Assembly: GCF_003014485.1 (NCBI RefSeq)
Contig: NZ_PYGA01000013.1
Span: 62,001-126,000, forward strand
DNA from: Murinocardiopsis flavida
GTDB taxonomy: Bacteria; Actinomycetota; Actinomycetes; Streptosporangiales; Streptosporangiaceae
Direction of reading: 5' to 3'
Length of the DNA stretch: 64,000 nucleotides
Each line of letters begins with the position of its first letter. Positions within the stretch are counted from its first letter, which is position 1. The notes beneath the pieces were generated by a model, which was not told where the DNA came from, ran no database searches, and saw nothing but the letters and a program-made list of their open reading frames with translations. The position numbers and the translations under genes were made by a program. Positions 1-64,000 of the stretch are shown in pieces.

Positions 1-60
1 GAGCACGTGGCCGCGGCGCTCGCCGACGTCCCGCGCGCGCTGGCGCTCACCGCCCCCTGA
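1..60 (+). CDS. C-terminal tail of an unidentified protein (partial)
   Basis: An open frame enters from the left edge and stops at TGA (58-60). The 19 visible residues read EHVAAALADVPRALALTAP. They are too few to assign a family. The gene converges on the alditol oxidase gene, with about 50 bp between the two stops. Confidence 0.5.
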   Translation, partial: EHVAAALADVPRALALTAP

Positions 61-111
61 CCGGGAGCGCGGCCCGGCGCCGCTGCCGCCGAGTCGCGGG
101 GCGCGGCCGGT

Positions 112-1371
112 TCAGAAGGCGGCGGTGTAGGCGTTGCCGAACTTGCCGGCCGGGTCGAACGAGCGCAGCAGCGCGCCGAAGTCGGCGGCGCGGTCGTAGC
201 GGGCCGCCGTCTCCGCCGGGGTGTCGGCGGTCAGCTTCGCCCAGTGCGGCCGGGCGCCCAGCGGCATCAGTTCGGCCTCGACGGCCGCGACAACGGGCAG
301 CACGGCCGCGGTGTCCTTGACCCAGGTGAAGTGCAGGGCGACCGAGTCGCGGCCGTAGGCGGGGCTCAGCCACAGGTCGTCGGCCGCCACGGTGCGCACC
401 TCCGCGACCTGGAGGAGCGGCGCCATGCGCGGGCCGAGCCGCCGCAGGGCCGCGAACGCCTCGGGTGCGGCGGAGCGGGGGACGAGCAGCTCCGACTGCA
501 CCTCCTCACCGTGGCTGGGGGTGAACGCCGCCCGGAAGTGCGGCAGGCGCTCATGCCACGGCCCCGGGACGCCCAACTGCTCGGTGCAGTGCACCGGAGA
601 GACACCGGGCAGGGGATGGTGCGGCCGTTCGGCGCGGTGCGCGCCCAGCCACCGCCGGGGCATCGGCCCGGTTCCGTCGCTGTCGGCGCGGCGCTTCAGC
701 CACGCGACCCCTTCGCCGCTGTGCCAGTCGGTGAACACGCTGACGCTGTAGGCGGCGCCGAAGACGGCGTCGACGTCCGCCGCCATCCGGTCCAGCGGCA
801 GGCCCGTGTAGACCCACTGGGCGACGTCGAAGGCCGGTTCGATGTCGAGGGTGACGTCGAGGACGATCCCCAGTCCGCCCAGTGCGACGACGGCACCGCG
901 CAGCAGCTCCGGGTCCGCCGCCCGGCTCAGTTCGCGCACGCCGCCGTCGGCGCCGACGATCCGCAGGCCGGCGACCGCCGCGGAGAGGCTGCGCCGAGTG
1001 TCGCCCGAGCCGTGGGTGCCGGTCGCGCAGGAGCCGGCGACGGTGATGTGCGGCAGTGACGCGAGGCTGCCCAGGGCGAAGCCCGCGGCGTGCAGCGGGC
1101 CGGCGATCTCGGCGTAGCGCATGCCCGCGCCGACGGTGGCGGTCCCGGCCGCGGCGTCGATCCGCACCGTTTTCGGCAGGCCGTCGAGGCGGACCAGGTC
1201 CCCGCTGGTGTCGGCGATGCGGTTGAAGGAGTGCCCGGTGCCCAGCGCCCGGACGCGGTCGGCGGCGGCCACAGTGGCGCGCAGCGCGTCGACCGTCGCG
1301 GGGCGGTGGACGCGCGCCGCACCGTAGGTGATCGTGCCCGCCCAGTTCGTCGCGGGACCGGTGGTCGGCAT
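112..1371 (-). CDS. xyoA: Alditol oxidase (FAD-dependent, AldO/XyoA type)
   Basis: This 419-residue protein matches the known length and layout of actinomycete alditol oxidases, which oxidise C1 of xylitol, sorbitol and similar polyols with O2, giving the aldose and H2O2. The start of the FAD-binding domain carries GTGHSFN, with His47 where AldO attaches FAD covalently. SLPHITVAGSCATGTHGSG follows near residues 103-121. The substrate domain keeps VSVFTDW, CTEQLGVPGPWHERLPHF and, near the C-terminus, RPHWAK, as in Streptomyces AldO. No signal peptide is seen, so it should be cytoplasmic. The ribosome site is a weak AGGATC. The gene is divergent from the GH43 gene and may share the LacI-type operator between them. 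A xylulokinase gene lies 7 kb away. Confidence 0.9.
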   Translation of the reverse strand: MPTTGPATNWAGTITYGAARVHRPATVDALRATVAAADRVRALGTGHSFNRIADTSGDLVRLDGLPKTVRIDAAAGTATVGAGMRYAEIAGPLHAAGFALGSLASLPHITVAGSCATGTHGSGDTRRSLSAAVAGLRIVGADGGVRELSRAADPELLRGAVVALGGLGIVLDVTLDIEPAFDVAQWVYTGLPLDRMAADVDAVFGAAYSVSVFTDWHSGEGVAWLKRRADSDGTGPMPRRWLGAHRAERPHHPLPGVSPVHCTEQLGVPGPWHERLPHFRAAFTPSHGEEVQSELLVPRSAAPEAFAALRRLGPRMAPLLQVAEVRTVAADDLWLSPAYGRDSVALHFTWVKDTAAVLPVVAAVEAELMPLGARPHWAKLTADTPAETAARYDRAADFGALLRSFDPAGKFGNAYTAAF

Positions 1372-1485
1372 CGGTGATCCTGATCTGCTCGGCGGGTTCG
1401 GCGGTGCGCCGCACCGAACCTACGCGCTGGGTCGGCCGCGGTCGACGGGCGGGCCGCTCTTTCGCCGCGGCACCTTTACCCCACG

Positions 1486-1501
1486 TTTACAACGATGTAA
1501 A
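1486..1501. promoter_or_regulatory. LacI-family-type operator
   Basis: TTTACAACGATGTAAA is a 16-bp near-perfect palindrome with the central CG step typical of LacI-family operators. Only one mirrored pair, flanking the central CG, fails to match. It lies 40 bp before the GH43 start and 115 bp before the divergent alditol oxidase start. It is strikingly AT-rich for this genome. No LacI-type regulator is encoded in the window, so the repressor must act from elsewhere. Confidence 0.55.
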
Positions 1502-1540
1502 AAAAGAAGGTCGTCTTTCCTCTCCTGACGGGAAGCAGCC

Positions 1541-3043
1541 ATGCCACGACGCACGTCCCCCCGCTCGACACGTCGCGCGCTGTCCATCGCAGCACTGCTC
1601 TTCGCCGTGCTCACCATCCCACCGGCGGCCGGCGCGACCGCCGAACCGGTGGAGCGCCCCTCGCCCGCGGCGGCCGGCGAGTTCCGCAACCCCCTCAACC
1701 CCGGCGCCGACCCCACGGTCGTGCACCACGACGGCGACTACTACCTGTCGGCCACCCAGGGCGACCGCATCTCCGTCTGGAAGTCGTCCAGCCTCGCCAC
1801 CCTGCCCAACGCCGAGCCGATTGAGGTCTGGCGCGACAGCGAGCCGAGCCGCAGCACCGAGCTGTGGGCCCCGGCGATGCACCGGTTCGAGACCGCGGAC
1901 GGGCCGCGCTGGTACATCTACTACACGGCGGCCGACAGCAGGCTGACCGATCCCAAGGAGCGCGACGCCAGCCACCGGCTCTACGTCCTCGAATCGGCCG
2001 GCGACGACCCGGCCGGACCCTACGAGTTCAAGGCGCAGATCGCCGACACCGGCAAGTACGCCATCGACGGCGAACCGTTCCTGCACGACGGCAAGCCGTA
2101 CTTCGCGTGGAGCAGCCCGGGCCGCGGCTTCGACGGCGGCCCCCAGCAGGTCTACGCCGCGCCGATGAGCAACCCGTGGACGGTCACCGGCGACCCCGTC
2201 GCGCTCCCCGGCGACGGCGGCTGCCCCGAGGTCAGGGAGGGGCCGACCCCGCTGTACCGCGACGGCACGACGTACCTCACCTACTCCACGTGCGACACCG
2301 GCAAGCCCGACTACCAGATCTGGTCGATCCGGCTGGGCAAGGGCGCCGACCCGATGGACGCCGGGGCCTGGGAGCAGCTGCCGGGCCCGCTGTTCAGCCG
2401 CAACGACGACGCCGGTGTGTGGGGACCCGGGCACCACTTCTTCTTCAAGTCCCCAGACGGCACCGAGGACTGGATCGCCTACCACGGCAAGAACACGTCG
2501 GAGCGGACCTACACCTTCCGCTCGACGCGCGCGCAGCGCATCGGCTGGAACGCCGACGGCACCCCCGACCTCGGGCGGCCGCTCGCCGCGGGCGCCACAC
2601 AGCGGCTGCCCTCGGGCGACCCGGGAGCGGGCAGCACCGCGATCGACGACAAGGACACCGGCACGACCGGCAACCGGGTCTCCTACAAGGGCGACTGGAC
2701 GGCCGGCGCCACGTGCGGCGCCCACTGCTTCTACGGCGACGACCACTACACGGCCCAGGCCGGCGCCACCGCCACCTACCACTTCACCGGATCGCGGATC
2801 GCGGTCTACGGCTCGCTCGACACCGACCACGGCTACGCGACGTTCTCCGTCGACGGCGGCCCGCCCTCGGACCCGGTGAGCTACCACAACCCGCTGCGGG
2901 TGGGGGAGCAGCGCACCTACCTCAGCCCCGAACTCGGCCCCGGCGAACACACCCTGACCGTGACGGTCACCGGTGACCGGCCGGAAGGCGCCACCGACTC
3001 CATCGTCACCATCGACCGCGCGGAGGTCTACCCCGCGTCCTGA
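1541..3043 (+). CDS. Secreted glycoside hydrolase family 43-like protein with C-terminal carbohydrate-binding-like domain
   Basis: The 500-residue protein starts with RRT..RR and a hydrophobic signal segment (about residues 11-32). A five-bladed beta-propeller of the GH43 type follows (about 45-350). Family residues are visible: Asp57 in NPLNPGADPTV as likely general base, Asp176 in AIDGEPF as pKa modulator, and Glu233 in EVREGP as likely acid. The last 130 residues have alternating beta-strand character and resemble a jelly-roll binding module. GH43 enzymes remove arabinose or xylose units from plant polysaccharides; the exact substrate cannot be read from sequence. A purine-rich ribosome site (GACGGGAAGCAGCC) precedes the ATG. 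Expression is probably inducible through the LacI-type operator just upstream. Confidence 0.8.
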   Translation: MPRRTSPRSTRRALSIAALLFAVLTIPPAAGATAEPVERPSPAAAGEFRNPLNPGADPTVVHHDGDYYLSATQGDRISVWKSSSLATLPNAEPIEVWRDSEPSRSTELWAPAMHRFETADGPRWYIYYTAADSRLTDPKERDASHRLYVLESAGDDPAGPYEFKAQIADTGKYAIDGEPFLHDGKPYFAWSSPGRGFDGGPQQVYAAPMSNPWTVTGDPVALPGDGGCPEVREGPTPLYRDGTTYLTYSTCDTGKPDYQIWSIRLGKGADPMDAGAWEQLPGPLFSRNDDAGVWGPGHHFFFKSPDGTEDWIAYHGKNTSERTYTFRSTRAQRIGWNADGTPDLGRPLAAGATQRLPSGDPGAGSTAIDDKDTGTTGNRVSYKGDWTAGATCGAHCFYGDDHYTAQAGATATYHFTGSRIAVYGSLDTDHGYATFSVDGGPPSDPVSYHNPLRVGEQRTYLSPELGPGEHTLTVTVTGDRPEGATDSIVTIDRAEVYPAS

Positions 3044-3151
3044 CACCGCGCCGGGGCCCGTGCGCCGCCGCATCGGCGATGCGCGGGCCCCGTGCGGCGC
3101 ACAACGGGCCGCCGACCTGAGCGGATGCCGCGGCCGCCGCTGGACAGATCA

Positions 3152-3167
3152 TCGAAAACATGTTCGA
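3152..3167. promoter_or_regulatory. LexA (SOS) box of the radical SAM gene
   Basis: TCGAAAACATGTTCGA matches the actinobacterial SOS box TCGAAC-N4-GTTCGA at 11 of 12 specified positions. It ends 9 bp before the GTG start of the radical SAM gene. The M. tuberculosis counterpart Rv2578c is, as I recall, a LexA-regulated DNA-damage gene, which supports the assignment. The same core GAAAACATGTTC recurs at the DUF222-HNH gene near 44.9 kb. Confidence 0.8.
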
Positions 3168-3176
3168 ATCGGCGTC

Positions 3177-4247
3177 GTGCGATGGGAAGAACTCCGCGAG
3201 GACCACGACGACGACGCGCTGTTCGGGCGTGCCGCCGTGGCGGCGCCACCCGAGCGCGGCCCGGGCCGCGGCGGGCTGCGCGCCGCCGCGGCGGGGCCGG
3301 TCCTGGCCGGTGCCGACGGCGACCCCGTCGCCATCGAGATCCGGGCCCGCTCGATCATCAACCGGGTGCCCGGAGCGGCCGCCGTGCCGTTCCAATGGAC
3401 GATCAACCCCTACCGCGGGTGCGGCCACGCGTGCGTCTACTGCTTCGCGCGGCGCAGCCACCAGTACCTCGACCTCGACTCCGGCCGCGACTTCGACACC
3501 AAGATCATGGTCAAGGTCAACGCCGGCGCGCTGCTGCGCACGGAGCTGGCCCACCCGCGCTGGGCCGGCGCGCCCATCGCCATGGGCACCAACACCGACC
3601 CCTACCAGCGCGCCGAGGGGCGCTACCGGCTGATGCCGCAGATCATCGCCGCCCTGCGCGACTTCGCGAACCCGTTCTCCATCCTCACCAAGGGCACGCT
3701 GATCCTGCGCGACCTCGACCTCATCGAACAGGCGGCGCAGCGGTGCGAGGTCGGCCTCGCCGTGTCGGTGGGCTCGCTCGACGAAGAGGTGTGGCGCACG
3801 GTCGAGCCGGGCACCCCGCGCCCGCTCGCCCGGCTCGACGTCGTCCGCCGGTTCGCCGACCGCGGCCTCGACTGCTCGGTGCTCATGGCGCCGATCCTGC
3901 CCGGCCTGACCGATTCCGCCGAGCACATCGAGGAGACCGTCGCCGCCATCGCCGCTGCGGGCGCCCGCCGCGTCTCACCGATCGTGCTGCACCTGCGCCC
4001 CGGCGCGCGCGAGTGGTACCGCGCCTGGCTGGAGCGCGAACACCCGCGCCTCCTGCCCCGCTACCGGGCGCTGTACCGGGGCGGCTCCTACGCCCCGAAG
4101 CACTACCGCGACACCATCGCCGCGCGGGTGCGCGAGGCGGCGCAGCGGCACGGGCTCGTCCGCCCGCCGTCCGGCACGGGCGGCTTCCGCGGCGAGCCCG
4201 CCCCGGAGCCCGGTCCAGCACCAGCCGAGCAGCTCCGCCTCCTCTGA
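3177..4247 (+). CDS. Rv2578c-family radical SAM protein
   Basis: The 356-residue protein has the radical SAM cluster motif C82-x3-C86-x2-C89 in YRGCGHACVYCFA, then GTNTDPYQRAEGRY and a long TIM-barrel region characteristic of the Rv2578c family (distantly like SplB photoproduct lyases). The substrate is unknown. LexA control points to a DNA-damage role. I chose the GTG at 3177 because the mycobacterial homologue also begins M-R-W and because it lies just behind the LexA box; no Shine-Dalgarno sequence is visible, so the transcript may be leaderless. An open frame continues upstream but is low-complexity and lies before the box. Confidence 0.85.
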   Translation: MRWEELREDHDDDALFGRAAVAAPPERGPGRGGLRAAAAGPVLAGADGDPVAIEIRARSIINRVPGAAAVPFQWTINPYRGCGHACVYCFARRSHQYLDLDSGRDFDTKIMVKVNAGALLRTELAHPRWAGAPIAMGTNTDPYQRAEGRYRLMPQIIAALRDFANPFSILTKGTLILRDLDLIEQAAQRCEVGLAVSVGSLDEEVWRTVEPGTPRPLARLDVVRRFADRGLDCSVLMAPILPGLTDSAEHIEETVAAIAAAGARRVSPIVLHLRPGAREWYRAWLEREHPRLLPRYRALYRGGSYAPKHYRDTIAARVREAAQRHGLVRPPSGTGGFRGEPAPEPGPAPAEQLRLL

Positions 4248-4281
4248 TCCCCGCCGCTGGCCCCGCCCCTGGCCCCCAGCG

Positions 4282-4845
4282 TCACGGCGCGGCGGACGTG
4301 CGGCGCACCGGCGCCGGGAGCGGCGCGGCGGCGCGCCGGGCGATCCGGCCCCATGGCTTGAACACCGAGAGCAGGACCGCGGCGAGCAGCAGCGTCGGCG
4401 CGACCACCACCGGGGCCAGCAGGCCGCTCGGGTCGGCGCCCGCGGCGGTCCCCTCGGCCACGCGGCGGCCGTACTCCGCCGCGTCGCCCAGCCCTGGGCG
4501 CAGCGCGAAATAGATCAGCACGCACATCCCGACGTTGATCACCAGCTTCGCGGCGACCCACCAGTAGCGCACGAGCCCGTACTTGCTGCCGAGCCCGAGG
4601 ACGGAGCCGGTCACCAGGCAGCACAGGGCCGCGGTGAGCATCGGCCAGACGGCGAAGAGCTCCAGCGCCTGGAACGAGGTCGCGGCGACGGCGGGGTCGT
4701 CGGTCAACAGCCCGGTCACCACGAGGATGCCGAGGGTGGCGTCGATCCCGATCCACGCGCCCGCGGAGACTATGTGCGTCACCAGGACGGTCTTTCGGGT
4801 GCCTGCGCCCAGGCGGGGGAAGGACTGGGGCTGCGGTGCGGCCAT
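4282..4845 (-). CDS. Small integral membrane protein (DUF2269-like)
   Basis: The 187-residue product has four or five hydrophobic segments (VLVTHIVSAGAWIGIDATLG, ALELFAVWPMLTAALCCLVT, WWVAAKLVINVGMCVLIYFA, and LLAPVVVAPTLLLAAVLLS) and short charged ends. The pattern THIVSAGAWIG is typical of DUF2269-type membrane proteins of unknown function. The start ATG at 4845 follows a clear GAGGAG. A 20-bp perfect palindrome lies 85 bp upstream and is shared with a distant SDR gene, so expression is probably controlled by one repressor. Confidence 0.65.
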   Translation of the reverse strand: MAAPQPQSFPRLGAGTRKTVLVTHIVSAGAWIGIDATLGILVVTGLLTDDPAVAATSFQALELFAVWPMLTAALCCLVTGSVLGLGSKYGLVRYWWVAAKLVINVGMCVLIYFALRPGLGDAAEYGRRVAEGTAAGADPSGLLAPVVVAPTLLLAAVLLSVFKPWGRIARRAAAPLPAPVRRTSAAP

Positions 4846-4930
4846 GATCGGGCTCCTCGCTCGTCGTTCCGAGTGCCACCATGGTCGTCGGCCGCAGGTC
4901 GCAGCACATCCGTTGACGTGCTGATATGCC

Positions 4931-4950
4931 GCTACGCAGTACTGCGTAGC
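4931..4950. promoter_or_regulatory. 20-bp perfect palindromic operator, GCTACGC-N6-GCGTAGC (copy 1)
   Basis: The sequence GCTACGC AGTACT GCGTAGC is a perfect 20-bp palindrome 85 bp before the start of the small membrane protein gene. The same half-sites with the same 6-bp spacer recur at 26392-26411 before an SDR gene. A weaker relative (GCTACGC-N6-GTGTACC, 5724-5743) lies upstream of the doxX-like gene. This is probably the site of a dimeric TetR- or MarR-like repressor not encoded here. Confidence 0.6.
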
Positions 4951-4995
4951 CGGCGCGGCGGCGTCCCCGCACACGGCTCCGCCCCGCACACGGCT

Positions 4996-5033
4996 CCGCC
5001 CCTCAGATCCGGACCCGGGGATCTGAGGGGCGG
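4996..5033 (-). terminator. Strong hairpin terminator after the doxX-like gene
   Basis: Perfect 15-bp arms (CCGCCCCTCAGATCC and its complement) enclose the 8-nt loop GGACCCGG. It lies 36-73 bp past the stop of the doxX-like gene on the minus strand. There is no U-tract, as is usual in high-GC actinobacteria. Next to it, CCCCGCACACGGCTCCGCC is repeated twice in tandem (about 4965-5000). Confidence 0.65.
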
Positions 5034-5068
5034 TGCGGTGGTGCGGAGCCGAGCCATGGGCCGGCCTG

Positions 5069-5620
5069 TCAGGCGGCCAGTTCGGCGTCGAGCGGTTCGT
5101 CGCGCTCCGACTCGCGGTCGGGGACGAGGCGGGCGCCCAGGGCGTGCGCCCCGACGACCAGGCCGGCCGCCACGAGGACGATGTCCTTGAGGACGTACTG
5201 GGCCGCGAGCGTCGGCGCACCGGGGAACAGGTCGGTGAAGAGCAGCACCAGCGGCGACATGATTCCGACCAGGGCCATCGCCAGCACGCACAGGCCGGTC
5301 TTGAGGAACCTCTTGGTGAGGAGGGTGATACCGATGAAGCACTCGATGACCGCCGTCATGACCATCGCCGCTCCGCCGGTGACGATGCCGAAGGTCAGCA
5401 TCTCCACGGTGGGGACGGTGAGCCCTTCGGCGGGACTCAGGCCGGGGAAGAATTTCAGGACGCCGAAACCCAGGAAGACCAGTCCGACGCTGACGCGGAG
5501 GACGTCGATGCTGTGGCGGGCCAGCAGCCCGGTGCCCACCCGCAGCGCCTGCTCGGCGGTGGCGGTGATCCGGCTCGGTACGCGGGCCTTGAGGCTGTTC
5601 TTCGCGGCTGCGGTCGACAT
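5069..5620 (-). CDS. DoxX-family membrane protein
   Basis: This 183-residue protein has four predicted membrane segments (LRVSVGLVFLGFGVLKFFPG; TFGIVTGGAAMVMTAVIECF; a segment around LAMALVGIMSPLVLLF; YVLKDIVLVAAGLVVGAHAL), the size and order of DoxX/DUF417-like proteins. Some family members take part in quinone-linked or oxidative-stress membrane complexes; no specific role can be read here. The ATG follows CTGGAGCAGGAAC. A 13-bp perfect tandem repeat sits 19-44 bp upstream of the start, and copies of the GCTACGC half-site lie farther up. Confidence 0.75.
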   Translation of the reverse strand: MSTAAAKNSLKARVPSRITATAEQALRVGTGLLARHSIDVLRVSVGLVFLGFGVLKFFPGLSPAEGLTVPTVEMLTFGIVTGGAAMVMTAVIECFIGITLLTKRFLKTGLCVLAMALVGIMSPLVLLFTDLFPGAPTLAAQYVLKDIVLVAAGLVVGAHALGARLVPDRESERDEPLDAELAA

Positions 5621-5638
5621 GTTCCTGCTCCAGTTCCG

Positions 5639-5664
5639 TGTGCTGTTTCGATGTGCTGTTTCGA
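5639..5664. repeat. 13-bp perfect tandem repeat in the doxX-like leader
   Basis: TGTGCTGTTTCGA occurs twice in immediate tandem (5639-5651 and 5652-5664), 19-44 bp before the doxX-like start. On the coding strand it reads TCGAAACAGCACA twice. It may be a double regulator site or a simple slippage duplication. Confidence 0.6.
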
Positions 5665-6920
5665 TCTGGGACCAGAATCTCCGTTCGCGGCGTCGGGGTC
5701 GTCGGGCGTGGGGATGCTCTTGCGCTACGCCGTCCCGTGTACCGCGGGCGGCCGGGGATCGGCCCCCGGGCGCAGAGGGCCCGGGGCGGTCGCGTAGCCC
5801 GGGGGCGGCTCCCTGGTGCCTGGGGCGGTGTCGGCCCTGAGTCGTCCCCGACCCCGAATCCGCCGGTCACGGCCGCCGCCAGGGTGCGGCGGCACGTTAG
5901 GGGGCCGTGCGCGGTGCCGGCGGTCCCGTAGGTGGCGGTCGGGACCGCGTCGTCCCGCCTCTCAGGGGCTTCCCGTACCGCCGGGGGCGCAGGCGCGGTC
6001 CGCCGGGAGGCGGAGCGCGGGCCCCGCAGCCCGGCGGGGGAACTCCGACGCGTGGACGCCCGCGGCGCGCGAGGGTTGCCGGTGGCGCGGCGCGCATCAC
6101 GCGCACGCGGTGCGGACGACCGCGGCCGCCCCCGCTCCGACGTATTCGGTGTACGCCGATCGCGGTGGACCGGGGCCGACATCATCCCGAGACCGGGCGG
6201 GAATTCCGGGCGCGACGCGACGACGGAATTCCCGGCCGCCGTTCACGCCCGGCCGCGGATCCGGGCGGGCCCGGCGCGTGCGCCGCGCGGGCCGTGCGGC
6301 TAATGCGGCGTATTCGGCGGCGCCGGGCCGGAGGGGATATCAGAGGCCCCTTCCGCCGATTCAGCCGGGGTGCCAATGCCGGGGTTTACCTCGATCACAT
6401 CGGCGCCGGTCCCGGTGATTCTCCGCCCCGCGCGGCGCGGTGCCGCGCAGGGGGCGGCCGCCCGGCCCGCGGGGGTGTCTGGTCTAATGCGTCGGAGTCG
6501 GCATCGGGAATACGGTGCGCCACCATTAATGCCGATCCGAGCCCATCCTGGAGCGGTGGTCGCCCCGGGGCGGAGTTCGGCGGGCGGAGTGCCGATATGC
6601 CCGCGCTTTTCCGGCGGCGCTCGGGCCCGTCCGCGGGTGCCCGGTGCGGTGGTGCCGGTGGTTCTCCGTGCCGTTCCGGTGGCCACAGTGATCTACTCAA
6701 GGTATGGCGATCGCCACTATCGGTATTCATGGCGCGTTGCGGTAAGTAATCGTCAGGCGGGGTTCCGGGCGCTCGAATCGGCAGGCGGACGCCATGGCGC
6801 GGCCGATGGTACCGGCCGATTATCCCCGTGATATATGGATGATTCACCACGTGGCGAATGGACATCACTCCGTACGGCTGTATGCTGCCCTCAGCCGTAA
6901 ATTACTATCGGGGTGGAGAA
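5665..6920. other. 1.26 kb gene-free region upstream of lsr2
   Basis: I find no convincing gene here: the open frames are Arg/Pro/Gly-rich and lack family motifs. The half-site GCTACGC occurs at 5724-5730 and its complement at 5792-5798. A perfect inverted repeat CGGGAATTCCG (6198-6208, 6224-6234) encloses 15 bp. The last 220 bp are clearly more AT-rich. A possible lsr2 -10 box TATGCT lies at 6881-6886 inside a small CGGCTG/CAGCCG hairpin. The region may hold an extended lsr2 control region or a small RNA, which sequence alone cannot decide. Confidence 0.4.
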
Positions 6921-7292
6921 ATGGCGCAGAAGACGATCGTAGAGCTGATTGACGACCTTGACGGCACCGAGGCCGAGGAGACTGTTTTCTTCGGCATCGA
7001 CGGTCAGCTCTATGAGATTGACCTGAGTAAGAAGAACGCCGACAAGCTGCGCAAGACGCTGGGCCGGTACAAGGAATCGGCGCGCAAGGCCAATGCCAAG
7101 CCGGCGAAGAAGAGCACCCGCACCTCTTCCCCCCGCGAGGACACGGTGCAGATCCGCAAGTGGGCGAAGGACAACGGCTACACCGTCAACGAGCGGGGCC
7201 GCATCCCGCAGAGCATTGTCGACGCCTACCGTTCCGGCACGTCGGCGAAGCAGTCCGGCGTGGGCGACCCCTTCGCGGCGAACGGCTCCTGA
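6921..7292 (+). CDS. lsr2: Lsr2 nucleoid-associated protein
   Basis: The 123-residue protein has the Lsr2 layout: an N-terminal oligomerisation domain (MAQKTIVELIDDLDG, then EETVFFGIDGQLYEIDLS), a lysine-rich linker (about 53-75) and a C-terminal DNA-binding domain ending in NERGRIPQSIVDAY, with the AT-hook-like RGR at 92-94. Lsr2 bridges AT-rich DNA and silences acquired genes, the actinobacterial counterpart of H-NS. A GGTGGAGAA ribosome site lies directly before ATG 6921. The gene looks monocistronic, with a strong terminator behind it. The AT-rich peptide gene at 30.8 kb and the fucose promoter region are the kind of DNA Lsr2 prefers. Confidence 0.93.
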   Translation: MAQKTIVELIDDLDGTEAEETVFFGIDGQLYEIDLSKKNADKLRKTLGRYKESARKANAKPAKKSTRTSSPREDTVQIRKWAKDNGYTVNERGRIPQSIVDAYRSGTSAKQSGVGDPFAANGS

Positions 7293-7297
7293 TCCCG

Positions 7298-7330
7298 CGG
7301 CCCGCCGCCGCGGGGGTGCGCGGCGGGCCG
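7298..7330 (+). terminator. lsr2 terminator hairpin
   Basis: Perfect 11-bp arms (CGGCCCGCCGC and its complement) enclose a 11-nt G-rich loop, starting 6 bp after the lsr2 stop. The stem is very GC-rich with no T-run. Confidence 0.65.
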
Positions 7331-7341
7331 ACCGGCACGGC

Positions 7342-7347
7342 TACCAT
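7342..7347 (+). promoter_or_regulatory. -10 box (TACCAT) for a leaderless transcript
   Basis: TACCAT fits TANNNT and ends 6 bp before ATG 7354, which has no Shine-Dalgarno sequence. This is the usual geometry of leaderless actinobacterial genes, where transcription begins at the start codon. Confidence 0.5.
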
Positions 7348-7353
7348 CGGCCG

Positions 7354-8031
7354 ATGCGGATCGGGGCATTGCTGGGGTCGGGGCGCACGGCCGACGTGTA
7401 CGCGATCGACGGCGACCGCGTCCTGCGCCGGTACCGCGACGGCACCGACGCCGCAGGCGAGGCCGCGGTCATGGGATACCTGGCGGACCGCTCCTATCCC
7501 GTCCCCGCCGTCGACACCGCTGCCGCGCAGCGGCACGCGCTCCCGCCGGGCGACCTGGTGCTGCGGCGCCTCTCCGGGTCCACGATGCTGGCCGCCCTGC
7601 GCGCGGGCACCATCGCGCCCGCATCGGCGGGGGAGACCCTCGCGGGGCTGCTGACCCGGCTGCACGCCATCCCGGCGCGGCGCTCCGCCGACCCCCTGCA
7701 CCGCGTCCGCCACCTCGACCTGCACCCGGACAATGTCGTCCTGACACCGGACGGCCCGATGGTCATCGACTGGGCCAACACCGACGAGGGCCCGCCGGGG
7801 GTCGACAGCGCCCTCTCGGCGCTGATCCTCGCGCAGGCGGCGGTCGGCACCGCGGAGGGCCCGTTGGCGCGGGCGACGCTTGCCGCCCTGCTGCGGCACC
7901 TCGACCCCGGCGTGGGCGAGGCCGACCTCGCGCACGCCCGGGCGTACCGGGCCGCCAACCCGACCATGACCCCCGCGGAGCTGCGCGCCCTCGAACGCGC
8001 GGTCCCCCTGGTCCGCGCCCTGCTGCCGTAG
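7354..8031 (+). CDS. Aminoglycoside phosphotransferase-like (APH fold) kinase
   Basis: The 225-residue protein has the compact APH/choline-kinase fold: an N-terminal nucleotide lobe (GALLGSGRTADVYAIDGDRVLRRY), the catalytic loop HLDLHPDN (120-127) and the metal-binding MVIDWANTDEGPPGVD (137-152). It is shorter than true aminoglycoside phosphotransferases (about 260-300 residues), so the substrate is uncertain; many such genes are not resistance genes. The ATG is chosen because it begins the conserved lobe and lies behind a leaderless-type -10 box. It faces the xylulokinase gene tail to tail. Confidence 0.7.
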   Translation: MRIGALLGSGRTADVYAIDGDRVLRRYRDGTDAAGEAAVMGYLADRSYPVPAVDTAAAQRHALPPGDLVLRRLSGSTMLAALRAGTIAPASAGETLAGLLTRLHAIPARRSADPLHRVRHLDLHPDNVVLTPDGPMVIDWANTDEGPPGVDSALSALILAQAAVGTAEGPLARATLAALLRHLDPGVGEADLAHARAYRAANPTMTPAELRALERAVPLVRALLP

Positions 8032-8060
8032 GCCCGCCGCCGCGTCGGCTGCGGCGCGGC

Positions 8061-8080
8061 GTCCGCAACGGACCGCGGAC
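8061..8080. terminator. Weak hairpin between convergent genes
   Basis: GTCCGC (8061-8066) pairs with GCGGAC (8075-8080) across 8 nt, between the kinase-like and xylulokinase stops. The stem is short, so this is a tentative bidirectional terminator. Confidence 0.35.
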
Positions 8081-8085
8081 CGGGG

Positions 8086-9420
8086 TCAGGGCCGCGAGGC
8101 CGGCGGGATCGGGGCGTCGGTGCTCGCCGCGGCGAGGAGGGCCGCGCCGCGGACCGAGGCCTCGTGGACCGGCACGGGGTCGAGACGGCGGCCCAGGACG
8201 CGGCGGAGCAGCGCGAGCCAGCGGGGGTCGCGGGCGCCGCCGCCCGCGACCCGCACCGGGGCGGCGCCGTCCGGTTCCAGGGCCGCGACCGCGTCGGCGA
8301 TGCCGCCCGCCACCCCGCGCAGGACCGCGTGCAGCAGGTCGGCGCGGTCGTGTCCGGCCTTCAACCCGGTGAAGGCGCCCGCGGCGAGGCCCGCGCCGCG
8401 CTCCGGTGCGAGGTGCGGGACGAAGACCGGCGCCCCCGCCCCGTCGCCCTCGGCGGCGGCGTAGAGCTCGTCCCAGGTCGCCCCGAACACCCGCACCGCC
8501 CATTCCAGGGCGAGACCGGCGTTGGCGATCGCCGAGAGCCGGTAGTACCCCTGCGGGGCGGCGGTGCGGAACACGTTGGTTCGCGGGTCCGGCGCGGGGC
8601 CGATCCGGTCCGCCAGCGCGACGACCTGGGCGCCGGTGCCGATGGTGAGCTGGACGTCCCCGGGCCGCAGCGCCGCGCCCAGTGCGGCGGCCGCGGTGTC
8701 GGCGGCCCCCGCGGCGACCGGGGTGCCCGGCCGCAGGCCGAGCGCGTCGGCGGCCTCGCGGGTGAGGCCGCCCGCCGACCGGGCCGAGGGCAGCACCGGG
8801 GCGAGGAGGTCGCCCCGGAGCCCGAGGCGGGCGGCGACGTCGTAGGCCCAGTCGTCGGCCGCCAGGTCGTACAGGAGGGTGCCGCTGGCGTCGCTCGGCT
8901 CGGTCGCGGCCCGCCCGGTCAACCGCAGCCGCAGCCAGTCCTTGGGCTGCAACGCCCAGCGGGCGCGCGCCAGTGCCGCCGCCTCGTGGTCGGCCAGCCA
9001 CACCAGCATGGGCCCCGCGGCGCCCGGCATCGGGGGGTTTGCGAGGCGGGCGCGCGCGTCGCCGGGCAGCGCGGTGAAGCGGTCGAGCCGGTCGGCGGCG
9101 CGGCCGTCCGGCCACAGGATCGCCGGGCGGACCGCCGCGCCGTCGGCGTCGCTGAGTACGACCCCGTGCATCTGCCCGGACAGGCCGACCGCCGCGACGC
9201 GGTCGGCCCGTCTGGCCGTGCAGGCGCGGACCGCCCGTGCGGCGGCGTCCCACCACAGCCGGGGGTCGATCTCGGCCCAGGACGGGTCGGGGCTGCTCAG
9301 TGTGTACGCCGCGGCGGACACGCCGTGCAGTTCGCCGCCGCTGTCCAGGAGCGCCGCCTTGACCGAGCTAGTCCCCAGGTCCACGCCGAGGTACAGGGGG
9401 CCGGTGGGACCAGTGCTCAT
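8086..9420 (-). CDS. xylB: Xylulokinase (FGGY family)
   Basis: The 444-residue protein has both FGGY domains: YLGVDLGTSSVKAALLD at residues 10-26 for phosphate binding, and GLSGQMHGVVL (79-89), where SGQMHG is the signature of xylulokinases. WPDGRA, the catalytic Asp241 in AAGAADTAAAALGAAL and the ADP-binding VRVAGGGARDPRWLALL follow. It should phosphorylate D-xylulose to D-xylulose 5-phosphate. The start at 9420 gives MSTGPTGPLYLG; an in-frame extension upstream is low-complexity. It stands alone, divergent from the aspartate decarboxylase operon. With the alditol oxidase and GH43 genes it suggests pentose and polyol use. No xylose isomerase is present. Confidence 0.85.
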   Translation of the reverse strand: MSTGPTGPLYLGVDLGTSSVKAALLDSGGELHGVSAAAYTLSSPDPSWAEIDPRLWWDAAARAVRACTARRADRVAAVGLSGQMHGVVLSDADGAAVRPAILWPDGRAADRLDRFTALPGDARARLANPPMPGAAGPMLVWLADHEAAALARARWALQPKDWLRLRLTGRAATEPSDASGTLLYDLAADDWAYDVAARLGLRGDLLAPVLPSARSAGGLTREAADALGLRPGTPVAAGAADTAAAALGAALRPGDVQLTIGTGAQVVALADRIGPAPDPRTNVFRTAAPQGYYRLSAIANAGLALEWAVRVFGATWDELYAAAEGDGAGAPVFVPHLAPERGAGLAAGAFTGLKAGHDRADLLHAVLRGVAGGIADAVAALEPDGAAPVRVAGGGARDPRWLALLRRVLGRRLDPVPVHEASVRGAALLAAASTDAPIPPASRP

Positions 9421-9724
9421 CCGCCGCACCGGGCCGTGCCGCCGGTGCGGCGCCGCGCGGCGGCCGCGGCGGTCGCCCGCCCGGTGGCGGCGGCCCCGGC
9501 AGCGGGGCGGGTTCCGAGCGTGGTCACATGCGCTCCTTCGCAGGGCCGGTGCCGGTCGGTCGGCGGGGGGTGTCGCCCCCGTGCCCCATCCTCGCCGACC
9601 CGGCGCCGCGGCGCGCGCCCGGGAGGCGTGCGGGGTACGCGGCCCCGCACGAGCAGTGTGTCGTCGGTAACTTCGGGTAATTGCTCCGTTACATTTCTGG
9701 TGGTGTCGAGCCCGGAGGAGACCG
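9421..9724. other. Divergent intergenic region between xylB and asdA
   Basis: This 304-bp region holds no supportable gene. GTAAC (9667-9671) and GTTAC (9688-9692) form a small inverted repeat around an AT-richer stretch that probably carries the asdA promoter. GGAGGAGACCG before ATG 9725 is a strong ribosome site. Confidence 0.4.
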
Positions 9725-11353
9725 ATGACCGACCTGGAGACCAGCCGCGAAGAGCAGCGTCGGCTCGAATCGCTCAGCCCGTTCGAACTCAAGGGCAGCC
9801 TGATCGCGCTGGCGGGCGAGCACAAGCAGAAGGACGCGCACGCCATGCTCAATGCCGGGCGCGGCAACCCGAACTGGACCGCGACCCCGCCCCGCGACGC
9901 GTTCTTCCTGCTCGGCCGCTTCGCCGTGCGCGAGACCAAGCGCGACTGGGACGAGTGGCCGGCCGTGGGCGGCATGCCGCGCGCGGACGGCATCGCCGAG
10001 CGGCTGAGCCTCTTCGTGGACCAGAACGCAGGGGAGGAGGGCGCCGACCTACTGCGCAGGATGCTGAACCGGGTGGCCGGCGACGGCGCCGACGCGTTCG
10101 TCCACGAGTTCGTGGACGGCATCATCGGCGACAACTACCCGGTCCCCGACAGGATCCTGCCGAACGTCGCGGGCGTCGTCCACGAGTACCTGATGAAGGT
10201 GCTGTGCGACGGGCGGACCCCCGACCGCCCCTACGAGCTGTTCGCGACCGAGGGCGGCACCGCCGCCATGTGCTACATCTTCGACTCCTTGCAGGTGAAC
10301 GGGGTGCTGAACAAGGGCGACCGGATCGCCCTGATGACACCGATCTTCACCCCGTACCTGGAGATCCCCGAGTTGGAGCGGTACTCCTTCGACGTCACGC
10401 ACATCGCCGCCTCGCGGGACACCGACCAGGGCTTCCACACCTGGCAGTACGACGACGCCGAGATCGACCGCCTCGCCGACCCGGCCATCCGCCTGCTGTG
10501 CCTGGTCAACCCGAGCAACCCACCGTCGGTCATGCTGTCCCCGCGCACACTCGACCGCATCCGCGAGATCGTCGAGACGCGCAACCGCGACCTCGTCATC
10601 GTCACCGACGACGTGTACGGCACCTTCGTCGACGGGTTCACCTCGATCCTGGCGGCGGCGCCGCGCAACACCATCGGCGTCTACTCGTTCTCCAAGTACT
10701 TCGGGGCGACGGGGTGGCGGCTGGGCGCCATCGCGCTGCACCCCGACAACGTGATCGACGAGCAGATCGCCCGCCTCGGCGCAACCGCCACCGAGGCGCT
10801 GCACAAGCGCTACTCGTCCATCTCGCTCGACCCCGCCGGTCTCGCCTTCATCGACCGCATGGTCGCCGACAGCCGCTCGGTCGCCCTCAACCACACGGCG
10901 GGGCTCTCGACGCCGCAGCAGGTGCAGATGGCGCTGTTCGCCCTGTTCGACCTGACCTACGCCGCGGGCGAGTACCAGGACATCGCCAAGGAGGTCATCC
11001 ACCGCCGCCTCGCCGCACTGGCCGAAGGCGCGGGGGTGCACCCGCCGCACAACGCGCTCCAGGCCGGCTACTACGTCGAACTCGACCTGCTGAGCTGGGC
11101 CGAGCGGACCCGCGGCGCCGAGTTCGCCGCGTGGATGCGGGCGAACTACGAGCCCGTCGACCCGATCTTCCGCCTCGCCCAGAACGACTCCGTGGTGCTG
11201 CTCAACGGCGGCGGGTTCGACGGCCCCGAATGGTCGGTGCGGGTGTCCATGGCGAACCTGACGCACGAGGCGTACGAGCAGATCGGCCGCGACCTGCACG
11301 AGATCGGCGAGTACTACTACGCCCGGTTCACCGACGAGCGCGGCAGGGCCTGA
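9725..11353 (+). CDS. asdA: Aspartate 4-decarboxylase (PLP-dependent)
   Basis: At 542 residues the protein matches AsdA enzymes, which decarboxylate L-aspartate at C4 to L-alanine and CO2 and keep some aminotransferase activity. The N-terminal part has SPFELKGSLIALA and the family-typical NAGRGNPNW. PLP-fold signatures include LVNPSNPPSVM, VTDDVYGTF and YSFSKYFGATGWRLGAI, with Lys324 as the likely Schiff-base lysine. The C-terminus has LNGGGFDGPEWSVRVSMANL. The next gene encodes an AspT-type antiporter, and the asdA-aspT pairing is a known decarboxylation system that builds a proton gradient by exchanging aspartate for alanine. The spacing of 36 bp indicates one operon. Confidence 0.92.
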   Translation: MTDLETSREEQRRLESLSPFELKGSLIALAGEHKQKDAHAMLNAGRGNPNWTATPPRDAFFLLGRFAVRETKRDWDEWPAVGGMPRADGIAERLSLFVDQNAGEEGADLLRRMLNRVAGDGADAFVHEFVDGIIGDNYPVPDRILPNVAGVVHEYLMKVLCDGRTPDRPYELFATEGGTAAMCYIFDSLQVNGVLNKGDRIALMTPIFTPYLEIPELERYSFDVTHIAASRDTDQGFHTWQYDDAEIDRLADPAIRLLCLVNPSNPPSVMLSPRTLDRIREIVETRNRDLVIVTDDVYGTFVDGFTSILAAAPRNTIGVYSFSKYFGATGWRLGAIALHPDNVIDEQIARLGATATEALHKRYSSISLDPAGLAFIDRMVADSRSVALNHTAGLSTPQQVQMALFALFDLTYAAGEYQDIAKEVIHRRLAALAEGAGVHPPHNALQAGYYVELDLLSWAERTRGAEFAAWMRANYEPVDPIFRLAQNDSVVLLNGGGFDGPEWSVRVSMANLTHEAYEQIGRDLHEIGEYYYARFTDERGRA

Positions 11354-11389
11354 CCGGCCGCACGCCACTTCGACGCCAAGGGGGCCGCC

Positions 11390-13090
11390 ATGGGCGGATG
11401 GCTGATCGAGCTGTTCAAGGGGACGCCGGAGGTCGCGCTCTTCGCGTCGCTGGCGGTGGGCTACGCCGTCGGCAAGATCCCGTTCGGGCCCATCCGGCTG
11501 GGCGGGATCTGCGGCACGCTCATCACCGCGCTGGTCCTCGGGTACTTCACCGGCGCCGTGCTGAGCGACGGGGTGAAGAACCTCGCCTTCGCGCTGTTCA
11601 TCTTCGCGCTCGGGTTCAGCAGCGGGCCGCAGTTCTTCGCGAACCTCAACCGCAAGGGGCTGCGCTACCTGGGGTTCCCGATCATCGAGATCGTCGCGGT
11701 CCTCGCCGTGGTGCTGTCCTTCACCGCGCTGATGAAGCTGGACCAGGGGACCGCGGCCGGGCTCATGGCGGGCGGCGCCACCGAATCGGCCGCGCTGGGC
11801 ACATCGTCGGAGGCCATCGGCCGCCTGGACGTCTCCGCCGCCGAGCAGCGGACGCTCCAGGCGAACGTCGCCACCGCCTACACCATCAGTTACCTGTGCG
11901 GCCTGATCACCATCGTGCTGCTCACCAGCCAGATCGCGCCACTGCTCATGCGGTTCGACCTGCGCGCGGAGTCGGCGAAGCTGTGGCAGCAGCTCAGCGG
12001 CGGCGGCCCGGCGATCGAACCCGGGCAGAGCCCGGCGCTGCCCGACCTCGTCGGGCGCGTCCACCGGGTCACCGCGGCAGCGGGGCGGACCGTCGACGAG
12101 GTCGAGAAGGCGCTCCCGGGCCGGGCGACGATCGAGCAGGTCCGCCGCGGCGACCAGACCCTGAAGGGCCATTTCGACCTGCGGTTGGCGGCGGGCGACA
12201 TCGCGCTCCTCGTGGGCCGCCGCCATGCCGTGGTCGGCGCCGAGGACGTCATCGGCCCGGAGCAGGCCGACGAACCAGGCCCCGAGGTGGTGCTGGAGAG
12301 CCGCGACATCGTCCTCACCCACCGCAACATCAACAACCTGACACTGGCCCGCATCACCGACATCCTCGACCCGGAGCTGCGGCAGTCGGTGTTCGTGCAG
12401 CGCATCACCCGCACCGAACGGGAGATCCCGGCCCTGGGCAACACGCGGTTGCAGACCGGCGACGTGGTGACCGTCTACGGCGCGCCGAGCGACGTGCGGG
12501 AGGTCGAGCACATCCTCGGGTACCCGATGGCGGCGCCCGAGAAGACCGACTACGTCTACCTCGGAATCGGCCTCGTCATCGGCATCCTCATCGGCCAGAT
12601 CAGCATCCCGGTGGGCAGCGCCGACCTGACGCTCGGCACCGGCGGCGGCGCGCTGCTCTCCGGGCTGGTCTTCGGGTACCTGCGCGCGAAGCGGCCGACG
12701 TTCGGCTCGCTGCACCCGGCCGCGGCCTCGGTGATGAAGGACTTCGGGCTGACCACCTTCATCGCCGCCGTCGGCCTCTCGGCCGGGCCGCAGGCGCTGG
12801 ACCTGCTCGCCAAGTACGGCGTGGTGCTGCCCATCGCGGCGGTCCTGACCACGCTGATCCCGGCTATGGCGTCCCTGCTGATCGGGCGCTACCTGCTCAA
12901 GATCGAACCGCCGCTGCTCGTCGGCGCCGTCGCGGGGCAGCAGTGCAGCACCCCGGCGATCAGCCAGATCCTGTCCACGGCCGGCAACTCCGTGCCGATG
13001 ATCTCCTACACGATCACCTACGCCATCTCCAACATCCTGCTGCCGCTGATGGGCCCGGTGACCGTGGCGCTGGCGGGGGCCGTGGCCTGA
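11390..13090 (+). CDS. aspT: AspT-type aspartate:alanine antiporter (AAEx family)
   Basis: This 566-residue protein has the AAEx layout. An N-terminal bundle of about five membrane helices includes FALFIFALGFSSGPQFF and the conserved LMAGGATESAALGTSSEAI. A cytosolic middle part with two TrkA-C-like domains (about 190-380) and a C-terminal bundle with FIAAVGLSAGPQALDLL and GAVAGQQCSTPAI follow. The repeated G(F/L)SxGPQ elements are typical of the family. It should exchange aspartate for alanine, which with AsdA would generate a proton-motive force. It follows asdA and precedes a TRIC-family gene in the same direction. Confidence 0.88.
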   Translation: MGGWLIELFKGTPEVALFASLAVGYAVGKIPFGPIRLGGICGTLITALVLGYFTGAVLSDGVKNLAFALFIFALGFSSGPQFFANLNRKGLRYLGFPIIEIVAVLAVVLSFTALMKLDQGTAAGLMAGGATESAALGTSSEAIGRLDVSAAEQRTLQANVATAYTISYLCGLITIVLLTSQIAPLLMRFDLRAESAKLWQQLSGGGPAIEPGQSPALPDLVGRVHRVTAAAGRTVDEVEKALPGRATIEQVRRGDQTLKGHFDLRLAAGDIALLVGRRHAVVGAEDVIGPEQADEPGPEVVLESRDIVLTHRNINNLTLARITDILDPELRQSVFVQRITRTEREIPALGNTRLQTGDVVTVYGAPSDVREVEHILGYPMAAPEKTDYVYLGIGLVIGILIGQISIPVGSADLTLGTGGGALLSGLVFGYLRAKRPTFGSLHPAAASVMKDFGLTTFIAAVGLSAGPQALDLLAKYGVVLPIAAVLTTLIPAMASLLIGRYLLKIEPPLLVGAVAGQQCSTPAISQILSTAGNSVPMISYTITYAISNILLPLMGPVTVALAGAVA

Positions 13091-13127
13091 CGGCGCCCGC
13101 GCGCCGACGAACGGGGGTGGGAACGCA

Positions 13128-13811
13128 GTGGACGACCTGGTCACCGCGACGGCGCTGTCGGAGGTCACGCGCGTCCTCGACCTGGCGGGGGTGGCGGCGA
13201 ACGCGGCGACGTCGGCCGCCATGGCGCGGGCCCTCGGCAACGACCTGTTCGGGCTGCTGGCACTGGGGGTCGTCGCGGGCCTCGGCGGCGGCATGCTGCG
13301 CGACACACTCCTCCAGCAGGGGCCGCCGGTGGCGCTGACCGACTACGCCTACCTGCCCACCGCGATCCTCGCCGCGCTGGTGGCGGGCCTGGTCCGGGTC
13401 GACGACCGGGTGTGGTGGACGGGGACCCTCGCCTGCCTGGACGCCCTCGCCGTGGGCTGCTGGGCGGCGGCGGGCGCCGAGCGTGCGCTCTCCGCGGGGA
13501 TGTCCTGGCCGGCCGCCGTCATGTTGGGCACCCTGACGGTCATCGGCGGCGGGGTCATCCGCGACGTCCTGCTCCAGCGCACGCCGCAGGTCTTCGCGGG
13601 CGGCCCGCTCTATGCGACCTCGGCGGTGCTGGCCGCCGGGACGGTCGCCGTCATGGCGCGGCTCGGCCACACGACCACCGGCACCCTCGTGGCCCTGCTG
13701 GTCGGCGGCGGCCTGGTGCTGATCGCCCGGTGGCGCGGGTGGACCATCCCCGTGCTGGCGGGGTGGTCGCCGCGGATGCCGGCCCGGCGGCAGCGGCGCG
13801 GCCCCGGCTGA
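13128..13811 (+). CDS. TRIC-type cation channel family protein (UPF0126)
   Basis: The 227-residue protein has about seven membrane segments in two repeats, each with the glycine-rich signature GLGGGMLRDTLL and VIGGGVIRDVLL, the mark of UPF0126/TRIC-like channels. Prokaryotic TRIC proteins conduct K+ and Na+. The GTG start at 13128 lies 38 bp after aspT, so it is probably in the asdA-aspT operon, where counter-ion flow could balance the electrogenic exchange; that link is an inference. Confidence 0.8.
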   Translation: MDDLVTATALSEVTRVLDLAGVAANAATSAAMARALGNDLFGLLALGVVAGLGGGMLRDTLLQQGPPVALTDYAYLPTAILAALVAGLVRVDDRVWWTGTLACLDALAVGCWAAAGAERALSAGMSWPAAVMLGTLTVIGGGVIRDVLLQRTPQVFAGGPLYATSAVLAAGTVAVMARLGHTTTGTLVALLVGGGLVLIARWRGWTIPVLAGWSPRMPARRQRRGPG

Positions 13812-13838
13812 CGGTCCGCGGGCGGACGGCGGGCGGGG

Positions 13839-14423
13839 TCACTCGCCCGCGCCGGGGGAGCCGGGGTCGGGGTAGGCCAGGAACCGGGTGTGCATGAGCC
13901 GGCTCTCGGGGTCGGCGTCCGCGGGGTCGGACCAGTAGCGGCCGAGCAGTGCGATGTAGTCCTCGAAGAACGCGTGGAGCTGCTCGGGTGTGACGCGGAT
14001 GGTGCCGCGCGAGAACGGGAACGCGTCGCTCCACGGGTCGTCCGGCGCCATGTCGGCCTGCGCCGCGATGAAGTCGCGCATGTCCTGCGCGTAGGCGCGG
14101 CGGCCGAGCTTGTCGAGGACCTTGCGGGTCTCGGGGTCCTGCTCGCTGCGCAGGGGGAAGCGCAGGTCGGCGGATGACGCCCGCCACCAGCGCTCGCGCC
14201 CGTGCGCGCGGTCGGGGACCTCCTCGACGAAGCCGTGCCGGGCCAGTTCGCGCAGGTGGTAGCTGGTGGCCCCGGTGTTGAGGTCGAGGTGGCGGGCGAG
14301 CGACGCCGAGGTGGCGGGGCCCGCGCTGCTGAGCTGTTCGAGGATCCGCTGGCGCCGCGGGTGCGCGAGCGCCTTGAGGGCCGCGATGTCGCCGACCGTG
14401 CGCTTCCCCGGGTTCTTCGCCAT
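13839..14423 (-). CDS. ArsR-like winged-helix regulator
   Basis: The 194-residue protein has an N-terminal ArsR-type HTH (ALKALAHPRRQRILEQLSSAG, then ATSASLARHLDLNTGATSYH, LRELARHGFVEE), about residues 14-75. A longer C-terminal part (about 85-194) lacks metal-binding cysteines. It belongs to the ArsR-like group that regulates neighbouring membrane or detoxification genes. It is divergent from the M28 peptidase gene, and the region between them carries repeated TGTGCACA palindromes, so it probably represses both itself and the peptidase. The stop lies 28 bp from that of the convergent TRIC gene. Confidence 0.8.
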   Translation of the reverse strand: MAKNPGKRTVGDIAALKALAHPRRQRILEQLSSAGPATSASLARHLDLNTGATSYHLRELARHGFVEEVPDRAHGRERWWRASSADLRFPLRSEQDPETRKVLDKLGRRAYAQDMRDFIAAQADMAPDDPWSDAFPFSRGTIRVTPEQLHAFFEDYIALLGRYWSDPADADPESRLMHTRFLAYPDPGSPGAGE

Positions 14424-14432
14424 GACGGCACG

Positions 14433-14547
14433 CTATCTGTGCACAGATAGGTAGGCAACTACTCCTCACCAGGTGGTGCAGGCACCACTTCGGGAGAACT
14501 GTGCACAATAGGGCTTGCACAATTTGTTGTGCACACTAGATTGTGCA
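14433..14547. promoter_or_regulatory. Cluster of TGTGCACA operator palindromes between regulator and peptidase
   Basis: CTATCTGTGCACAGATAG (14433-14450) is a perfect 18-bp palindrome 10 bp before the regulator start. A second TGTGCACA lies at 14500-14507. TTGCACAA (14515-14522) pairs with TTGTGCACAC (14527-14536), and a half-site ATTGTGCA follows (14540-14547). A separate inverted repeat GTGGTGC/GCACCAC occupies 14473-14488. Repetition of one motif in a 165-bp divergent spacer is strong evidence for binding by the adjacent ArsR-like protein. Confidence 0.7.
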
Positions 14548-14588
14548 TTACCAGGCGCGCCGGTCGCCCACCGCAGAGAGGCTCCCCG

Positions 14589-17024
14589 ATGTCCACCGAA
14601 CCCACCGCCCACCGCACCGCGTCCGACCGCCCGCCGCCGCCATGGCGCGCCGAATGGATCGCGGCGCCCGGCCTGAGCGGCGCCCGCCGCGTCGCGGCCG
14701 GCCTGATCGCGCTGGCCCTCCTCGCCCTCGCACTCGCCGCGGCGATCGCGAGCGAGGCGCCGCCCGCGGCCCGGCCCGCCGACGCCCCGGAGCGGGAGTT
14801 CAGCGCCGACCGCGCCTGGCCGCACCTGGAGCGCATCGCCGGGGGCGGCCCCACGCCCATCGGCAGCCCCGGCAACGCCGAGGTCCGCGACTACCTGGTC
14901 GGCGAGCTGCGCGGACTCGGACTCGACGCCGAGGTGCAGACCGGCATCGGCGCCCGCGCCTTCGGCAGCGGGATCACGGCCGGCATCGCCGACAACATCA
15001 CCGCCACCATCCCCGGCACCGACTCCACGGGCACCGTCCTGCTCGCCGCGCACTACGACTCCACGTCCACGACCCCCGGCGCGAGCGACGACAAGGCGTC
15101 GGTCGCCGCCATCCTGGAGATCGCCCGCGCCATCACCGGCGGCCCCGCGCCGCGCAACGACATCGTGCTGCTCCTCACCGACGGGGAGGAGCCGGGGCTC
15201 ATCGGCGCGGAGGCGTTCGCCGCGCACCACCCGGACGCCGAGGGCGGCGGGTTCATGGTCAACCTGGAGGGGCCCGGCAACGCGGGCGCCTCGCACGTCT
15301 ACAACACCTCGGACGGCAACGGGCCGGTCACCGGCCTCCTCGCCGCGGCGACGCCTCACCCCGCGGGCGAGTCCGCACTGCTCACCGCGTTCCGCGACGC
15401 GCCGATCGGCGGGTTCAACTCCGACCGCACGACCATGAGCGAGAACGGGTTCACCGGGGTCGACACCGGATTCGTCGACGGCCGCGTGTACTACCACCAC
15501 CCGGGCGACACCGTCGAGGCGTTCAACCGGCCCAGCCTGCAAATGCACGGCGCGAACGGGCTGTCGCTCACCCGCGCCGCAGCGGACGCCGACCTCGCCG
15601 CCCTGCGCCCCGGCGCCGACGCGACCTTCTTCACCCTGTTCGGCACCATGGTCCACTACCCCAACGCCCTGGTGTGGCCGCTCGCCGCCGCGGGCGCGCT
15701 CGCTGTCGCGGGCCTGGCCGCGCTGGTGCGCGTCCGCCGCCTCGCCAGTGTGCCGCGGCTGCTCGCCGCCGTCGCGGCGGTCGCGCTGCCGCTCGTGGCG
15801 GCGGCCGGGCTGGCGATCGGCCTGTGGGAGGCGCTGCTGCTCCTGCGGCCGGCGTACGCCGACCTGGTGACCGACACCTACCGGCCGCTGCTCTACCGCT
15901 GCGCCCTCGGCGTCGGCCTGCTCGGCGTCCTGTGGGCCTGGTTCGTGCTGCTGCGCCGCTGGGTCGGGGCGGTGGCGCTGACCGTCGGCGCGCTGGCGTG
16001 GGCCGCCGCGCTCGGCCTGCTGCTGGCGTGGGCCCTGCCGTCGGGCTCCTACCTGTTCGCGCTGCCCGCGCTGATCGGCGCCGGGGCCGGTGCGGCGGCA
16101 CTGGCCCTCCGGGACCGGCGGCCGCCGGCCGCCGTCGCCGTGCTCACCGTCGGCGCACTCGCCGGTGTCCTGCTGCCCGCCCTGCCCGGCCGCACCCTGC
16201 TCTCCATGGCGGGGATCAGCCTGGCGCCCCCGGCCGCCGTGGTCCTGATGCTCGCCGGGCTCGCCCTGCTCCCCGTGCTGTCGGTGGCGACCCCCGCTCC
16301 CGGCTCGCGGCTGCGGACCGGCCTCGCCCCGGTCACCTGCGCGGTCCTCGCGGCGGCACTGGCGGCGGGCGGCCTCGCCGTTGACCGGTTCGACGCGGCG
16401 CACCCACGGCTCGCGCACCTGGCCTACCTGCTGGACGCCGACACCGGCACCGCCTTCTGGGCGAGTGCCAACGAGCGGCCCCACCCGTGGGCCGGCCGGC
16501 TCGCCCCGGACCCCGCCGGGCCCGAGACCGCCGGACTGCCGATCCCCGTGGGCGAGGCGGTACAGCGGACCGGAGCCGCACCGGCCGCCGACCTCGCCGC
16601 GCCGCAGGCCGAGGTGCTCGACACCGCCGAGAGCGGGGGCCGGACGACCGTCACCGTGCGCGTGCGCCCCCAGCGCGGCGCCCACCAGGTCGGCCTGTAC
16701 TCCTCGGTGCCGGTGCGCTCGGCGGCGGTCGCGGTCGCGGGCCTGCCCGGCCAGCGACTGCCCCGGGTCGACCCGGCCGAGGCCCGGGCGGCCGACGGGC
16801 CGTGGGCCTGGTCGGTGCAGTTCTACGCGCCGCGAAAGGGCGACCTGCGGTTCACCGTGGCGGTCGAGGGCGACCGCGCGCCGCGGATCGGCGTCTCCGA
16901 GACCACGCTCGGAATGGCGGACCTGCCGGGCTACCGGCCGCGGCCGCCCGGGCTGGCCGTGATGCCGTCGACGGGTGCGCTGCCGAGCGACACCGTGACG
17001 GTCTCCCGCACGCTCGAACCCTGA
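14589..17024 (+). CDS. M28-family membrane metallopeptidase
   Basis: The 811-residue protein begins with a cytosolic tail and one membrane anchor (about 35-54). An M28 aminopeptidase domain follows (about 75-345), with zinc ligands and catalytic residues visible: His155 and Asp157 in HYDST, Asp167 in GASDDKASVAA, Glu200-Glu201 in TDGEEPGLIG, NLEGPGNAG and VYYHHPGDT. After this come about eight or nine membrane helices (360-620) and a C-terminal beta-rich extracytoplasmic domain. The layout resembles eukaryotic ERMP1/Fxna peptidases. ATG 14589 follows AGAGAGG and lies past the operators, so I prefer it to an in-frame ATG at 14529 within the operator region. It is probably controlled by the divergent ArsR-like regulator. 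Confidence 0.82.
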   Translation: MSTEPTAHRTASDRPPPPWRAEWIAAPGLSGARRVAAGLIALALLALALAAAIASEAPPAARPADAPEREFSADRAWPHLERIAGGGPTPIGSPGNAEVRDYLVGELRGLGLDAEVQTGIGARAFGSGITAGIADNITATIPGTDSTGTVLLAAHYDSTSTTPGASDDKASVAAILEIARAITGGPAPRNDIVLLLTDGEEPGLIGAEAFAAHHPDAEGGGFMVNLEGPGNAGASHVYNTSDGNGPVTGLLAAATPHPAGESALLTAFRDAPIGGFNSDRTTMSENGFTGVDTGFVDGRVYYHHPGDTVEAFNRPSLQMHGANGLSLTRAAADADLAALRPGADATFFTLFGTMVHYPNALVWPLAAAGALAVAGLAALVRVRRLASVPRLLAAVAAVALPLVAAAGLAIGLWEALLLLRPAYADLVTDTYRPLLYRCALGVGLLGVLWAWFVLLRRWVGAVALTVGALAWAAALGLLLAWALPSGSYLFALPALIGAGAGAAALALRDRRPPAAVAVLTVGALAGVLLPALPGRTLLSMAGISLAPPAAVVLMLAGLALLPVLSVATPAPGSRLRTGLAPVTCAVLAAALAAGGLAVDRFDAAHPRLAHLAYLLDADTGTAFWASANERPHPWAGRLAPDPAGPETAGLPIPVGEAVQRTGAAPAADLAAPQAEVLDTAESGGRTTVTVRVRPQRGAHQVGLYSSVPVRSAAVAVAGLPGQRLPRVDPAEARAADGPWAWSVQFYAPRKGDLRFTVAVEGDRAPRIGVSETTLGMADLPGYRPRPPGLAVMPSTGALPSDTVTVSRTLEP

Positions 17025-17043
17025 ACCGGCGACCGGACGAGAA

Positions 17044-17082
17044 CGGCCCCGGCCCGCCCCGAAACGGGGCGGGCCGGGGCCG
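17044..17082. terminator. Bidirectional terminator hairpin
   Basis: Perfect 18-bp arms (17044-17061 and 17065-17082) flank an AAA loop, 20 bp after the peptidase stop and 22 bp before the end of the convergent helicase gene. This is one of the strongest hairpins in the window. Confidence 0.85.
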
Positions 17083-17103
17083 GACTGCGGTACGGGCGCG
17101 GTG

Positions 17104-18591
17104 CTACCGGGCGCTGCGCTGCGCCGACGAGCCGGCCGGCCCGGAGCGCCGGGCGGGGCCGCGGCGCGACTGGGACTGGCCGCGCCGGCCGCGGTTCGCC
17201 GCGGGGCCGCGCTGGCGCTGGTCGGCCGCCGGGGTCGGAGCCGCGATGGTCACCGGGACACCGGACGGGGTCCTGGCGCCGGTGACCCGGGTCAGCTCGT
17301 CGTCGCCCGGCTGCACGTGGGCCGACTGCGCGGTGATCTTCGCGGCCGCCATCAGCCGCGACATGTCGCGGCGCTGGTTCGGCAGCACCAGGGTGACGAC
17401 GCTGCCGGACTCGCCCGCGCGGGCGGTGCGGCCGCCGCGGTGCAGGTAGTCCTTGTGGTCGGTGGGCGGGTCGATGTTCACGACGAGGTCGAGGCCCTCG
17501 ACGTGGATGCCGCGCGCGGCGACGTTGGTCGCGACCAGCGCGGTGGCGTGCCCGCTCTTGAACTGCTCCAGGGTGCGGTTGCGCTGCGGCTGGGACTTGC
17601 CGCCGTGCAGTGCGGCGGCGCGCACCCCGTTGGACAGCAGGTGCCGGGTCATCCGGTCGACGGCGTGCTTGGTGTCCATGAACATGAGCACCTGGCCGTC
17701 GCGGGCCGCGATGTGCGTGGCAGCGGTGCGCTTGTCGGCGTCGGAGACGTGCAGCACGTGGTGCTCCATCGTGGTGACGGCCCCCGCCGACGGGTCGACC
17801 GAGTGGACCACCGGGTCGGACAGGAACCGGCGCACCAGCTTGTCGACGTTGCGGTCCAGGGTGGCGGAGAACAGCATCCGCTGCCCCTCGGGGCGCACCT
17901 GCTGGAGCAGGGCGGTGACCTGCGGCATGAAGCCCATGTCGGCCATCTGGTCGGCTTCGTCGAGGACGGTGATGCCGACCTGGTCGAGGCGGCAGTCGCC
18001 GCGCTCGATGAGGTCCTTGAGCCGTCCCGGGGTCGCGACGACCACCTCGGCGCCGCTGCGCAGCGCCCCGGCCTGCCGGCCGATGGACATGCCGCCGACG
18101 ACCGTGGCCATGCGCAGCCGGGTCGAGTGGGCGTAGGGGGTGAGGGCGTCGGTGACCTGCTGGGCCAGCTCGCGGGTCGGCACGAGGACCAGCGCCAGCG
18201 GCTGGCGCGACTCGGCGCGCTGCCCGGTGATACGGGCGAGCAGGGCCAGGCCGAAGGCGAGGGTCTTGCCCGACCCGGTGCGGCCGCGGCCCAGGACGTC
18301 CCGGCCGGCCAGCGCGTTGGGCAGGGTCGCCGCCTGGATCGGGAACGGCTCGGTCACACCGTTGCGGGTGAGGGTCGACAGCACCGGGGCCGGCAGGTCC
18401 ATCCCGGCGAAGGTCTCGACGGGGGGCAGTGCGGGGGTCGTGCTGACCGGGAGCGCGAACTCGCCGGTGGGGGCCTGGGCGCCGGGGCGGCCCGCGGGGC
18501 GGGAGCGGGGACGCGGGCGGTCGCCGCCGCGGCCCCCCTGGCCCTGGCCTTGGCGGGCGGGGCGTCCGGTGGAACGGGTGGGGCGGTTCAT
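17104..18591 (-). CDS. DEAD-box ATP-dependent RNA helicase
   Basis: The 495-residue protein has a Gly/Arg-rich tail (1-45), then all helicase motifs: a Q-motif region (FAGMDLPAPVLSTL..GVTEPFPIQ), motif I GRGRTGSGKT, PTRELA, TPGR, LDEADQM, SAT, a C-terminal domain with ALHGGKSQ, VATNVAARGIHVEGLD and HRGGRTARAGESG, and a basic C-terminal tail of about 50 residues that probably binds RNA. It should remodel RNA structure, often in ribosome assembly or cold adaptation. The ATG at 18591 follows GAGGAAGG. The 5' region is long and contains a strong hairpin. Confidence 0.92.
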   Translation of the reverse strand: MNRPTRSTGRPARQGQGQGGRGGDRPRPRSRPAGRPGAQAPTGEFALPVSTTPALPPVETFAGMDLPAPVLSTLTRNGVTEPFPIQAATLPNALAGRDVLGRGRTGSGKTLAFGLALLARITGQRAESRQPLALVLVPTRELAQQVTDALTPYAHSTRLRMATVVGGMSIGRQAGALRSGAEVVVATPGRLKDLIERGDCRLDQVGITVLDEADQMADMGFMPQVTALLQQVRPEGQRMLFSATLDRNVDKLVRRFLSDPVVHSVDPSAGAVTTMEHHVLHVSDADKRTAATHIAARDGQVLMFMDTKHAVDRMTRHLLSNGVRAAALHGGKSQPQRNRTLEQFKSGHATALVATNVAARGIHVEGLDLVVNIDPPTDHKDYLHRGGRTARAGESGSVVTLVLPNQRRDMSRLMAAAKITAQSAHVQPGDDELTRVTGARTPSGVPVTIAAPTPAADQRQRGPAANRGRRGQSQSRRGPARRSGPAGSSAQRSAR

Positions 18592-19315
18592 ACGGAACCT
18601 TCCTCGACAGGGCACGTTGCGAGGAAGCCCGGGCGGCACGAAGCCGCGAACGGAGTCACAAGAACGAACCGGAGAATGCGAAGCGCGAACGGGATTCAAC
18701 CGCGTAACGGCATCGGTACGGTCGGCGCCTGCCGAAGAGCGGCGGCCGGAATGCCTGACCGTGGTGTGGTGCCGACTCTTGCTCGGATGGCGGCGGCCTG
18801 GGGCCGCGCCATGAGGACCGGGCCCGCGCTTCGCAGTGCGGGCCGCACCCTCGTATCAGAGCAGACGATCACCAACGTAACACGCAGGCGGCCGCGGTGG
18901 GGGATTCAAGATCGTTAGCGTTGTCACACCACGTCGCCGTGCCGCGGCGGGGCGCCGTACCCCTGCCGCGCGGGGTCCCGGCCGCAGCGGAACACGCCCA
19001 GGGCCCCGGCGACGCACATCCGGGGGTTTCCGCGGTGATCTCCGCGCGGTCGGCGGATCTCCCGGTGAGCGGGCGGAATTCGGTCGGCGAGTTCTTTTCC
19101 ACGGCCCCTGTGCCGAAGCGTTGTCCGGCGTGTTTTCGCAGGTCAGAAAAACGTGAACATCGCATTCGCGTTTGACCGGGCCGCCTCCGATCGCCAAGGA
19201 TGAATCGTCCGCGGCCGAACGACCCGATTCCGGGTCTCTTCGTCATGCCCGGATACCGCCCGCCGGTTTCCCGGCGGGCGATCGATCCCCCTGAGCAGGG
19301 CGGAAAGGAGCAACG
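18592..19315. other. 724-bp region with probable long leader of the helicase gene
   Basis: No supportable gene is seen. Toward the helicase the strand carries a possible -10 (TGATAC) near 18852-18857. Directly downstream lies a hairpin with GGCCCGC (18821-18827) and GCGGGCC (18838-18844), leaving roughly 250 nt of possible untranslated leader. Long leaders with attenuator-like hairpins are known for some DEAD-box helicase genes. The right part (18940-19300) contains the NmrA-like gene's control region and an AAGGAG ribosome site at its end. Confidence 0.4.
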
Positions 19316-20167
19316 ATGCCGATCCTGGTCACCGGTGCCACCGGAACGGTCGGCGGCGTCCTGGTCCGGCGGCTCGTCGAGGCCGGCCACGAGGTCCGCG
19401 CGCTGACCCGCGACCCCGCGTCCCCAGCCGCGGCGCGGCTGCCGAAAGAGGTCGAGGTGGTCCAGGGGGACTTCGGCTCACCCGGGACCCTGGTCCCGGC
19501 CTTCCGCGGCGTCGAGCGGATGCACCTGGTCGCGCAGGACGGGTACGGCGCGCTGATGACCGGCGGGCGGATCCTGGAGCTGGCGGAGCAGGCCGGCGTG
19601 CGCCGCATCACCCACCTCGGCCACAACGACACGAGCAGGGACGACGACGATCCGATGGAGGCCGACCACCGCGCGCTGCACCGCGCCATCGAGGCGTCGG
19701 GGCTGGAGTGGACCCACGTGTGGCCCGGCGAGTTCATGGCGAACACGCTGGAATGGGCGGGGTCGATCGCGGCGGAGGGCGTCGTCCGGGCGCCCTTCGG
19801 CGACTGGAACACCGCGCTGGTCCACGAGGCCGACATCGCGGCGGTCGCCATGGCGGCACTGCTGGAGGACGGGCACGCGGGGAAGGCGTACCAGCCCACC
19901 GGCCCCGAGCCGGTGCGGCGCCGCGACGCCGTGCGGATGATCGGCGACGCCCTCGGGAAGCCCGTCGAGTACATCGAACTGACCGCCGAGCAGGCGCGGG
20001 AGCACTGGGCCGACACCTACCCGCCGGAGGTCATCGAGTGGTTCCTGGAGATGGGCGAGGACACGCCGGACATGGGCTGGGTGTCGCCGGACGTCGAAGC
20101 GGTCACCGGGCGCCCCGCGCTCGGCTTCGCACAGTGGGCCGTTGAGCACGCCGACGACTTCCGGTGA
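19316..20167 (+). CDS. NAD(P)-binding NmrA-like protein
   Basis: The 283-residue protein is an atypical SDR of the NmrA/HSCARG type. It begins ILVTGATGTVGGVLVRRL (nucleotide-binding GATGTVG), has RALTRDP as a likely NADP phosphate-binding site, and lacks a YxxxK catalytic pair. Such proteins act as redox sensors or as NAD(P)H:quinone oxidoreductase-like enzymes. AAGGAG precedes the ATG. The gene is single and followed by a 34-bp perfect palindrome. Confidence 0.75.
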   Translation: MPILVTGATGTVGGVLVRRLVEAGHEVRALTRDPASPAAARLPKEVEVVQGDFGSPGTLVPAFRGVERMHLVAQDGYGALMTGGRILELAEQAGVRRITHLGHNDTSRDDDDPMEADHRALHRAIEASGLEWTHVWPGEFMANTLEWAGSIAAEGVVRAPFGDWNTALVHEADIAAVAMAALLEDGHAGKAYQPTGPEPVRRRDAVRMIGDALGKPVEYIELTAEQAREHWADTYPPEVIEWFLEMGEDTPDMGWVSPDVEAVTGRPALGFAQWAVEHADDFR

Positions 20168-20170
20168 CAC

Positions 20171-20204
20171 CGGGTCCCGGTCCGGCGCGCCGGACCGGGA
20201 CCCG
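20171..20204 (+). terminator. 34-bp perfect palindrome, terminator of the NmrA-like gene
   Basis: CGGGTCCCGGTCCGGCG is followed directly by its exact complement, beginning 4 bp after the stop codon. As RNA it forms a very stable hairpin with a minimal loop. It also separates this gene from the leaderless adenosine deaminase gene. Confidence 0.75.
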
Positions 20205-20261
20205 CCGGGCGCCGCGGGAACCGGCGGAGAAAACCCGAGGCGCCCGGGCATGGCGCGTCGT

Positions 20262-20267
20262 TAGGCT
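20262..20267 (+). promoter_or_regulatory. -10 box (TAGGCT) for a leaderless transcript
   Basis: TAGGCT ends 7 bp before ATG 20275, where no ribosome-binding sequence is seen. The geometry suggests a leaderless adenosine deaminase mRNA. Confidence 0.5.
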
Positions 20268-20274
20268 CGCGGCC

Positions 20275-21270
20275 ATGCGCGACCTCGATGCCCTGCCAAA
20301 GGCCCACCTGCACGTCCACCTGGAGAGCACAGTGCGCCCGGAGACGCTCAGGGAGATCGGCGCGGCGAACGGCGTGGCGGTGCCCGACCCGCCCTCCGGC
20401 GAGCGGCCGTTCGCCGGCTTCCGCCAGTTCGCCGACCACGGCACCCTCGTCCGCGACTGCCTGCGGCGCCCGGAGGACTTCGCCCGGGTCGCGGCGGAGT
20501 TCTGCGCGGACGAGGCGGCCCGCGGCACCCGCTACGCCGAGGTGACCTTCACGGCGGCCTCGCACGGCGAACGGCTCGGCCGGCCGGAGATGCCCCTTGC
20601 CGCGGTGCTCGACGGCCTCGCCGCGGGACAGGCCGAGCACGGCATCGAGTGCGGGGTGATCCTCGACCACTCCCGGCGGCGGTCGGTCGAGCGCGCCTGG
20701 GCGACGCTCGGCCTGGCGCGCAGGTTCGCGGCCGACGGCGTGGTCGCCATCGGCATGGCGGGGGACGAGGCCCATCCGCTCGCCCCGTTCGCCGAGGTCA
20801 TCGCCGCCGCTGCGGACGCGGGGGTGCACCTGGTGCACCACGCCGGTGAGAGCAGCGGGGCCGCGAGCATCCGCGAGGCGATCGGCATCGGCCGGGCGGA
20901 GCGCCTCGGCCACGGCATCCGCGTGCTGGACGACCCCGGGCTGGTCGCGGAGGTGCGGGACCGCGCGATCCCGCTGGAGGTGTGCCCGTCGTCCAACGTC
21001 GCCCTCGGCCTGGCCGACTCCTTCGCCGCGCACCCGCTGCCGGCGCTGCGCGCCGCCGGCCTGGCGGTGACCCTGAACACCGACGTCCCCTCGGTCACCG
21101 GCACCACGCTGACCGGGGAGTTCACCCGGGTGCGCGAGGTGTTCGGCGCCACCGACGCCGAACTCGCCGGGTTGGCGCGGGCGGGCATCGACGCCTCGTT
21201 CGCCCCCGAGCCGACCAAGGCGCGGCTGCGCGGCGCGGCGGCGGCCTGGCTCGCCGCCCCCGCAGCCTAG
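20275..21270 (+). CDS. Adenosine deaminase family protein
   Basis: The 331-residue protein has the metal-dependent deaminase barrel: LPKAHLHVHLESTVRPETL with the HxH zinc ligands, the central HHAGES element (about 186-191), LGHGI with another conserved His, and PLEVCPSSNVALGLADS followed by VTLNTDVPSVTGTTLTGEF, where the late Asp binds zinc. These belong to adenosine/adenine/AMP deaminases. It could be adenosine deaminase or a related aminohydrolase; the SNVALG loop is close to true adenosine deaminases (usually SNxxTG), so substrate specificity is not certain. It converges on the Tag gene. Confidence 0.8.
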   Translation: MRDLDALPKAHLHVHLESTVRPETLREIGAANGVAVPDPPSGERPFAGFRQFADHGTLVRDCLRRPEDFARVAAEFCADEAARGTRYAEVTFTAASHGERLGRPEMPLAAVLDGLAAGQAEHGIECGVILDHSRRRSVERAWATLGLARRFAADGVVAIGMAGDEAHPLAPFAEVIAAAADAGVHLVHHAGESSGAASIREAIGIGRAERLGHGIRVLDDPGLVAEVRDRAIPLEVCPSSNVALGLADSFAAHPLPALRAAGLAVTLNTDVPSVTGTTLTGEFTRVREVFGATDAELAGLARAGIDASFAPEPTKARLRGAAAAWLAAPAA

Positions 21271-21311
21271 GTGTACTGACCTGAGAGGTGAGGTACGCGC
21301 CCGGTGCCGGG

Positions 21312-21965
21312 TCAGCCCGCGGCCCACACGCCGGACGTGCCCCGGCGGTGGCTGCCGACCAGGTGGGTGTCGACCATGCCGATAGCCTCCATGAGGGCGA
21401 ACATCGTGGTGGGCCCCACGAACGCGAACCCCTTGCCGCGCAGCGCCTTGGACAGCGCCGCCGATTCCGCGGACCGGGTGGGGACCTCCTCGACGGTGCG
21501 CGGCTCAGGCGTTGCCGCCGGAGCGAACGACCAGACGAAGTCGGCCAGCCCGCCCTCGGCGCGCAGCGCGATGACGGCCCGCGCGTTGGTGATGGCGGCG
21601 CGGACCTTGCGGTCGTTGCGGACGATCCCCGAGTCGCCCATGAGGCGCGCGACGTCGTCCTCGGTGTAGCGGGCCACGGTGTCGGGGTCGAAGCCGTCGA
21701 ACGCGGCCCGGAACGCCGGCCGCTTGCGCAGGATGGTCGCCCATGACAGCCCGGCCTGGAACGCCTCCAGGCTGATGCGCTCGTAGAGGCCCTGCTCGTC
21801 GCGGACCGGCATCCCCCACTCGGTGTCGTAGTAGTCGCGCAGCAGCGGGTCGGTGGCGGCCCACGGCGGCCGGGCCAGGCCGTCGGCGCCGATCACGGCC
21901 CCCGTGGCGGCGGGCGGCGCCGTGCCGGGGGCGGCGGGCGCCGCCGGTTCGTCGATGCGGTCCAT
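21312..21965 (-). CDS. tag: DNA-3-methyladenine glycosylase I (Tag) lacking the zinc-snap residues
   Basis: The 217-residue protein aligns clearly with Tag: DTEWGMPVRDE, ISLEAFQAGLSWATILRKRPAFR with the conserved Glu67, then ARLMGDSGIVRNDRKVRAAITNARAV and FVGPTTMFALMEAIGMVDTHLVGSH. Tag excises 3-methyladenine from alkylated DNA. In E. coli Tag a zinc snap ties the ends through two Cys and two His; here the first Cys position reads Pro (RPPWA), the first His reads Tyr (YYDTEW) and the last Cys reads Ser (GSHRR). An N-terminal extension of about 30 Ala/Pro-rich residues is present. The start at 21965 follows GAAGAGG. Confidence 0.82.
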   Translation of the reverse strand: MDRIDEPAAPAAPGTAPPAATGAVIGADGLARPPWAATDPLLRDYYDTEWGMPVRDEQGLYERISLEAFQAGLSWATILRKRPAFRAAFDGFDPDTVARYTEDDVARLMGDSGIVRNDRKVRAAITNARAVIALRAEGGLADFVWSFAPAATPEPRTVEEVPTRSAESAALSKALRGKGFAFVGPTTMFALMEAIGMVDTHLVGSHRRGTSGVWAAG

Positions 21966-22162
21966 GAGCCCTCTTCGGTGGTGCGCGGACAGGGTGGGGC
22001 GCGCGGCGGCGCGCCCCCGTCGAGGGTAGCCGCGGTGCCCGGTCCGCGGCGGCTGACAGCGATCTGTGCGCGGCCTGGCGCCGCGGTCGGCGAGCCTTCG
22101 GATGCCGGCGGGCGGACCGCGTTGCGCCCCCGCCGGGACGATGACGATCGAACGGAGACGCA

Positions 22163-23440
22163 ATGACCGACCTGCCGGACCTCGCGACCTGGGTCCGCGA
22201 CCACGCCTTCACCGCGGAGACGCTGGACCCGAGCGCCCCGCTGGACGACCTGGAGCCGCTGCGCGCCCTGGTCGGCGACGCCCGCGTCGTCGCGATCGGC
22301 GAGAGCTCCCACCTGGTCAAGGAGTTCTACCTGTTCCGGCACCGCATGCTGAGGTTCCTCGCCGAGCGCTGCGGCTTCACGGTGCTCGCCTTCGAGGCGC
22401 CCTTCACGGAGGCCCATGCCGTCGACTCCTACGTGCGCGGCGGCCCGGGGACGGCGGCGGCGGTCGCCGCCGAGGGGATCGCCATGGGCCTGGGCGACTG
22501 CGCGGAAATGCACGACCTGCTGGACTGGATGCGCGAGTACAACCGCACGGCCGCCGTCCCGCTGGGCTTCGCCGGGCTCGACGTGCCCGGGTCGCTCGGC
22601 TCGCCGCTCCCCGCGCTGCACGTCCTCGACGGGTACGTGCGCTGGGCCGAACCGGACGCGCTCGGGCTGGTGGAGCGCGCCACGGAACTGGCCGGGCGCT
22701 TCCACGGCGGCGGAATCGCCCCCATGGAGTACTACAGCGGCCTGCCGCAGGCCGACCGGGACGAGCTGACGGTGCTGCTGAGCCGGCTGCTGTCGCGGGT
22801 GGAGATCGCGGCCGCGGCCGGCAGGGGCGGCGAGCGGCGGCGCGAGCACTCCTCGGCACTGCACCACCTGCGCGGCGCCTGGAAGCTCGACCACGCCCAC
22901 CGGGAGATCGCCGAGTACGGGATCGAGTCGGCGTCGTCCACCCGGGACGCCTTCCTCGCGGAATCGGTACTGCGGCTGCTGGACGAGGGCGGCCCGGACA
23001 CCAGGGTCGTGGTCGCCTGCCACAACTGGCACATCCAGCGGACCGAGGTCGAGCAGGAGGGCCCCTACGTGATGCGGCCCCAGGGCAACCACCTCGCGGC
23101 GGAGCTCGGCAACGACTACGTCGCGATCGGTGTCACCTCGGGCACCGGGGACACGGGCTACTTCCACGGCGCCCCGGAGACGCCGCTGGGGTTCGAGTTC
23201 CGCGCGATGCCGCTGCCGCCGCCCGAGAAGAACAGCATCGAGGCGGCGTTCGACACCCGGCACCCGCTGGCGGTCGCCGACCTGCGCGCCGCCCGCGGCG
23301 CGGTCCGCGACGGCGACTCCGTCCGGGGGATGCGCATGGTGGAGTACTTCCTCGACCTGCCGGTCATGGCCGCGTTCGACGCCGTGGCGCACGTCGCGCA
23401 GACCCACCGCGCGACGCCGGGCGCCCCGGCGCCCGGCTGA
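22163..23440 (+). CDS. Erythromycin-esterase-like protein
   Basis: The 425-residue protein has the Ere fold signatures: AIGESSHLVKEFYLFRHRML with Glu47 and His50 (the metal or water-activating pair of EreA/EreB/EreC), LAFEAPFTEAHAVDSYV, and later CHNWHIQR with another conserved His. True Ere enzymes hydrolyse the macrolide lactone, but most chromosomal homologues have unknown substrates, so a resistance claim is not justified. The AATGACC start follows GGAGACGC. It is divergent from tag and ends at a bidirectional terminator. Confidence 0.75.
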   Translation: MTDLPDLATWVRDHAFTAETLDPSAPLDDLEPLRALVGDARVVAIGESSHLVKEFYLFRHRMLRFLAERCGFTVLAFEAPFTEAHAVDSYVRGGPGTAAAVAAEGIAMGLGDCAEMHDLLDWMREYNRTAAVPLGFAGLDVPGSLGSPLPALHVLDGYVRWAEPDALGLVERATELAGRFHGGGIAPMEYYSGLPQADRDELTVLLSRLLSRVEIAAAAGRGGERRREHSSALHHLRGAWKLDHAHREIAEYGIESASSTRDAFLAESVLRLLDEGGPDTRVVVACHNWHIQRTEVEQEGPYVMRPQGNHLAAELGNDYVAIGVTSGTGDTGYFHGAPETPLGFEFRAMPLPPPEKNSIEAAFDTRHPLAVADLRAARGAVRDGDSVRGMRMVEYFLDLPVMAAFDAVAHVAQTHRATPGAPAPG

Positions 23441-23444
23441 GCGT

Positions 23445-23475
23445 GCGGGAGCCCGCCCGCCGGGCGGGCTCCCGC
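23445..23475. terminator. Bidirectional terminator hairpin
   Basis: Arms of 15 bp (GCGGGAGCCCGCCCG and its complement) meet around a single C, giving a 14-bp stem with a 3-nt loop. It fills the gap between the stop of the esterase-like gene and the stop of the convergent lipoprotein gene. Confidence 0.85.
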
Positions 23476-23940
23476 CTACTCCGGCTGGGTGACGGTGAGG
23501 TCGACGGCGCTGCCGCTGCCGCCCGCCGGGGCCGGATCGTCCTCGGACTTCCGGCCGGCGCGCACCTCGTCGATGGCGATGGTGATGCCGTTGTCGAGGG
23601 TGATCACGTCGCCCTTCGCGCCCTTGCGGACCAGCGGCGACCGCTTCTCGATGCCGGGGCCGGTGATCGAGAGCGACGCGGTGCCCTCGCGCACCGAGAT
23701 GAGCCCGATCTTCAGCGCGCCGACCCGCTTGCGGGTGGTCTGCTCGAGGGTCGCCGCCGCCTCGGAGCCGGGCTCCACCGCGGGCGACGGGTCGAAGGTG
23801 CGGCGCTCGGGGGTCGCCTCACTCATGGCGGAGGGTTCGTCCACGCCGTCGTCCTCGCTTCCGGTGCTGCACGCCGCGGTGAACGACACCAGGGCTGCGG
23901 TGAGGGCCAGTACTGCCAGCGCGGTTCGCCGGTTGCGCAT
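23476..23940 (-). CDS. Putative lipoprotein paired with the calpain-like protease
   Basis: The 154-residue protein has a lipoprotein-like signal (MRNRRTALAVLALTAALVSF then TAAC) with Cys24 as the probable lipidated residue. The -3 Thr is unusual. After an acidic, low-complexity stretch (25-65) comes a beta-rich region (VGALKIGLISVREGTASLSI, VITLDNGITIAIDEVRAG) and an acidic C-terminus. I recognise no family. It starts 3 bp after the calpain-like gene ends, so both proteins are made from one mRNA and both should be at the outer face of the membrane. A role as regulator, inhibitor or anchor of the protease is possible but unproven. Confidence 0.65.
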   Translation of the reverse strand: MRNRRTALAVLALTAALVSFTAACSTGSEDDGVDEPSAMSEATPERRTFDPSPAVEPGSEAAATLEQTTRKRVGALKIGLISVREGTASLSITGPGIEKRSPLVRKGAKGDVITLDNGITIAIDEVRAGRKSEDDPAPAGGSGSAVDLTVTQPE

Positions 23941-23943
23941 GGG

Positions 23944-25293
23944 TCAGTCCTTCCCGAGTGAGTTGGTGTCGACGCTCTGCAAATGCGACTGGAACTCGTC
24001 CATGGTCACGGAGACCTCGTGGCCCCACGGGTTGTACAGGGTCACCCGGCCGTCCTTGGCGCCCTTCACGATATAGGCGTGCCCGGGGACGAGGGTGTCG
24101 TCCTTGTACCGCTCGCCGTCGGCGTCGTCCTCGGGCTTGGTCGTGACGCTGACGGCTGTCTTGGGGTCGCCGGTCGCCCATTCGTTGATCTGGCTCTCCG
24201 ACACGTCGCCGGGGTCGTGCTCTTCGCTGTCGTGGCCGGTGATGGTCTCCATGGCGTCGGAGGGGAAGCCGCCCTCGATCTCGCCGAAGCTGCCCTCCTT
24301 CTCCGCGTACGCCTTCTCCAGGATCGCGGGCCACATGACCGCGTCCGACCCGGGGTCGGCGAACTCGGCGCTGCCGTCCTCGCCCATGACGAGGTCGGGG
24401 GTGACCGTCACCGATTCGCCGTCGGGGAACTCGACGGTGTAGGTGCCGTTGGAGTTCGGCTTGATCATGTCGCGGATGATTTCGGGATCGGTGTCGGCCA
24501 CGGCGCCGAACCCGGAGAGCCACCAGCAGTCGCCGAGGCCGCCCTGCTCGATGTCGTCCGAGGAGATCTCGCCCTTCTCCGGGTAGAGGCGCCCACCGGG
24601 GACCTCGCCGTACGCGAGGTCGTTCGACCGGTGCTCGGGGCTCTTCTTCTTCACGTCGTCCTCGATGTCGGCGAAGGACGGCTCGATCTTGTCGGGCGCG
24701 ATCTGATGGAGGCGGCGCAGGTTGTCGATGTCGAGCTTGCGCAGCGTGATCTCGCGGACGCCGTCCTGGTCGAGGAGTTCGCGGATCTCGTCGGCCGAGA
24801 GGCTGTGGTAAAGGGCCGCCAGTTCCTCGGCGGTCATGTCCTTCATGATCTCTTCGGGCGCCGTCGGCTTCCCCCACGAGCCGGGGTTGTACCAGTCGGA
24901 GTCGTCGTTCAGGTACTCCTTGATGGCCTCGATGTCGTCCTCGGCGGACTCGAACGCCTCGTCGTCGGGGCGGCCCGGAGCAGGGGGCTGGTTCGGCGAG
25001 CCGCCGCCCGACCCGGAATCGGGCTTGTCGGGCTTGCCGTACACCTCGTCGCGGTCGCCGCCGCCGTCATCGGGCTCGGGGGCGGGCTCCTCGCAGTCGC
25101 CGCCGGTCAGCTCGCAGACGGCGGCGGTCACGCTCGCGGTGAACGACGTGTTGAGCACGGCGGCGGTCAGCCCGGCGGCGAGGACGCCGACGAGGATGAC
25201 GACGGCGCTGTACTCGGCGATGCCCGCGCCGATATCGGACCGCAGGCGTGCGGCGGGTCGGCGTGGCGCGTGGGGCCTGCTCGATCGAGGCAC
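23944..25293 (-). CDS. Calpain-type (C2) cysteine protease with Flp-pilin-like N-terminus
   Basis: The 449-residue protein has a basic start, then GAGIAEYSAVVILVGVLAAG (22-41), which fits the type IVb prepilin motif G-x4-E-Y (Gly22, Glu27, Tyr28) followed by a membrane helix. An acidic Gly/Pro-rich linker (66-115) and a mostly helical acidic segment follow. The protease domain carries all calpain signatures: Cys256 in GGLGDCWWLSG, WPAILEKAYAEKEG, His405 in PGHAYIVKG and Asn421 in LYNPWG. No calcium-binding EF-hand is recognisable, though the protein is very acidic. It is probably membrane-anchored with an external protease domain. GTG 25293 is the only in-frame start before the motif. It is cotranscribed with the lipoprotein gene. 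Confidence 0.78.
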   Translation of the reverse strand: MPRSSRPHAPRRPAARLRSDIGAGIAEYSAVVILVGVLAAGLTAAVLNTSFTASVTAAVCELTGGDCEEPAPEPDDGGGDRDEVYGKPDKPDSGSGGGSPNQPPAPGRPDDEAFESAEDDIEAIKEYLNDDSDWYNPGSWGKPTAPEEIMKDMTAEELAALYHSLSADEIRELLDQDGVREITLRKLDIDNLRRLHQIAPDKIEPSFADIEDDVKKKSPEHRSNDLAYGEVPGGRLYPEKGEISSDDIEQGGLGDCWWLSGFGAVADTDPEIIRDMIKPNSNGTYTVEFPDGESVTVTPDLVMGEDGSAEFADPGSDAVMWPAILEKAYAEKEGSFGEIEGGFPSDAMETITGHDSEEHDPGDVSESQINEWATGDPKTAVSVTTKPEDDADGERYKDDTLVPGHAYIVKGAKDGRVTLYNPWGHEVSVTMDEFQSHLQSVDTNSLGKD

Positions 25294-25449
25294 GTTTCGG
25301 GGGCTTTCTCGTCGCGACGCGGCGCCGCGGCGGGACTGCCCGCGGGCGAGCGCAAATGGGGAGAACGCGGCTCAAACTATCTGCGGGAATGCCGGCGCGG
25401 GTAGGGGCCGCAGGCCCAAATCGCAGGTGGCGGCGGTGGGACCAGGGCC

Positions 25450-26334
25450 TCAGTCGACGGCCCGACCGTGGGCCGCCGCGCCCGCCAGTCCGTCGACGAG
25501 GGCCCACGCCCGCTCGGTGAACTCCCCGTCGAGGACGCCCGGCGCCAGCGGCACGCGCCGCCCCGACGGGTCCAGGAGGCTCCCCGTCGCACCGGCGAGC
25601 TCCCACGTCGTCGCCGCGGCGAGGGCGGCGCGGTGGGTGCGCCGTTGCCGGGTGCGGGCGATCCGGCGGAGCGGGCGCGGTGCGGGCAGCCGTCCGGGCC
25701 GGGGGCGCGGGGGCGGCGCCGACCGGCCGGCGCCCGGGTCGGCCGCGAACACCCGCGGGCCCCATGCGCGCTCGCGGCGGGCGAGTTCGAGCGTCCAGGC
25801 GAGGGCGAGCAGGCCGGCCCGTGCGGAGGCGGCGGCAGCGGTGTAGTGGCGGACGGAGTGGACGTCGCTGAACGGGTCGCCGGTGAACCCGGCGCCGCCG
25901 GGGGAGACCACGTTGACGCAGCGCGCGCCGGGCCGGCGGACCAGCGGCAGGAGCGCCCGGGTCAGCGTGAACGGGCCGATGACGTTGGTGGCGAGCGTGG
26001 ACTCGTAGCCGTCCGCCGTCTCGCGCCGCTGCGGGTAGGCGCCGCCGGCGTTGTTCACGAGGACGCCGAGCCGGTCGACGCGCTCCGCCACCGCGGCGGC
26101 GAGCGCGAGGTTCCCGGCGACGGTGGAGTGGTCGGCGCGCAGGAAGTACACCCGGTCGTGCCCGGCGCGGCGGCGCAGCCGGGCCGCAGCGGCTGCGCCG
26201 CGCGTCCGGTCGTCCCCCGAGATGAGGACGGTGAGGCCGCGCGCCGCGAGCGCCTGCGCGGTGCGGTACCCGGCGCCCGCGGTGGCACCCGTGACGAGTG
26301 CCGCCCGGTCGGTCGCGTGCGGTGTGGCGGTCAT
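25450..26334 (-). CDS. SDR-family protein with an incomplete catalytic motif
   Basis: The 294-residue protein has the SDR nucleotide site VTGATAGAGYRTAQAL (13-29), a probable NADP-type DDRTR loop, VLVNNAGGAY (91-100) and Tyr164 in VRHYTAAAASA, but the Lys expected four residues after the Tyr is Ala168. The C-terminal third is Arg/Pro-rich (about 205-245). It resembles the retinol-dehydrogenase-like SDRs, but the missing Lys makes normal catalysis doubtful. The shared palindrome 57 bp upstream points to repression by the same regulator as the membrane protein gene at 4.3-4.8 kb. Confidence 0.65.
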   Translation of the reverse strand: MTATPHATDRAALVTGATAGAGYRTAQALAARGLTVLISGDDRTRGAAAAARLRRRAGHDRVYFLRADHSTVAGNLALAAAVAERVDRLGVLVNNAGGAYPQRRETADGYESTLATNVIGPFTLTRALLPLVRRPGARCVNVVSPGGAGFTGDPFSDVHSVRHYTAAAASARAGLLALAWTLELARRERAWGPRVFAADPGAGRSAPPPRPRPGRLPAPRPLRRIARTRQRRTHRAALAAATTWELAGATGSLLDPSGRRVPLAPGVLDGEFTERAWALVDGLAGAAAHGRAVD

Positions 26335-26391
26335 GGGTCAAGCGTGCTGCGCGCACCCCCGCGCGCGCGTCACCCCGGCGGCTGATCCGCC

Positions 26392-26411
26392 GCTACGCCC
26401 AGGCGCGTAGC
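26392..26411. promoter_or_regulatory. 20-bp palindromic operator, GCTACGC-N6-GCGTAGC (copy 2)
   Basis: GCTACGC (26392-26398), CCAGGC, GCGTAGC (26405-26411). The arms extend to 11 bp if the flanks CGCC/GGCG are included. Half-site sequence and spacer length equal copy 1 at 4931-4950. It lies 57 bp before the SDR start. Confidence 0.6.
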
Positions 26412-26502
26412 GGCGCGCGTGCGGCTGCGCCCCGCGGGCACGTCCGCGCCCGCGCGGTCGTCCGCGCCACGGACGCCGGGCGGGGTCCGGCGCCGCGCGG
26501 GT

Positions 26503-26985
26503 TCAGACGGCGCCGGGGAGCAGGTACGCGGCGGCGGCCGTCAGGAGCGCGACCGGTTGGGCCAGTGCGCCGATGAGGACCCCGGCCAGGATCGGCAGGG
26601 GGCGCCGCGACCACCGGGCGCCGGCGGCGCGCACCGCCGCGCCGAACGCGGCCGCGGTCACGGTGATCCCGCCGAAGAGCACCAGGAGCGGGCCCGCCAC
26701 CTCCGCCCAGGCCGGTTCGCGGACCACCGCGATGCGGCCGTCGATCTCAGTGCGGCAGGTCAGCCCCGGGGGCGCCCATGACCAGCCGCTGTCGAAGCGC
26801 CGCATCTCGATGTCGTCGAGCGGCACTTCGGGCGGCATGTCGGCGGCCGCGCAGGAGGCCCCCGGGCCGTCCTTGATCAGCACCCCTGTCGCGCCGACCG
26901 CGGCGCTCAGCCCGAAGAGGCCGATGATCTGCGCCGCGACCATGACGGCGGCCGCGATGGCGAGGGCCGGGGTGTGCTGTGCCAT
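26503..26985 (-). CDS. Small membrane protein of unknown function
   Basis: The 160-residue protein has three hydrophobic segments: AIAAAVMVAAQIIGLFGL (about 10-28), VAGPLLVLFGGITVTAAAFG and ILAGVLIGALAQPVALLTAAA. Between the first two lies an external-looking loop of about 60 residues with two Cys (SCAAAD, LTCRTE) that could form a disulfide. I recognise no family. The ATG has no ribosome site but a TACGGT box lies 7 bp upstream (26993-26998 on the plus strand), so it may be leaderless. Confidence 0.6.
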   Translation of the reverse strand: MAQHTPALAIAAAVMVAAQIIGLFGLSAAVGATGVLIKDGPGASCAAADMPPEVPLDDIEMRRFDSGWSWAPPGLTCRTEIDGRIAVVREPAWAEVAGPLLVLFGGITVTAAAFGAAVRAAGARWSRRPLPILAGVLIGALAQPVALLTAAAAYLLPGAV

Positions 26986-27010
26986 GCGCGGTACCGTAAC
27001 GCGTCCGGGG

Positions 27011-27913
27011 TCAGGACGGGACGTCGGCGGCGGTGCGCGCGGGGCTCGGGGCCGCCGCCGCGGCGGTCCCGGTGAGGAACCCGGCGACGTCGTCGATCAC
27101 CTGCGGGTCGGCGAGCATCCCCCGGTGGCCGAGCCCGGTCGTCTCGATCCTGCGGGCACGGGCGCCGTAGGCCGCCGCGAGCAGTTCGGCGTGGGCGGGG
27201 GGCACCACCGGGTCGACCGCGTTGTGCACGACCAGGACGGGGCCGTCGTCCCAGCCGGTCGGGTCGGCGGCGGAGAACCGGGTCCAGATGGTGGGGTCGT
27301 CCTCGAAGAGGCGGCGCTCGACGGTCCGCTTCAGCGCACGGACGACCGCCGGGCGCAGCCCCAGTTCCGCGCAGAACGCCGTGACCAGGTAGTCGAACTC
27401 GCACACCCCGCTGATGGTCACGGCCCACTTCGCCGCCACGCCCTGGCGGAGCGCGTAGAGCGCGAACACCGCGCCGAGGGAGTTCGCGACGACGCCCTCG
27501 AACGAGCCGTGCCGCTCGGCGAGGGAGCGGATGACCTCCTGGTGGTCGAGGATCGTGCCCGCCGTCGCGCCGGGGCTCTCGCCGTGGCCGAACGCGTCGT
27601 AGGCCACGGGGCTGTAGCCCAGCGCGCGCAGCCGGGTCACGAGTCCGGCGAACCGCGAGGCGCGCGACCGCCACCCGTGGACCAGCAGGACGGGGCGCCG
27701 CCCGTCGCCCCATTCGTAGGTGACGACGTCGCGCCCGTTGACGGTGACGAGGCCCCTGCGGGCGTCGTCGTGGACGGCGCGTTCGGCGGGGCGTACCTCG
27801 CCGCGTGTCAGCGGGCGCCGCCACAGCTCGAAGGCGACGCGTCCGGCCGCGCGCGGCGCGACCAGGGAGAGGGTGTTGACGGCTGTGCGGATGGCGGTGC
27901 CTGCTGCGGTCAT
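27011..27913 (-). CDS. Alpha/beta-hydrolase
   Basis: The 300-residue protein has the hydrolase core: VLLVHGWRSRASRFAGLVTRL (oxyanion loop), VAYDAFGHGESPG, the nucleophile elbow VVANSLGAVFA (Ser in NSLG), VLVVHNAVDPVVPPAHAE for the acid and GLGHRGML with the catalytic His. The elbow reads N-S-L-G-A rather than the usual G-x-S-x-G, as in some lipase-like hydrolases. GAAGGA precedes the ATG. It is divergent from a TetR-type regulator with a palindromic operator between them, so it is the probable target. Confidence 0.78.
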   Translation of the reverse strand: MTAAGTAIRTAVNTLSLVAPRAAGRVAFELWRRPLTRGEVRPAERAVHDDARRGLVTVNGRDVVTYEWGDGRRPVLLVHGWRSRASRFAGLVTRLRALGYSPVAYDAFGHGESPGATAGTILDHQEVIRSLAERHGSFEGVVANSLGAVFALYALRQGVAAKWAVTISGVCEFDYLVTAFCAELGLRPAVVRALKRTVERRLFEDDPTIWTRFSAADPTGWDDGPVLVVHNAVDPVVPPAHAELLAAAYGARARRIETTGLGHRGMLADPQVIDDVAGFLTGTAAAAAPSPARTAADVPS

Positions 27914-28010
27914 GGTGCGTCCTTCGCTGCGGGTGGCTGGGTGGGTGGCGGGCCGGTGCGCTGCCCCGGGGCCGCTGCCGGTGGCCTCCGGCGCCGCCCG
28001 CCAATAAAAC

Positions 28011-28028
28011 AATACGAACGATCGTATT
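28011..28028. promoter_or_regulatory. TetR-type operator AATACGA-N4-TCGTATT
   Basis: The arms AATACGA and TCGTATT are perfect complements around ACGA, in an AT-rich island between the hydrolase (start 27913) and the TetR gene (start 28112). A second smaller palindrome CGACCGGTCG lies at 28080-28089, just before the TetR ribosome site. Size and place suit autoregulation by the TetR-family protein. Confidence 0.65.
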
Positions 28029-28111
28029 ATTAGTTTCTCGGCGGCTTCCCGTCAAGACGGGCCTGGAATAGGATCCGACCGACCGGTCGTACACCGTGGT
28101 GGAGGCGGACG

Positions 28112-28765
28112 ATGGACGTGCGGGCCGATGGGCGCCCCGACGGCAGGCTGGCGCGCGGCGACCACACCCGGCGCGCCGTCCTGCGGCGCGCCGTCGACAT
28201 CGCGTCCATCGACGGACTCGACGGCCTCTCCATCGGGCGGCTCGCCAAAGAGCTGGAGATCAGCAAGAGCGGCCTGTTCGCGCACTTCGGCGCGAAGGAG
28301 GAGTTGCAGCTCGCCGCCATCCGCGCCGCCCGGCGGATCTACGCCGACGCCGTCGTCGACCCCGCGTTCGCGGTCCCGCCGGGCCTGCGGCGCGTGTGGA
28401 TGCTCGGCGAGAGCTGGCTCGACTACTCCAGGCGGCGGGTGTTCCCGGGCGGGTGCTTCTTCGCCAAGGCCACCCACGAGTTCGGCGCCCGCGCCGGGCG
28501 CGTGCACGACGCCCTCGCCGCTGCCAACAGCGAGTGGCTGGCGGCGGTCGAGCGCGTCATCGAGGACGCCCGGCAGCTGGGCGAACTCCGCGCCGACACC
28601 GACCCCGCCCAGCTCGCGTTCGAGCTCAACGCGTTCCTCGAATCCGCCAACATGGCGTCCCTCCTGCGCGCGGACGACACCGCCTACGCCCATGCGCGCG
28701 CCGCCATCCGCGCCCGCCTCACCGCTGCGGCGTCCCCGGGCACCCCGCACCCCTGGACCGACTGA
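28112..28765 (+). CDS. TetR/AcrR-family transcriptional regulator
   Basis: The 217-residue protein has an N-terminal TetR HTH (RRAVLRRAVDIASIDGLDGL, SIGRLAKELEISKSGLFAHF, GAKEELQLAAI; about 18-70) and an all-helical C-terminal domain with RRRVFPGGCFFAKATHEFGA, the pattern of the TetR_C_16-like group that often controls hydrolases and oxidoreductases. GGAGG precedes ATG 28112. It probably represses the divergent hydrolase gene and itself. The stop lies 33 bp from the stop of the convergent SEDS gene. Confidence 0.85.
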   Translation: MDVRADGRPDGRLARGDHTRRAVLRRAVDIASIDGLDGLSIGRLAKELEISKSGLFAHFGAKEELQLAAIRAARRIYADAVVDPAFAVPPGLRRVWMLGESWLDYSRRRVFPGGCFFAKATHEFGARAGRVHDALAAANSEWLAAVERVIEDARQLGELRADTDPAQLAFELNAFLESANMASLLRADDTAYAHARAAIRARLTAAASPGTPHPWTD

Positions 28766-28798
28766 AGGCGGTCCCCGCTGAGAGGAGCCCGCGCAACG

Positions 28799-30151
28799 CT
28801 AGGGGCGCGCGCCCGGCCCGGAAGCCGTGGAGTCGTGCGTGATCCGCACCAGCAGAGCGAGCACGATGCCGCCCGACAGCGCTGCGGCGCTCCCCATGGC
28901 GAGGAAGGGAACGGTGGCACCGGTCGCCGGGATGAGGTGGACGGCGCCGAGGGCCGCGAGGACGGGCGACAGCCCGATCAGGCAGGCGAGCCCGGCGGCG
29001 AGTGCCCGGACGAAGGGTTCTTCGGCGGCCGTCGCGGCACGGATGGCGCGCTGCGCGAGGAGGACCAGCGTCGCCAGAACGGCGAGGAGTCCGATCAGCC
29101 CGAGTTCCTCGCCGACCCCTGCGAGCACGGCGTCGGCCGGGATGGCCGCCCGGCCGGCACCCAGACCGCCGCCGACGATGCCGCCCCCGGCATCGGATGC
29201 GGACGCGAAGGTCGCGGAACCGGCTTCGGCACCCTCCGTGCACGGGGCGGCGGTCCCCGCCCCGCACGCGGGGCCTGGACCGAACGCCGCCGAGAGCGGG
29301 ATGACCACCGCGCACGCGGCGATGTAGGCGGCGGCGCCGATGACCGGCCACCGGACCCGCCGGATGGCGGTGTAGGCCACCGCCAGGAACGCGCCGAACA
29401 CCAGCGTCGAGGTACCGAAGTCGTGCATCAGGGGACCCATGACCCCGATGCACAGGACGCCGACGACGACCGCGGCCGCGACGAGCCGGGTGGGCCCCGT
29501 GCCGCTGCCCGCCGCGCCGCCCGTGGCGGGCGTGCGGCCGCCGTGCTCGGCCGCGAGGTATCCGGCGAATGCGATGACCAGCAGGATCTTCGCGAACTCC
29601 ACGGGTTGCGTCGGCACGCCGGGGATGGCGATCCACTGGCCGCCGTTGACGGTGAAGCCCAGACCGGGGACGAGCGGGAGCAGCAGCAGGACGACGGCGC
29701 CGATTGCGGCGGTGCGTGCGTGGCGCCGGAGGAGGCGCGGATCACGGAGGGCGTACACGACCGCCGCGAAGACGAGCAGGCCCGCGGCGGCCCACAGCAA
29801 CTGGGTGCGCACCGCGCTCTCGGCGGCGGCATGCGCCGCATCAACCGACGGCCCCGGCTGGGACGCGTGCAGCGGGTACGCCACGGCCACTGCGGCGCCG
29901 CTCAGCAGGACGGCGCACGGGAGCAGGAGCGGGTCGGCGCAGGGCGCGGTGCGGCGGATGGCGAGGTGGCCGAGCACGCCGACCGCGCCCAGCACGGCGC
30001 TGTAACCGAGTGACGGCCCGAGCGACGGCCCGCCGCCCGATCCGGCCTGGACCATCGCGACCGCGACGGCGCCGACCGCGGCGGCCAGCAGTACCAGTTC
30101 AACGGCGCGGCGCCGGGTCGGGGACGGGGCGGACGGCGGGGTGCTGCGCAT
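28799..30151 (-). CDS. Divergent FtsW/RodA/SpoVE-type (SEDS) membrane protein
   Basis: The 450-residue protein has about ten membrane helices and SEDS-like motifs: NGGQWIAIPGVPTQPVEFAKILLVIAF resembles the family's G-x-Q-W...Q-P-S-E-x-x-K, and MHDFGTSTLVFGAFLAV holds the likely catalytic Asp of the D-F/L-G-T-S loop. The late loop normally reading HTDFIF..EELG here reads IPADAVLAGVGEELGLIG. A loop with ACGAGTAAPC may be disulfide-bonded. SEDS proteins polymerise peptidoglycan together with a class B PBP, but no PBP gene is adjacent. It is probably a paralogue rather than the main FtsW or RodA. The ATG at 30151 follows GGGAAGAG. Confidence 0.75.
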   Translation of the reverse strand: MRSTPPSAPSPTRRRAVELVLLAAAVGAVAVAMVQAGSGGGPSLGPSLGYSAVLGAVGVLGHLAIRRTAPCADPLLLPCAVLLSGAAVAVAYPLHASQPGPSVDAAHAAAESAVRTQLLWAAAGLLVFAAVVYALRDPRLLRRHARTAAIGAVVLLLLPLVPGLGFTVNGGQWIAIPGVPTQPVEFAKILLVIAFAGYLAAEHGGRTPATGGAAGSGTGPTRLVAAAVVVGVLCIGVMGPLMHDFGTSTLVFGAFLAVAYTAIRRVRWPVIGAAAYIAACAVVIPLSAAFGPGPACGAGTAAPCTEGAEAGSATFASASDAGGGIVGGGLGAGRAAIPADAVLAGVGEELGLIGLLAVLATLVLLAQRAIRAATAAEEPFVRALAAGLACLIGLSPVLAALGAVHLIPATGATVPFLAMGSAAALSGGIVLALLVRITHDSTASGPGARP

Positions 30152-30586
30152 CGGGTCTCTTCCCAGCTCGGTTCCGATCGGAGTACGGCCGTCCCGCCCG
30201 TGGACCATCGATGTCCGGTGGGCGTCGCCGGTGCGCTCCCCGGTCGGGCCGGGACGTCGTTGCCGGAGCCATGGCCCTGGGCGGCCCGCGTTCCTCGCGG
30301 CCGACAGAAGTGCATGCCGAATCCTGGCAGAAACCCGGCCATTCAGGTAACCGGCGGGGAGAGGACGCCACCTCGTGCCGCCGAATACGGACTCCAATCG
30401 CCGGAGACGCAATGGAAAGTGCCATGCCCGACACCGGGGAAGTCGGCACAACGGGCGGGGGTTCCTCGGGGTCGTGTCCCCGGGGAGATCGACTGTTCGG
30501 ATCGGTGGTGCCTGCTCCGGCACGTCTGACTCACAGATTGACTGACTGTGGCGGCCCACGAGCGCGAGGGGGTTCCGTTCGGAGAC
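30152..30586. other. Non-coding region upstream of the SEDS gene
   Basis: This stretch has several small open frames but none with family features. It includes a moderately AT-rich part near 30520-30545 and leads into the dispersed repeat element. It probably contains the SEDS gene promoter. Confidence 0.35.
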
Positions 30587-30705
30587 GCCCAGAGGCGAGA
30601 GCGTCCGTGACCCCGGAGAGGCGGGAGCCAGGCTGCCGGGAAGCCTGCGCACGCCCCTACTGCGCCCGCTTCGCGGAGTATCGCGCAGCGGGGGCCCGCG
30701 ACGGC
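30587..30705 (+). repeat. Dispersed intergenic repeat element, copy A (most complete)
   Basis: The core 30629-30705 (CAGGCTGCCGGGAAGCCTGC ... GCGGGGGCCCGCGACGGC) has about 90% identity with the inverse complement of 49229-49310, with two single-base gaps. The part before it (GCCCAGAGGCGAGAGC, GTCCGTGACCCCGGAG) matches the 16-bp tandem units at 48999-49030. It carries a small hairpin AGGCT/AGCCT and a second GCG-rich hairpin. Another inverted repeat (CTTCGCCCGG, 30716-30725 and 30742-30751) follows directly. Confidence 0.7.
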
Positions 30706-30831
30706 AACCCATCCCCTTCGCCCGGGTTCGGCGCGTGACGACCGGGCGAAGTTGTTCGCCGGGGGTTTCAAGCCGTCGCACTTTGGTGACATAAAGCAGT
30801 GGTTATATTACCCAAAGTAACTGGAGTGCAG

Positions 30832-30990
30832 ATGAAGAACCGTATCGCCGCCCGCCTCGCCGCAGGGGTCTTCCTGGCCGCCGCACTGCTGACCGGGAGT
30901 GCAGCGACGGCGTCGGCCGACGAGGTGCAGGACCTTTTCAACTACTGCCAGTACATCAAGTTCAATTCCCCGCTCTGCTCGGACTTCTAG
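30832..30990 (+). CDS. Small secreted two-cysteine peptide (52 residues)
   Basis: ATG 30832 follows TGGAG. The product has an ideal Sec signal (MKNRIAARLAAGVFLAAALL then TGSAATASA) with a probable AxA cleavage, leaving about 24 residues: DEVQDLFNYCQYIKFNSPLC then SDF. Its two Cys are 10 residues apart and could make one disulfide. I recognise no family. The gene has its own AT-rich promoter region with an inverted repeat ACTTTGG/CCAAAGT around a TATATT -10-like box, and a terminator behind it. A longer frame starting at 30799 lacks a ribosome site. The mature part is aromatic and weakly acidic, unlike a typical cationic antimicrobial peptide. Confidence 0.65.
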   Translation: MKNRIAARLAAGVFLAAALLTGSAATASADEVQDLFNYCQYIKFNSPLCSDF

Positions 30991-31001
30991 CGGTCCATCG
31001 C

Positions 31002-31031
31002 GCGGCGCGGGCTCCTCGGGGTCCGCGCCGC
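31002..31031. terminator. Bidirectional terminator between peptide gene and fucose operon
   Basis: Perfect 9-bp arms GCGGCGCGG and CCGCGCCGC around a 12-nt loop, 12 bp after the peptide gene stop and 17 bp before the end of the convergent lactonase gene. Confidence 0.7.
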
Positions 31032-31047
31032 TTCTGTGGGCGGGGTG

Positions 31048-31902
31048 CTACCCGGCGGGGGCGGGCGGGAGGCCGTAGACCGCTTCGGCCGTGCCGTGGA
31101 ACAGGCGTTCGCGTTGGTGGGGTGTCCAGTCGGCGGTGCAGGCCGCGATCGCGTCCCAGACCTTGCGGTAGCCGCCCGCGAGTTCGCTGACCGGCCAGTC
31201 GCCGCCGTACATCAGCCGGTCGGCGGTGAACAGCTCCAGCGCGCGGTCGACGGCGGGCCGCAGGTCCTCTGCCGTCCAGTCCGACCCGCCGGTGAGTGTG
31301 CCCAGGCCGGAGACCTTGGCGACGACGTTGGGGTGCGCCGCGGCCCTCGCCAGCGCCCCGGCCCAGGACCGGAGGTCGCCGGAGGCGATGGGCGGCGCAC
31401 CGAGGTGGTCGACGACGAGGGTGAGGTCGGGCAGTTCGGCCGCGAGGGTCGCGACGTGGGCGAGGTCGCGCTCGCTGACGGCGACGACGTCGAAGGTCAG
31501 CCCGCGCGGGGCGAGCAGCCGCAGGCCCTCGACCACCGCCGGGCGCACCAGCCAGTCCGGGTCGGGCTCGTCGTGGTTCAGGTGCCGCACGCCGACGAAC
31601 CGCGGGTCGGCGCCGAGGGTGTCGAGGGCGGTGGCGGCGTCGGTCGGCCGCTCCAGCGGCACCCAGCCGACCACGGCGGCGGCCACGGGCCAGCGGTCGC
31701 ACACCGCGAGCATGTCGTCGGTGTCGGCGCGGGTGTTCTCGGCCTGGACCAGGACCGTGCGGGCGACGCCGGTCCCGGCGAGGAGCGGGGCGAGGTCGCC
31801 CTCGTCCCAGTCGCGGTGGATGGGCGCGGTGTCGGCGCCGAGCCACCCGTACCGGCCCGGTGCGAGGCGCCAGAAGTGCTGGTGCGCGTCGACGGCGCTC
31901 AC
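31048..31902 (-). CDS. Amidohydrolase-family lactonase, probable L-fucono-1,5-lactonase
   Basis: The 284-residue protein is a metal-dependent amidohydrolase: AVDAHQHFWRL at the start with the HxH pair, VLVQAENT, FVGVRHL, VVDHLGAPP, and LMYGGDWPVSEL with the late Asp. This layout is that of L-fuconolactonases and related L-rhamnonolactonases, which open the 1,5-lactone to the acid. GTG 31902 overlaps the stop of the preceding mutarotase gene (GTGA), showing tight coupling. The fucosidase, dehydrogenase and fuconate dehydratase genes around it decide for L-fucose as substrate. Confidence 0.82.
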   Translation of the reverse strand: MSAVDAHQHFWRLAPGRYGWLGADTAPIHRDWDEGDLAPLLAGTGVARTVLVQAENTRADTDDMLAVCDRWPVAAAVVGWVPLERPTDAATALDTLGADPRFVGVRHLNHDEPDPDWLVRPAVVEGLRLLAPRGLTFDVVAVSERDLAHVATLAAELPDLTLVVDHLGAPPIASGDLRSWAGALARAAAHPNVVAKVSGLGTLTGGSDWTAEDLRPAVDRALELFTADRLMYGGDWPVSELAGGYRKVWDAIAACTADWTPHQRERLFHGTAEAVYGLPPAPAG

Positions 31903-32234
31903 GGCCGCTCGCCCCGCTGCTGCCGCAGCCGCCAGACCCGGCCGAGCGCCATGTCGGCGGCCGCGTCGCCGGTGGACTCGAAGTGGTCGACGTAGCGGTT
32001 GATGAACTCCTGCCAGCGCCGGTTGGCGGGGTCGGTGTCGAGCGCGGCCATCGCCGCGGCGAAGTCGTCGCACTCGACGACGTGGAACAGGTGGCGTCCG
32101 CTGCGCCAGATGCTCCAGTCGCTGATCCCGACGCGGCGGAAGGACGCGTCGAGGTCGTCGGGTATGCGCTGGTGCGCGTTCTCGTAGCCGTCCGCTGCGC
32201 CGTCGCGCAGGATGGAGTGCAGGGCGACCCGCAT
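31899..32234 (-). CDS. L-rhamnose mutarotase-family protein, probable L-fucose mutarotase
   Basis: The 111-residue protein has the dimeric alpha/beta-barrel signature of the RhaM/DUF718 family: ENAHQRIPDDLDASFRRVGISDWSIWRSGRHLFHVVECDDF, then NRRWQEFINRYVD. It interconverts sugar anomers. In E. coli FucU does this for fucose, but RhaM-like proteins replace it in non-phosphorylating fucose pathways. It overlaps the dehydrogenase gene by 1 bp (TGATG) and the lactonase gene by 4 bp, so the three are translationally coupled. Confidence 0.82.
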   Translation of the reverse strand: MRVALHSILRDGAADGYENAHQRIPDDLDASFRRVGISDWSIWRSGRHLFHVVECDDFAAAMAALDTDPANRRWQEFINRYVDHFESTGDAAADMALGRVWRLRQQRGERP

Positions 32235-33379
32235 CAGGTCCGGTCTCCGTTCGTCGCGGTCGTTCGTGTCGGCCCGGGCCGCCCGTGGGCGCCCGGTTCG
32301 CGGCCGGGGGCGTCCGCCCCCGTGTCCGCTGCGGGGACCGGGGCGTCCGCGCGCAGCAGCCCCTGCTCGACCAGGTCGGACCAGAGCGCGGCGCCGACCG
32401 GCTCCCGGAACAGCGCGGCGTTGCGCGCGGCCTGCTCGGCCGAGTACGCGCCGATGCACACCGACGCGACGGCCGGGTGCCCGAGTGGGAAGCGGGCCGC
32501 CGCCGCCGGCAGGGTCGTGCCGTGGCGCGCGCAGACCGCCGCCATGGCGCGGGCCCGCTCCAGCAGGCCCGGCGGCGCCGCCTGGTAGTCGTAGGTGGCG
32601 TCCTGCGGCGGGTGCGCGTCGGCGAGCAGGCCGGAGTTGAACGCCCCCGCGGCGACCACCGACACCCCGCGGCGCGCGCATTCGGGCAGCAGGTCGTCGA
32701 GCGGGCCCTGTTCGAGCAGGGTGTAGCGGCCGGCCAGCAGCACCACGTCCAGGTCGGTATCGCGGACGAACCGGGTGAGCATGGCCGACTGGTTCATCCC
32801 CGCGCCGTAGGAGCGGATGACGCCTTGGGAGCGCAGTTCGTCCAGTGCGGGGAACGCCCCCTCCATGGCCTCCCGGTAGTGCTCGTCGGGGTCGTGGACG
32901 TAGAGGATGTCGACGCGGTCCAGGCCGAGGCGGTCCAGGCTCGCCTCCAGCGAGCGCAGGACCCCGTCGCGGCTGTAGTCGCGCACGCGGACGTGCGTGG
33001 CCGGCACGGCGAAGCCCTCGGGGTCGGTGCCGCCGGCGCCGCCGGTGTCGGCGGGGCGCAGCAGCCGGCCGACCTTGGTCGAGACGATCGCCGCGTCGCG
33101 CGGCAGGCCCGCCAGCACCGTCCCGAGCCTGCGCTCGGCGAGGCCCAGACCGTAGTGCGGGGCGACGTCGACGTAGCGGACGCCGTTCCGCCACGCCGCG
33201 GGCAGCGCGCCGGACCACTCGGCGTCGGGCACCTCGCGGGCGAGGTTGCCGAGCTGCGCGGCGCCGAGGGAGCAGGGCCCGACGCGGAGCCCGCCCCTGC
33301 CGAGGGGCCGGGTGCCGAGGGGCGGGTGCGGCTCGGCCGGGTGGTCGGCCGGGACGCCGCTTGGCGTGGGGACGGGCAT
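32234..33379 (-). CDS. Aldo/keto reductase, probable L-fucose dehydrogenase
   Basis: The 381-residue protein has the AKR tetrad: Asp and Tyr in YVDVAPHYGLGLAERRLG, Lys in IVSTKVGRLL and His in ILYVHDPDEHY. It belongs to the L-fucose/D-threo-aldose 1-dehydrogenase branch, which oxidises the sugar to the 1,5-lactone with NAD(P)+. A Gly/Pro/Thr-rich tail of about 35 residues follows the barrel. The ATG at 33379 follows GAGGTGCC. It heads a coupled trio with mutarotase and lactonase. A strong hairpin separates it from the fucosidase gene. Confidence 0.82.
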   Translation of the reverse strand: MPVPTPSGVPADHPAEPHPPLGTRPLGRGGLRVGPCSLGAAQLGNLAREVPDAEWSGALPAAWRNGVRYVDVAPHYGLGLAERRLGTVLAGLPRDAAIVSTKVGRLLRPADTGGAGGTDPEGFAVPATHVRVRDYSRDGVLRSLEASLDRLGLDRVDILYVHDPDEHYREAMEGAFPALDELRSQGVIRSYGAGMNQSAMLTRFVRDTDLDVVLLAGRYTLLEQGPLDDLLPECARRGVSVVAAGAFNSGLLADAHPPQDATYDYQAAPPGLLERARAMAAVCARHGTTLPAAAARFPLGHPAVASVCIGAYSAEQAARNAALFREPVGAALWSDLVEQGLLRADAPVPAADTGADAPGREPGAHGRPGPTRTTATNGDRT

Positions 33380-33421
33380 GGCACCTCGTGCGCGGGAACG
33401 GTGGGGGAGGGGGACGCGGAG

Positions 33422-33450
33422 CGCCCCGCGGGCCGCCGGCCCGCGGGGCG
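33422..33450 (-). terminator. Intra-locus hairpin between fucosidase and dehydrogenase genes
   Basis: Perfect 13-bp arms (CGCCCCGCGGGCC and its complement) with loop GCC, 7 bp after the fucosidase stop and 43 bp before the next start. No promoter is visible between it and the dehydrogenase gene, so it probably attenuates transcription or stabilises the upstream mRNA rather than ending the operon completely. Confidence 0.65.
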
Positions 33451-33456
33451 GCCGGG

Positions 33457-34806
33457 TCAGGTGAGCGCGAACCCGACGGCGGCGGGTCCGGCCGGCCCGC
33501 CCTCGGGCAGGTCCACGACGATACGGCCGCCTTCGGAGCGTGCCGCGACCGGTGTGCCGCCGGGGGTGCGCGCCGACGCGGGGTCGAGCGCCCCGGTGTC
33601 GGCGCCGAGGTCGACGGTGCCCCGCCCGTCGGCGAAGGCGGTGGCGCGCTCGCCGCTGCGGGTCCAGCGCACCCACGGCGCGTCGGACGCCGCTGCGGTC
33701 TCGGCGGGCAGCACGGTGCTGTCGAGGACCGCCTCGCCGTTCACCGCCATCCACGCGGCCACCTGCTCCAGCGCGGCCCGCTGCTGCGCCGGCAGCCGCC
33801 CGGCGGCGTCGGGGCCGACGTTGAGGAGCAGGTTCCCGCCGCGGGAGACGACGTCGACGAGGTGCCGGAGCACACCGGGGCCGTCGAGGTAGTGGCGCTC
33901 GTCCTCGACCCGGTTGTAGCCGAAGGAGAGCCCGATGCCGCGGGTGTTCTCCCACATGTCGGTCTTCTCGGCGTCGAGTCCCTGCTGGTACTCGCTGGTG
34001 CGGAAGTCCCAGTGGGTCATGCCCCAGCGGTCGTTGACGACGCCGTCGGGCACGGCGGCGTAGTAGCGCTCGAAGAGCTCCACGAGGCTGCCGGGGCCGG
34101 CCGGCTTGCCGGCGTCGGGCCATTCGATGTCGTTCCACAGGACGTCGGGCCGGTAGCGGTCGATGAGGTCGGCGACGTGCCGGTAGGCGTAGGCGTGGAA
34201 GGCGGCGTCGACCGGCCGCTCCTTCCCGGTGGCGTCCTCCCGCTCGATGGGCGGCAGGTCGGCGAAGTGCCAGTCGAGGCCGCCGGAGTAGTACACGCCG
34301 AACCGCAGCCCGGCGGCGCGGGTCGCCCGCGCGAACTCCCCGATCAGGTCGCGGCGCGGCCCGCGGTGGACGGTGTTGCGCTCGCCCGTTCCCGGGGCGT
34401 CCCACAGCGTGATGCCGTCGTGGTGCTTTGTCGTGGGGATGACGTAGCGGGCGCCGGTGCGGGCGAACAGCGCGACCATTTCGTCGGCGTCGAACTCCTC
34501 GGCGCCCCACTGGTCGAGGAACGCGTCGTAGGGTGCGCCGCCGTACACCTCGTCCTGGTGCGCGCGGGCGGGGCTGCCCTCGATGCGGATGGTGTTGGCG
34601 TACCACTCGGCGTAGGGGTTGTGCCGGAACCAGGTGGTCTTCTCGATGGTGCCGAGTTCCCCGATGGGCTCGGCCCAGGCGGGCACGGAGTACGCGCCCC
34701 AGTGGATGAAGATCCCGAACTTGGCGCTGCGGTACCAGGCGGGGACCTCCCTGGCGAACTTGGCGAACTGGGCGGGGCGCGTCGGGTCGGTCGTGAACAT
34801 GGCCAT
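33457..34806 (-). CDS. Alpha-L-fucosidase, glycoside hydrolase family 29
   Basis: The 449-residue protein has the GH29 catalytic barrel: WYRSAKFGIFIHWGAYSVPAW, ARYVIPTTKHHDGITLWDA, GVYYSGGLDWHF and RPDVLWNDIEWP with Asp226 as the nucleophile. A short beta-sandwich follows (about 350-449). It releases L-fucose from fucosylated glycans with retention. No signal peptide is present, so it acts on imported fucosyl-oligosaccharides, which fits the ABC importer across the promoter. ATG 34806 follows GAGGAAG and gives MAMFTTD. It is the first gene of the leftward fucose operon. Confidence 0.92.
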   Translation of the reverse strand: MAMFTTDPTRPAQFAKFAREVPAWYRSAKFGIFIHWGAYSVPAWAEPIGELGTIEKTTWFRHNPYAEWYANTIRIEGSPARAHQDEVYGGAPYDAFLDQWGAEEFDADEMVALFARTGARYVIPTTKHHDGITLWDAPGTGERNTVHRGPRRDLIGEFARATRAAGLRFGVYYSGGLDWHFADLPPIEREDATGKERPVDAAFHAYAYRHVADLIDRYRPDVLWNDIEWPDAGKPAGPGSLVELFERYYAAVPDGVVNDRWGMTHWDFRTSEYQQGLDAEKTDMWENTRGIGLSFGYNRVEDERHYLDGPGVLRHLVDVVSRGGNLLLNVGPDAAGRLPAQQRAALEQVAAWMAVNGEAVLDSTVLPAETAAASDAPWVRWTRSGERATAFADGRGTVDLGADTGALDPASARTPGGTPVAARSEGGRIVVDLPEGGPAGPAAVGFALT

Positions 34807-34903
34807 CGAGGCTTCCTCGCTGTCGGGGAGTCCGGGTGCGCGGCGGGGCCGCGCCGGTGCGCCGGGATCGCGGTGGGCGCTACGGTGACGCAGGCCACGA
34901 GAA

Positions 34904-34932
34904 AACATACGATGACAACACGGCGCAGTCAA
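34904..34932 (-). promoter_or_regulatory. Leftward fucose promoter with overlapping operator
   Basis: On the minus strand TTGACT (34927-34932) and TATGTT (34904-34909) are spaced 17 bp, a good sigma-A promoter. The operator CATCGTATG (34906-34914) overlaps the -10 box and differs from the palindrome CATCNGATG in one base. Transcription should begin near 34897, about 90 nt before the fucosidase start. Confidence 0.65.
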
Positions 34933-35027
34933 TGGTGGCGTAATGCGGTCGTCACACACGAAGAATCGAATATTCCCAGTTGGACGGCGTTTTCGCATTT
35001 CATGGACGTGAGAATCCGGCGGCATCA

Positions 35028-35082
35028 TTGCCTTTTTCATCGGATGTCTGTTAGGTTTCGCACGCTTAACATCGGATGTCTG
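35028..35082 (+). promoter_or_regulatory. Rightward fucose promoter with two operators
   Basis: TTGCCT (35028-35033) and TAGGTT (35052-35057) are spaced 18 bp. CATCGGATG lies in the spacer (35038-35046) and again just past the expected start of transcription (35070-35078). The 13-mer CATCGGATGTCTG is repeated exactly at 35038 and 35070. Position over and behind the promoter is typical of repression. The 376-bp divergent region around it is otherwise gene-free and AT-rich. Confidence 0.7.
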
Positions 35083-35182
35083 GAGCTTCCATGCAGTTGT
35101 CGCACGTCAGGTCGGGCACCCCGGCCCACCGTCCCCCCGCAACACCCGCTGGGCCCCACCGCAGCCGGAACGGAGCGGCCTG

Positions 35183-36541
35183 ATGCCGCGGGTCACCTCC
35201 TTCACGACGCACGACATCCGCTTCCCCACGTCGCGGCTCCTCGACGGCTCCGACGCGATGAATCCCGACCCCGACTACTCGGCGGCCTACCTCGTCATCG
35301 GCACCGACGAGCCGCACGGCCACACCGGGCACGGGTTCGCGTTCACCATCGGGCGCGGCAACGACGTGCAGGTCGCCGCCATCGCCGCCCTCGAAGGGCA
35401 CATCCTCGGCAGCGACCTCGACACCCTCCTCGACGACATGGGCGCCACCTGGCGCTCCCTCGTCCACGACTCGCAGCTCCGCTGGCTGGGCCCCGAGAAG
35501 GGCGTCATGCACATGGCGGTGTCGGCCGTCGTCAACGCCTTATGGGACCTCAAGGCCAAACGCGCCGGCCTCCCCCTGTGGCGGCTGCTCGCCGCGATGA
35601 GCCCCGAGGAGATCGTCGCCCTGGTCGACTTCCGCTACCTCACCGACGCCCTCACCCCCGAGGAGGCGCTGCACATCCTGCGCGGCGCCGAACCGGGGCG
35701 GCGGGAGCGCACCGAACGACTCGGCGCCGACGGCTACCCCGCCTACACCACCACCCCCGGGTGGCTCGGCTACTCCGACGACAAGCTGGTGCGGCTCTCC
35801 CTCGAAGCCGTCGCCGACGGTTTCACCCTGATCAAGCTGAAGGTCGGCGGCGATCTCGACGACGACATCCGCCGCATGCGGCTGGTCCGCGACGCCGTGG
35901 GGCCCGACGTCCGCATCGCCGTCGACGCCAACCAGCGCTGGGACGTCGACTCCGCCATCCGGTGGATCACCGCGCTCGCGCCGTTCGACCCGTGGTGGGT
36001 CGAGGAGCCGACCAGCCCCGACGACATCCTCGGCCACGCCGCCATCCGGCGCGCGGTCGCCCCGGCCAAGATCGCCACCGGCGAGCACGTGCAGAACCGC
36101 ATCGTGTTCAAGCAGCTGCTCCAGGCCGAGGCGCTCGACGTCGTGCAGATCGACGCGGCCCGTGTCGCCGGCGTCAACGAGAACATCGCGATCCTGCTGC
36201 TCGCCGCGAAGTTCGGCGTCCCCGTCTGCCCGCACGCCGGCGGCGTCGGGCTGTGCGAACTGGTGCAGCACCTGTCCATGTTCGACTTCGTCGCTGTCTC
36301 CGGCCGCATCGGCGACCGCGTCATCGAATACGTCGATCACCTCCACGAGCACTTCCTCGACCCGGTGCGGGTGCGCGGCGCCGCCTACGCCGCACCGAGC
36401 GCACCGGGCTACTCCGCGCAGATGCACGCCGAGACCCTGCGCCGGTTCGCGTTCCCCGGCGGCGCCGAATGGGCGACCGCCCCCGCACCCCCCGCCGCAG
36501 CCCCCCTCCCGGCCCCCACAGCAGAGGAGTCCACCCGATGA
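35183..36541 (+). CDS. L-fuconate dehydratase (enolase superfamily)
   Basis: The 452-residue protein matches L-fuconate dehydratases in length and motifs: [21 protein letters not shown], the base pair Lys218-x-Lys220 in [11 protein letters not shown], metal ligands Asp248 (VDANQRW), Glu274 ([10 protein letters not shown]) and Glu301 (GEHVQNR), and [20 protein letters not shown] with the catalytic His region. The [16 protein letters not shown] element is the mark of this family rather than generic mandelate racemases. It removes water from L-fuconate to give 2-keto-3-deoxy-L-fuconate. The last about 25 residues are Pro/Ala-rich. It overlaps the next gene by ATGA. Confidence 0.92.
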
Positions 36542-37290
36542 GCGAGTTCACCGGGCTCACAGCCCTCGTCACCGGCGGCGGCGCCGGGATCGGCGCGGCA
36601 ACGGCGGCCCTGCTCGCCGAGCGCGGGGCGGGCACGGCGGTGCTCGACCGCGACGTCGCCCACGTGCCCGACACCCACCTCGCGGTCGAGGCCGACCTCA
36701 CCGACGACGCCTCCGTCCGCGCGGCCGTCGACCGCGTCGCGGGCGAACTCGGCGGCCTCGACATCCTGGTCAACAACGCGGGTATCGGCGCGCAGGGGAC
36801 CGTCGCCGACAATGACGACGCCGAATGGCACAGCGTCCTCGACGTCAACGTGGTCGGCCTGGTCCGGGCGAGTCGCGCCGCACTGCCCCACCTCGCGCGC
36901 TCCGACCATGCCGCCATCGTCAACACCTGCTCGATCGCCGCGTGGGCCGGGCTGCCCCGGCGCGCCCTGTACTCCGCGTCCAAAGGGGCCGTGCAGTCGC
37001 TGACCCTGGCCATGGCGGCCGACCACCTCCCCGACGGGATCCGGGTGAACTGCGTGAACCCCGGCACGGCCGACACACCGTGGGTGCAGCGCCTGCTCGA
37101 CAGCGCGGCCGACCCCGAGGCCGAGCGCGCCCGGCTCACCGCCCGCCAGCCCACGGGCCGCCTCGTCACGGCGGCCGAGGTCGCGCACGCCATCTGCCAT
37201 CTCGCCAGCCCGCTGTCGAGCGCCACCACTGGGACGGTCCTGGCCGTCGACGGCGGCATGCACGGTCTGCGCCTGCCGCCCCGCTCCTGA
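36538..37290 (+). CDS. SDR dehydrogenase, probable 2-keto-3-deoxy-L-fuconate dehydrogenase
   Basis: The 250-residue classical SDR has [16 protein letters not shown] (11-26), [10 protein letters not shown] (75-84), Ser132 and the pair Tyr145-x3-Lys149 (YSASK), and ends in a Gly-rich [10 protein letters not shown]. Asp37 (AVLDRD) indicates NAD+ preference. Placed directly after the dehydratase with a 4-bp overlap, it should oxidise 2-keto-3-deoxy-L-fuconate to the 2,4-diketo acid. The hydrolase that would cleave this product to pyruvate and lactate is not in the window. Confidence 0.85.
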
Positions 37291-37355
37291 CACCCGTCCC
37301 CGACACCCGCCTCTGACCCCCGCCTCTGACCCCAGCCGGACCGAGGAGCAGCACG

Positions 37356-38606
37356 ATGAAGCGCACGGTAGGACGCCGGGCCGCGGCCGCCGCGCTGGGC
37401 CTGTGCCTGGTGGCGGGCTGCGGGGCCGACAGCTCCGTCGGCGGCTCCACCGACGACTCCGGCCGCACCGTCCTCACCTGGATGATGTGGTCCGGCGGCA
37501 CCGCCGAGCGCGACTCCTGGCAGGCCGCCGCCGACGCGGTCACCAAGGCCCACCCCGACATCCGGGTCAAGCTGGAGACCACCTCGTTCGACGACTACTT
37601 CACCAAGATCGGCACCCGCATGGCCGCGGAGTCGTCGCCGTGCATCGTCAGCACCCAGAGCCTGCGGGTCGCGGCGCTCAAGGACGGCATGCGCCCTCTT
37701 GACGACCTCATCGCCGCGCAGGGCGCCGACACCGGCGAGTTCGACACGGCGGCGCTCGAAGGGCTCCAGGTGGACGGCGCGCAGTACGGCCTGCCCTACG
37801 ACAGCGGGCCCATGGTGATGCTGTACAACAAGGAGCGGTTCGCCGAGGCCGGCGTCGCCGAGCCGCGCGAGGGCTGGACGATCGCCGACTTCGAGGTGGC
37901 GGCCGACCGGCTCAGCACCGACGGCGTCCACGGCTTCAGCGCGTTCCCCGGCGACCTGGCCATGTTCTCGATGATCCGCACCCGCGCCGGCGCGCAGCCG
38001 GTCCGCGAGAACGGCGAACTCGGCCTGACCGCTCCCGCCGTCGAACGGGGCATCGACTGGTACACCGGCCTCGTCCACGAGCAGCGGTCCGCGCCGCCGC
38101 TCGCCGGCAACGACTCCACGTTCCCCGTCAACCAGTTCATCGCGGGCAACACCGCCATGGTCGTGGACGGGCCGTGGGACATCCTGCACGTCTCCAGCGA
38201 GTCCGACTTCGACCTCGGCATGGCCCCGCTCCCGGCCGGGCCGGACGGCACGCGGACGCTGTCGGCGGGGTCCGGGTTCGGGATCGCGAAGAGCTGCCCC
38301 GTCCCGGAGAAGGCGTTCGCCGCCATCAAGGTCCTCACGGGGGAGAAGGTCCTCACCACGCTCGCGGCCGAGGGCCGCGCCTACCCCGCGCGCCCGGCCA
38401 CGCAGCAGGCGTGGCTCGACAACGCGCCCGCGGGCGCGGCCGAGGCGCTGGGGACGGCGGCCGAGACCGCCGAGTCCATGCGCACCACACCGGAATGGCC
38501 GCAGATCTCCACCGACCTCGTCCAGTACGGCATCCCGGTGTTCAACGGCGCGACGCCCGCCGAGGCGTTCCTCGCCCAAGTCCAGTCGGAGAACTCCGGC
38601 GGCTGA
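37356..38606 (+). CDS. ABC sugar-binding lipoprotein, fucose locus
   Basis: The 416-residue protein has a clean lipoprotein signal (AALGLCLVAGC, Cys about 22) and the fold of MalE-like binding proteins: TVLTWMMWSGGTAERDSWQA, YGLPYDSGPMVMLYNKERFAEAG, AMVVDGPWDI and a C-terminal helical part. It should capture fucose or fucosyl-oligosaccharides and hand them to the two permeases that follow. GAGGAG precedes the ATG. The intracellular fucosidase favours an oligosaccharide ligand. Confidence 0.88.
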   Translation: MKRTVGRRAAAAALGLCLVAGCGADSSVGGSTDDSGRTVLTWMMWSGGTAERDSWQAAADAVTKAHPDIRVKLETTSFDDYFTKIGTRMAAESSPCIVSTQSLRVAALKDGMRPLDDLIAAQGADTGEFDTAALEGLQVDGAQYGLPYDSGPMVMLYNKERFAEAGVAEPREGWTIADFEVAADRLSTDGVHGFSAFPGDLAMFSMIRTRAGAQPVRENGELGLTAPAVERGIDWYTGLVHEQRSAPPLAGNDSTFPVNQFIAGNTAMVVDGPWDILHVSSESDFDLGMAPLPAGPDGTRTLSAGSGFGIAKSCPVPEKAFAAIKVLTGEKVLTTLAAEGRAYPARPATQQAWLDNAPAGAAEALGTAAETAESMRTTPEWPQISTDLVQYGIPVFNGATPAEAFLAQVQSENSGG

Positions 38607-38746
38607 CCCGCACACCACCGGCCCGCTCCGTCCCGCCCCGCCCCGCTGCCGACCCGTACCTTCCCGCCCCGCCCCGACCGCAGGGGCCCTTCGCGGCCCC
38701 ACCCACCACGCCCGGCCCTCGGGCCCACGCCGACCAGGAGGCTCCG

Positions 38747-39733
38747 GTGTCCGTAGAGAGCGACCGGCCGCTGCGCGATCCCGTACCGGCCCGGCGCCCC
38801 GCAGCGGGCGGCCGCCGCCCCGGGCCCGGCGCGGGCGGCCGCGCGGGTGCGGCGGCCCGCCGGAAGCGGCGCGGGGAGTTCGGTACCGCCGCGCTGTTCG
38901 CGAGCCCGGCGGTCATCGGCCTCACCCTCTTCACGCTGTTCCCCATCGCGATGTCGCTGGTCATCAGCTTCTTCGACTGGCCGGGGTTCGGCGAGCGCTC
39001 CGTCGTCGGCTTCGCGAACTACGCCGACCTCCTCGCCGGCGACCACTTCCACCGGGTCGTGCTGAACACGCTGCTGTTCACGGTCCTGTACCTGCCGCTG
39101 AACATCGTGGTGTCGCTGGGTCTCGCGGTGTGGATCGCGACGATGGGCCGCGGCCGCCAGACCCTGCGGGTGCTCTTCTTCATCCCGGTGATCACCCCGA
39201 TCGTCGCCAACGTCCTCGTGTGGCGGATGATCTACCAGCCCAACGGTGCGATCGACGGGCTGTTCGGGGTGTTCGGCGCCACCGCGCCGAACTTCCTCGG
39301 CGACGAGAACTGGGCGATGCTCGCCCTGGTCGCCATGAGCGTGTGGCAGGGCTTCGGCTACAACATGCTGATCTTCTCGGCCGCGATCGACAACATCCCC
39401 GCCACCCTGAACGAGGCGGCGGGACTGGACGGTGCGGGGCCGTGGGCGCGGTTTCGGCACATCACCGTCCCGATGATCTCGCCCGCCATGTTCTTCGCGT
39501 CGACGATGACGCTCATCACGACGTTCCAGGTGTTCGCGCAGCCCTACCTGCTCACGGGCGGCGGCCCGGGCGTCGCCACCGAGACGCTCGTGCTGTTCAT
39601 CTACCGGCAGGGGTTCTCGTCCTACGCCCTCGGGGCGGCCTCGGCAGCGGGCTGGATCCTGTTCATCCTCATCTTCCTCGTCACCGCGGTGCAGTTCGCC
39701 GTCCAGCGCAAATGGGTGAATTACGATGTCTGA
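38747..39733 (+). CDS. ABC sugar permease (MalF type), fucose locus
   Basis: The 328-residue protein has an Arg/Pro/Gly-rich cytosolic tail (1-45), then six membrane helices and the EAA loop NEAAGLDGAGPWARFRHITVPMI that contacts the ATPase. GTG 38747 follows CAGGAGG and is preferred over the long upstream frame, which is Pro/Arg-rich. The 140-bp gap before it is C-rich and gene-free. It overlaps the next permease gene by 8 bp. No ATPase gene is present, so a shared MsiK-like ATPase probably drives the system. Confidence 0.88.
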   Translation: MSVESDRPLRDPVPARRPAAGGRRPGPGAGGRAGAAARRKRRGEFGTAALFASPAVIGLTLFTLFPIAMSLVISFFDWPGFGERSVVGFANYADLLAGDHFHRVVLNTLLFTVLYLPLNIVVSLGLAVWIATMGRGRQTLRVLFFIPVITPIVANVLVWRMIYQPNGAIDGLFGVFGATAPNFLGDENWAMLALVAMSVWQGFGYNMLIFSAAIDNIPATLNEAAGLDGAGPWARFRHITVPMISPAMFFASTMTLITTFQVFAQPYLLTGGGPGVATETLVLFIYRQGFSSYALGAASAAGWILFILIFLVTAVQFAVQRKWVNYDV

Positions 39734-40613
39734 CCAGCGTGCCGAACTGCCCCGGGCGACCCGCGCGGGGGAGCCGCCCCGCCGCGGCGGCCGGCGGGTC
39801 CGGCACGCCGTGTCGGCCGCGCTGCTGTGGACCGTCGCGCTGATCTTCCTGCTGCCGCTCGTCTATACGGTGGCGACCTCGCTGAAGCCCGCGGGGGAGG
39901 TGTTCGGCAGCCCGCCGACCCTGTGGGGCTCGGAGCTTCGCTGGCGCAACTACGCCGAGGCGATGAACTACCTGCCGTTCGAGCGGTTCATCCTGAACGG
40001 GCTGCTGGTGGCGGGGGTCGGCACCGCCGTGGTCCTGGTGTCGTCGAGCCTGGCCGCCTACGCGTTCGCGCGGCTGCGCTGGCGCGGGCGCGACTCGGTG
40101 TTCCTCACCTTCCTGGTCACGCTGATGATCCCGCAGGAGGTGCTGGTGGTGCCGATGTTCATCCTGATGCTGCAATTCGGCTGGGTCGACAGCTACCAGG
40201 CGCTGATCCTGCCGTGGGCGTTCACCGCGTTCGGCGCGTTCCTGCTGCGCCAGTTCTTCCTGACCGTCCCGCGCGAACTGGACGACGCCGCCACCATCGA
40301 CGGCGCGGGCCGGTTCCGCATCTTCTGGTCGGTCATGCTGCCGCTGGCGCGCCCCTCGATCGCGGTGCTCGCCGTGTTCACGTTCATCACCTACTGGAAC
40401 AGCTTCCTCTGGCCGCTGATCATCACCACCAGCGTGGAGACGAAGGGCACCGTGCCGCTCGGCTTGAGCCTGTTCTTCAGCCAGCAGGGGAGCCAGTGGA
40501 ACCTGGTCATGGCGGCGTCGGTGGTCTCGATGGTGCCGACGGTGGCCCTCGTGCTGCTGCTCCGGCGCCACCTGGTCAGCGGCATCGCAACGGCGGGGCT
40601 CGGCGGGCGCTGA
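39726..40613 (+). CDS. ABC sugar permease (MalG type), fucose locus
   Basis: The 295-residue protein has six membrane helices and the EAA loop ELDDAATIDGAGRFRIFWSVMLPLARP, typical of MalG-like subunits. It pairs with the preceding permease, whose gene it overlaps by 8 bp. It ends the rightward fucose operon 18 bp from the stop of the convergent FadR-type regulator gene. Confidence 0.88.
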   Translation: MSDQRAELPRATRAGEPPRRGGRRVRHAVSAALLWTVALIFLLPLVYTVATSLKPAGEVFGSPPTLWGSELRWRNYAEAMNYLPFERFILNGLLVAGVGTAVVLVSSSLAAYAFARLRWRGRDSVFLTFLVTLMIPQEVLVVPMFILMLQFGWVDSYQALILPWAFTAFGAFLLRQFFLTVPRELDDAATIDGAGRFRIFWSVMLPLARPSIAVLAVFTFITYWNSFLWPLIITTSVETKGTVPLGLSLFFSQQGSQWNLVMAASVVSMVPTVALVLLLRRHLVSGIATAGLGGR

Positions 40614-40631
40614 GCCGCGCGCCCGCCCGGG

Positions 40632-41336
40632 TCAGGGGCCTTCGCCGGGCCGCGGTTCGGCGTCGCGCAGGGACTGGCGCAGCCACTGCTCGACACCCGC
40701 GATGTGCACGGTCGCCCACGCGTGCGCGACCTCGGGCTGGTGCTGGGCGATCGCCTGGCAGATGGCGCGGTGCTCGGCGAGGGTCCGCTCGACCGCGGAC
40801 CCCTGCGTGACCCCGCGCCAGATGCGCGCCCGGTGAGTGCGGCTCGACAAGCTCTCGACCAGGGACGACAGTACGGGGTTGCCGGACCCGTCGACGATGC
40901 GGCGGTGGAACTCCTGGTCGTTGGCGACGAGCTCCTCGACGGAGGGGTCGGGCGGCAGTTCGTCCAGGACCTTGGTGAGTTCGGCGGCCTGCGCGTCGGT
41001 CATGCGGGTCGCCGCCATGGCGGTCGCCGCGGGTTCGAGGATGCGCCGGACCTCGAGGAACTGGAGGACGGAGTCGTCGTTGTGGAAGTCCACGACGAAC
41101 GCCATGGCGTCGACCAGCAGCCCCGGGTCGAGGCTCGTCACGTAGGTGCCGTCGCCTTGGCGGACGTCGAGCACGTTGATCAGGCTGAGCGCCTTGACGG
41201 CCTCGCGCAGGGAGTTGCGCGACAGGTTCAGCATGGCGGCGAGCTCGGGCTCGCGCGGCAACCGGTCGCCGGGCCGCAGCTGCCCGGTGTTGATCATCTG
41301 CTTGAGTTTCTGGATGGCTTCGTCGGTGACGGCCAC
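40632..41336 (-). CDS. FadR-subfamily GntR regulator, probable fucose repressor
   Basis: The 234-residue protein has an N-terminal winged helix (LRPGDRLPREPELAAMLNLS, RNSLREAVKALSLINVLDVR, QGDGTYVT) and an all-helical FCD ligand domain (about 80-225) with the metal-binding Asp and His pattern (NDQEFHRRIVDGSGN, EHRAICQAI). GTG 41336 follows GAAGGAG. The same CATCGGATG palindrome lies before this gene and at both fucose promoters, so it probably represses the locus and itself, with a pathway acid such as L-fuconate as inducer; the inducer is an inference. Confidence 0.82.
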   Translation of the reverse strand: MAVTDEAIQKLKQMINTGQLRPGDRLPREPELAAMLNLSRNSLREAVKALSLINVLDVRQGDGTYVTSLDPGLLVDAMAFVVDFHNDDSVLQFLEVRRILEPAATAMAATRMTDAQAAELTKVLDELPPDPSVEELVANDQEFHRRIVDGSGNPVLSSLVESLSSRTHRARIWRGVTQGSAVERTLAEHRAICQAIAQHQPEVAHAWATVHIAGVEQWLRQSLRDAEPRPGEGP

Positions 41337-41402
41337 GGGTCTCCTTCGTCGTTCACCGCACCTGGCCGTGCGATCCGTTCACCCGCCAAATCTAGCAGTA
41401 GC

Positions 41403-41411
41403 CATCGGATG
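41403..41411. promoter_or_regulatory. Operator CATCGGATG before the FadR-type regulator
   Basis: This is the fourth copy of the CATCNGATG palindrome, 67 bp before the regulator start. A possible minus-strand -10 (TAGATT) lies 10-15 bp downstream of it. The following part of the 403-bp divergent spacer has two more inverted repeats (CGGAT-GT-ATCCG overlapping the site at 41406, and CCGGAAA/TTTCCGG at 41439-41460) and otherwise nothing recognisable. Confidence 0.65.
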
Positions 41412-41739
41412 TATCCGGCCGGAAGGTGGCGGATACCGCCGGAAAGTGCGGCATTTCCGGCTCGTAGGTCCGAGGTGTCCGCGGGAAACGGGCGCCTGGG
41501 CGCCCGTTCGACGCCTTCGGGACGCCGTCCTGCGCGGGTCCGGTGTCGAAACGCTCGGTAGAGCGGCAATATGCTGAGTGTTAAGAGCCGATTGTCGCTG
41601 TTTTGCGGCAAACCGCCGGTGCATCGGCTCCGAATCCCCTCGCAGCAGCAGCCTCGCCCGACGCCGTGCTCCCCCGCGTCACCGACGGCGAAGGCGCGCA
41701 CGGTGCCGACCGCACCGGACCACCGGAAGAGGTACACCG

Positions 41740-43431
41740 ATGAGTACGCCCATCGATGGCGGATCCGGCCGGGCGGTCGCGCACGCGGCGGCGGGCGCCC
41801 GGGACGCCTGGGCCCGCGCCGGGTCGGCGGCGCGGGCCCAGGCGGGGGCAGCGGGGCGCGCCGTGTACCGGCACCGGCGCTCCCTCGCGGTGCTGCTCCC
41901 CGTCCTCGCCGCCATCGCGGCCCTCCAGGCGGTCAACGTCGCGGGGTTCCCCCAGCGCACCGCCGAGGAGGGCGGCTACGTCGCGCACGCCTACGCGCTG
42001 CTGCACTTCGGCGGCATGGCGCACCCGGCGCAGTGGTACGACCAGCCGCCGCTGGGCCGGCTCCAGTTCGCCGCCTACGCCGCCCTCACCGGCGGGTTCG
42101 ACCACCCGGCCGGCATGGTGATCGCGGGGCGCGGGTTCATGGTCCTCGCCCACCTCGCCTCCTGCGTCCTGCTGTGGATCCTCGCCCGCCGCACCGAGAT
42201 GGCGCGCTGGGCCGCAGCCGGTGCGCTGCTGCTGTTCACGGCGTCGCCGCTGGCTGTGGAGTACCACCGCCTCGCCGCGCCCGACAACATCGCGACCCCG
42301 TGGGTGCTGGCGGCGTTCGTCCTCGCGTGCACGCCCCGGCCGCGCCTCGCACCGTTCCTCGCCTCGGGCGCGGCGTTCACCGTCGCGGTCCTGAGCAAGG
42401 AATCGGCGCTGCTGCTGCTCCCCGTCCTGGTGTGGCTGATCTGGCGCAACGAGCACCCCGGCGATCGCGGCCACACGCTCGCGCTCGTCGGGTCGATGCT
42501 CGTCTACGCCTGGCTGGCCTACGCCGTGTTCGCCCTCGTCCGGGGCGAACTGTTCCCGGCACCCGGGCAGGCGAGCCTGTGGGACGGCGCCGTCAACGGG
42601 CTGCTCGGCCGCGGGTCCGGCAGTGTGCCGTCGCCGGGGAACACCGCGGCCGGGGCGATCGGCGCGTGGCTGCGCCTCGACCCGATGCTGCCGCTGCTGG
42701 GCGCGGCGGGGGCCGCCACCGGGGTGTTCTCCCGCCGGTTCCGCCCCTACGCGGCCGGGCTGCTCGTCCTCATGCTGGCCGCGCTGCTGATCGGGGAGCT
42801 GCCGGCGGCCTACGTCCTGGCGATGCTGCCACTCGTGGCGCTCACCGCGGCAGGGGCCGCCGAGATCGCGCTCCGGCGCAGCCGCCGCGTCCAGCCCGCG
42901 TGGCGGCCCAGTGCCAACCGGTCGACGCTCTTCGGGTTCACCGCGGTCCGGCTGCTGCCGCTGCGGACGGTGCGGCGGTACCCGCTGGTGCCCGTCCTCG
43001 TCGCCGCCGCGCTGCTGCTGGCGGTGCTCGCGGCGCCCACCTGGGCGGCGTCCCTGCGCGGGTCGTTGTCGGCCGACGCCGACCGCCCGATGCGCGCGGC
43101 GGCCGACTGGATCCGGCGCAACGCGGCTCCCACCGACCGGGTGGCGGTCGACCCCGCGATGGGCATGGACCTGCGCGACCACCTCGGTGCGGCCCGGGTG
43201 AACGTCATCGCGTTCGCCTCGTTCGGCGGGCGCACCGAGGTGATCGCGCAGGTGCCCGACCGGTGGCACCGCCACGATCTCATCGTCGAGACCAGCGCGG
43301 TGCGCCGCGCGGCGGCCCGGCTCCCGCAGGTGGGCGACGCGCTGCGCGGCGCCCACCCCATTGCCCGGTTCGGCACGGGCGACGACCGGGTGGTCGTCCG
43401 CGAGGCCCCGCCGGTGGCCGACGAGAGGTAG
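41740..43431 (+). CDS. GT39-like membrane glycosyltransferase
   Basis: The 563-residue protein has a cytosolic tail (1-45) and about eleven membrane helices, with a C-terminal external domain of about 110 residues. The first external loop has RTAEEGGYVAHAYALLHFGG, the place where ArnT/PMT-type transferases (GT39/GT83) carry an acidic pair, and later PAQWYDQPPLGRLQFAAY and SPLAVEYHRLAAPDNIATPW match the family. Such enzymes move a sugar from a polyprenyl-phosphate donor to a cell-envelope acceptor. GAAGAGG precedes ATG 41740; the in-frame extension upstream is unlikely. It stands alone. Confidence 0.72.
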   Translation: MSTPIDGGSGRAVAHAAAGARDAWARAGSAARAQAGAAGRAVYRHRRSLAVLLPVLAAIAALQAVNVAGFPQRTAEEGGYVAHAYALLHFGGMAHPAQWYDQPPLGRLQFAAYAALTGGFDHPAGMVIAGRGFMVLAHLASCVLLWILARRTEMARWAAAGALLLFTASPLAVEYHRLAAPDNIATPWVLAAFVLACTPRPRLAPFLASGAAFTVAVLSKESALLLLPVLVWLIWRNEHPGDRGHTLALVGSMLVYAWLAYAVFALVRGELFPAPGQASLWDGAVNGLLGRGSGSVPSPGNTAAGAIGAWLRLDPMLPLLGAAGAATGVFSRRFRPYAAGLLVLMLAALLIGELPAAYVLAMLPLVALTAAGAAEIALRRSRRVQPAWRPSANRSTLFGFTAVRLLPLRTVRRYPLVPVLVAAALLLAVLAAPTWAASLRGSLSADADRPMRAAADWIRRNAAPTDRVAVDPAMGMDLRDHLGAARVNVIAFASFGGRTEVIAQVPDRWHRHDLIVETSAVRRAAARLPQVGDALRGAHPIARFGTGDDRVVVREAPPVADER

Positions 43432-43452
43432 CCGGCGGGCGGCGCCCGTTCC

Positions 43453-43487
43453 GCGCCCATCGGAATCGCCGCGATGCCGATGGGCGC
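43453..43487. terminator. Bidirectional terminator hairpin
   Basis: Perfect 11-bp arms GCGCCCATCGG and CCGATGGGCGC around a 13-nt loop, 21 bp after the glycosyltransferase stop and 47 bp before the end of the convergent DUF222-HNH gene. Confidence 0.75.
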
Positions 43488-43534
43488 CGGCCGTTCCGCC
43501 GGGTCTGGGTGCGGTGCGGTGGTCGGGCGGGTGC

Positions 43535-44914
43535 TCAGCCCGGTGGGTGATCGGGTCCCGGTGGTGCGGGCGGGTCGCCGATGCCGGTTCCGGGGGGTTT
43601 CCCGCCCCCGGGCTCGCCTCCGCTTCCGGGTCCGGGCGGGTGGTGGAGATTGCCCGCCTGCCGCGTCTGCTGTTGTCTGCGGTGGTGTTTGCGGGCCCGG
43701 CGGTGTTCCTTTTCGAGGTTGTGGACCCGGCACAGGGGTTGCGCGTTGGCCAGGTCGGTGGTGCCGCCCTCCCACCACGGCTGCTTGTGGTCGATCTGGC
43801 ACCACCGTGCGGGCCGGTCGCAGCCGTGCTCCCACTGGCACGAGGTCACCTGCGACAGCAGGGCTATGCGGGCCTGCACCGGGAAGATCCGCTTGGCCCG
43901 GCCCACATCCAGCGGCGCCCCGGTGAGGGGGTCGGTGACGATGCGGCGCAGCACGCAGTCCTTCGCCGCGGCCCGGACGGCGGAGAGGGGGTAGACGGTG
44001 CCGTAGTCGCTGGTGGCCGGGAACGCCCCGGGGATGCCGCGCAGCGCTTCCAGCGGGACGGTGATGCGCACCTGTGCGGGCTGACCCCCCGAAGACGGCA
44101 GCTGGCCGCTGGTTCTGAGGGTGTGTTCGGCCATGTCCAGGAGTTGGTCGAACAGACGCTGACGGGGCCGGCGTGTATCGCCGGGCTGCGGGGGACCGCC
44201 GAAGGCTTCCAGGGCGGCCTGGAGCTGATCCGCGGAGACTTCATCGCCCCAGGCTTCCAGGTGGAACTCGGAGTCCGGGCCGCGCACGAAGGTCGCGCCG
44301 CGCATGTCGTAGCGCTGGGCGTAGTCGCGCTCATGGGTCTTGGGGTTGAGGCGGGCGCGCAGGCGCTTGCCGGCGGTGGCGATGTCGGCACACGTGGTGG
44401 ACTCGGCCAGCGCCAATCCCAGGAGCACCTCCTCCGCTTTGCGGGCGAGAGGGGCCTCCTGAGGCCATTCGGTGCGGTTGCGCTCCTGCACCGCTTTGGT
44501 CGTGTAGAAGCTGATGTGCTCGACCTGGCCGAGGCTGATCTCTCCCGCCTGATAGGCCGCGGTGGTCTCGTCCAGGGCCTCGGGGAGTTGGGCGGTACGG
44601 GCATAGGTGGCGGCTTCGGCGCGGCCCATGGTGGCGGTGTGGGTGATCCAGTCGAGAAGGCGTCCATACCCCGACCCCGCGAGCCCTCCGGCCTTCTCGA
44701 ACGACGCAAGGTTCTGGCACAGGGCGTACTTCACCTGCTCCAGGGCGGTGATGGTCTGCGCGATCTCGGCGCCGATGTCCGCGGCCGCACCAGGGGCGAC
44801 ATCCACCCCGGCGGCGTGAGCCGCGTGCGCGGCGGCCTCGCCCAGGGATCGGCGTGCCCGTGCCAGCCCTCCGGCCGGAGCCGGGGGCGGCGGGGTGCTT
44901 CCATGATCGAACAT
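43535..44914 (-). CDS. DUF222/HNH endonuclease-domain protein (13E12 repeat family)
   Basis: The 459-residue protein has the DUF222 region (about 35-330, e.g. DIGAEIAQTITALEQVKYAL, QVEHISFYTTKAV) and an HNH domain (about 358-403) with CQWEHGC, WCQIDHKQPWWEGG and NAQPLCRVHNLEKEH, including paired Cys for zinc. The C-terminus is a Pro/Gly-rich tail. In mycobacteria many 13E12 proteins are LexA-regulated. Here ATG 44914 lies inside a LexA box and behind a TATACT -10 box at 6 bp, so the mRNA is probably leaderless; no other start fits in this frame. Its role in DNA damage is unknown. Confidence 0.85.
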   Translation of the reverse strand: MFDHGSTPPPPAPAGGLARARRSLGEAAAHAAHAAGVDVAPGAAADIGAEIAQTITALEQVKYALCQNLASFEKAGGLAGSGYGRLLDWITHTATMGRAEAATYARTAQLPEALDETTAAYQAGEISLGQVEHISFYTTKAVQERNRTEWPQEAPLARKAEEVLLGLALAESTTCADIATAGKRLRARLNPKTHERDYAQRYDMRGATFVRGPDSEFHLEAWGDEVSADQLQAALEAFGGPPQPGDTRRPRQRLFDQLLDMAEHTLRTSGQLPSSGGQPAQVRITVPLEALRGIPGAFPATSDYGTVYPLSAVRAAAKDCVLRRIVTDPLTGAPLDVGRAKRIFPVQARIALLSQVTSCQWEHGCDRPARWCQIDHKQPWWEGGTTDLANAQPLCRVHNLEKEHRRARKHHRRQQQTRQAGNLHHPPGPGSGGEPGGGKPPGTGIGDPPAPPGPDHPPG

Positions 44915-44922
44915 GTTTTCAG
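44907..44922. promoter_or_regulatory. LexA (SOS) box over the DUF222-HNH start codon
   Basis: The minus strand reads CTGAAAACATGTTCGA, matching TCGAAC-N4-GTTCGA at 9 of 12 positions and sharing the 12-mer GAAAACATGTTC with the box at 3152-3167. The start codon is inside the box, and TATACT lies 6 bp before the ATG, so bound LexA would cover the transcription start. Confidence 0.7.
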
Positions 44923-45137
44923 TATATGAATTCTCACCATGGGTTACTAGTTTCGGATTGACCGGACCTGGCCTGTGGACGAAGGGTTGACCCGGCGCCA
45001 CGCGGCGGACCGTGGCGAACCGGCCCCGGCCGGGGTGCGGGAGAACAGCGTCGACGAAGACCGTCCCGGCGACCGTGGCGCTCGTGGCGCTCGCGACCGC
45101 CGGCAGCAGGGCACCGGCACCGCTGTGTCCGACAGGG

Positions 45138-45170
45138 GCGCGCCCGGACCGGGGTCCGGTCCGGGCGCGC
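45138..45170 (-). terminator. Terminator of the ABC exporter operon
   Basis: Perfect 13-bp arms (GCGCGCCCGGACC and its complement) around a 7-nt loop, starting 8 bp after the exporter permease stop on the minus strand. Confidence 0.75.
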
Positions 45171-45178
45171 GGCGGCCG

Positions 45179-45940
45179 TCAGATGCCGCGGCGCATGAGC
45201 CGGGTGCCCCACACCAGGCCGACCACTGCGATGGCGGTCGCGGAGACCAGCCCATACAGCACCGACACGTCCGCGATGTCACCGGCGAACAGCGCCCGTT
45301 CCGCGTCCACGATGTGGGTCACGGGGTTCACGACGGAGGCCGCGCGCAGCCACGCCGGGGCCGCGTCCATGGGCAGCAGCACACCCGACAGGAGCAGCAG
45401 CGGGAACATCAGGACCTGGGTGACGATCCAGAACAGGCTCCCGCTGGGCTGCGCCTTGATCGCCAGGACGAAGGAGAGCGCGCCCAGCCCGACGCCGAAC
45501 ACCACCAGCAGCACCAGCCCGGCGACGACACCGACCGGGTAGAGGCGGAAGCCCATGGGCATGGCGATCGCGATGATCAGCGCGGCCTGGACGAGCAGGA
45601 TGACGGACTCCTTCAAGGTCCGCCCGATCAGCATCGCCGCCCGGTTCATCGGGGTGACGAGCATCCGCTCCATCGCCCCGCCCATCATGTCGATGAGCAG
45701 GTTGTACCCGGCCCCCATGGGACCGAAGAGGCACATCATCACCAGGATGCCGGGGACGAACCACTGCCAGGGCGAGACCCCGCCGCCGAACGCGACCGCG
45801 CCGTCGAGCTGCGACCCGAACAGGAGCAGGAATAGGAGGGGTTGGCCCATGGTGATGAGGAGGCCCAGCGGTTCGCGGAGCGCGGGGGTGAACTCGCGGA
45901 CGAACACCGTGCCGGTGTCGTTGACGAACTTCATGCTCAT
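45179..45940 (-). CDS. ABC-2 type exporter permease (DrrB-like)
   Basis: The 253-residue protein has six membrane helices and the ABC-2 layout: FVREFTPALREPLGLLITMG before helix 1, then PGILVMMCLFGPMGAGYNLL, DMMGGAMERMLVTPMNRAAMLIGR (the coupling region) and FPLLLLSGVLLPMDAAPAWL. It pairs with the ATPase gene 46 bp upstream to form a two-gene exporter of the daunorubicin (DrrAB) type. The cargo is unknown; no biosynthetic cluster is nearby. Confidence 0.85.
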   Translation of the reverse strand: MSMKFVNDTGTVFVREFTPALREPLGLLITMGQPLLFLLLFGSQLDGAVAFGGGVSPWQWFVPGILVMMCLFGPMGAGYNLLIDMMGGAMERMLVTPMNRAAMLIGRTLKESVILLVQAALIIAIAMPMGFRLYPVGVVAGLVLLVVFGVGLGALSFVLAIKAQPSGSLFWIVTQVLMFPLLLLSGVLLPMDAAPAWLRAASVVNPVTHIVDAERALFAGDIADVSVLYGLVSATAIAVVGLVWGTRLMRRGI

Positions 45941-45986
45941 GTGCTGATTCCTTCGGATGCGGATCGGGGCCGACCGGGGGCGGAGG

Positions 45987-46958
45987 TCATGCCGCCGGGG
46001 TCTCGGTGTCGTTCTCGCGCAGGCTGCGGCCGGTGAGCGCGAGGAACACGTCGTCGAGGGTGGGCCGCTCGGTGTCGGCGGTGGCGGCCTTCACGCCCGC
46101 CTCGTCCAGGGCCCGCAGGTACTCGGGGAGCGCGGCGGTGGCGTGCGGCACCCGCGCGCGGACCGCGGTGCCGTCGCGGGAGACCGCGTCGGGGCGGGCG
46201 AAGCGCGCGGCGACCTCAGCGGCGGTCGCAGCGTCCGCCTCGTCGTGGGTGGTGACCGTGATGTGGTCGCCCGCGAGGTCCTGCTTGAGCTGCTCCGCGG
46301 TGCCGTCGGCGATGATCTGCCCGTGGTCGATGACCACGACCCGCTCGGCCATGCGGTCGGCCTCCTCCAGGTAGTGCGTCGTGAGGAAGAGGGTCATGCC
46401 GTATTCGCCGCGCAGCCGCAGGATGTGCGCCCAGATGTCGGCGCGGCTCTGCGGGTCGAGCCCGGTCGACGGCTCGTCCAGGAACAGCAGGTCGGGCCGG
46501 TGGACGAGGCCCATCGCGATGTCCAGGCGGCGCCGCTGCCCGCCGGACAGCGTCCCGGGCTTGCGCTTGGCGAACGGGGCGAGTTCCAGCCGGTCGAGGA
46601 CCTCGTCGGCCCGGCGGCGCGCACCGGCCCAGGTGAACCCGTAGCTGCGGCCCTGGGCGACGAGTTCGTCGCGGACCCGGTAGTCCTCTCCGGCGCTGTT
46701 CTTCTGGCCGACGTAGCCGATGCGGGCGCGCACCCCCGCCGGGTCGGTCGCGATGTCGGCCCCCGCGACGGTCGCCGTGCCCGCGGTAGGCGGCAGCAGG
46801 GTGGTGAGCATCCGCAGCGTGGTGGATTTCCCGGCGCCGTTGGGGCCGAGAAACGCGATCAACTGCCCGGCGGGGACGTCGATGTCGACCCCGCGCACGG
46901 CCTCGATGGTCTCCTTCTTGACGGTGAAGTTCCTGGACAGTTTCCGGGCATGGATCAT
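45987..46958 (-). CDS. ABC exporter ATPase (DrrA-like)
   Basis: The 323-residue protein has Walker A GPNGAGKST, the Q-loop VGQKNSAGEDYRVRDEL, signature TLSGGQRRRLDIAMGL, Walker B LLFLDEPSTGLDP and the H-loop LTTHYLEEAD. The last about 80 residues form the accessory domain of DrrA-type ATPases. The ATG at 46958 follows GAGGAGGGG. A TetR-type inverted repeat lies 106 bp upstream, but no regulator gene is adjacent. Confidence 0.9.
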   Translation of the reverse strand: MIHARKLSRNFTVKKETIEAVRGVDIDVPAGQLIAFLGPNGAGKSTTLRMLTTLLPPTAGTATVAGADIATDPAGVRARIGYVGQKNSAGEDYRVRDELVAQGRSYGFTWAGARRRADEVLDRLELAPFAKRKPGTLSGGQRRRLDIAMGLVHRPDLLFLDEPSTGLDPQSRADIWAHILRLRGEYGMTLFLTTHYLEEADRMAERVVVIDHGQIIADGTAEQLKQDLAGDHITVTTHDEADAATAAEVAARFARPDAVSRDGTAVRARVPHATAALPEYLRALDEAGVKAATADTERPTLDDVFLALTGRSLRENDTETPAA

Positions 46959-47063
46959 CGCCCCTCCTCGGGGGTAGGCGGAGTATCCGGGCATGGCGAA
47001 AAGCCCCTGATCGGGGGTTGATTTCGCGGAGAATCCATTTTTACCCGGATCGCCCGCGGAAAG

Positions 47064-47090
47064 CAAACATGAATACAACGTTCATGTTTG
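47064..47090. promoter_or_regulatory. 27-bp inverted-repeat operator upstream of the ABC exporter
   Basis: CAAACATGAA (47064-47073) and TTCATGTTTG (47081-47090) are perfect 10-bp arms around TACAACG. The AT-rich site resembles TetR-family operators controlling drug exporters. No regulator gene flanks it, so the repressor is encoded elsewhere. Confidence 0.65.
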
Positions 47091-47230
47091 ACTGACCTGC
47101 GACGACGTTGTTTGTCAAGGTCCGGTTCCCGGGTGGGCGATAAACGCGGATCGGGAATAGCCGCGTTAATCAAAGAATTCAATTGCGCAATATCGGAAAC
47201 GCGGGTTCCCGGTATCCGGCGAAACAGGAC

Positions 47231-47480
47231 CCCGCGAGAAGGGTCCGCATCCCCCGCCCCTACGCAGGTGCCCGAAGGACTCCCCAGCCCGGTCACCGCC
47301 CCCGGCGGTGCCTGGCCGCATGGGAGGCGCCCGCATTCCCCGCCCCCTCAGGGAGGAGCCCTCTGGGACCGGTCGCCGCCGACCCAGGCCCCGGCGGTGC
47401 CGGGCCGCATGGGAAGCGCCCGCATTCCCCGCCCCCTCAGGGATCCCAAGGCCGGTCGCCGCCGACCCTGTTCGCAGTAC
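47231..47480. repeat. 89-bp tandem intergenic repeat (two good copies and one degenerate)
   Basis: The motif CATGGGAGGCGCCCGCATTC and its surroundings recur with an 89-bp period (47319 and 47408), each preceded by CCCCGGCGGTGCC and followed by CCCCGCCCCCTCAGGGA and GGTCGCCGCCGACCC. A degenerate third copy begins near 47240. All frames through it are low-complexity. The 463-bp spacer before the aminotransferase gene holds nothing else recognisable. Confidence 0.7.
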
Positions 47481-47553
47481 CGATGGCGGTCCCGGTCGGC
47501 ACTGGTCGGCCCCGGTCGGTGCGGGGCGCGGTCCCCGGTGCGAGGATGCGGTC

Positions 47554-48705
47554 GTGCGCACTGACATGGCGGCCGAATTCGGCTTCGACCCCGGCCTCAC
47601 CGTCCTCAACCACGCCTCGTTCGGGGTGCCGACGCGGGAGTTGCTCGACGAGGCCGACCGGTACCGGCGCGCGATCGAGCGCGACATCGCGCGCGGCCTG
47701 GGCCGGGCGTTCCTGGCGGAGGCCCGGCCCGGTATCGAGGAGACCGCCCGCCGCCTCGGCGCAGGCGACATGGCGTTCGCGTTCACCTCCAACACCAGCG
47801 AGGGCGCCTCCGCTGTGGCGGCGGGCTGGCCGCTGGAGGAGGGCGACGCCGTCGTCCTCGGCTCGGCCGAGTACCCGCCGGTCGTCCGCGCGTGGCGGCA
47901 GGCGGCCGAGCGCGCGCGTGCGCGCGTCGTGCTGGTCGACCTCCCGCTTCCCTGGACGGCGGAGGGGTGGCGGCACGCGCTGGCAGCGGCGGCCCAGGAG
48001 ACGCCGGTCGCCGCGGCCCACAACGTCGTGGGCGTGGTGAGCCTGGTCGCGTCCGCACCGGGCGCCGCGCCCCCGCTGGCGGAGTTCCGCACCTGGCTGC
48101 GCGGGCTCGGCGGATCCCTGGTGGTCGACGCCGCCCACGGTCCCGGCCACGTCGACCTGGACATCGACGGGCTCGGCGCCGACGCCGTCTTCGGCACCCT
48201 GCACAAGTGGCTGCCGATCCCGCGTGGCGCCGGGTTCCTCGCGGTCAGGGAGGAGTACGCGCACCGGATCGTGCCGCCGGTCGTGAGCCACACCCACGAC
48301 GCAGCCGCGCTCGAGGAGCGCTTCGCGATGCCCGGCTCGTTCGACCCCGTGCCGCGCCTGCTGGTCGCGTCGGCCTGGCGGACCTGGCAGGAGTGGGAGG
48401 ACGCCGGGCTGCTCAAGGCGGCCGTCGGTGTCGCGGACACAGCCGACGTGCTCCTTTCCGAGGCGGGCCTGCGCCCCACGAGCGAGGCGGGCCTGCGCGC
48501 GCCCCGGCTGCGCGGCTTCTCCGTCCCCGGCCTGCCGGTGCCGGAGGTCGCGGCGGTCCTCGCGGACGCCGGACTGCACGCGTGGCTCGGCCCGCTGCCG
48601 GACGGCACCACCGGCCTGCGCGTCGCCACCCACGTCTGGAGCGAACCCGTCGACATCGAACGCCTCGCCGACACCCTGCGCCCCCACGTGGCGGGGGCAG
48701 CCTGA
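47554..48705 (+). CDS. Class V aminotransferase-like PLP enzyme
   Basis: The 383-residue protein has the fold-type I pattern of isopenicillin-N-epimerase/cysteine-desulfurase-like enzymes: LNHASFGVPTRELLDEADRY, FAFTSNTSEGASAVA, VVDAAHGPGHVDLDIDGLGA and GTLHKWLPIPRGAGFLAV with the PLP-binding Lys of HKW. The substrate cannot be assigned. GTG 47554 is chosen as the first start before the conserved region; ATG 47566 is possible. No clear ribosome site is seen, and GAGGAT 6 bp upstream may be a -10 box for a leaderless mRNA. The gene stands between two repeat-rich spacers. Confidence 0.75.
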   Translation: MRTDMAAEFGFDPGLTVLNHASFGVPTRELLDEADRYRRAIERDIARGLGRAFLAEARPGIEETARRLGAGDMAFAFTSNTSEGASAVAAGWPLEEGDAVVLGSAEYPPVVRAWRQAAERARARVVLVDLPLPWTAEGWRHALAAAAQETPVAAAHNVVGVVSLVASAPGAAPPLAEFRTWLRGLGGSLVVDAAHGPGHVDLDIDGLGADAVFGTLHKWLPIPRGAGFLAVREEYAHRIVPPVVSHTHDAAALEERFAMPGSFDPVPRLLVASAWRTWQEWEDAGLLKAAVGVADTADVLLSEAGLRPTSEAGLRAPRLRGFSVPGLPVPEVAAVLADAGLHAWLGPLPDGTTGLRVATHVWSEPVDIERLADTLRPHVAGAA

Positions 48706-48884
48706 CGCACCGCGCGCGCCGCGCCGCCATCGACCCAAGGGGGCGGCACATTCCATGGCCACCCGCCGTCCCCACGCAGGTCGAAGGCTGCCGCTCCGCG
48801 CGGCGCGCAGTGCCGTTGACTTGATGGGAACGAAGGCGTGCTCACCGACCTGGCGATCCGGCAACCTGGGTGGCAGATGGCCTG
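48706..48884. other. Gene-free spacer after the aminotransferase gene
   Basis: No gene or clear hairpin is visible in this first part of the 779-bp spacer, which leads into a dense block of repeats. Open frames crossing it are Arg/Pro-rich without family signals. Confidence 0.35.
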
Positions 48885-48917
48885 CCGCTGCGCGGCACTA
48901 CGCGGAGCGGACGCAGG
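48885..48917 (-). repeat. Dispersed intergenic repeat, copy D (partial, inverted)
   Basis: CCGCTGCGCGGCACTACGCG, then GAGCGGACGCAGG, matches the inverse complement of the 3' half of copy A (CCGCTGCGCGATACTCCGCG, AAGCGGGCGCAG) with a handful of changes. It lies directly before the 16-bp tandem array. Confidence 0.55.
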
Positions 48918-48918
48918 C

Positions 48919-49030
48919 ATCCGGAGTCGAGTCCGTCCGAGAATGAGGCCGTCCGGGGTCGAGTCCGTCCGGGGTCGAGGCCGTCCGAGGAGGAAGGCGC
49001 CCGGGGGCGAGGGCGTCCTTGACTCCGGGG
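48919..49030 (+). repeat. 16-bp tandem repeat array, seven units
   Basis: Consensus GTCCGGGGTCGAGGCC, units at 48919, 48935, 48951, 48967, 48983, 48999 and 49015. Units 3 and 4 differ at one base; the outer ones are more diverged. The last two units match the sequence just before the core of copy A at 30587-30618, so the array is part of the dispersed repeat family. Confidence 0.75.
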
Positions 49031-49039
49031 GACGGTGCC

Positions 49040-49074
49040 CAGGCTGCCGGAAAGCCTGCGCAGCAGCGACGGCC
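49040..49074 (+). repeat. Dispersed intergenic repeat, copy B (internally deleted)
   Basis: CAGGCTGCCGGAAAGCCTGC then GCA equals the first part of copy A with one change, then jumps to GCAGCGACGGCC, which resembles the end of copy A. About 45 bp of the core is missing. It is in the same orientation as copy A. Confidence 0.6.
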
Positions 49075-49228
49075 GATACACATCCTGCACATTGCTCGCA
49101 GGACCTGGTGCCGCACGGAATCCACCGCAGCCACGCCCAAGCGCCCAGCCCTGGCCATCACCGCAGCACAGCCGCCGTGCGATCAGTGCGTGGCGGGGCC
49201 TGGTCGCCCAATCCCGAGGTCTGCTTCG

Positions 49229-49310
49229 GCCGTCGCGGGCCCCCGCTGCGCGACAATCGCGAAGCGGCGCAGTAGGGGCGTGCGCAGGCTTTCCGGCAGC
49301 CTTGCCCAGG
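49229..49310 (-). repeat. Dispersed intergenic repeat, copy C (complete core, inverted)
   Basis: Read on the minus strand this is AGGCTGCCGGAAAGCCTGCG ... CGGGGGCCCGCGACGGC, close to identical with 30630-30705. Together copies B and C form an inverted pair about 165 bp apart. The intervening DNA and the 175 bp after copy C up to the oxidoreductase gene show no gene. Confidence 0.7.
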
Positions 49311-49484
49311 TTCGCTGTTGGGAAGGGCGCTCTCGGCACCAACCCCCGGCATGAAGCCGAGGCCAAGGCCGATACCCGCTCTCACGGTCAACGGCATCGG
49401 AGCGGCGCGAAGCATCACGGTCTGGTTTGGGGCACCAGACCTCAGGCACAGGCCCGCTGCCGTACGGTGCGGGGCCGGGCGGGG

Positions 49485-50354
49485 TCAGTCTTCCTGCGCC
49501 ATGGCGATCAGCTCTTGGAGGCGCAGGCCGCGTTGGGCGTCCAGCTCGGGGGAGTGGCCTGAGCGGACGGCGGCGGCGAACTCCCGCCGCAGGACGGGGC
49601 GGCACTCGTCGTGGTCGATTCCGGCGCTGTCGAAGACGAGCTCCTCCTCGGGGCCGAACAGCTCGATCCGGGTCCGCGCACGCGGCAGCCGCACCGCACC
49701 CGACAGCGACGCCTGGCTGACGGCCCCGTTGTCGTGCTCGCAGGTGAGTTCGATCCATCGGCGTGCGTCGCCGGTGGACCGCACCGCCACGATGGGCCCG
49801 ACCGCCGCGTCGAGCAGGTCGAGCAGGTGCGGGCCCAGGTCGAGCAGCGCGCCGTGCTCCACGCGCCACTGCGTCGCCAGTTCCCCGCCGAGGAACGCGC
49901 CGTGCAGGTAGCACGACCGCGCACCGGCCACCGGCTGCCGCCGCGCGGCGGCGAGGAAGGCGCGCGTCGCGGGGTGGTACCGCTTGGTGAGCACGAGCTG
50001 GGACACCACCCCGGCGTCGGCGACGGCCCCGGCGACGCGGCGTGCCCCGTCGAGGGTGAGCGCGAGCGGCTTCTCCAGCAGCAGCGCCTTTCCGGCCCGT
50101 GCCGCCAGGGGCGCGAGTTCGGCCTGCACGTCGGGCGGGACCGCGAACGCGACGGCTTCGCACCGGTCGAACAGTTCCGCGACGCTGCCCGCCGCAGTGG
50201 CGCCGTGCCGCGCCGCCAGCGCGTGCGCGGCATCGGGCCGGCGGGCCCACACCGCGGTCAGTGCGGTCTCGGGCCCCGCGGCGAGCACGGGGGCGTGCAT
50301 GGCGGCGGCCCAGGGGCCCGCTCCGATCAGTCCGACTCCGACCGGTGCGGTCAT
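49485..50354 (-). CDS. Gfo/Idh/MocA-family oxidoreductase
   Basis: The 289-residue protein has the N-terminal Rossmann domain (VGVGLIGAGPWAAAMHAPVL, 5-24), LLLEKPLALTLDGARRVAGA with the Lys of the family's EKP motif (about 90-105) and a C-terminal beta-sheet domain with HGALLDLGPHLLDLLDAAVG, the usual GxxxDxGxH active site. It is slightly short for the family (about 330-380). Members oxidise or reduce sugars at ring carbons with NAD(P). It overlaps the ROK regulator gene by ATGA and ends the leftward operon. Confidence 0.82.
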   Translation of the reverse strand: MTAPVGVGLIGAGPWAAAMHAPVLAAGPETALTAVWARRPDAAHALAARHGATAAGSVAELFDRCEAVAFAVPPDVQAELAPLAARAGKALLLEKPLALTLDGARRVAGAVADAGVVSQLVLTKRYHPATRAFLAAARRQPVAGARSCYLHGAFLGGELATQWRVEHGALLDLGPHLLDLLDAAVGPIVAVRSTGDARRWIELTCEHDNGAVSQASLSGAVRLPRARTRIELFGPEEELVFDSAGIDHDECRPVLRREFAAAVRSGHSPELDAQRGLRLQELIAMAQED

Positions 50355-51571
50355 GCCCCGGCCCCCTTCCGCAATCGGGCGTCCGCCTGCGCGGGCGCGT
50401 ACAGGTGGTCGACGACGAGGTGCCCCGCGCCGCGCAGCCCGGCGTGCTCCCCGAGGAGCCCCGTGACCACGTCCAGGTGCCGGGTGATGCGGGGCAGCGC
50501 CCGCTTGTAGAGCACCTCGCGCATCCCGGTGACGAAGTTGGGTTCGGCGAGGTCGCCGGCGATCATCAGCACACCCGGGTTGAGCAGCGACACCACGGTG
50601 GTGAGGACTTCGCCGACCCGCTGGCCGGCCGCGCGGGACAGCCGGACCGCGTCGGGCTGCCCGGCGCGCAGGTGCTCGCGCACCCCCGACCCGGACGCCG
50701 TGGGCACCCCGAGTTCGGTGAGGGCGCGGGCGAGCGCGCCGCCGCTGGCGAGCGCCGCGAGGCAGCCGTACCCGCCGCACTGGCACAGTGCCGCGTCGGC
50801 GTCGGCGCCGTTCATGCGGATGTGCCCGATGTCGCCCTCGCCGCCGTCGATGCCGCGCAGCACCGACCCGCCCACGATGGCGCCTGCGCCGATGCCGGTG
50901 GAGACCTTGACCAGGGCGAACGTGGGGCAGTCGGGGTAACCGGCCGCGTGTTCGCCGAGCGCCATGAGGTTGGCGTCGTTGTCGACGAGGACGTCGACGT
51001 CGAAGTGCTGCCGCAGGTGCTCGCGGATGGGGAACGCGTCCCACCCGGGCATGATCGGCGGCAGGACGGGCCGACCGGAGGGGAAGTCGATGGGGCCGGG
51101 CACGGACAGCCCGATGCCGCACACTTCGTCCGCGCCGCGCCCGGCCTCGGCCAGCAGGGTGCGGAACCACTCGGCGACGCGGTCGAGGACGGGGACGGGC
51201 CCGTCGGCGACGCGCAGCGCAGCGGTGCTCTCGGCGAGCGGGCGCCCGCCGAGGTCCAGGACGGCGGCGCGCGCGTGGGTGGTGTCGAGGTCGGCGGTGA
51301 GCACCACGGCGTGGCCCTCGTCGAATTCCAGCCGGGTGGGCGGGCGTCCGCCGGTGGACGACTCCACCCCCGACTCCTTGACCCAGCCCGCGTCGAGCAG
51401 CACGTCGAGCCGGTGGACGACGGTGGAGCGCGACAGGCCGAGGACCTCCTGGAGTTCGCGCCGGGTCACGGCCTCGCCGCTGCGGATGAGCCGCAGCATG
51501 TGGCCGGGGCCCGTCGAACCGCCCGCCGTCATCGCCGCGCCCCGCTGGTGCTGCCGGACCTCGTTTGCCAC
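50351..51571 (-). CDS. ROK-family transcriptional regulator
   Basis: The 406-residue protein has a winged helix (about 20-75: RLIRSGEAVTRRELQEVLGL, SRSTVVHRLDVLLDAGWVKE) and a ROK sugar-kinase-like domain with VDNDANLMALGEHAAG, VKVSTGIGAGAIVGGSVLRG, the motif GDIGHIRMNG and the zinc cluster CQCGGYGCLAALASG, in which the usual Glu after GC-x reads Ala. ROK repressors respond to sugars. GTG 51571 is used; an ATG 13 codons later is possible. It is encoded among the transport genes of this locus and is the likely controller of the divergent promoters. Confidence 0.85.
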   Translation of the reverse strand: MANEVRQHQRGAAMTAGGSTGPGHMLRLIRSGEAVTRRELQEVLGLSRSTVVHRLDVLLDAGWVKESGVESSTGGRPPTRLEFDEGHAVVLTADLDTTHARAAVLDLGGRPLAESTAALRVADGPVPVLDRVAEWFRTLLAEAGRGADEVCGIGLSVPGPIDFPSGRPVLPPIMPGWDAFPIREHLRQHFDVDVLVDNDANLMALGEHAAGYPDCPTFALVKVSTGIGAGAIVGGSVLRGIDGGEGDIGHIRMNGADADAALCQCGGYGCLAALASGGALARALTELGVPTASGSGVREHLRAGQPDAVRLSRAAGQRVGEVLTTVVSLLNPGVLMIAGDLAEPNFVTGMREVLYKRALPRITRHLDVVTGLLGEHAGLRGAGHLVVDHLYAPAQADARLRKGAGA

Positions 51572-51592
51572 GCCACCCTCAGCTCTTGTCGG

Positions 51593-52459
51593 CTAGCTCT
51601 TGTCCGCTCCGCTGGTCAACCCTTCGGTGAGCATCCTCTCGGCCGCGTAGAACAGGACCACCACAGGAACGGTCAGCACGACCGACCCTGCCATGAGGAC
51701 CGTCTTGGACACCTCGATGCCGTTGGCGAGCTGCTGGAGGCCGAGCGACACCGTCCACAGGCCCGGTTCTGCGGCGAGGAACAGCAGCGCGAAGAGGAAC
51801 TCGTTCCAGGCGATCATGAAAACGTACAGCCCCGTCGCCATCAGCGAGGGCGCGGCGAGCGGCAGGATGATCCGGCGCATCGTCGCGAGCCGGGAGCACC
51901 CGTCGAGCGCCGCGGCCTCCTCGATGCTCTTGGGGATGGTGGCGAAGTAGTTGCGCAGCATGTAGATGGACACCGGGACGGTCTGCGCGATGTAGACGAT
52001 CGCCAGCCCCACCAGGCTGCCCTGGAGGCCGATCTTGGCGAACATGACGAACAGCGGCACCGCCAGCAGGGTGGCGGGGAACAGGTAGACGGCGAGGAAC
52101 AGGGCGCTGACGTGCCGGCCGCCGAAGAAGTTCAGCCTGCTGATGGCGTAGGCGCCGGGCACCGACGCGAGCAGGGTGAGCGCAACGGTGCCCAGCGACA
52201 CCAGGGCCGAGTTGCGCAGCAGCAGCAGGAAGCCCTGCCCGCCGTCCTCGGTGGAGGTCAGCACCGCGCGGTAGGTGTCGAGGGTGAACTCCGACGCCGA
52301 CACCCAGATGCGGCCGGGGTCGACCAGGAGCTGCTCGATGGGCTTCACCGACAGCACCAGCATGTAGTAGAAGGGGAAGAGGGTGATCAGCGCCAGGAAG
52401 GCGATCACCACCCAGCGCAGCGCGCCGAACAGCCGGTTCTGGAACTGGGTCGCGGTCAT
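51593..52459 (-). CDS. ABC sugar permease (MalG type), second sugar locus
   Basis: The 288-residue protein has six membrane helices and the EAA loop KSIEEAAALDGCSRLATMRR, then IILPLAAPSLMATGLYVFMI. GAGGAGG precedes ATG 52459, which overlaps the stop of the frameshifted partner permease (ATGA). It should form the membrane channel together with that partner. Confidence 0.88.
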   Translation of the reverse strand: MTATQFQNRLFGALRWVVIAFLALITLFPFYYMLVLSVKPIEQLLVDPGRIWVSASEFTLDTYRAVLTSTEDGGQGFLLLLRNSALVSLGTVALTLLASVPGAYAISRLNFFGGRHVSALFLAVYLFPATLLAVPLFVMFAKIGLQGSLVGLAIVYIAQTVPVSIYMLRNYFATIPKSIEEAAALDGCSRLATMRRIILPLAAPSLMATGLYVFMIAWNEFLFALLFLAAEPGLWTVSLGLQQLANGIEVSKTVLMAGSVVLTVPVVVLFYAAERMLTEGLTSGADKS

Positions 52460-53467
52460 TGCGCCTCCTCCTGCGTCTTCCTGCCGAAGAACCTGAAGTA
52501 GATGCCGAGCAGGACGGTGAGCACGACCGCCAGGACGAGGGCCTGGGCGGCCGCGGCGCCGACGTCGAAGCGCGCGGTCAGGAAGTCGTAGACCCGCACC
52601 GCGGCCATGTCGGTTCCGGCGCCGCCGCCCGTGAGCAGGTAGACGTCGTCGAACTTGTTGAACGTCATGATGAAGCGCAGCACCGAGAGCAGCGCGATCA
52701 CGGGCATGATGCTGCGGGAGCAGGATGTAGCGGAACTTCTGCAACGGGGTCGCCCCGTCCACGGCCGCGGCCTCCTCGATCCCGCCGGGCATGGCCTGCA
52801 ACCGGGCCAGCAGGAAGAGGAACGCGAACGGGAAGTACCGCCACATCTCGAACGCGATGACGGTGAGCAGGGCCACGGGGACGGGCACGGTGGCGCCGAG
52901 CACCGACACGTCGGTGGAGCGCTGGCTGAGGAACGCGATCGGGTCGTCCCAGCCGAGGTAGCGGGTGCCCCATTCGTTGACGACGCCGAACTGGGGGCTG
53001 AGCATGATCTCCCAGACGAACGCCACGGCGACGACCGGCGCCACGTAAGGCAGCAGCATCGACCCGCGCAGCAGGCCCCGGCCGCGGAAGGGCCGCCGCA
53101 GGGCCAGCGCCGCCACCAGGCCCAGCGCGATGGACCCGATGGTCGACCCGGCGGTGTAGACGAGGGTGGTCCACAGCGAGGTCCAGAAGCCCGGCGAGAA
53201 GAAGATCAGCTCGAAGTTGCGCAGCGTCCAGTTCCCGAGGATGCCGCTGGTCGGGATGTCGACGAGGCGCGAGCGCTGGAACGCCAGCAGCACCGTCCAC
53301 GCGATGGGCAGGACGACGACCACCAGCACCACGAGCAGCGTGGGGGAGACGAACGCCAGCCCGGCGCGGTTCTCACGGGCGGCGAAGGAGGTGCCGCGGC
53401 GGGCGGGGCGCGGTGCGGCGCCGGTCCCCTCCGGTGGCGGGGTGGTCCGGTGTTCGGGTGGGGACAT
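52456..53467 (-). pseudogene. ABC sugar permease (MalF type) with a +1 frameshift
   Basis: The region is 1012 nt long, one more than a multiple of three. The first frame reads a normal MalF-like N-terminus and EAA loop (GGIEEAAAVDGATPLQKFRY, ILLPQ) and then turns into Arg-rich nonsense. The correct continuation (IMPVIALLSVLRFIMTFNKF, DDVYLLTGGGAGTDMAAVRV) lies in another frame. The switch is at about 52711, where one extra C on the coding strand separates CAG from ATC ATG. Restored, the protein would be 336 residues with six membrane helices. This may be a real inactivating mutation, a sequencing error or, less likely, programmed slippage. Neighbouring genes are intact. Confidence 0.85.
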
Positions 53468-53539
53468 GGGAGCTACCTCGCGTGCTGTTCTGCTGCGGTT
53501 CGGTGCGGTGGCCGCATGCGCGGGGCGCGGCGGGCGCCG

Positions 53540-54928
53540 CTACCGCAGCGACTCCTGGATGGCGGTGACGTCCTCGTCGGCCTGCTCGGCGGCCTCCCGC
53601 GCGCTGAGCTGGCCGCCGGCCTGGGCGCTCACGGCCTTGGGGACGGGGAGTTCGCCCAGGGTGGCGCCGACCAGGGGGCCCTGGCCTTGGACGATGCCCC
53701 AGCGGCGCATCTCCTGGAGGCCTTCGCGCTGCCGGTCGAGGGTTTCGGCGGAGAACACCTCGGACAGCGGCTTCCTGGTGTCGACACCGGCGTCGGCCTC
53801 GTCCCAGGCCCGCTGGAACTTGTCGGGGTCGTCGGGCGGGCCGGTGCGGACCGGGAACTTGCCTTCGGGGGCCATGCCGAACCAGTCGCCGTAGCCCTCG
53901 TCGAGCATGTAGCGGACGAACTCGCGCGAGCTGCCCTGGTGCGCGGTGGTGGTGACGGTCCACGAGGTGACCTCGCCGAACTGGGCGGGTGCGGCGCCGT
54001 CGGGGCCCTTGACCGCGCTGACGACTCCGCTGTTGTCCGCCAGCCATTCGGGGTCGTCGGCGCATTGGGGGCAGCTCGGCAGGGCGTCGTCGCGCAGCCC
54101 CGCGAGCTCGTCCAGGATGAAGGAGGACCAGACGATCATCGCGGAGCGCCCGGCGAAGTAGGTGGCGCGGGTGGTGTCGACGTTCTGGATGCCGCTGGGC
54201 CCGTAGTCCTTGGCGAGGTCGCCGTAGAAGGCGAAGGCGCGCCGGCACTCGGGTGTGTCGAGCCGGATGTCGCCGCCCGCGTCGACCAGTTCGCAGCCGT
54301 TGGCGAGGGCGAAGTACTCGAAGCTCTGCTGGGTGAACGCGTCGCTGGGGTCGGTCGCCAGCGAGATGCCCTTGCGCCGGCCGGTCTGGAGGGTCTCGGC
54401 GGCGTTCTCGATGTCGGCGTAGGTCTCGGGTGCCGGCAGCCCCGCCTCCTCGAAGAGGTCCGTGCGGTAGACGAGGAGCTGGGTCCAGGCGTCGGAGGGG
54501 ACGGCGAGCCGGGTGCCGCCCTGCCGGGTGAGGTCGAGGGCCTTGGGAGTGAACGTACCGGGGCCGAGGTCGCCGACGACCTGGTCGGGCACGCGTTCGT
54601 CGAGCAGCCCGTTCGACGACATCTGGCGGACCGCGGCGAGCGGAACGCCGCCGATGACGTCGGGCAGCCGCCCTGCCGCGGCCGCGGACATGACGAGCTG
54701 GCTGAGCTGGTTCTCGTCGACGCCGACGAGTTCGACCTCGACGCCGGTCTCGGCGGTGAACCGGTCGACGATGCGCTGCGTCGCCGTGACGCGTTCGGTG
54801 AGGTTCTCCAGGCTCCACACGGTGATCGTGCGGCCGTCGTCGTCCTGCGGCGCGGAACAGGAGGTGAGCGCCAGGCCCGCTGCGACGGCGGCCGCGGCGA
54901 GCGCCTTGGTCCGGCGGAAGCTTCGCAC
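53540..54928 (-). CDS. ABC sugar-binding lipoprotein, second sugar locus
   Basis: The 462-residue protein has a lipoprotein signal (KALAAAAVAAGLALTSC, Cys about 24) and a binding-protein fold with ITVWSLENLTERVTATQRIV, LPDVIGGVPLAAVRQMSSNG, WTQLLVYRTDLFEEAGLPAP and AGRSAMIVWSSFILDELAGL. A CPQC-like pair (SCPQCADDPEW) near the middle could form a disulfide. GTG 54928 follows GGAGG at 7-8 bp; the in-frame upstream extension overlaps the promoter and is not used. It is the first gene of the leftward operon. Confidence 0.85.
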   Translation of the reverse strand: MRSFRRTKALAAAAVAAGLALTSCSAPQDDDGRTITVWSLENLTERVTATQRIVDRFTAETGVEVELVGVDENQLSQLVMSAAAAGRLPDVIGGVPLAAVRQMSSNGLLDERVPDQVVGDLGPGTFTPKALDLTRQGGTRLAVPSDAWTQLLVYRTDLFEEAGLPAPETYADIENAAETLQTGRRKGISLATDPSDAFTQQSFEYFALANGCELVDAGGDIRLDTPECRRAFAFYGDLAKDYGPSGIQNVDTTRATYFAGRSAMIVWSSFILDELAGLRDDALPSCPQCADDPEWLADNSGVVSAVKGPDGAAPAQFGEVTSWTVTTTAHQGSSREFVRYMLDEGYGDWFGMAPEGKFPVRTGPPDDPDKFQRAWDEADAGVDTRKPLSEVFSAETLDRQREGLQEMRRWGIVQGQGPLVGATLGELPVPKAVSAQAGGQLSAREAAEQADEDVTAIQESLR

Positions 54929-54986
54929 CGGTCGGCCTCCGGGAGGGGTCGGGGTGTCCGGCGCGGTGGGGCACCGCCCGGGTTCT

Positions 54987-55017
54987 GAAGTATTGAGACG
55001 CATAACATCATTACTTC
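54987..55017. promoter_or_regulatory. Inverted-repeat operator, likely for the ROK regulator
   Basis: GAAGTATTGA (54987-54996) and TCATTACTTC (55008-55017) are complementary at 9 of 10 positions around 11 bp. The site spans the leftward -10 box, so a bound repressor would block that promoter. Confidence 0.6.
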
Positions 55018-55030
55018 TGTGTTTTGACAA
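55002..55030 (-). promoter_or_regulatory. Leftward promoter of the second sugar locus
   Basis: On the minus strand TTGTCA (55025-55030) and TGTTAT (55002-55007) are spaced exactly 17 bp. Transcription would begin near 54995, about 65 nt before the binding-protein start. Confidence 0.65.
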
Positions 55031-55051
55031 TATGAAAGTGGTCGATATCTT
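55024..55051 (+). promoter_or_regulatory. Rightward promoter of the second sugar locus
   Basis: TTGACA (55024-55029) is a perfect -35 box, and TATCTT (55046-55051) lies 16 bp on. This -35 box overlaps the leftward -35 box almost base for base, so the two promoters should compete for polymerase. Confidence 0.6.
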
Positions 55052-55152
55052 CGACGCAGCGAGTCCGAACCGGCGGCTCCGCCAGGTCGGCGGGCCCCAG
55101 CGGGCCCGATACCGCGAGCCGTCCGTGCCGTCGTGTGAACCCGGGAGCCCCC

Positions 55153-56199
55153 GTGGAACGAGTCGTCCAGTTCGTCGGACCGCGCGAAGTGGCGGTCGCC
55201 GCCTACGAGCGGTCTCCGCTGCCGCCCGGGCACCTGCGGGTGCGCACCCGCTACTCCGGGATCTCCGCGGGCACCGAACTCACCGCCTACCGCGGCACCA
55301 ACCCCTACCTGACCCGCTCCTGGGACCCGGCGGCGCGGCTGTTCCGCGACGGCGCACCCGGGTTCGAGTACCCAGTCGCCGGGTGGGGCTACTCGGAGAC
55401 GGGCGAGGTCACCGAGGTCGCGCCCGACGTCGCCGGCGCGCCGGGCGTCCCGGCAGTCGGCGACGAGGTCTGGGGCATCTGGGGGCACCGCAGCGAAGGC
55501 GTCGTCCCCGCGGAGCGCATGATCGGACACCGGCTGCCCGCGGGGGTCGACGGACTCGCGGGCTCCTTCGCCCGCGTCGGCGCCATCGCGCTCAACGCCG
55601 TGCTCGCAGCCGACATCCACCTCGGTGAGCTCGTCGCGGTCTTCGGCCAGGGCGTCATCGGGCTGGTCACCACCCGCCTCGCCGCCCTCAACGGCGGCCA
55701 TGTCGCCGCCGTCGACGCCATCGACGCCCGCCTCGAGCGCGCCCGCGGCTTCGGCGCCGAACACGCCTTCAACGCCCGTACCGGCAGCGCCGCCGAGCGC
55801 ATCCGCGAACTGGGGGACGGCGCGGGCGCCGACACCGCCATCGAGATCAGCGGCGCCTACCCCGCGCTGCACGAGGCGCTGCGCTCGGTCGGCCCCGGCG
55901 GGCGCGTCGTCGCCTCGGGCTTCTATCAGGGCGGCGGCGACGGCCTGCGCCTCGGCGAGGAGTTCCACCACAACCGGGTCGAGCTGGTGAGCTCCCAGAT
56001 CGGCGGGGTGCCGCCCCGGCTCGCCGGCCGATGGAGCCCCGACCGCCTCCAGCGCACCTTCCTCGACCTGGTCGCCGCCGACCGGGTCGACGTCGGCTCG
56101 CTCATCAGCCACCGCGTCCCCGTCGACGCCGCCGCCGAGGCGTACACGCTCCTCGACGAGCGGCCCGCCGACGCCCTTCAGATCGTCCTGGAGTTCTGA
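55153..56199 (+). CDS. Medium-chain (zinc-type fold) dehydrogenase
   Basis: The 348-residue protein has the GroES-like N-terminal domain (RYSGISAGTELTAYRGTNPY, 30-49) and a Rossmann domain with VFGQGVIGLVTTRLAALNGG and AVDAIDARLERARGFGAEHA. The position of the catalytic zinc Cys reads Ser/Ala (SGISAGTE), and no structural-zinc Cys cluster is present, so this is a non-zinc or altered-zinc member. It probably oxidises a sugar or polyol. GTG 55153 follows GGGAG; an in-frame GTG 18 bp upstream is possible. It heads the rightward operon. Confidence 0.78.
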   Translation: MERVVQFVGPREVAVAAYERSPLPPGHLRVRTRYSGISAGTELTAYRGTNPYLTRSWDPAARLFRDGAPGFEYPVAGWGYSETGEVTEVAPDVAGAPGVPAVGDEVWGIWGHRSEGVVPAERMIGHRLPAGVDGLAGSFARVGAIALNAVLAADIHLGELVAVFGQGVIGLVTTRLAALNGGHVAAVDAIDARLERARGFGAEHAFNARTGSAAERIRELGDGAGADTAIEISGAYPALHEALRSVGPGGRVVASGFYQGGGDGLRLGEEFHHNRVELVSSQIGGVPPRLAGRWSPDRLQRTFLDLVAADRVDVGSLISHRVPVDAAAEAYTLLDERPADALQIVLEF

Positions 56200-56204
56200 T
56201 CACC

Positions 56205-57026
56205 GTGCCAGCAGCCCCGTCCCGCCCGATCCGCCTGTCGTGCCAGGAACAGCTCCTGCCCGGCGACACCCTCCAGGCGAAGTGGGACTTCGCCACCGCG
56301 GCCGGATACGACGCCATCGAGCTGCGCGGCAAGGCCGACCACGCCTTCCGCGACCGGCTGCCCGAGCTGCGCCGGGCCCGCCGCGACGGCGTCGTCATGC
56401 CGACCGTGTGCGTCGACATGCCGCACTTCTTCGCCGCGTTCGACCCCGGCCTGCGCCGTGACGCCATCGAGCAGATGAAGTCGCAGCTCAGCGTCATCGC
56501 CGAGATCGGCGGTGTCGGCGCGCAGACCCCCGCGTCCTACGGGATGTTCTCCGCGCGGCTGCCCCCGTTCACCCCGCCGCGCGACGCGGCCGGCGACCGC
56601 GAGGTGCTCCTCGAAGGGCTCGCGGACATGGGCGCGCACGCCGAGCGCGAAGGCGTCCGGCTGTTCCTCGAACCCCTCAACCGCTACGAGGATCACATGG
56701 TCAACCGGTTGGCGCAGGCCGCGGAGCTGATCAGGGCATGCGGCAGCGACGCGGTGCGGATCGGCATCGACACCTACCACATGAACATCGAGGAGGCCGA
56801 CCCCGCCGCCGCCGTCCTCGACGCCGCACCGTGGATCGGCCACGCCCAGGTCAGCGACTCCAACCGGTTCCAGCCCGGCGCCGGGCACATCGACTGGCCG
56901 GCGGTGCTCGGCGCGGTCGACGCCATCGGCTTCGACGGTTGCCTCGCCGTGGAGTGCCGCCTCACCGGCGACCCCGAGGCCGCGGTCGCGGGCATCCCCG
57001 CGTTCCTGCGCCGGGTCGCCGGATGA
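56205..57026 (+). CDS. Sugar isomerase/epimerase-like TIM-barrel protein (AP endonuclease 2 family)
   Basis: The 273-residue protein has the xylose-isomerase-like barrel: WDFATAAGYDAIELRGKADH, a central metal site built from LFLEPLNRYEDHMVN (Glu), GIDTYHMNIEEAD (Asp, His), IGHAQVSDSNRFQPGAGHID (His, Asp) and LAVECRL (Glu). It resembles hydroxypyruvate isomerase, IolE and the recently described 3-keto-glycoside-acting members. GTG 56205 lies 5 bp after the dehydrogenase stop with GGAG upstream. It overlaps the next gene by ATGA. Confidence 0.8.
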   Translation: MPAAPSRPIRLSCQEQLLPGDTLQAKWDFATAAGYDAIELRGKADHAFRDRLPELRRARRDGVVMPTVCVDMPHFFAAFDPGLRRDAIEQMKSQLSVIAEIGGVGAQTPASYGMFSARLPPFTPPRDAAGDREVLLEGLADMGAHAEREGVRLFLEPLNRYEDHMVNRLAQAAELIRACGSDAVRIGIDTYHMNIEEADPAAAVLDAAPWIGHAQVSDSNRFQPGAGHIDWPAVLGAVDAIGFDGCLAVECRLTGDPEAAVAGIPAFLRRVAG

Positions 57027-58354
57027 CCCCCGCACCGGCCGCACCCGGCCCCGCCGCCGCCCCCGGGACGGCGGCGGAGCTGCGCCGCGCCGCCACCCGG
57101 GTGCTCCTCGGCAACTGGACCGGGCGCTCCACCGTGCCCTCCCGCGGCCTCTACCCGCACCAGTGGAGCTGGGACTCCGCGTTCATCGCCGTGGGCCTGC
57201 GGCACCTCTCGCCGCGCCGCGCCCAGTGGGAACTGGAGTCCATGACGGCCGCCCAATGGGCCGACGGGCGGCTCCCGCACATCGTGTTCGACCCCGCCAC
57301 CCCGCGCGGCGCCTACTTCCCCGGCCCCGACTTCTGGCGCTCGGCCGGCGCGGGCGCCGGCGCGAACGCGGAGACGTCGGGGATCGTGCAACCCCCCGTC
57401 CACGCCATCGCGGCGTGGGAGGTGCACCGCGCCGACCCCGAGACGTCGAGGCGGCGCGGCTTCCTGGAGCGGGTCTACCCGCGCCTCGCGGCCTGGCACC
57501 ACTACCTCGCCCGCGAGCGCGACCTCGGCGGCGCCGGGCTCGCCGCAGCCGTCCACCCGTGGGAGTCCGGCATGGACAACAGCCCGGCCTGGGACGCCGC
57601 GCTCGCCCGCGTCGCCCCCGCGCCCGCCGACTCCTTCGCCCGCCGCGACCTCGACCACGCGCCCGTGGCCGACCGCCCCACAGATGCCGACTACGGGCGC
57701 TACGTCCGGCTCGCCGCCGATTACCGCGACCACGGCTACGACGACGCCCGCGCGCCGCACGCGTTCCGCGTCGAGGACCCCTCGATGAACGCCCTGCTCA
57801 TCGCCGCCGAGCACGCCCTCGCCGCCATCGCGGCCGAACTCGGCGGGGACGCGGCCGCCCACAGCGGCCGCGCCGCCGTGCTCACCAAGGCGCTGGTGGG
57901 CACCCTGTACGACCCCGGCGCGCGGATGTTCTTCGCCCGCGACCTCGTCACCGGCGCGCACATCGCCGAGCACACCGTCGCCGGGCTGGTCCCCCTCATC
58001 GTGCCCGGCCTGCCGGTCGCCGCCGACCTCGTCGCGACGGCGCGCGGCCCCCGGTTCGGCATCGGCCAGGGGCGCCTGGTGCCCAGCTACGACCGCACCG
58101 GCCACGCCTTCGACCCGTGCCGCTACTGGCGCGGCCCCGGCTGGTTCAACATGTCCTGGCTGGTGCACCGGGGCCTGGTCCTGCACGGCGCCGCCGACCT
58201 CGCGGCCGACCTGCGCACCGCCATGACGGCGGCGGCCGGCCGCACCGGCTTCGCCGAGTACGTCGACCCGCACAGCGGGCAGGCCCGCGGGGCCCGCGCG
58301 TTCAGTTGGACGGCGGCAGTGACACTCGACCTGCTCGCGGGGGAGGCGGCGTGA
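57023..58354 (+). CDS. MGH1-like/GH63-like (alpha/alpha)6 glycoside hydrolase
   Basis: The 443-residue protein has a helical toroid with YPHQWSWDSAFIAVGLRHLS (about 45-65), LPHIVFDP, HPWESGMDNSPAWDAAL (about 178-194), AFRVEDPSMNALLIAAEHAL, and RYWRGPGWFNMSWLVHRGL near the end. WDSAF, WESGMDNSP and GPGWxN motifs are characteristic of GH63/mannosylglycerate-hydrolase-like glucosidases. No signal peptide is present, so it acts inside the cell on imported sugar. Start and stop overlap both neighbours (ATGA and GTGA), showing one operon. Confidence 0.82.
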   Translation: MTPAPAAPGPAAAPGTAAELRRAATRVLLGNWTGRSTVPSRGLYPHQWSWDSAFIAVGLRHLSPRRAQWELESMTAAQWADGRLPHIVFDPATPRGAYFPGPDFWRSAGAGAGANAETSGIVQPPVHAIAAWEVHRADPETSRRRGFLERVYPRLAAWHHYLARERDLGGAGLAAAVHPWESGMDNSPAWDAALARVAPAPADSFARRDLDHAPVADRPTDADYGRYVRLAADYRDHGYDDARAPHAFRVEDPSMNALLIAAEHALAAIAAELGGDAAAHSGRAAVLTKALVGTLYDPGARMFFARDLVTGAHIAEHTVAGLVPLIVPGLPVAADLVATARGPRFGIGQGRLVPSYDRTGHAFDPCRYWRGPGWFNMSWLVHRGLVLHGAADLAADLRTAMTAAAGRTGFAEYVDPHSGQARGARAFSWTAAVTLDLLAGEAA

Positions 58355-60270
58355 CCGACCGGACCGTCCTCGTCCACCGGGGCGTGTTCGCCGCGGTGGA
58401 CGGACTCGGCGAGATCAGCGGCACCCGGGGCACCGCGCCCGACGGGCTGTTCGCCCGCGACGCCCGGCACCTGAGCCGGTGGCGGCTGCGCATCGACGGC
58501 GCCCCGCTCACCCGGCTGGCGCCCGGCGTCCTGGTCCCCGAAGGGACCCGCGACCGGCCGCCGGCGTTCGCGGTGTTCCGCGCGCAGGCCCTCGGCGCGC
58601 CCGGCCTCGCCGAGGAGCTGCGGATCGCCAACCACGGCGGCGAACCGCTGGCGGTCCGCGTCCGCTACAGCGCCGCCGCCGACTTCGCCGACCAGTTCGA
58701 GCTGCGCGCCGACGAGCGGCGCTACCCCAAGCCCGAGGGCGGGCACGGGCAGCGCACCCGCCCGGACGGCGTGGAGTTCCGCTACCGCCGCGGCGACTGG
58801 CTCGCGCGCACCGAGGTCGCCGCCGCCCCGGCCCCCGACGCGGTCACGGCGGGGCCCGACGGCGCCGAACTGGACTGGACGCTGACCCTGCCCGCGCACG
58901 GCTCCGCGGTCCTCGCCCTCACCGTCCGCCCGGTGCCCGCGGGGACGCCCGGCCCGGACGGTCCCATCCCCGTCCCCGTGGAGCGGGTGCGCGCCGAGGC
59001 CGCCGCCGAGACGGCGGCGTTCGCCGAGCCCCCGCCCGCCCCGCCCGGCGCGGACCCCGATCTCGCGCGGGTCTGCGCGAAGGGCCTGGCCGACCTCGCC
59101 GGGCTGCGGGTGCCCGCGCCCGGCCCCGGCGGCGCGGCCCGCGCCGTGCCCGGCGCGGGCGTCCCCTGGTTCCTCACCCTCTTCGGCCGCGACTCGCTGC
59201 TCACCTCGCTGTTCGCGCTGCCCTACCGGCCGGCGCTCGCCGCGGCGACCCTGCCGGCGCTCGCGGCGGTCCAGGGCCGCCGCCACGACCCGTCCCGGCT
59301 GGAGCAGCCCGGCCGGATCGTGCACGAGGTGCGCCACGGCGAACTCGCGCACTTCGGCCAGGTGCCCTACGCCCGCTACTACGGCAGCATCGACTCCACC
59401 CCGCTGTTCCTGGTGCTGCTGCACGCCTACACCGAGGCGACCGGGGACACCGCGCCCGCCGCGGCCCTCCAGGGCGCCGCCCGCGCCGCCGTCGCGTGGA
59501 TGTTCGCCGACGGGGGGCTCGACGAGCACGGCTACCTGACCTACCGGCCCGACCCCGGCGGCCTGGTGAACCAGTGCTGGAAGGACTCCGACGGCGCCGT
59601 CTGCACGGCCGACGGGCGCCAGGCCGAAGGGCCGATCGCGGTCGTGGAGGCGCAGGGCTACGCCTTCGACGCGCTGCGCCGCACCGCCGTCCTCGCCGCC
59701 GACGTGTGGGGCGATCCCGGCTACGCCGACCGGCTGCGCGCCGCGGCGGCGCGGCTCCGCGCCGCCGTCCACCGCGACTTCCCCATGGAGCGCCACGGCG
59801 GGTTCCCCGCGCTCGCGCTCGACGGTGACCGCCGCCAGGTCGACGTTCTCGCGTCCAACGCCGGGCACCTGCTGTTCTCCGGGCTGCTCGACACCGGCGC
59901 CGGCCGGGCGGTCGGCCGCCGCCTGCTGGAACCCGACTTCTTCTCCGGCTGGGGGGTGCGCACCCTGGCGGCGGGGCAGCGCCCCTACCATCCGCTGAGC
60001 TACCACCGGGGCAGCATCTGGCCGCACGACAACGCGGTCATCGTGGCGGGGCTCGCCCGCTACGGGCTGGCCGCGGAGGCCGCGCGGGTCGCCCGCGGAC
60101 TGGTCGGCGCCGCCGTCCGCAACGGCGACCGGCTGCCCGAGGTCCTGGGCGGCCACGACCGGGCCGCGCACCCCGACCCCGTCCCCTACCCGCACTCCTG
60201 CTCGCCGCAGGCGTGGGCGGCGGCCGCGCCGCTGGTGCTCCTCGCACACGAAAGGGCCGGGGCGGACTGA
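58351..60270 (+). CDS. Glycogen-debranching-like glycosidase (GDE N-terminal domain plus (alpha/alpha)6 domain)
   Basis: The 639-residue protein has an N-terminal beta-sandwich of the GDE_N_bis type (about 5-205: GLFARDARHLSRWRLRIDGA, FELRADERRYP) and a helical toroid (about 225-635) with GVPWFLTLFGRDSLLTSLFA, YYGSIDSTPLFLVLLHAY, NQCWKDSDGAV, AEGPIAVVEAQGYAFDALR and YHRGSIWPHDNAVIVAGLAR, the typical set of amylo-alpha-1,6-glucosidase-like enzymes. The N-domain and size suit the short bacterial group of uncertain substrate rather than classical GlgX. GTG 58351 overlaps the previous stop. It ends the rightward operon at a strong hairpin. Confidence 0.85.
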   Translation: MTDRTVLVHRGVFAAVDGLGEISGTRGTAPDGLFARDARHLSRWRLRIDGAPLTRLAPGVLVPEGTRDRPPAFAVFRAQALGAPGLAEELRIANHGGEPLAVRVRYSAAADFADQFELRADERRYPKPEGGHGQRTRPDGVEFRYRRGDWLARTEVAAAPAPDAVTAGPDGAELDWTLTLPAHGSAVLALTVRPVPAGTPGPDGPIPVPVERVRAEAAAETAAFAEPPPAPPGADPDLARVCAKGLADLAGLRVPAPGPGGAARAVPGAGVPWFLTLFGRDSLLTSLFALPYRPALAAATLPALAAVQGRRHDPSRLEQPGRIVHEVRHGELAHFGQVPYARYYGSIDSTPLFLVLLHAYTEATGDTAPAAALQGAARAAVAWMFADGGLDEHGYLTYRPDPGGLVNQCWKDSDGAVCTADGRQAEGPIAVVEAQGYAFDALRRTAVLAADVWGDPGYADRLRAAAARLRAAVHRDFPMERHGGFPALALDGDRRQVDVLASNAGHLLFSGLLDTGAGRAVGRRLLEPDFFSGWGVRTLAAGQRPYHPLSYHRGSIWPHDNAVIVAGLARYGLAAEAARVARGLVGAAVRNGDRLPEVLGGHDRAAHPDPVPYPHSCSPQAWAAAAPLVLLAHERAGAD

Positions 60271-60284
60271 ATCCGCCCCGGCCC
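60254..60284. terminator. Bidirectional terminator overlapping the debranching-enzyme stop
   Basis: Perfect 13-bp arms GGGCCGGGGCGGA and TCCGCCCCGGCCC with loop CTGAA, which contains the stop codon TGA. It lies 18 bp before the end of the convergent permease gene. Confidence 0.82.
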
Positions 60285-60302
60285 CGCTGCCCCACGCGGG
60301 GG

Positions 60303-61688
60303 TCAGGCGCTGCCGGTCTCCGCGCGGGCGCGGTTGGTGAAGTGGTTGACCAGCCAGAACACCACGCCGATGGCGAGCAGCGAGCCCGCGATCCCGTACT
60401 CGATCAGCGGCCGCCCCGTCACGGGGCTTGCGAAGAACACGCAGGTGATGACGCCGAGGACCGGGGCCCACGTGGGCGCCGAGTAGTGGCTGTGCGCCAC
60501 CGGGTCGCGGCGCAGTACCAGCACCGCGACGTTGACGACGGCGAACACCATGAGCAGCAGCAGCGAGGTCGTGCCGCCGAGGCTCGCGATGTCGACCGAG
60601 CTCACCAGGATGATCGCGAGGATGCTGGTGAACAGGATGGACACGAACGGGGTGCGGCGGAAGGCGAGGACGCGGCCGAACACGCTGGGGATGATCCGCT
60701 CGTTGGACATGCCGTAGAGCAGCCGCGACGCCATCATCATGTTGATCAGCGCCGTGTTGGTCAGCGCGAACATCGCGATGATCGAGAACGCGATCGGCGG
60801 GAACCACGGCGCGGCCGCCTGCACCACCAGCAGCAGTGGGCCGTCGGACGCCGCGAGTTCGTCCGTGGGCACGAGGGTCGACGTGACCAGGGCGATCACC
60901 ACGTAGATCACCGCGGTGATGGTCAGGCCCAGCAGCACGACCCGCGGGAACGTCCGCGACGGGTCCTTGGTCTCCTCGCACATGTTCACCGAGTCCTCGA
61001 ACCCGACCATGGCGAAGAACGCGAGCGCGGTGGCCGAGGTGACGGCGAGGAACGGGCTGGTGTCGGGGTTGAACTCCAGCAGCCGCCCGGGGTCGGCGGC
61101 GAGGTCGGGGTTGCTCGACCCGAAGAAGATCGCGTACGACCCGGCGGCGATCACGATGACCAGGCCGGACACCTCGATCAGGGTGAGGACCACGTTGGCC
61201 TTCACCGACTCGCTGACGCCGCGCAGGTTGATGCCGGCGAGCAGCAGCAGGAAGCCGATCGCGACGGCCCACGACGGGGTCCCCGGGCCGAAGATCTCCT
61301 TGAGGTAGTCCCCGCTGAACCCCTGCGCCGCCGACGACGCGGAGGTGATCCCGGAGCACATGACCGCGAACGCGACCATGAACGTCAGGAAGTGCACGCC
61401 GAACGCCTTGTGCACGTACAGGGCCGCGCCCGCCGCCCGCGGGTACTTGCTGACGAGCTCCAGGTAGCTGAACGCGGTCAGGAAGGCCACGACGAACGCG
61501 ACCAGGAACGGCAGCCACAGCGCGCCGCCGACCTTGCCCGCAACCACGCCGGTCAGCGAGTAGACGGTGGTGCCGAGGATGTCGCCGATGACGAACAGCA
61601 GCAGCAGTTTCGGCCCGATCACCCGCTTCAGCGGAGTGTCCTCGGAATCGCCAGTGGGGCGTTTGATGTCAGTAGGTCCGTCGCTCAC
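60303..61688 (-). CDS. APC-superfamily amino acid permease
   Basis: The 461-residue protein has twelve predicted membrane helices and the family signature at helix 1 (VIGPKLLLLFVIGDILGTTV with a G-D-I-x-G unwinding region), FSYLELVSKYPRAAGAALYV and VGFEDSVNMCEETKDPSRTF. It probably imports an amino acid or amine with protons; the substrate cannot be read. GTG 61688 follows GAGGTG. It is not obviously tied to the sugar genes. An inverted repeat CGCTCCG/CGGAGCG (61717-61735) just upstream could be its operator. Confidence 0.85.
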   Translation of the reverse strand: MSDGPTDIKRPTGDSEDTPLKRVIGPKLLLLFVIGDILGTTVYSLTGVVAGKVGGALWLPFLVAFVVAFLTAFSYLELVSKYPRAAGAALYVHKAFGVHFLTFMVAFAVMCSGITSASSAAQGFSGDYLKEIFGPGTPSWAVAIGFLLLLAGINLRGVSESVKANVVLTLIEVSGLVIVIAAGSYAIFFGSSNPDLAADPGRLLEFNPDTSPFLAVTSATALAFFAMVGFEDSVNMCEETKDPSRTFPRVVLLGLTITAVIYVVIALVTSTLVPTDELAASDGPLLLVVQAAAPWFPPIAFSIIAMFALTNTALINMMMASRLLYGMSNERIIPSVFGRVLAFRRTPFVSILFTSILAIILVSSVDIASLGGTTSLLLLMVFAVVNVAVLVLRRDPVAHSHYSAPTWAPVLGVITCVFFASPVTGRPLIEYGIAGSLLAIGVVFWLVNHFTNRARAETGSA

Positions 61689-62060
61689 TGGCGCACCTCA
61701 TGTTCCTTCCAGAATCCGCTCCGGCCAGCGGAGCGTAATGCCGTTGAACGGCACCGCATAGGGGGCGCCGTACAACAATCCGGTTCCTTCGACGGGCCGG
61801 CGCGGCGCCCCCGGAACGGGGGCCGCCCGCCCTGGCCCAGCGCGCAGACCGCGATGGGGCGGCGGCCGGTACGCGGCGTGCGCCGCGCACCGAACGGGGA
61901 CCGGTTCCCACGTCGAACGCATTGGACCGTGACCCGGCCGCCGGACAGCATCTCATGCGTCGAGACACTCTGCGAGTCGGCCGCCGGTCGCCGCCGCGAA
62001 GCCCTGCGGGGCGGGCGTTCCCGCACGTCGCCGCGGTGCCGGACGCGGTCCCGCGGCCGG
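61689..62060. other. Gene-free spacer between the APC permease and GH89 genes
   Basis: This 372-bp region has inverted repeats CGCTCCG/CGGAGCG (61717-61735) and GCCGTT/AACGGC (near 61740-61752), both suitable as control elements of the permease gene. No gene or obvious GH89 terminator is seen. Confidence 0.4.
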
Positions 62061-64000
62061 TCAGCGGTAGGCGTACGCGGCGAACAGGCGCCGCGCGACG
62101 GCGACGGTGTCGCCGCGCGGCTCGGTGGCGTAGCGCTCGCCGCCGCGGCACCAGCCCTCCTCGAAGGCCGTGAGTTCGGCGTCGAACGCCTCGGGGTCGA
62201 GCGGGGTGCCGTGCGCCAGCGACGCGGCGAGCGCCTGCGTCCACAGCCGCCAGCGCGGCAGGTGGTAGCCCTCGACAAGGCCCGACCAGTGGCGCCCGGA
62301 GTAGTCGTGCAGCCGGCTGCCCGCACGGCCCCACACGGTGATCAGCCGCCGCGCGTTCCACTCGTGCAGCCGCCGCTCCGCCTCTGTCGTGCCCTGCGCC
62401 CGGGCGTCGGCCAGCCACGGGCCCAGCAGGAACTCGCGCCGGGTCGCGAGCAGTTCGCCGAGGTCGCCCAGGAGCCCGAGGAACGCCGCGGCGGACTTGT
62501 CGGTCGCGGCCGGGTCGCCCGACCGGAACGCGTCGGCCGTCTCGGCCCGCAGTTCGCGGGCGCGCACCGCGAGGACCTGCGCCGTGACGTCGGCGAGGTC
62601 CCGGCCGTAGCGGTCGGCGCCCGCCGCCTCCGGCGCGGCGTCCAGCAGCAGCCGCCAGGCGTCGACCAGGTCGGCGGGCTCCCATTCCGGCGGGCCCGAC
62701 CCGGGGTGGGGCGGCTCGGCGGGGCTGAGGTCGCCCGTGACGCGCGGCCGCGCCACCACCGCGGAGTTCTGCGGACTGCCGGTGCGCTCCGCCGCGTAGA
62801 CCGTCGCCAGCAGGCGGCCCCACGCGTCCTCGGCGGCGCGGACCGGCCGGCCGTACCGGCGCCGCGCGAACCCCCGGAACCACTCCGGCAGATCGGGCGG
62901 TTCGGGCTCCCACAGCAGGTCGGCGAAGTGCGCGTACACGGCGGGGTCGGCGCCTTCGGCCTCCATGGTGAGGCCGGCGCCCCGGAACCGCCCCCGGTCG
63001 GGCGAACCGGCGGCCTCGGCGAGCCCGGCCGCGACCGCCGCCGGCTTGCCGTGCATCCCCGGCCGCCCGCCGAAGTTGTGCAGCATGCACCACACCCAGG
63101 GCTTGCCGTGGAACGCGGCGGTCTCCTTCCACAGCGGGCGCTGCTCGGCCCACAGGTCCTGCACGAGCAGGTGCTCGTCGGGGACGGCCGTGAGGAACGC
63201 CCGGATGCGCTCCGCCGTCCAGAACCCGCCCTTGTAGGCGAACGGCCACGACTGGAGCAGCCACACCGCGCCGGGGTCGGCGGCGACCATGGGCTCGTGG
63301 ACGGCGCGCGCGATGGCTGCCAACGCCTCGGGGCTGCCGTCGGGCGGCACCATCTCGATGAACGGGTCGGCGGCGTAGAGGTTCCCCGAACCGAAGCGGC
63401 GGGTCTGCTCCGCCATGAACCGCGCACCCACCGCCCGGAACTCGGCGGACAGCGGGTCGAGCAGGGTGGAGGAGAACTCGAACCAGCGCATCCGGTGCCC
63501 CGCCCCGAGTTGTTCCGGCAGGTGCCCGGCGAACGCCTGGAGCACCGGGGACATGCCGAGTTCACGCTCCCGCTCGATGATGCGCCGGCCCAGGTCCGCG
63601 CGGGCGTCGATGAACGGCTGCGGCAGCGGGCCGCCCCAGTGCTCGGTGCAGCCCATCCACGTGAACGGCAGGTACCCGGACCCGCCGAGGAAGTCGCGGG
63701 TGGCGTCGTCGGCCATGCCGAGCCCGCGCAGCACCGCCTGCCACACGGCCTCCTGGCCGGTCAGGGCGAGCGGGGTGGTGACGCCGTGCATCGCCATCCA
63801 GTCGATCTGGCGCTCCCAGCGCCGCCAGTCCCAGAACGCGGTGGTGTAGCTGAACGTGCAGTAGTTGAAGTGGGTGCGGTGCGCGAAACCGGTGCCGCGC
63901 CGCACCGGGGCGGTCGACGGCAGCCGGTCGGGCGGCTCGACAACGGCGGTGTCCCAGGACAGGTCGGTCCCGCACACCCGGGTCAGGTACCAGCGCAGCG
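62061..64000 (-). CDS. Alpha-N-acetylglucosaminidase, glycoside hydrolase family 89 (5' end outside window)
   Basis: At least 646 residues are visible; the frame runs off the right edge, so the N-terminus is missing. The NAGLU core is clear: NYCTFSYTTAFWDWRRWERQ, IDWMAMHGVTTPLALTGQEA, FTWMGCTEHWGGPLPQ, LYAADPFIEMVPP with the first likely catalytic Glu, QSWPFAYKGGFW, WCMLHNFGGRPGMHGKP and GLTMEAEGADPAVYAHFADL with the second. The C-terminal helical domain is complete. The enzyme removes alpha-linked GlcNAc from glycans such as mucin or heparan-type chains. Any signal peptide would lie outside the window. Confidence 0.9.
   Translation of the reverse strand, partial: LRWYLTRVCGTDLSWDTAVVEPPDRLPSTAPVRRGTGFAHRTHFNYCTFSYTTAFWDWRRWERQIDWMAMHGVTTPLALTGQEAVWQAVLRGLGMADDATRDFLGGSGYLPFTWMGCTEHWGGPLPQPFIDARADLGRRIIERERELGMSPVLQAFAGHLPEQLGAGHRMRWFEFSSTLLDPLSAEFRAVGARFMAEQTRRFGSGNLYAADPFIEMVPPDGSPEALAAIARAVHEPMVAADPGAVWLLQSWPFAYKGGFWTAERIRAFLTAVPDEHLLVQDLWAEQRPLWKETAAFHGKPWVWCMLHNFGGRPGMHGKPAAVAAGLAEAAGSPDRGRFRGAGLTMEAEGADPAVYAHFADLLWEPEPPDLPEWFRGFARRRYGRPVRAAEDAWGRLLATVYAAERTGSPQNSAVVARPRVTGDLSPAEPPHPGSGPPEWEPADLVDAWRLLLDAAPEAAGADRYGRDLADVTAQVLAVRARELRAETADAFRSGDPAATDKSAAAFLGLLGDLGELLATRREFLLGPWLADARAQGTTEAERRLHEWNARRLITVWGRAGSRLHDYSGRHWSGLVEGYHLPRWRLWTQALAASLAHGTPLDPEAFDAELTAFEEGWCRGGERYATEPRGDTVAVARRLFAAYAYR

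Follow-up and report, generated by a model that had tools for sequence, protein, structure and literature searches.

The divergent gene cluster at positions 49,485–60,270 of the window, i.e., the whole 64,000-nucleotide stretch of Murinocardiopsis flavida DNA analysed here, is best explained, with a probability of roughly 0.6, as a hydrolytic actinobacterial counterpart of the Escherichia coli ycj system that would serve as a catabolic module for an imported D-glycerate glycoside. Five of its proteins correspond one to one to the E. coli genes ycjN to ycjR, which lie in a row, and RefSeq names YcjQ a D-guloside 3-dehydrogenase and YcjR a 3-dehydro-D-guloside 4-epimerase. The original prediction, made from the DNA letters and their translations, took the route to be uncharacterised; since E. 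coli ycjNOPQRS has already been studied, this does not hold for the route as a whole. A search of open-licence literature, covering titles and abstract starts, returned no description of the window locus.

Gene content and relation to E. coli ycj

ORF and Pfam checks recovered every gene named in the original prediction at the claimed position and strand. The reverse strand encodes a short accessory Gfo/Idh oxidoreductase of 289 aa (49,485–50,354; PF01408/PF22725), a ROK-family regulator with an N-terminal HTH (50,351–51,571; PF00480, 148 bits), a MalG/YcjP-type ABC permease (51,593–52,459; 37% to YcjP, 155 bits), a MalF/YcjO-type ABC permease (52,459–53,467; 37% to YcjO, 107 bits over part of the intact N portion) and a sugar-binding protein (53,540–55,030, likely ATG at 55,003; SBP_bac_1; 28% to YcjN, 122 bits). 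The forward strand encodes a zinc-less medium-chain dehydrogenase (MDR; 55,135–56,199; 28% to YcjQ over full length, 107 bits), an AP_endonuc_2 TIM barrel (56,205–57,026; 34% to YcjR over full length, 155 bits), an MGH1-like hydrolase of the GH63 clan (MGH; 57,023–58,354; PF22422, 380 bits) and an accessory GDE_N_bis two-domain alpha-glucosidase-like, or debranching-like, enzyme (GDE; 58,351–60,270; PF14742), with 4-base overlaps between the TIM-barrel and MGH genes and between the MGH and GDE genes. A Pfam scan of ten window genes did not turn up an ABC ATPase. In the present assembly the MalF-type permease carries a one-base frameshift near 52,700–52,715, which the original prediction missed; the orthologue in the closest relative is intact.

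The E. coli K-12 cluster ycjMNOPQRSTUV corresponds to the window locus gene by gene in the binding protein, the two permeases, the zinc-less MDR and the YcjR-type TIM barrel, and likewise combines them with a glycerate-linked glucoside enzyme, a Gfo/Idh protein and a second alpha-glucoside enzyme. However, the cleaving enzymes differ: the E. coli cluster has a GH13_18 glucosylglycerate phosphorylase (PMC8950772, accessible part) and a GH65 phosphorylase, whereas the window has the MGH1-like hydrolase and, as in some related loci, GDE_N_bis. The regulator is of the LacI family in E. coli and of the ROK family here, the Gfo/Idh protein is of YcjS type in E. coli and of another type here, and, unlike in E. 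coli ycj, no beta-phosphoglucomutase was found among the ten window genes scanned. The window Gfo/Idh protein was rejected as a YcjS counterpart, with 54 bits confined to the N domain and a rank of 11th among the 12 YcjS matches in its own genome. A ycj-type operon of Listeria pairs a YcjM-like protein (55%) with a glycerate kinase, and ycj-type clusters also occur in Priestia and Pseudalkalibacillus.

Judged by its sequence, the MDR is a YcjQ-type zinc-less enzyme, a class that both its motif and its full-length similarity fit. The motif GISAGTE lacks the catalytic zinc Cys, as had been predicted, and S-x-GTE recurs in 74 of 75 related MDR rows (the last row has a gap at this point); the equivalent stretch of YcjQ reads KHGTE. 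When YcjQ is searched against the window genome, the MDR comes first with 105 bits, the runner-up reaching 51; against the IolM model, whose cut-off is 450, the MDR scores 54 bits. YcjQ is not its closest non-actinobacterial relative, as rhizobial and haloarchaeal plasmid MDRs score 140–161 bits vs 107 for YcjQ, a comparison that covers a plasmid collection and the matches listed there (25 of 57 records).

The TIM barrel appears to belong to the YcjR-type family, with YcjR as a closer relative than the other AP_endonuc_2 enzymes, and we propose that it epimerises C4 of 3-keto-glycosides. Among solved structures its best match is the E. coli 3-keto-glycoside 4-epimerase YcjR (PDB 6wn6, 148 bits), ahead of D-tagatose 3-epimerase (97), TM_0416 (74), YgbM (27) and IolI (23); in its own genome it is the best match of YcjR (145 bits vs 42 for the next), and both proteins contain an RLPPxTxPR stretch. 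It does not group firmly with inosose or hydroxypyruvate enzymes, and the 3-keto-glycoside chemistry suggested at the outset is supported. At the positions of E146, D179, H205 and E240, which we take to be the metal/catalytic residues of YcjR, 86 locus TIM barrels keep E146 in 86, D179 in 85 and E240 in 82. At H205, presumably a metal ligand, 83 of the 86 have Gln, the window protein included, and the metal site is therefore less like that of YcjR. In the TIM-barrel tree the outgroup sits on a very long branch, so that its root carries no meaning.

The hydrolase and its predicted glycerate site

The best PDB matches of the window MGH are TTHA0978 of Thermus thermophilus and mycobacterial glucosylglycerate hydrolase (GgH) chains. 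For the Mycolicibacterium hassiacum enzyme (MhGgH), Y36, W40, Y88, R216, Y222, Y375 and D182/E419 are reported as glycerate-contacting or catalytic, and Gln434 as a sugar contact (PMC6608630, accessible part). With MhGgH and the T. thermophilus mannosylglycerate hydrolase MgH, the window enzyme has in common the fold family, all six glycerate-site residues and the catalytic pair D182/E419; unlike them, it lies on a separate branch, scores below the GgH cut-off (354 bits vs 550 for NF047898) and is encoded beside an importer and the MDR/TIM-barrel pair. Gln434 (Q433 in the alignment) is not kept in the window enzyme, which has Ala433/Phe434, and its equivalent is also absent from the T. thermophilus enzyme.

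Of 75 hydrolases from MDR/TIM-barrel loci, 74 have all six residues unchanged, the one miss (L124) being cut by a contig end, compared with only 4 of 15 paralogs outside such loci, which were drawn from 20 stretches. The 75 hydrolases come from 78 loci with a match, three of which (L087, L119 and L127, frame short or uncalled) were removed by a length filter. We therefore propose, from this pattern of residues, that MGH cleaves a glycosylglycerate, in keeping with the compatible-solute-type glucoside that the original prediction had suggested; the conserved carboxylate site could also be used by another acid aglycone. Of 14 locus hydrolases scored against NF047898, three pass its cut-off, and these curated glucosylglycerate hydrolases occupy the MGH slot in L082 (592 bits), L088 (625) and L120 (628). 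In L120 the order is MDR, TIM barrel and GgH with overlapping genes, and two of the three GgH-carrying loci have no MDR. In trees, the three hydrolases cluster with MhGgH, whereas the TIM barrels of the same three loci remain within the locus TIM-barrel group.

Conservation of the gene set and alternative explanations

Related loci were picked by TIM-barrel similarity, so that the presence of this gene is by construction, and the best 80 of at least 583 confirmed stretches were compared. Genes lost at contig ends are scored absent in figures out of 80, figures out of 66 cover the long-flank loci among them, and gene order was taken from a simple purpose-written gene caller. The core of binding protein, MDR, TIM barrel and MGH is complete in 62 of these best 80 loci and in 55 of the 66, mostly with MDR, TIM barrel and MGH adjacent, a gene order far from chance. 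The enzyme genes thus remain together in relatives, and the idea of a single import-and-degradation unit is borne out. The inclusion of both glycosidases and the Gfo/Idh protein in one set is not: the debranching-like gene and the Gfo/Idh gene are each found in 28 of the best 80, and all nine genes occur together in 23. The TIM barrel occurs without MGH in 8 of the 80; L083, L086 and L099 are the three among these whose flanks are long.

The Gfo/Idh model (pLDDT 93) has GenD2, KijD10 3-ketoreductase, levoglucosan dehydrogenase and UDP-GlcNAc 3-dehydrogenase among its Foldseek neighbours, and we propose a 3-keto reductase; because the gene is not found in 52 of the best 80 loci, the reduction step is unexplained there. 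The GDE model (pLDDT 81, some segments below 50) is closest to the amylo-alpha-1,6-glucosidase 7vma and then to the GH63 enzyme YgjK, and Foldseek on this model did not distinguish substrates.

It is conceivable, though unlikely, that two loosely linked activities use one importer, MGH degrading imported glucosyl- or mannosylglycerate while the MDR and TIM barrel handle another sugar such as a released hexose or ketose. Such partial sets exist: L032 has MGH, GDE and ROK without MDR or TIM barrel, L083 has TIM barrel and MDR without MGH, and on Ruegeria and Rhizobium plasmids MGH relatives follow ABC importers annotated as complete, the adjacent genes including no annotated MDR or TIM barrel. 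Against this stand the joint retention of the core in most of the best 80 loci, the placement of a GgH of different lineage in exactly the MGH slot, and the annotation of YcjQ and YcjR as acting on glycosides. A conventional epimerisation of sugars or inositols, in which the TIM barrel would be a ketose 3-epimerase or an enzyme like IolO or hydroxypyruvate isomerase, and the MDR and Gfo/Idh protein would be polyol dehydrogenases acting after hydrolysis, is distinctly improbable. It would accommodate the change of H205 to Gln, and NCBIfam does list IolM for the MDR and, for the TIM barrel, IolO (117 bits, cut-off 300), D-psicose 3-epimerase (101), hydroxypyruvate isomerase (75) and IolE (22); yet every score lies far under its cut-off, those of the inosose, hydroxypyruvate, D-psicose and IolO TIM-barrel equivalogs being 290–353, and YcjR remains the best solved match over full length. 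The inosose dehydratase and hydroxypyruvate isomerase readings of the TIM barrel were dropped on these scores.

Gfo/Idh and TIM-barrel pairs carry out 3-keto-sugar chemistry in the levoglucosan dehydrogenase pathway and in C-glycoside 3-oxidation systems. A corresponding route of 3-oxidation and beta-elimination (levoglucosan-, C-glycoside- or ThuAB-type), in which the Gfo/Idh protein would be the oxidase and the TIM barrel a lyase or hydratase, would agree with the levoglucosan dehydrogenase and KijD10 likeness of the Gfo/Idh model, and in L112 the MGH gene is followed by a gene of the ThuA family, as is, at a contig end, the TIM-barrel gene in L081. We nevertheless regard it as very improbable: in the window-type loci a hydrolase belongs to the core and the Gfo/Idh protein does not, the levoglucosan dehydrogenase model (NF052479) gives a partial match of 44 bits vs a cut-off of 650, and among the 33 structures that the TIM barrel matches at E up to 1, no name refers to C-glycoside cleavage, a deglycosidase or a levoglucosan enzyme. 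The C-glycoside and levoglucosan readings, the former put forward in the original prediction, were dropped on these NCBIfam scores and structure matches.

Proposed route, substrate and regulation

For the preferred reading, a ycj-like module acting by hydrolysis, we infer the following reactions and their direction. The binding protein and two permeases would import a hexosyl-glycerate, with an ATPase presumably supplied from elsewhere. The imported sugar would not be plain glucose, a gulosyl or galactosyl residue being the simplest candidate. The MDR would oxidise C3 of the sugar, and the TIM barrel would invert C4 of the resulting 3-keto sugar. Reduction of C3, a step that in this locus probably falls to the Gfo/Idh protein, would then yield a glucosylglycerate, which MGH would hydrolyse to glucose and glycerate. 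GDE would probably trim one further glucose off a longer form. Glycerate would be taken up by glycerate kinases encoded elsewhere; the window genome has two glycerate kinases above cut-off and no GpgS above cut-off. Such a module would provide an uptake and breakdown route for a compatible-solute glycoside in Streptomyces, Micromonospora, Nonomuraea and their relatives, and would account for the linkage of a sugar oxidase-epimerase pair to a hydrolase.

More tentatively, and at somewhat less than even odds, the E. coli ycj cluster and the actinobacterial locus may share one natural substrate, an undescribed gulosyl (C3/C4-inverted) or galactosyl (C4-inverted) glycerate solute, possibly glucose-capped (kojibiosyl-glycerate-like), which would be cleaved by either of two unrelated chemistries (in enterics and Bacillota by phosphorolysis, in Actinomycetota by hydrolysis) after a common oxidise-epimerise-reduce step. 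If so, soil and gut would harbour an organism, as yet unknown, that makes gulosyl- or galactosyl-glycerate. For the E. coli importer protein YcjN no ligand is known so far, and screening it against sugars gave no hit, according to the accessible part of PMC11543891. Glycerate is indicated as the aglycone by the actinobacterial locus as well, although its cleaving enzyme is a different one, and this would narrow the search for the YcjN ligand to a few synthesisable compounds.

A word search of 57 divergent gaps found TATGTCTTGTCA shared by 15 of them and the 10-base core of this word in 25, the window gap not being among the demonstrated carriers of either. In the window gap, a consensus scan found one TTGACA-16-TATCTT on the forward strand (55,024–55,051; 0.2 expected), a weak indication of a promoter. 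The ROK protein, whose gene is present in 55 of the best 80 loci, probably acts as the repressor of the unit.

Gene content of the divergent locus

The locus spans positions 49485-60270, and every gene named in the original prediction was found there as described. The minus strand carries a Gfo/Idh oxidoreductase (49485-50354), a ROK regulator (50351-51571), a MalG-type and a MalF-type permease (51593-52459 and 52459-53467) and a binding protein (53540-55030). Divergent from this importer side, the plus strand carries a zinc-less medium-chain dehydrogenase (MDR, 55135-56199), an AP_endonuc_2 TIM barrel (56205-57026), an MGH1-like hydrolase (MGH, 57023-58354) and a GDE_N_bis debranching-like enzyme (GDE, 58351-60270), the last three genes overlapping by 4 bases. 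The genome (7.4 Mb; the window belongs to contig 13) contains one MGH match. The MalF-type permease gene is broken by a one-base frameshift near 52700-52715; the gene is intact at this site in the closest relative (L031), and the frameshift may be an assembly error, the alternative being a recently broken importer. Among the divergent gaps between the binding protein and MDR genes of 57 loci, the word TATGTCTTGTCA, perhaps a promoter or ROK operator, is present in 15 and its 10-base core in 25. Directly next to the locus, at 60303-63977 on the minus strand and thus opposite to GDE, lie genes for an amino-acid permease and for a NAGLU/GH89 alpha-N-acetylglucosaminidase that is complete; they look like a separate unit.

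The hydrolase and its putative glycerate site

The best solved relatives of MGH are Thermus thermophilus TTHA0978 (282 bits), the 4wva protein called MgH in PMC6608630, and chains of the Mycolicibacterium hassiacum hydrolase (at most 236 bits). According to the same paper, the M. hassiacum glucosylglycerate hydrolase (MhGgH) holds the glycerate part via polar contacts with Tyr36, Trp40, Tyr88, Arg216 and Tyr375, while Tyr222 and other residues make contact with it through water. Its acid and base are reported to be Asp182 and Glu419; it contacts the sugar via Gln434 and cleaves neither glucosylglycerol nor glucosylglycolate. In the alignment, the window MGH keeps all six of these glycerate-site residues together with Asp182 and Glu419; the sugar-contact glutamine (Q433 in the alignment) is kept neither in MGH nor in T. 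thermophilus MgH. The six sites are identical in 74 of 75 hydrolases of MDR/TIM loci, the lone exception (L124) ending with its contig. Outside such loci, they are identical in 4 of 15 paralogs (L032, L033, L038 and L050, the last scoring over the cut-off of the curated GgH model), and the remaining 11, from related genomes (L039-L049), each lack Arg216 or Tyr222, so the fold alone does not account for the conservation of the glycerate site. Judged from their sequences, these eleven MGH1-like paralogs probably act on a different aglycone. Against the GgH model (NF047898, cut-off 550 bits), the window MGH scores 354 bits and ten other tested locus hydrolases 295-363 bits, all below the cut-off. 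The residues retained in MGH point to glycerate.

Proteins that score over the GgH cut-off occupy the position of the hydrolase in two Geodermatophilus loci (L082 and L088; 592 and 625 bits) and in a metagenome contig of Quadrisphaera (L120; 628 bits). The MDR, TIM barrel and GgH-type hydrolase genes of L120 overlap by 4 bases, on a contig too short to show the importer; the importer is present in L082 and L088, where tblastn found no MDR. In quickly built trees, where the relevant branches have SH-aLRT values of 95-100, the three hydrolases group with MhGgH, and the accompanying TIM barrels lie among other locus TIM barrels. We regard GgH in these loci as a natural replacement of the locus hydrolase.

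Relation to the E. coli ycj cluster

Among solved structures, the TIM barrel is closest to 6wn6, a "3-keto-D-glucoside 4-epimerase" (148 bits), ahead of D-tagatose 3-epimerase (97 bits), TM_0416 (74), YgbM (27) and IolI (23); the matched stretch of the 6wn6 chain is the sequence of E. coli YcjR. Compared with the K-12 proteins, the TIM barrel matches YcjR (34%, full length, 155 bits), MDR matches YcjQ (28%, full length, 107 bits), the permeases match YcjO and YcjP (both 37%; 107 and 155 bits), and the binding protein matches YcjN (28%, 122 bits); none of the ycj cluster proteins compared meaningfully matches MGH, GDE or ROK. Searched against the window's genome, YcjR hits the window TIM barrel first (145 bits, next 42) and YcjQ the window MDR (105 bits, next 51), making these two the best counterparts there. 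Gfo/Idh matches YcjS at 28% in the N domain only (54 bits), and was rejected as its counterpart because it ranks only 11th of 12 YcjS matches in the genome. Two observations temper this relation. Rhizobial and haloarchaeal plasmid genes match MDR more strongly than YcjQ does, and 83 of 86 locus TIM barrels carry Gln in place of H205 of YcjR, a presumed metal ligand. RefSeq names YcjQ a D-guloside 3-dehydrogenase, YcjR a 3-dehydro-D-guloside 4-epimerase and YcjS a D-glucoside 3-dehydrogenase, and the title of the YcjR structure paper, as cited, speaks of the interconversion of gulosides to glucosides (PMC11543891). By sequence, then, the TIM barrel and importer point to E. coli ycj, a cluster of the same kind but not the same system, as the cleaving enzymes, regulator and reductase differ.

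The E. coli cluster begins with YcjM, a glucosylglycerate phosphorylase, and includes YcjT, a kojibiose phosphorylase (RefSeq names; table in PMC8950772). A Listeria operon holds the same set (YcjM-like 55%, YcjQ 77%, YcjR 71%, YcjS 57%, YcjT 49%), with a gene annotated as glycerate kinase between GH65 and beta-phosphoglucomutase; the set is also present on Priestia and Pseudalkalibacillus plasmids, where the stretch examined lists no glycerate kinase. According to PMC7178133, the specificity of GgaP had itself been deduced from the glycerate kinase and glucosyl-phosphoglycerate genes next to it. YcjR-type TIM barrels thus have three kinds of cleaving enzyme beside them, namely a phosphorylase, an MGH-type hydrolase and a GgH-type hydrolase, and each of these points to glycerate. 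A psp-ycj gene set of chromosomal type lies on plasmids in L156 and L157, adjoining a qnrB6 gene in the latter (Enterobacter, conjugative IncHI2A); the Listeria YcjR-like protein matches 55 Enterobacter plasmid records, the neighbourhood being read in L157 only.

Proposed pathway and conservation among relatives

We propose, at a probability of about 0.6 for the whole mechanism, that a hexosyl-glycerate would be imported, oxidised at C3 of the sugar by MDR, inverted at C4 by the TIM barrel and, where Gfo/Idh is present, reduced at C3 by that enzyme; MGH would then hydrolyse the resulting glucosylglycerate, and glycerate would pass to one of the genome's two glycerate kinases. That the aglycone is glycerate we judge likely, more so than the mechanism as a whole. 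The natural sugar may be gulosyl or galactosyl: on chemical grounds, oxidation erases the stereochemistry at C3, so that either residue would yield one and the same 3-keto intermediate. No glucosyl-3-phosphoglycerate synthase scored over the cut-off in the window's genome, which makes synthesis of glucosylglycerate by that route improbable here. Model neighbours of Gfo/Idh include sugar 3-ketoreductases/3-dehydrogenases (e.g., KijD10, GnnA and levoglucosan dehydrogenase) as well as inositol and other dehydrogenases, which fits a role as 3-keto reductase without proving it. For GDE, the closest structure to the model is an archaeal amylo-alpha-1,6-glucosidase, followed by YgjK of family GH63, and this does not fix its substrate; if its role parallels that of YcjT, it may remove a second glucose.

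A species-genome collection was scanned with the TIM barrel, and the best 80 of 583 confirmed relatives were kept (57-80% identity; 78 labelled Actinomycetota, two without label). By tblastn at fixed score limits, these 80 loci contain MDR in 71, MGH in 72, the binding protein in 70, the permeases in 69 and 70, ROK in 55, and Gfo/Idh and GDE in 28 each; Gfo/Idh of the window type was not found in the other 52. MDR, MGH and the binding protein occur together in 62 of the 80. Of the 66 loci with long flanks (8.5 kb or more before, 5.5 kb or more behind), 55 contain all three, and L083, L086 and L099 have the TIM barrel without MGH. Gfo/Idh and GDE look like an accessory pair, with both in 26 loci, neither in 50 and one alone in 4; in two of these four, L052 and L067, the contig is short and GDE is partial. 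The 30 loci with either gene belong to three families (Streptomycetaceae 23, Micromonosporaceae 5, Streptosporangiaceae 2), and much of this pairing may therefore reflect shared descent.

L032 (8395-13243) holds relatives of ROK, MGH and GDE, 58-64% identical to those of the window, with no match to MDR, TIM barrel or importer genes within the 20 kb examined. An MDR-type gene of less than 45% identity is present in 23 of 86 loci, mostly Nonomuraea (the L098 copy is a piece of the main gene), and a second Gfo/Idh beside it was Pfam-confirmed in both loci checked, L091 and L076. In the stretches concerned (L091:7961-16359 and L076:12171-16317), Nonomuraea pusilla has an additional set of TIM barrel, Gfo/Idh and MDR genes, close to glycosyltransferase genes of GT2-like and GT1/4-like type; the gene order in other Nonomuraea loci looks similar. 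In Rhodococcus rhodnii, a Gfo/Idh, an MDR and what looks like the start of a similar glycosyltransferase also lie nearby. In an Agromyces locus (L112; 637-5208 and 12075-12806), a ThuA-family gene lies behind MGH, and a second MDR, a second TIM barrel, and DUF6807 and cupin genes lie beside ROK.
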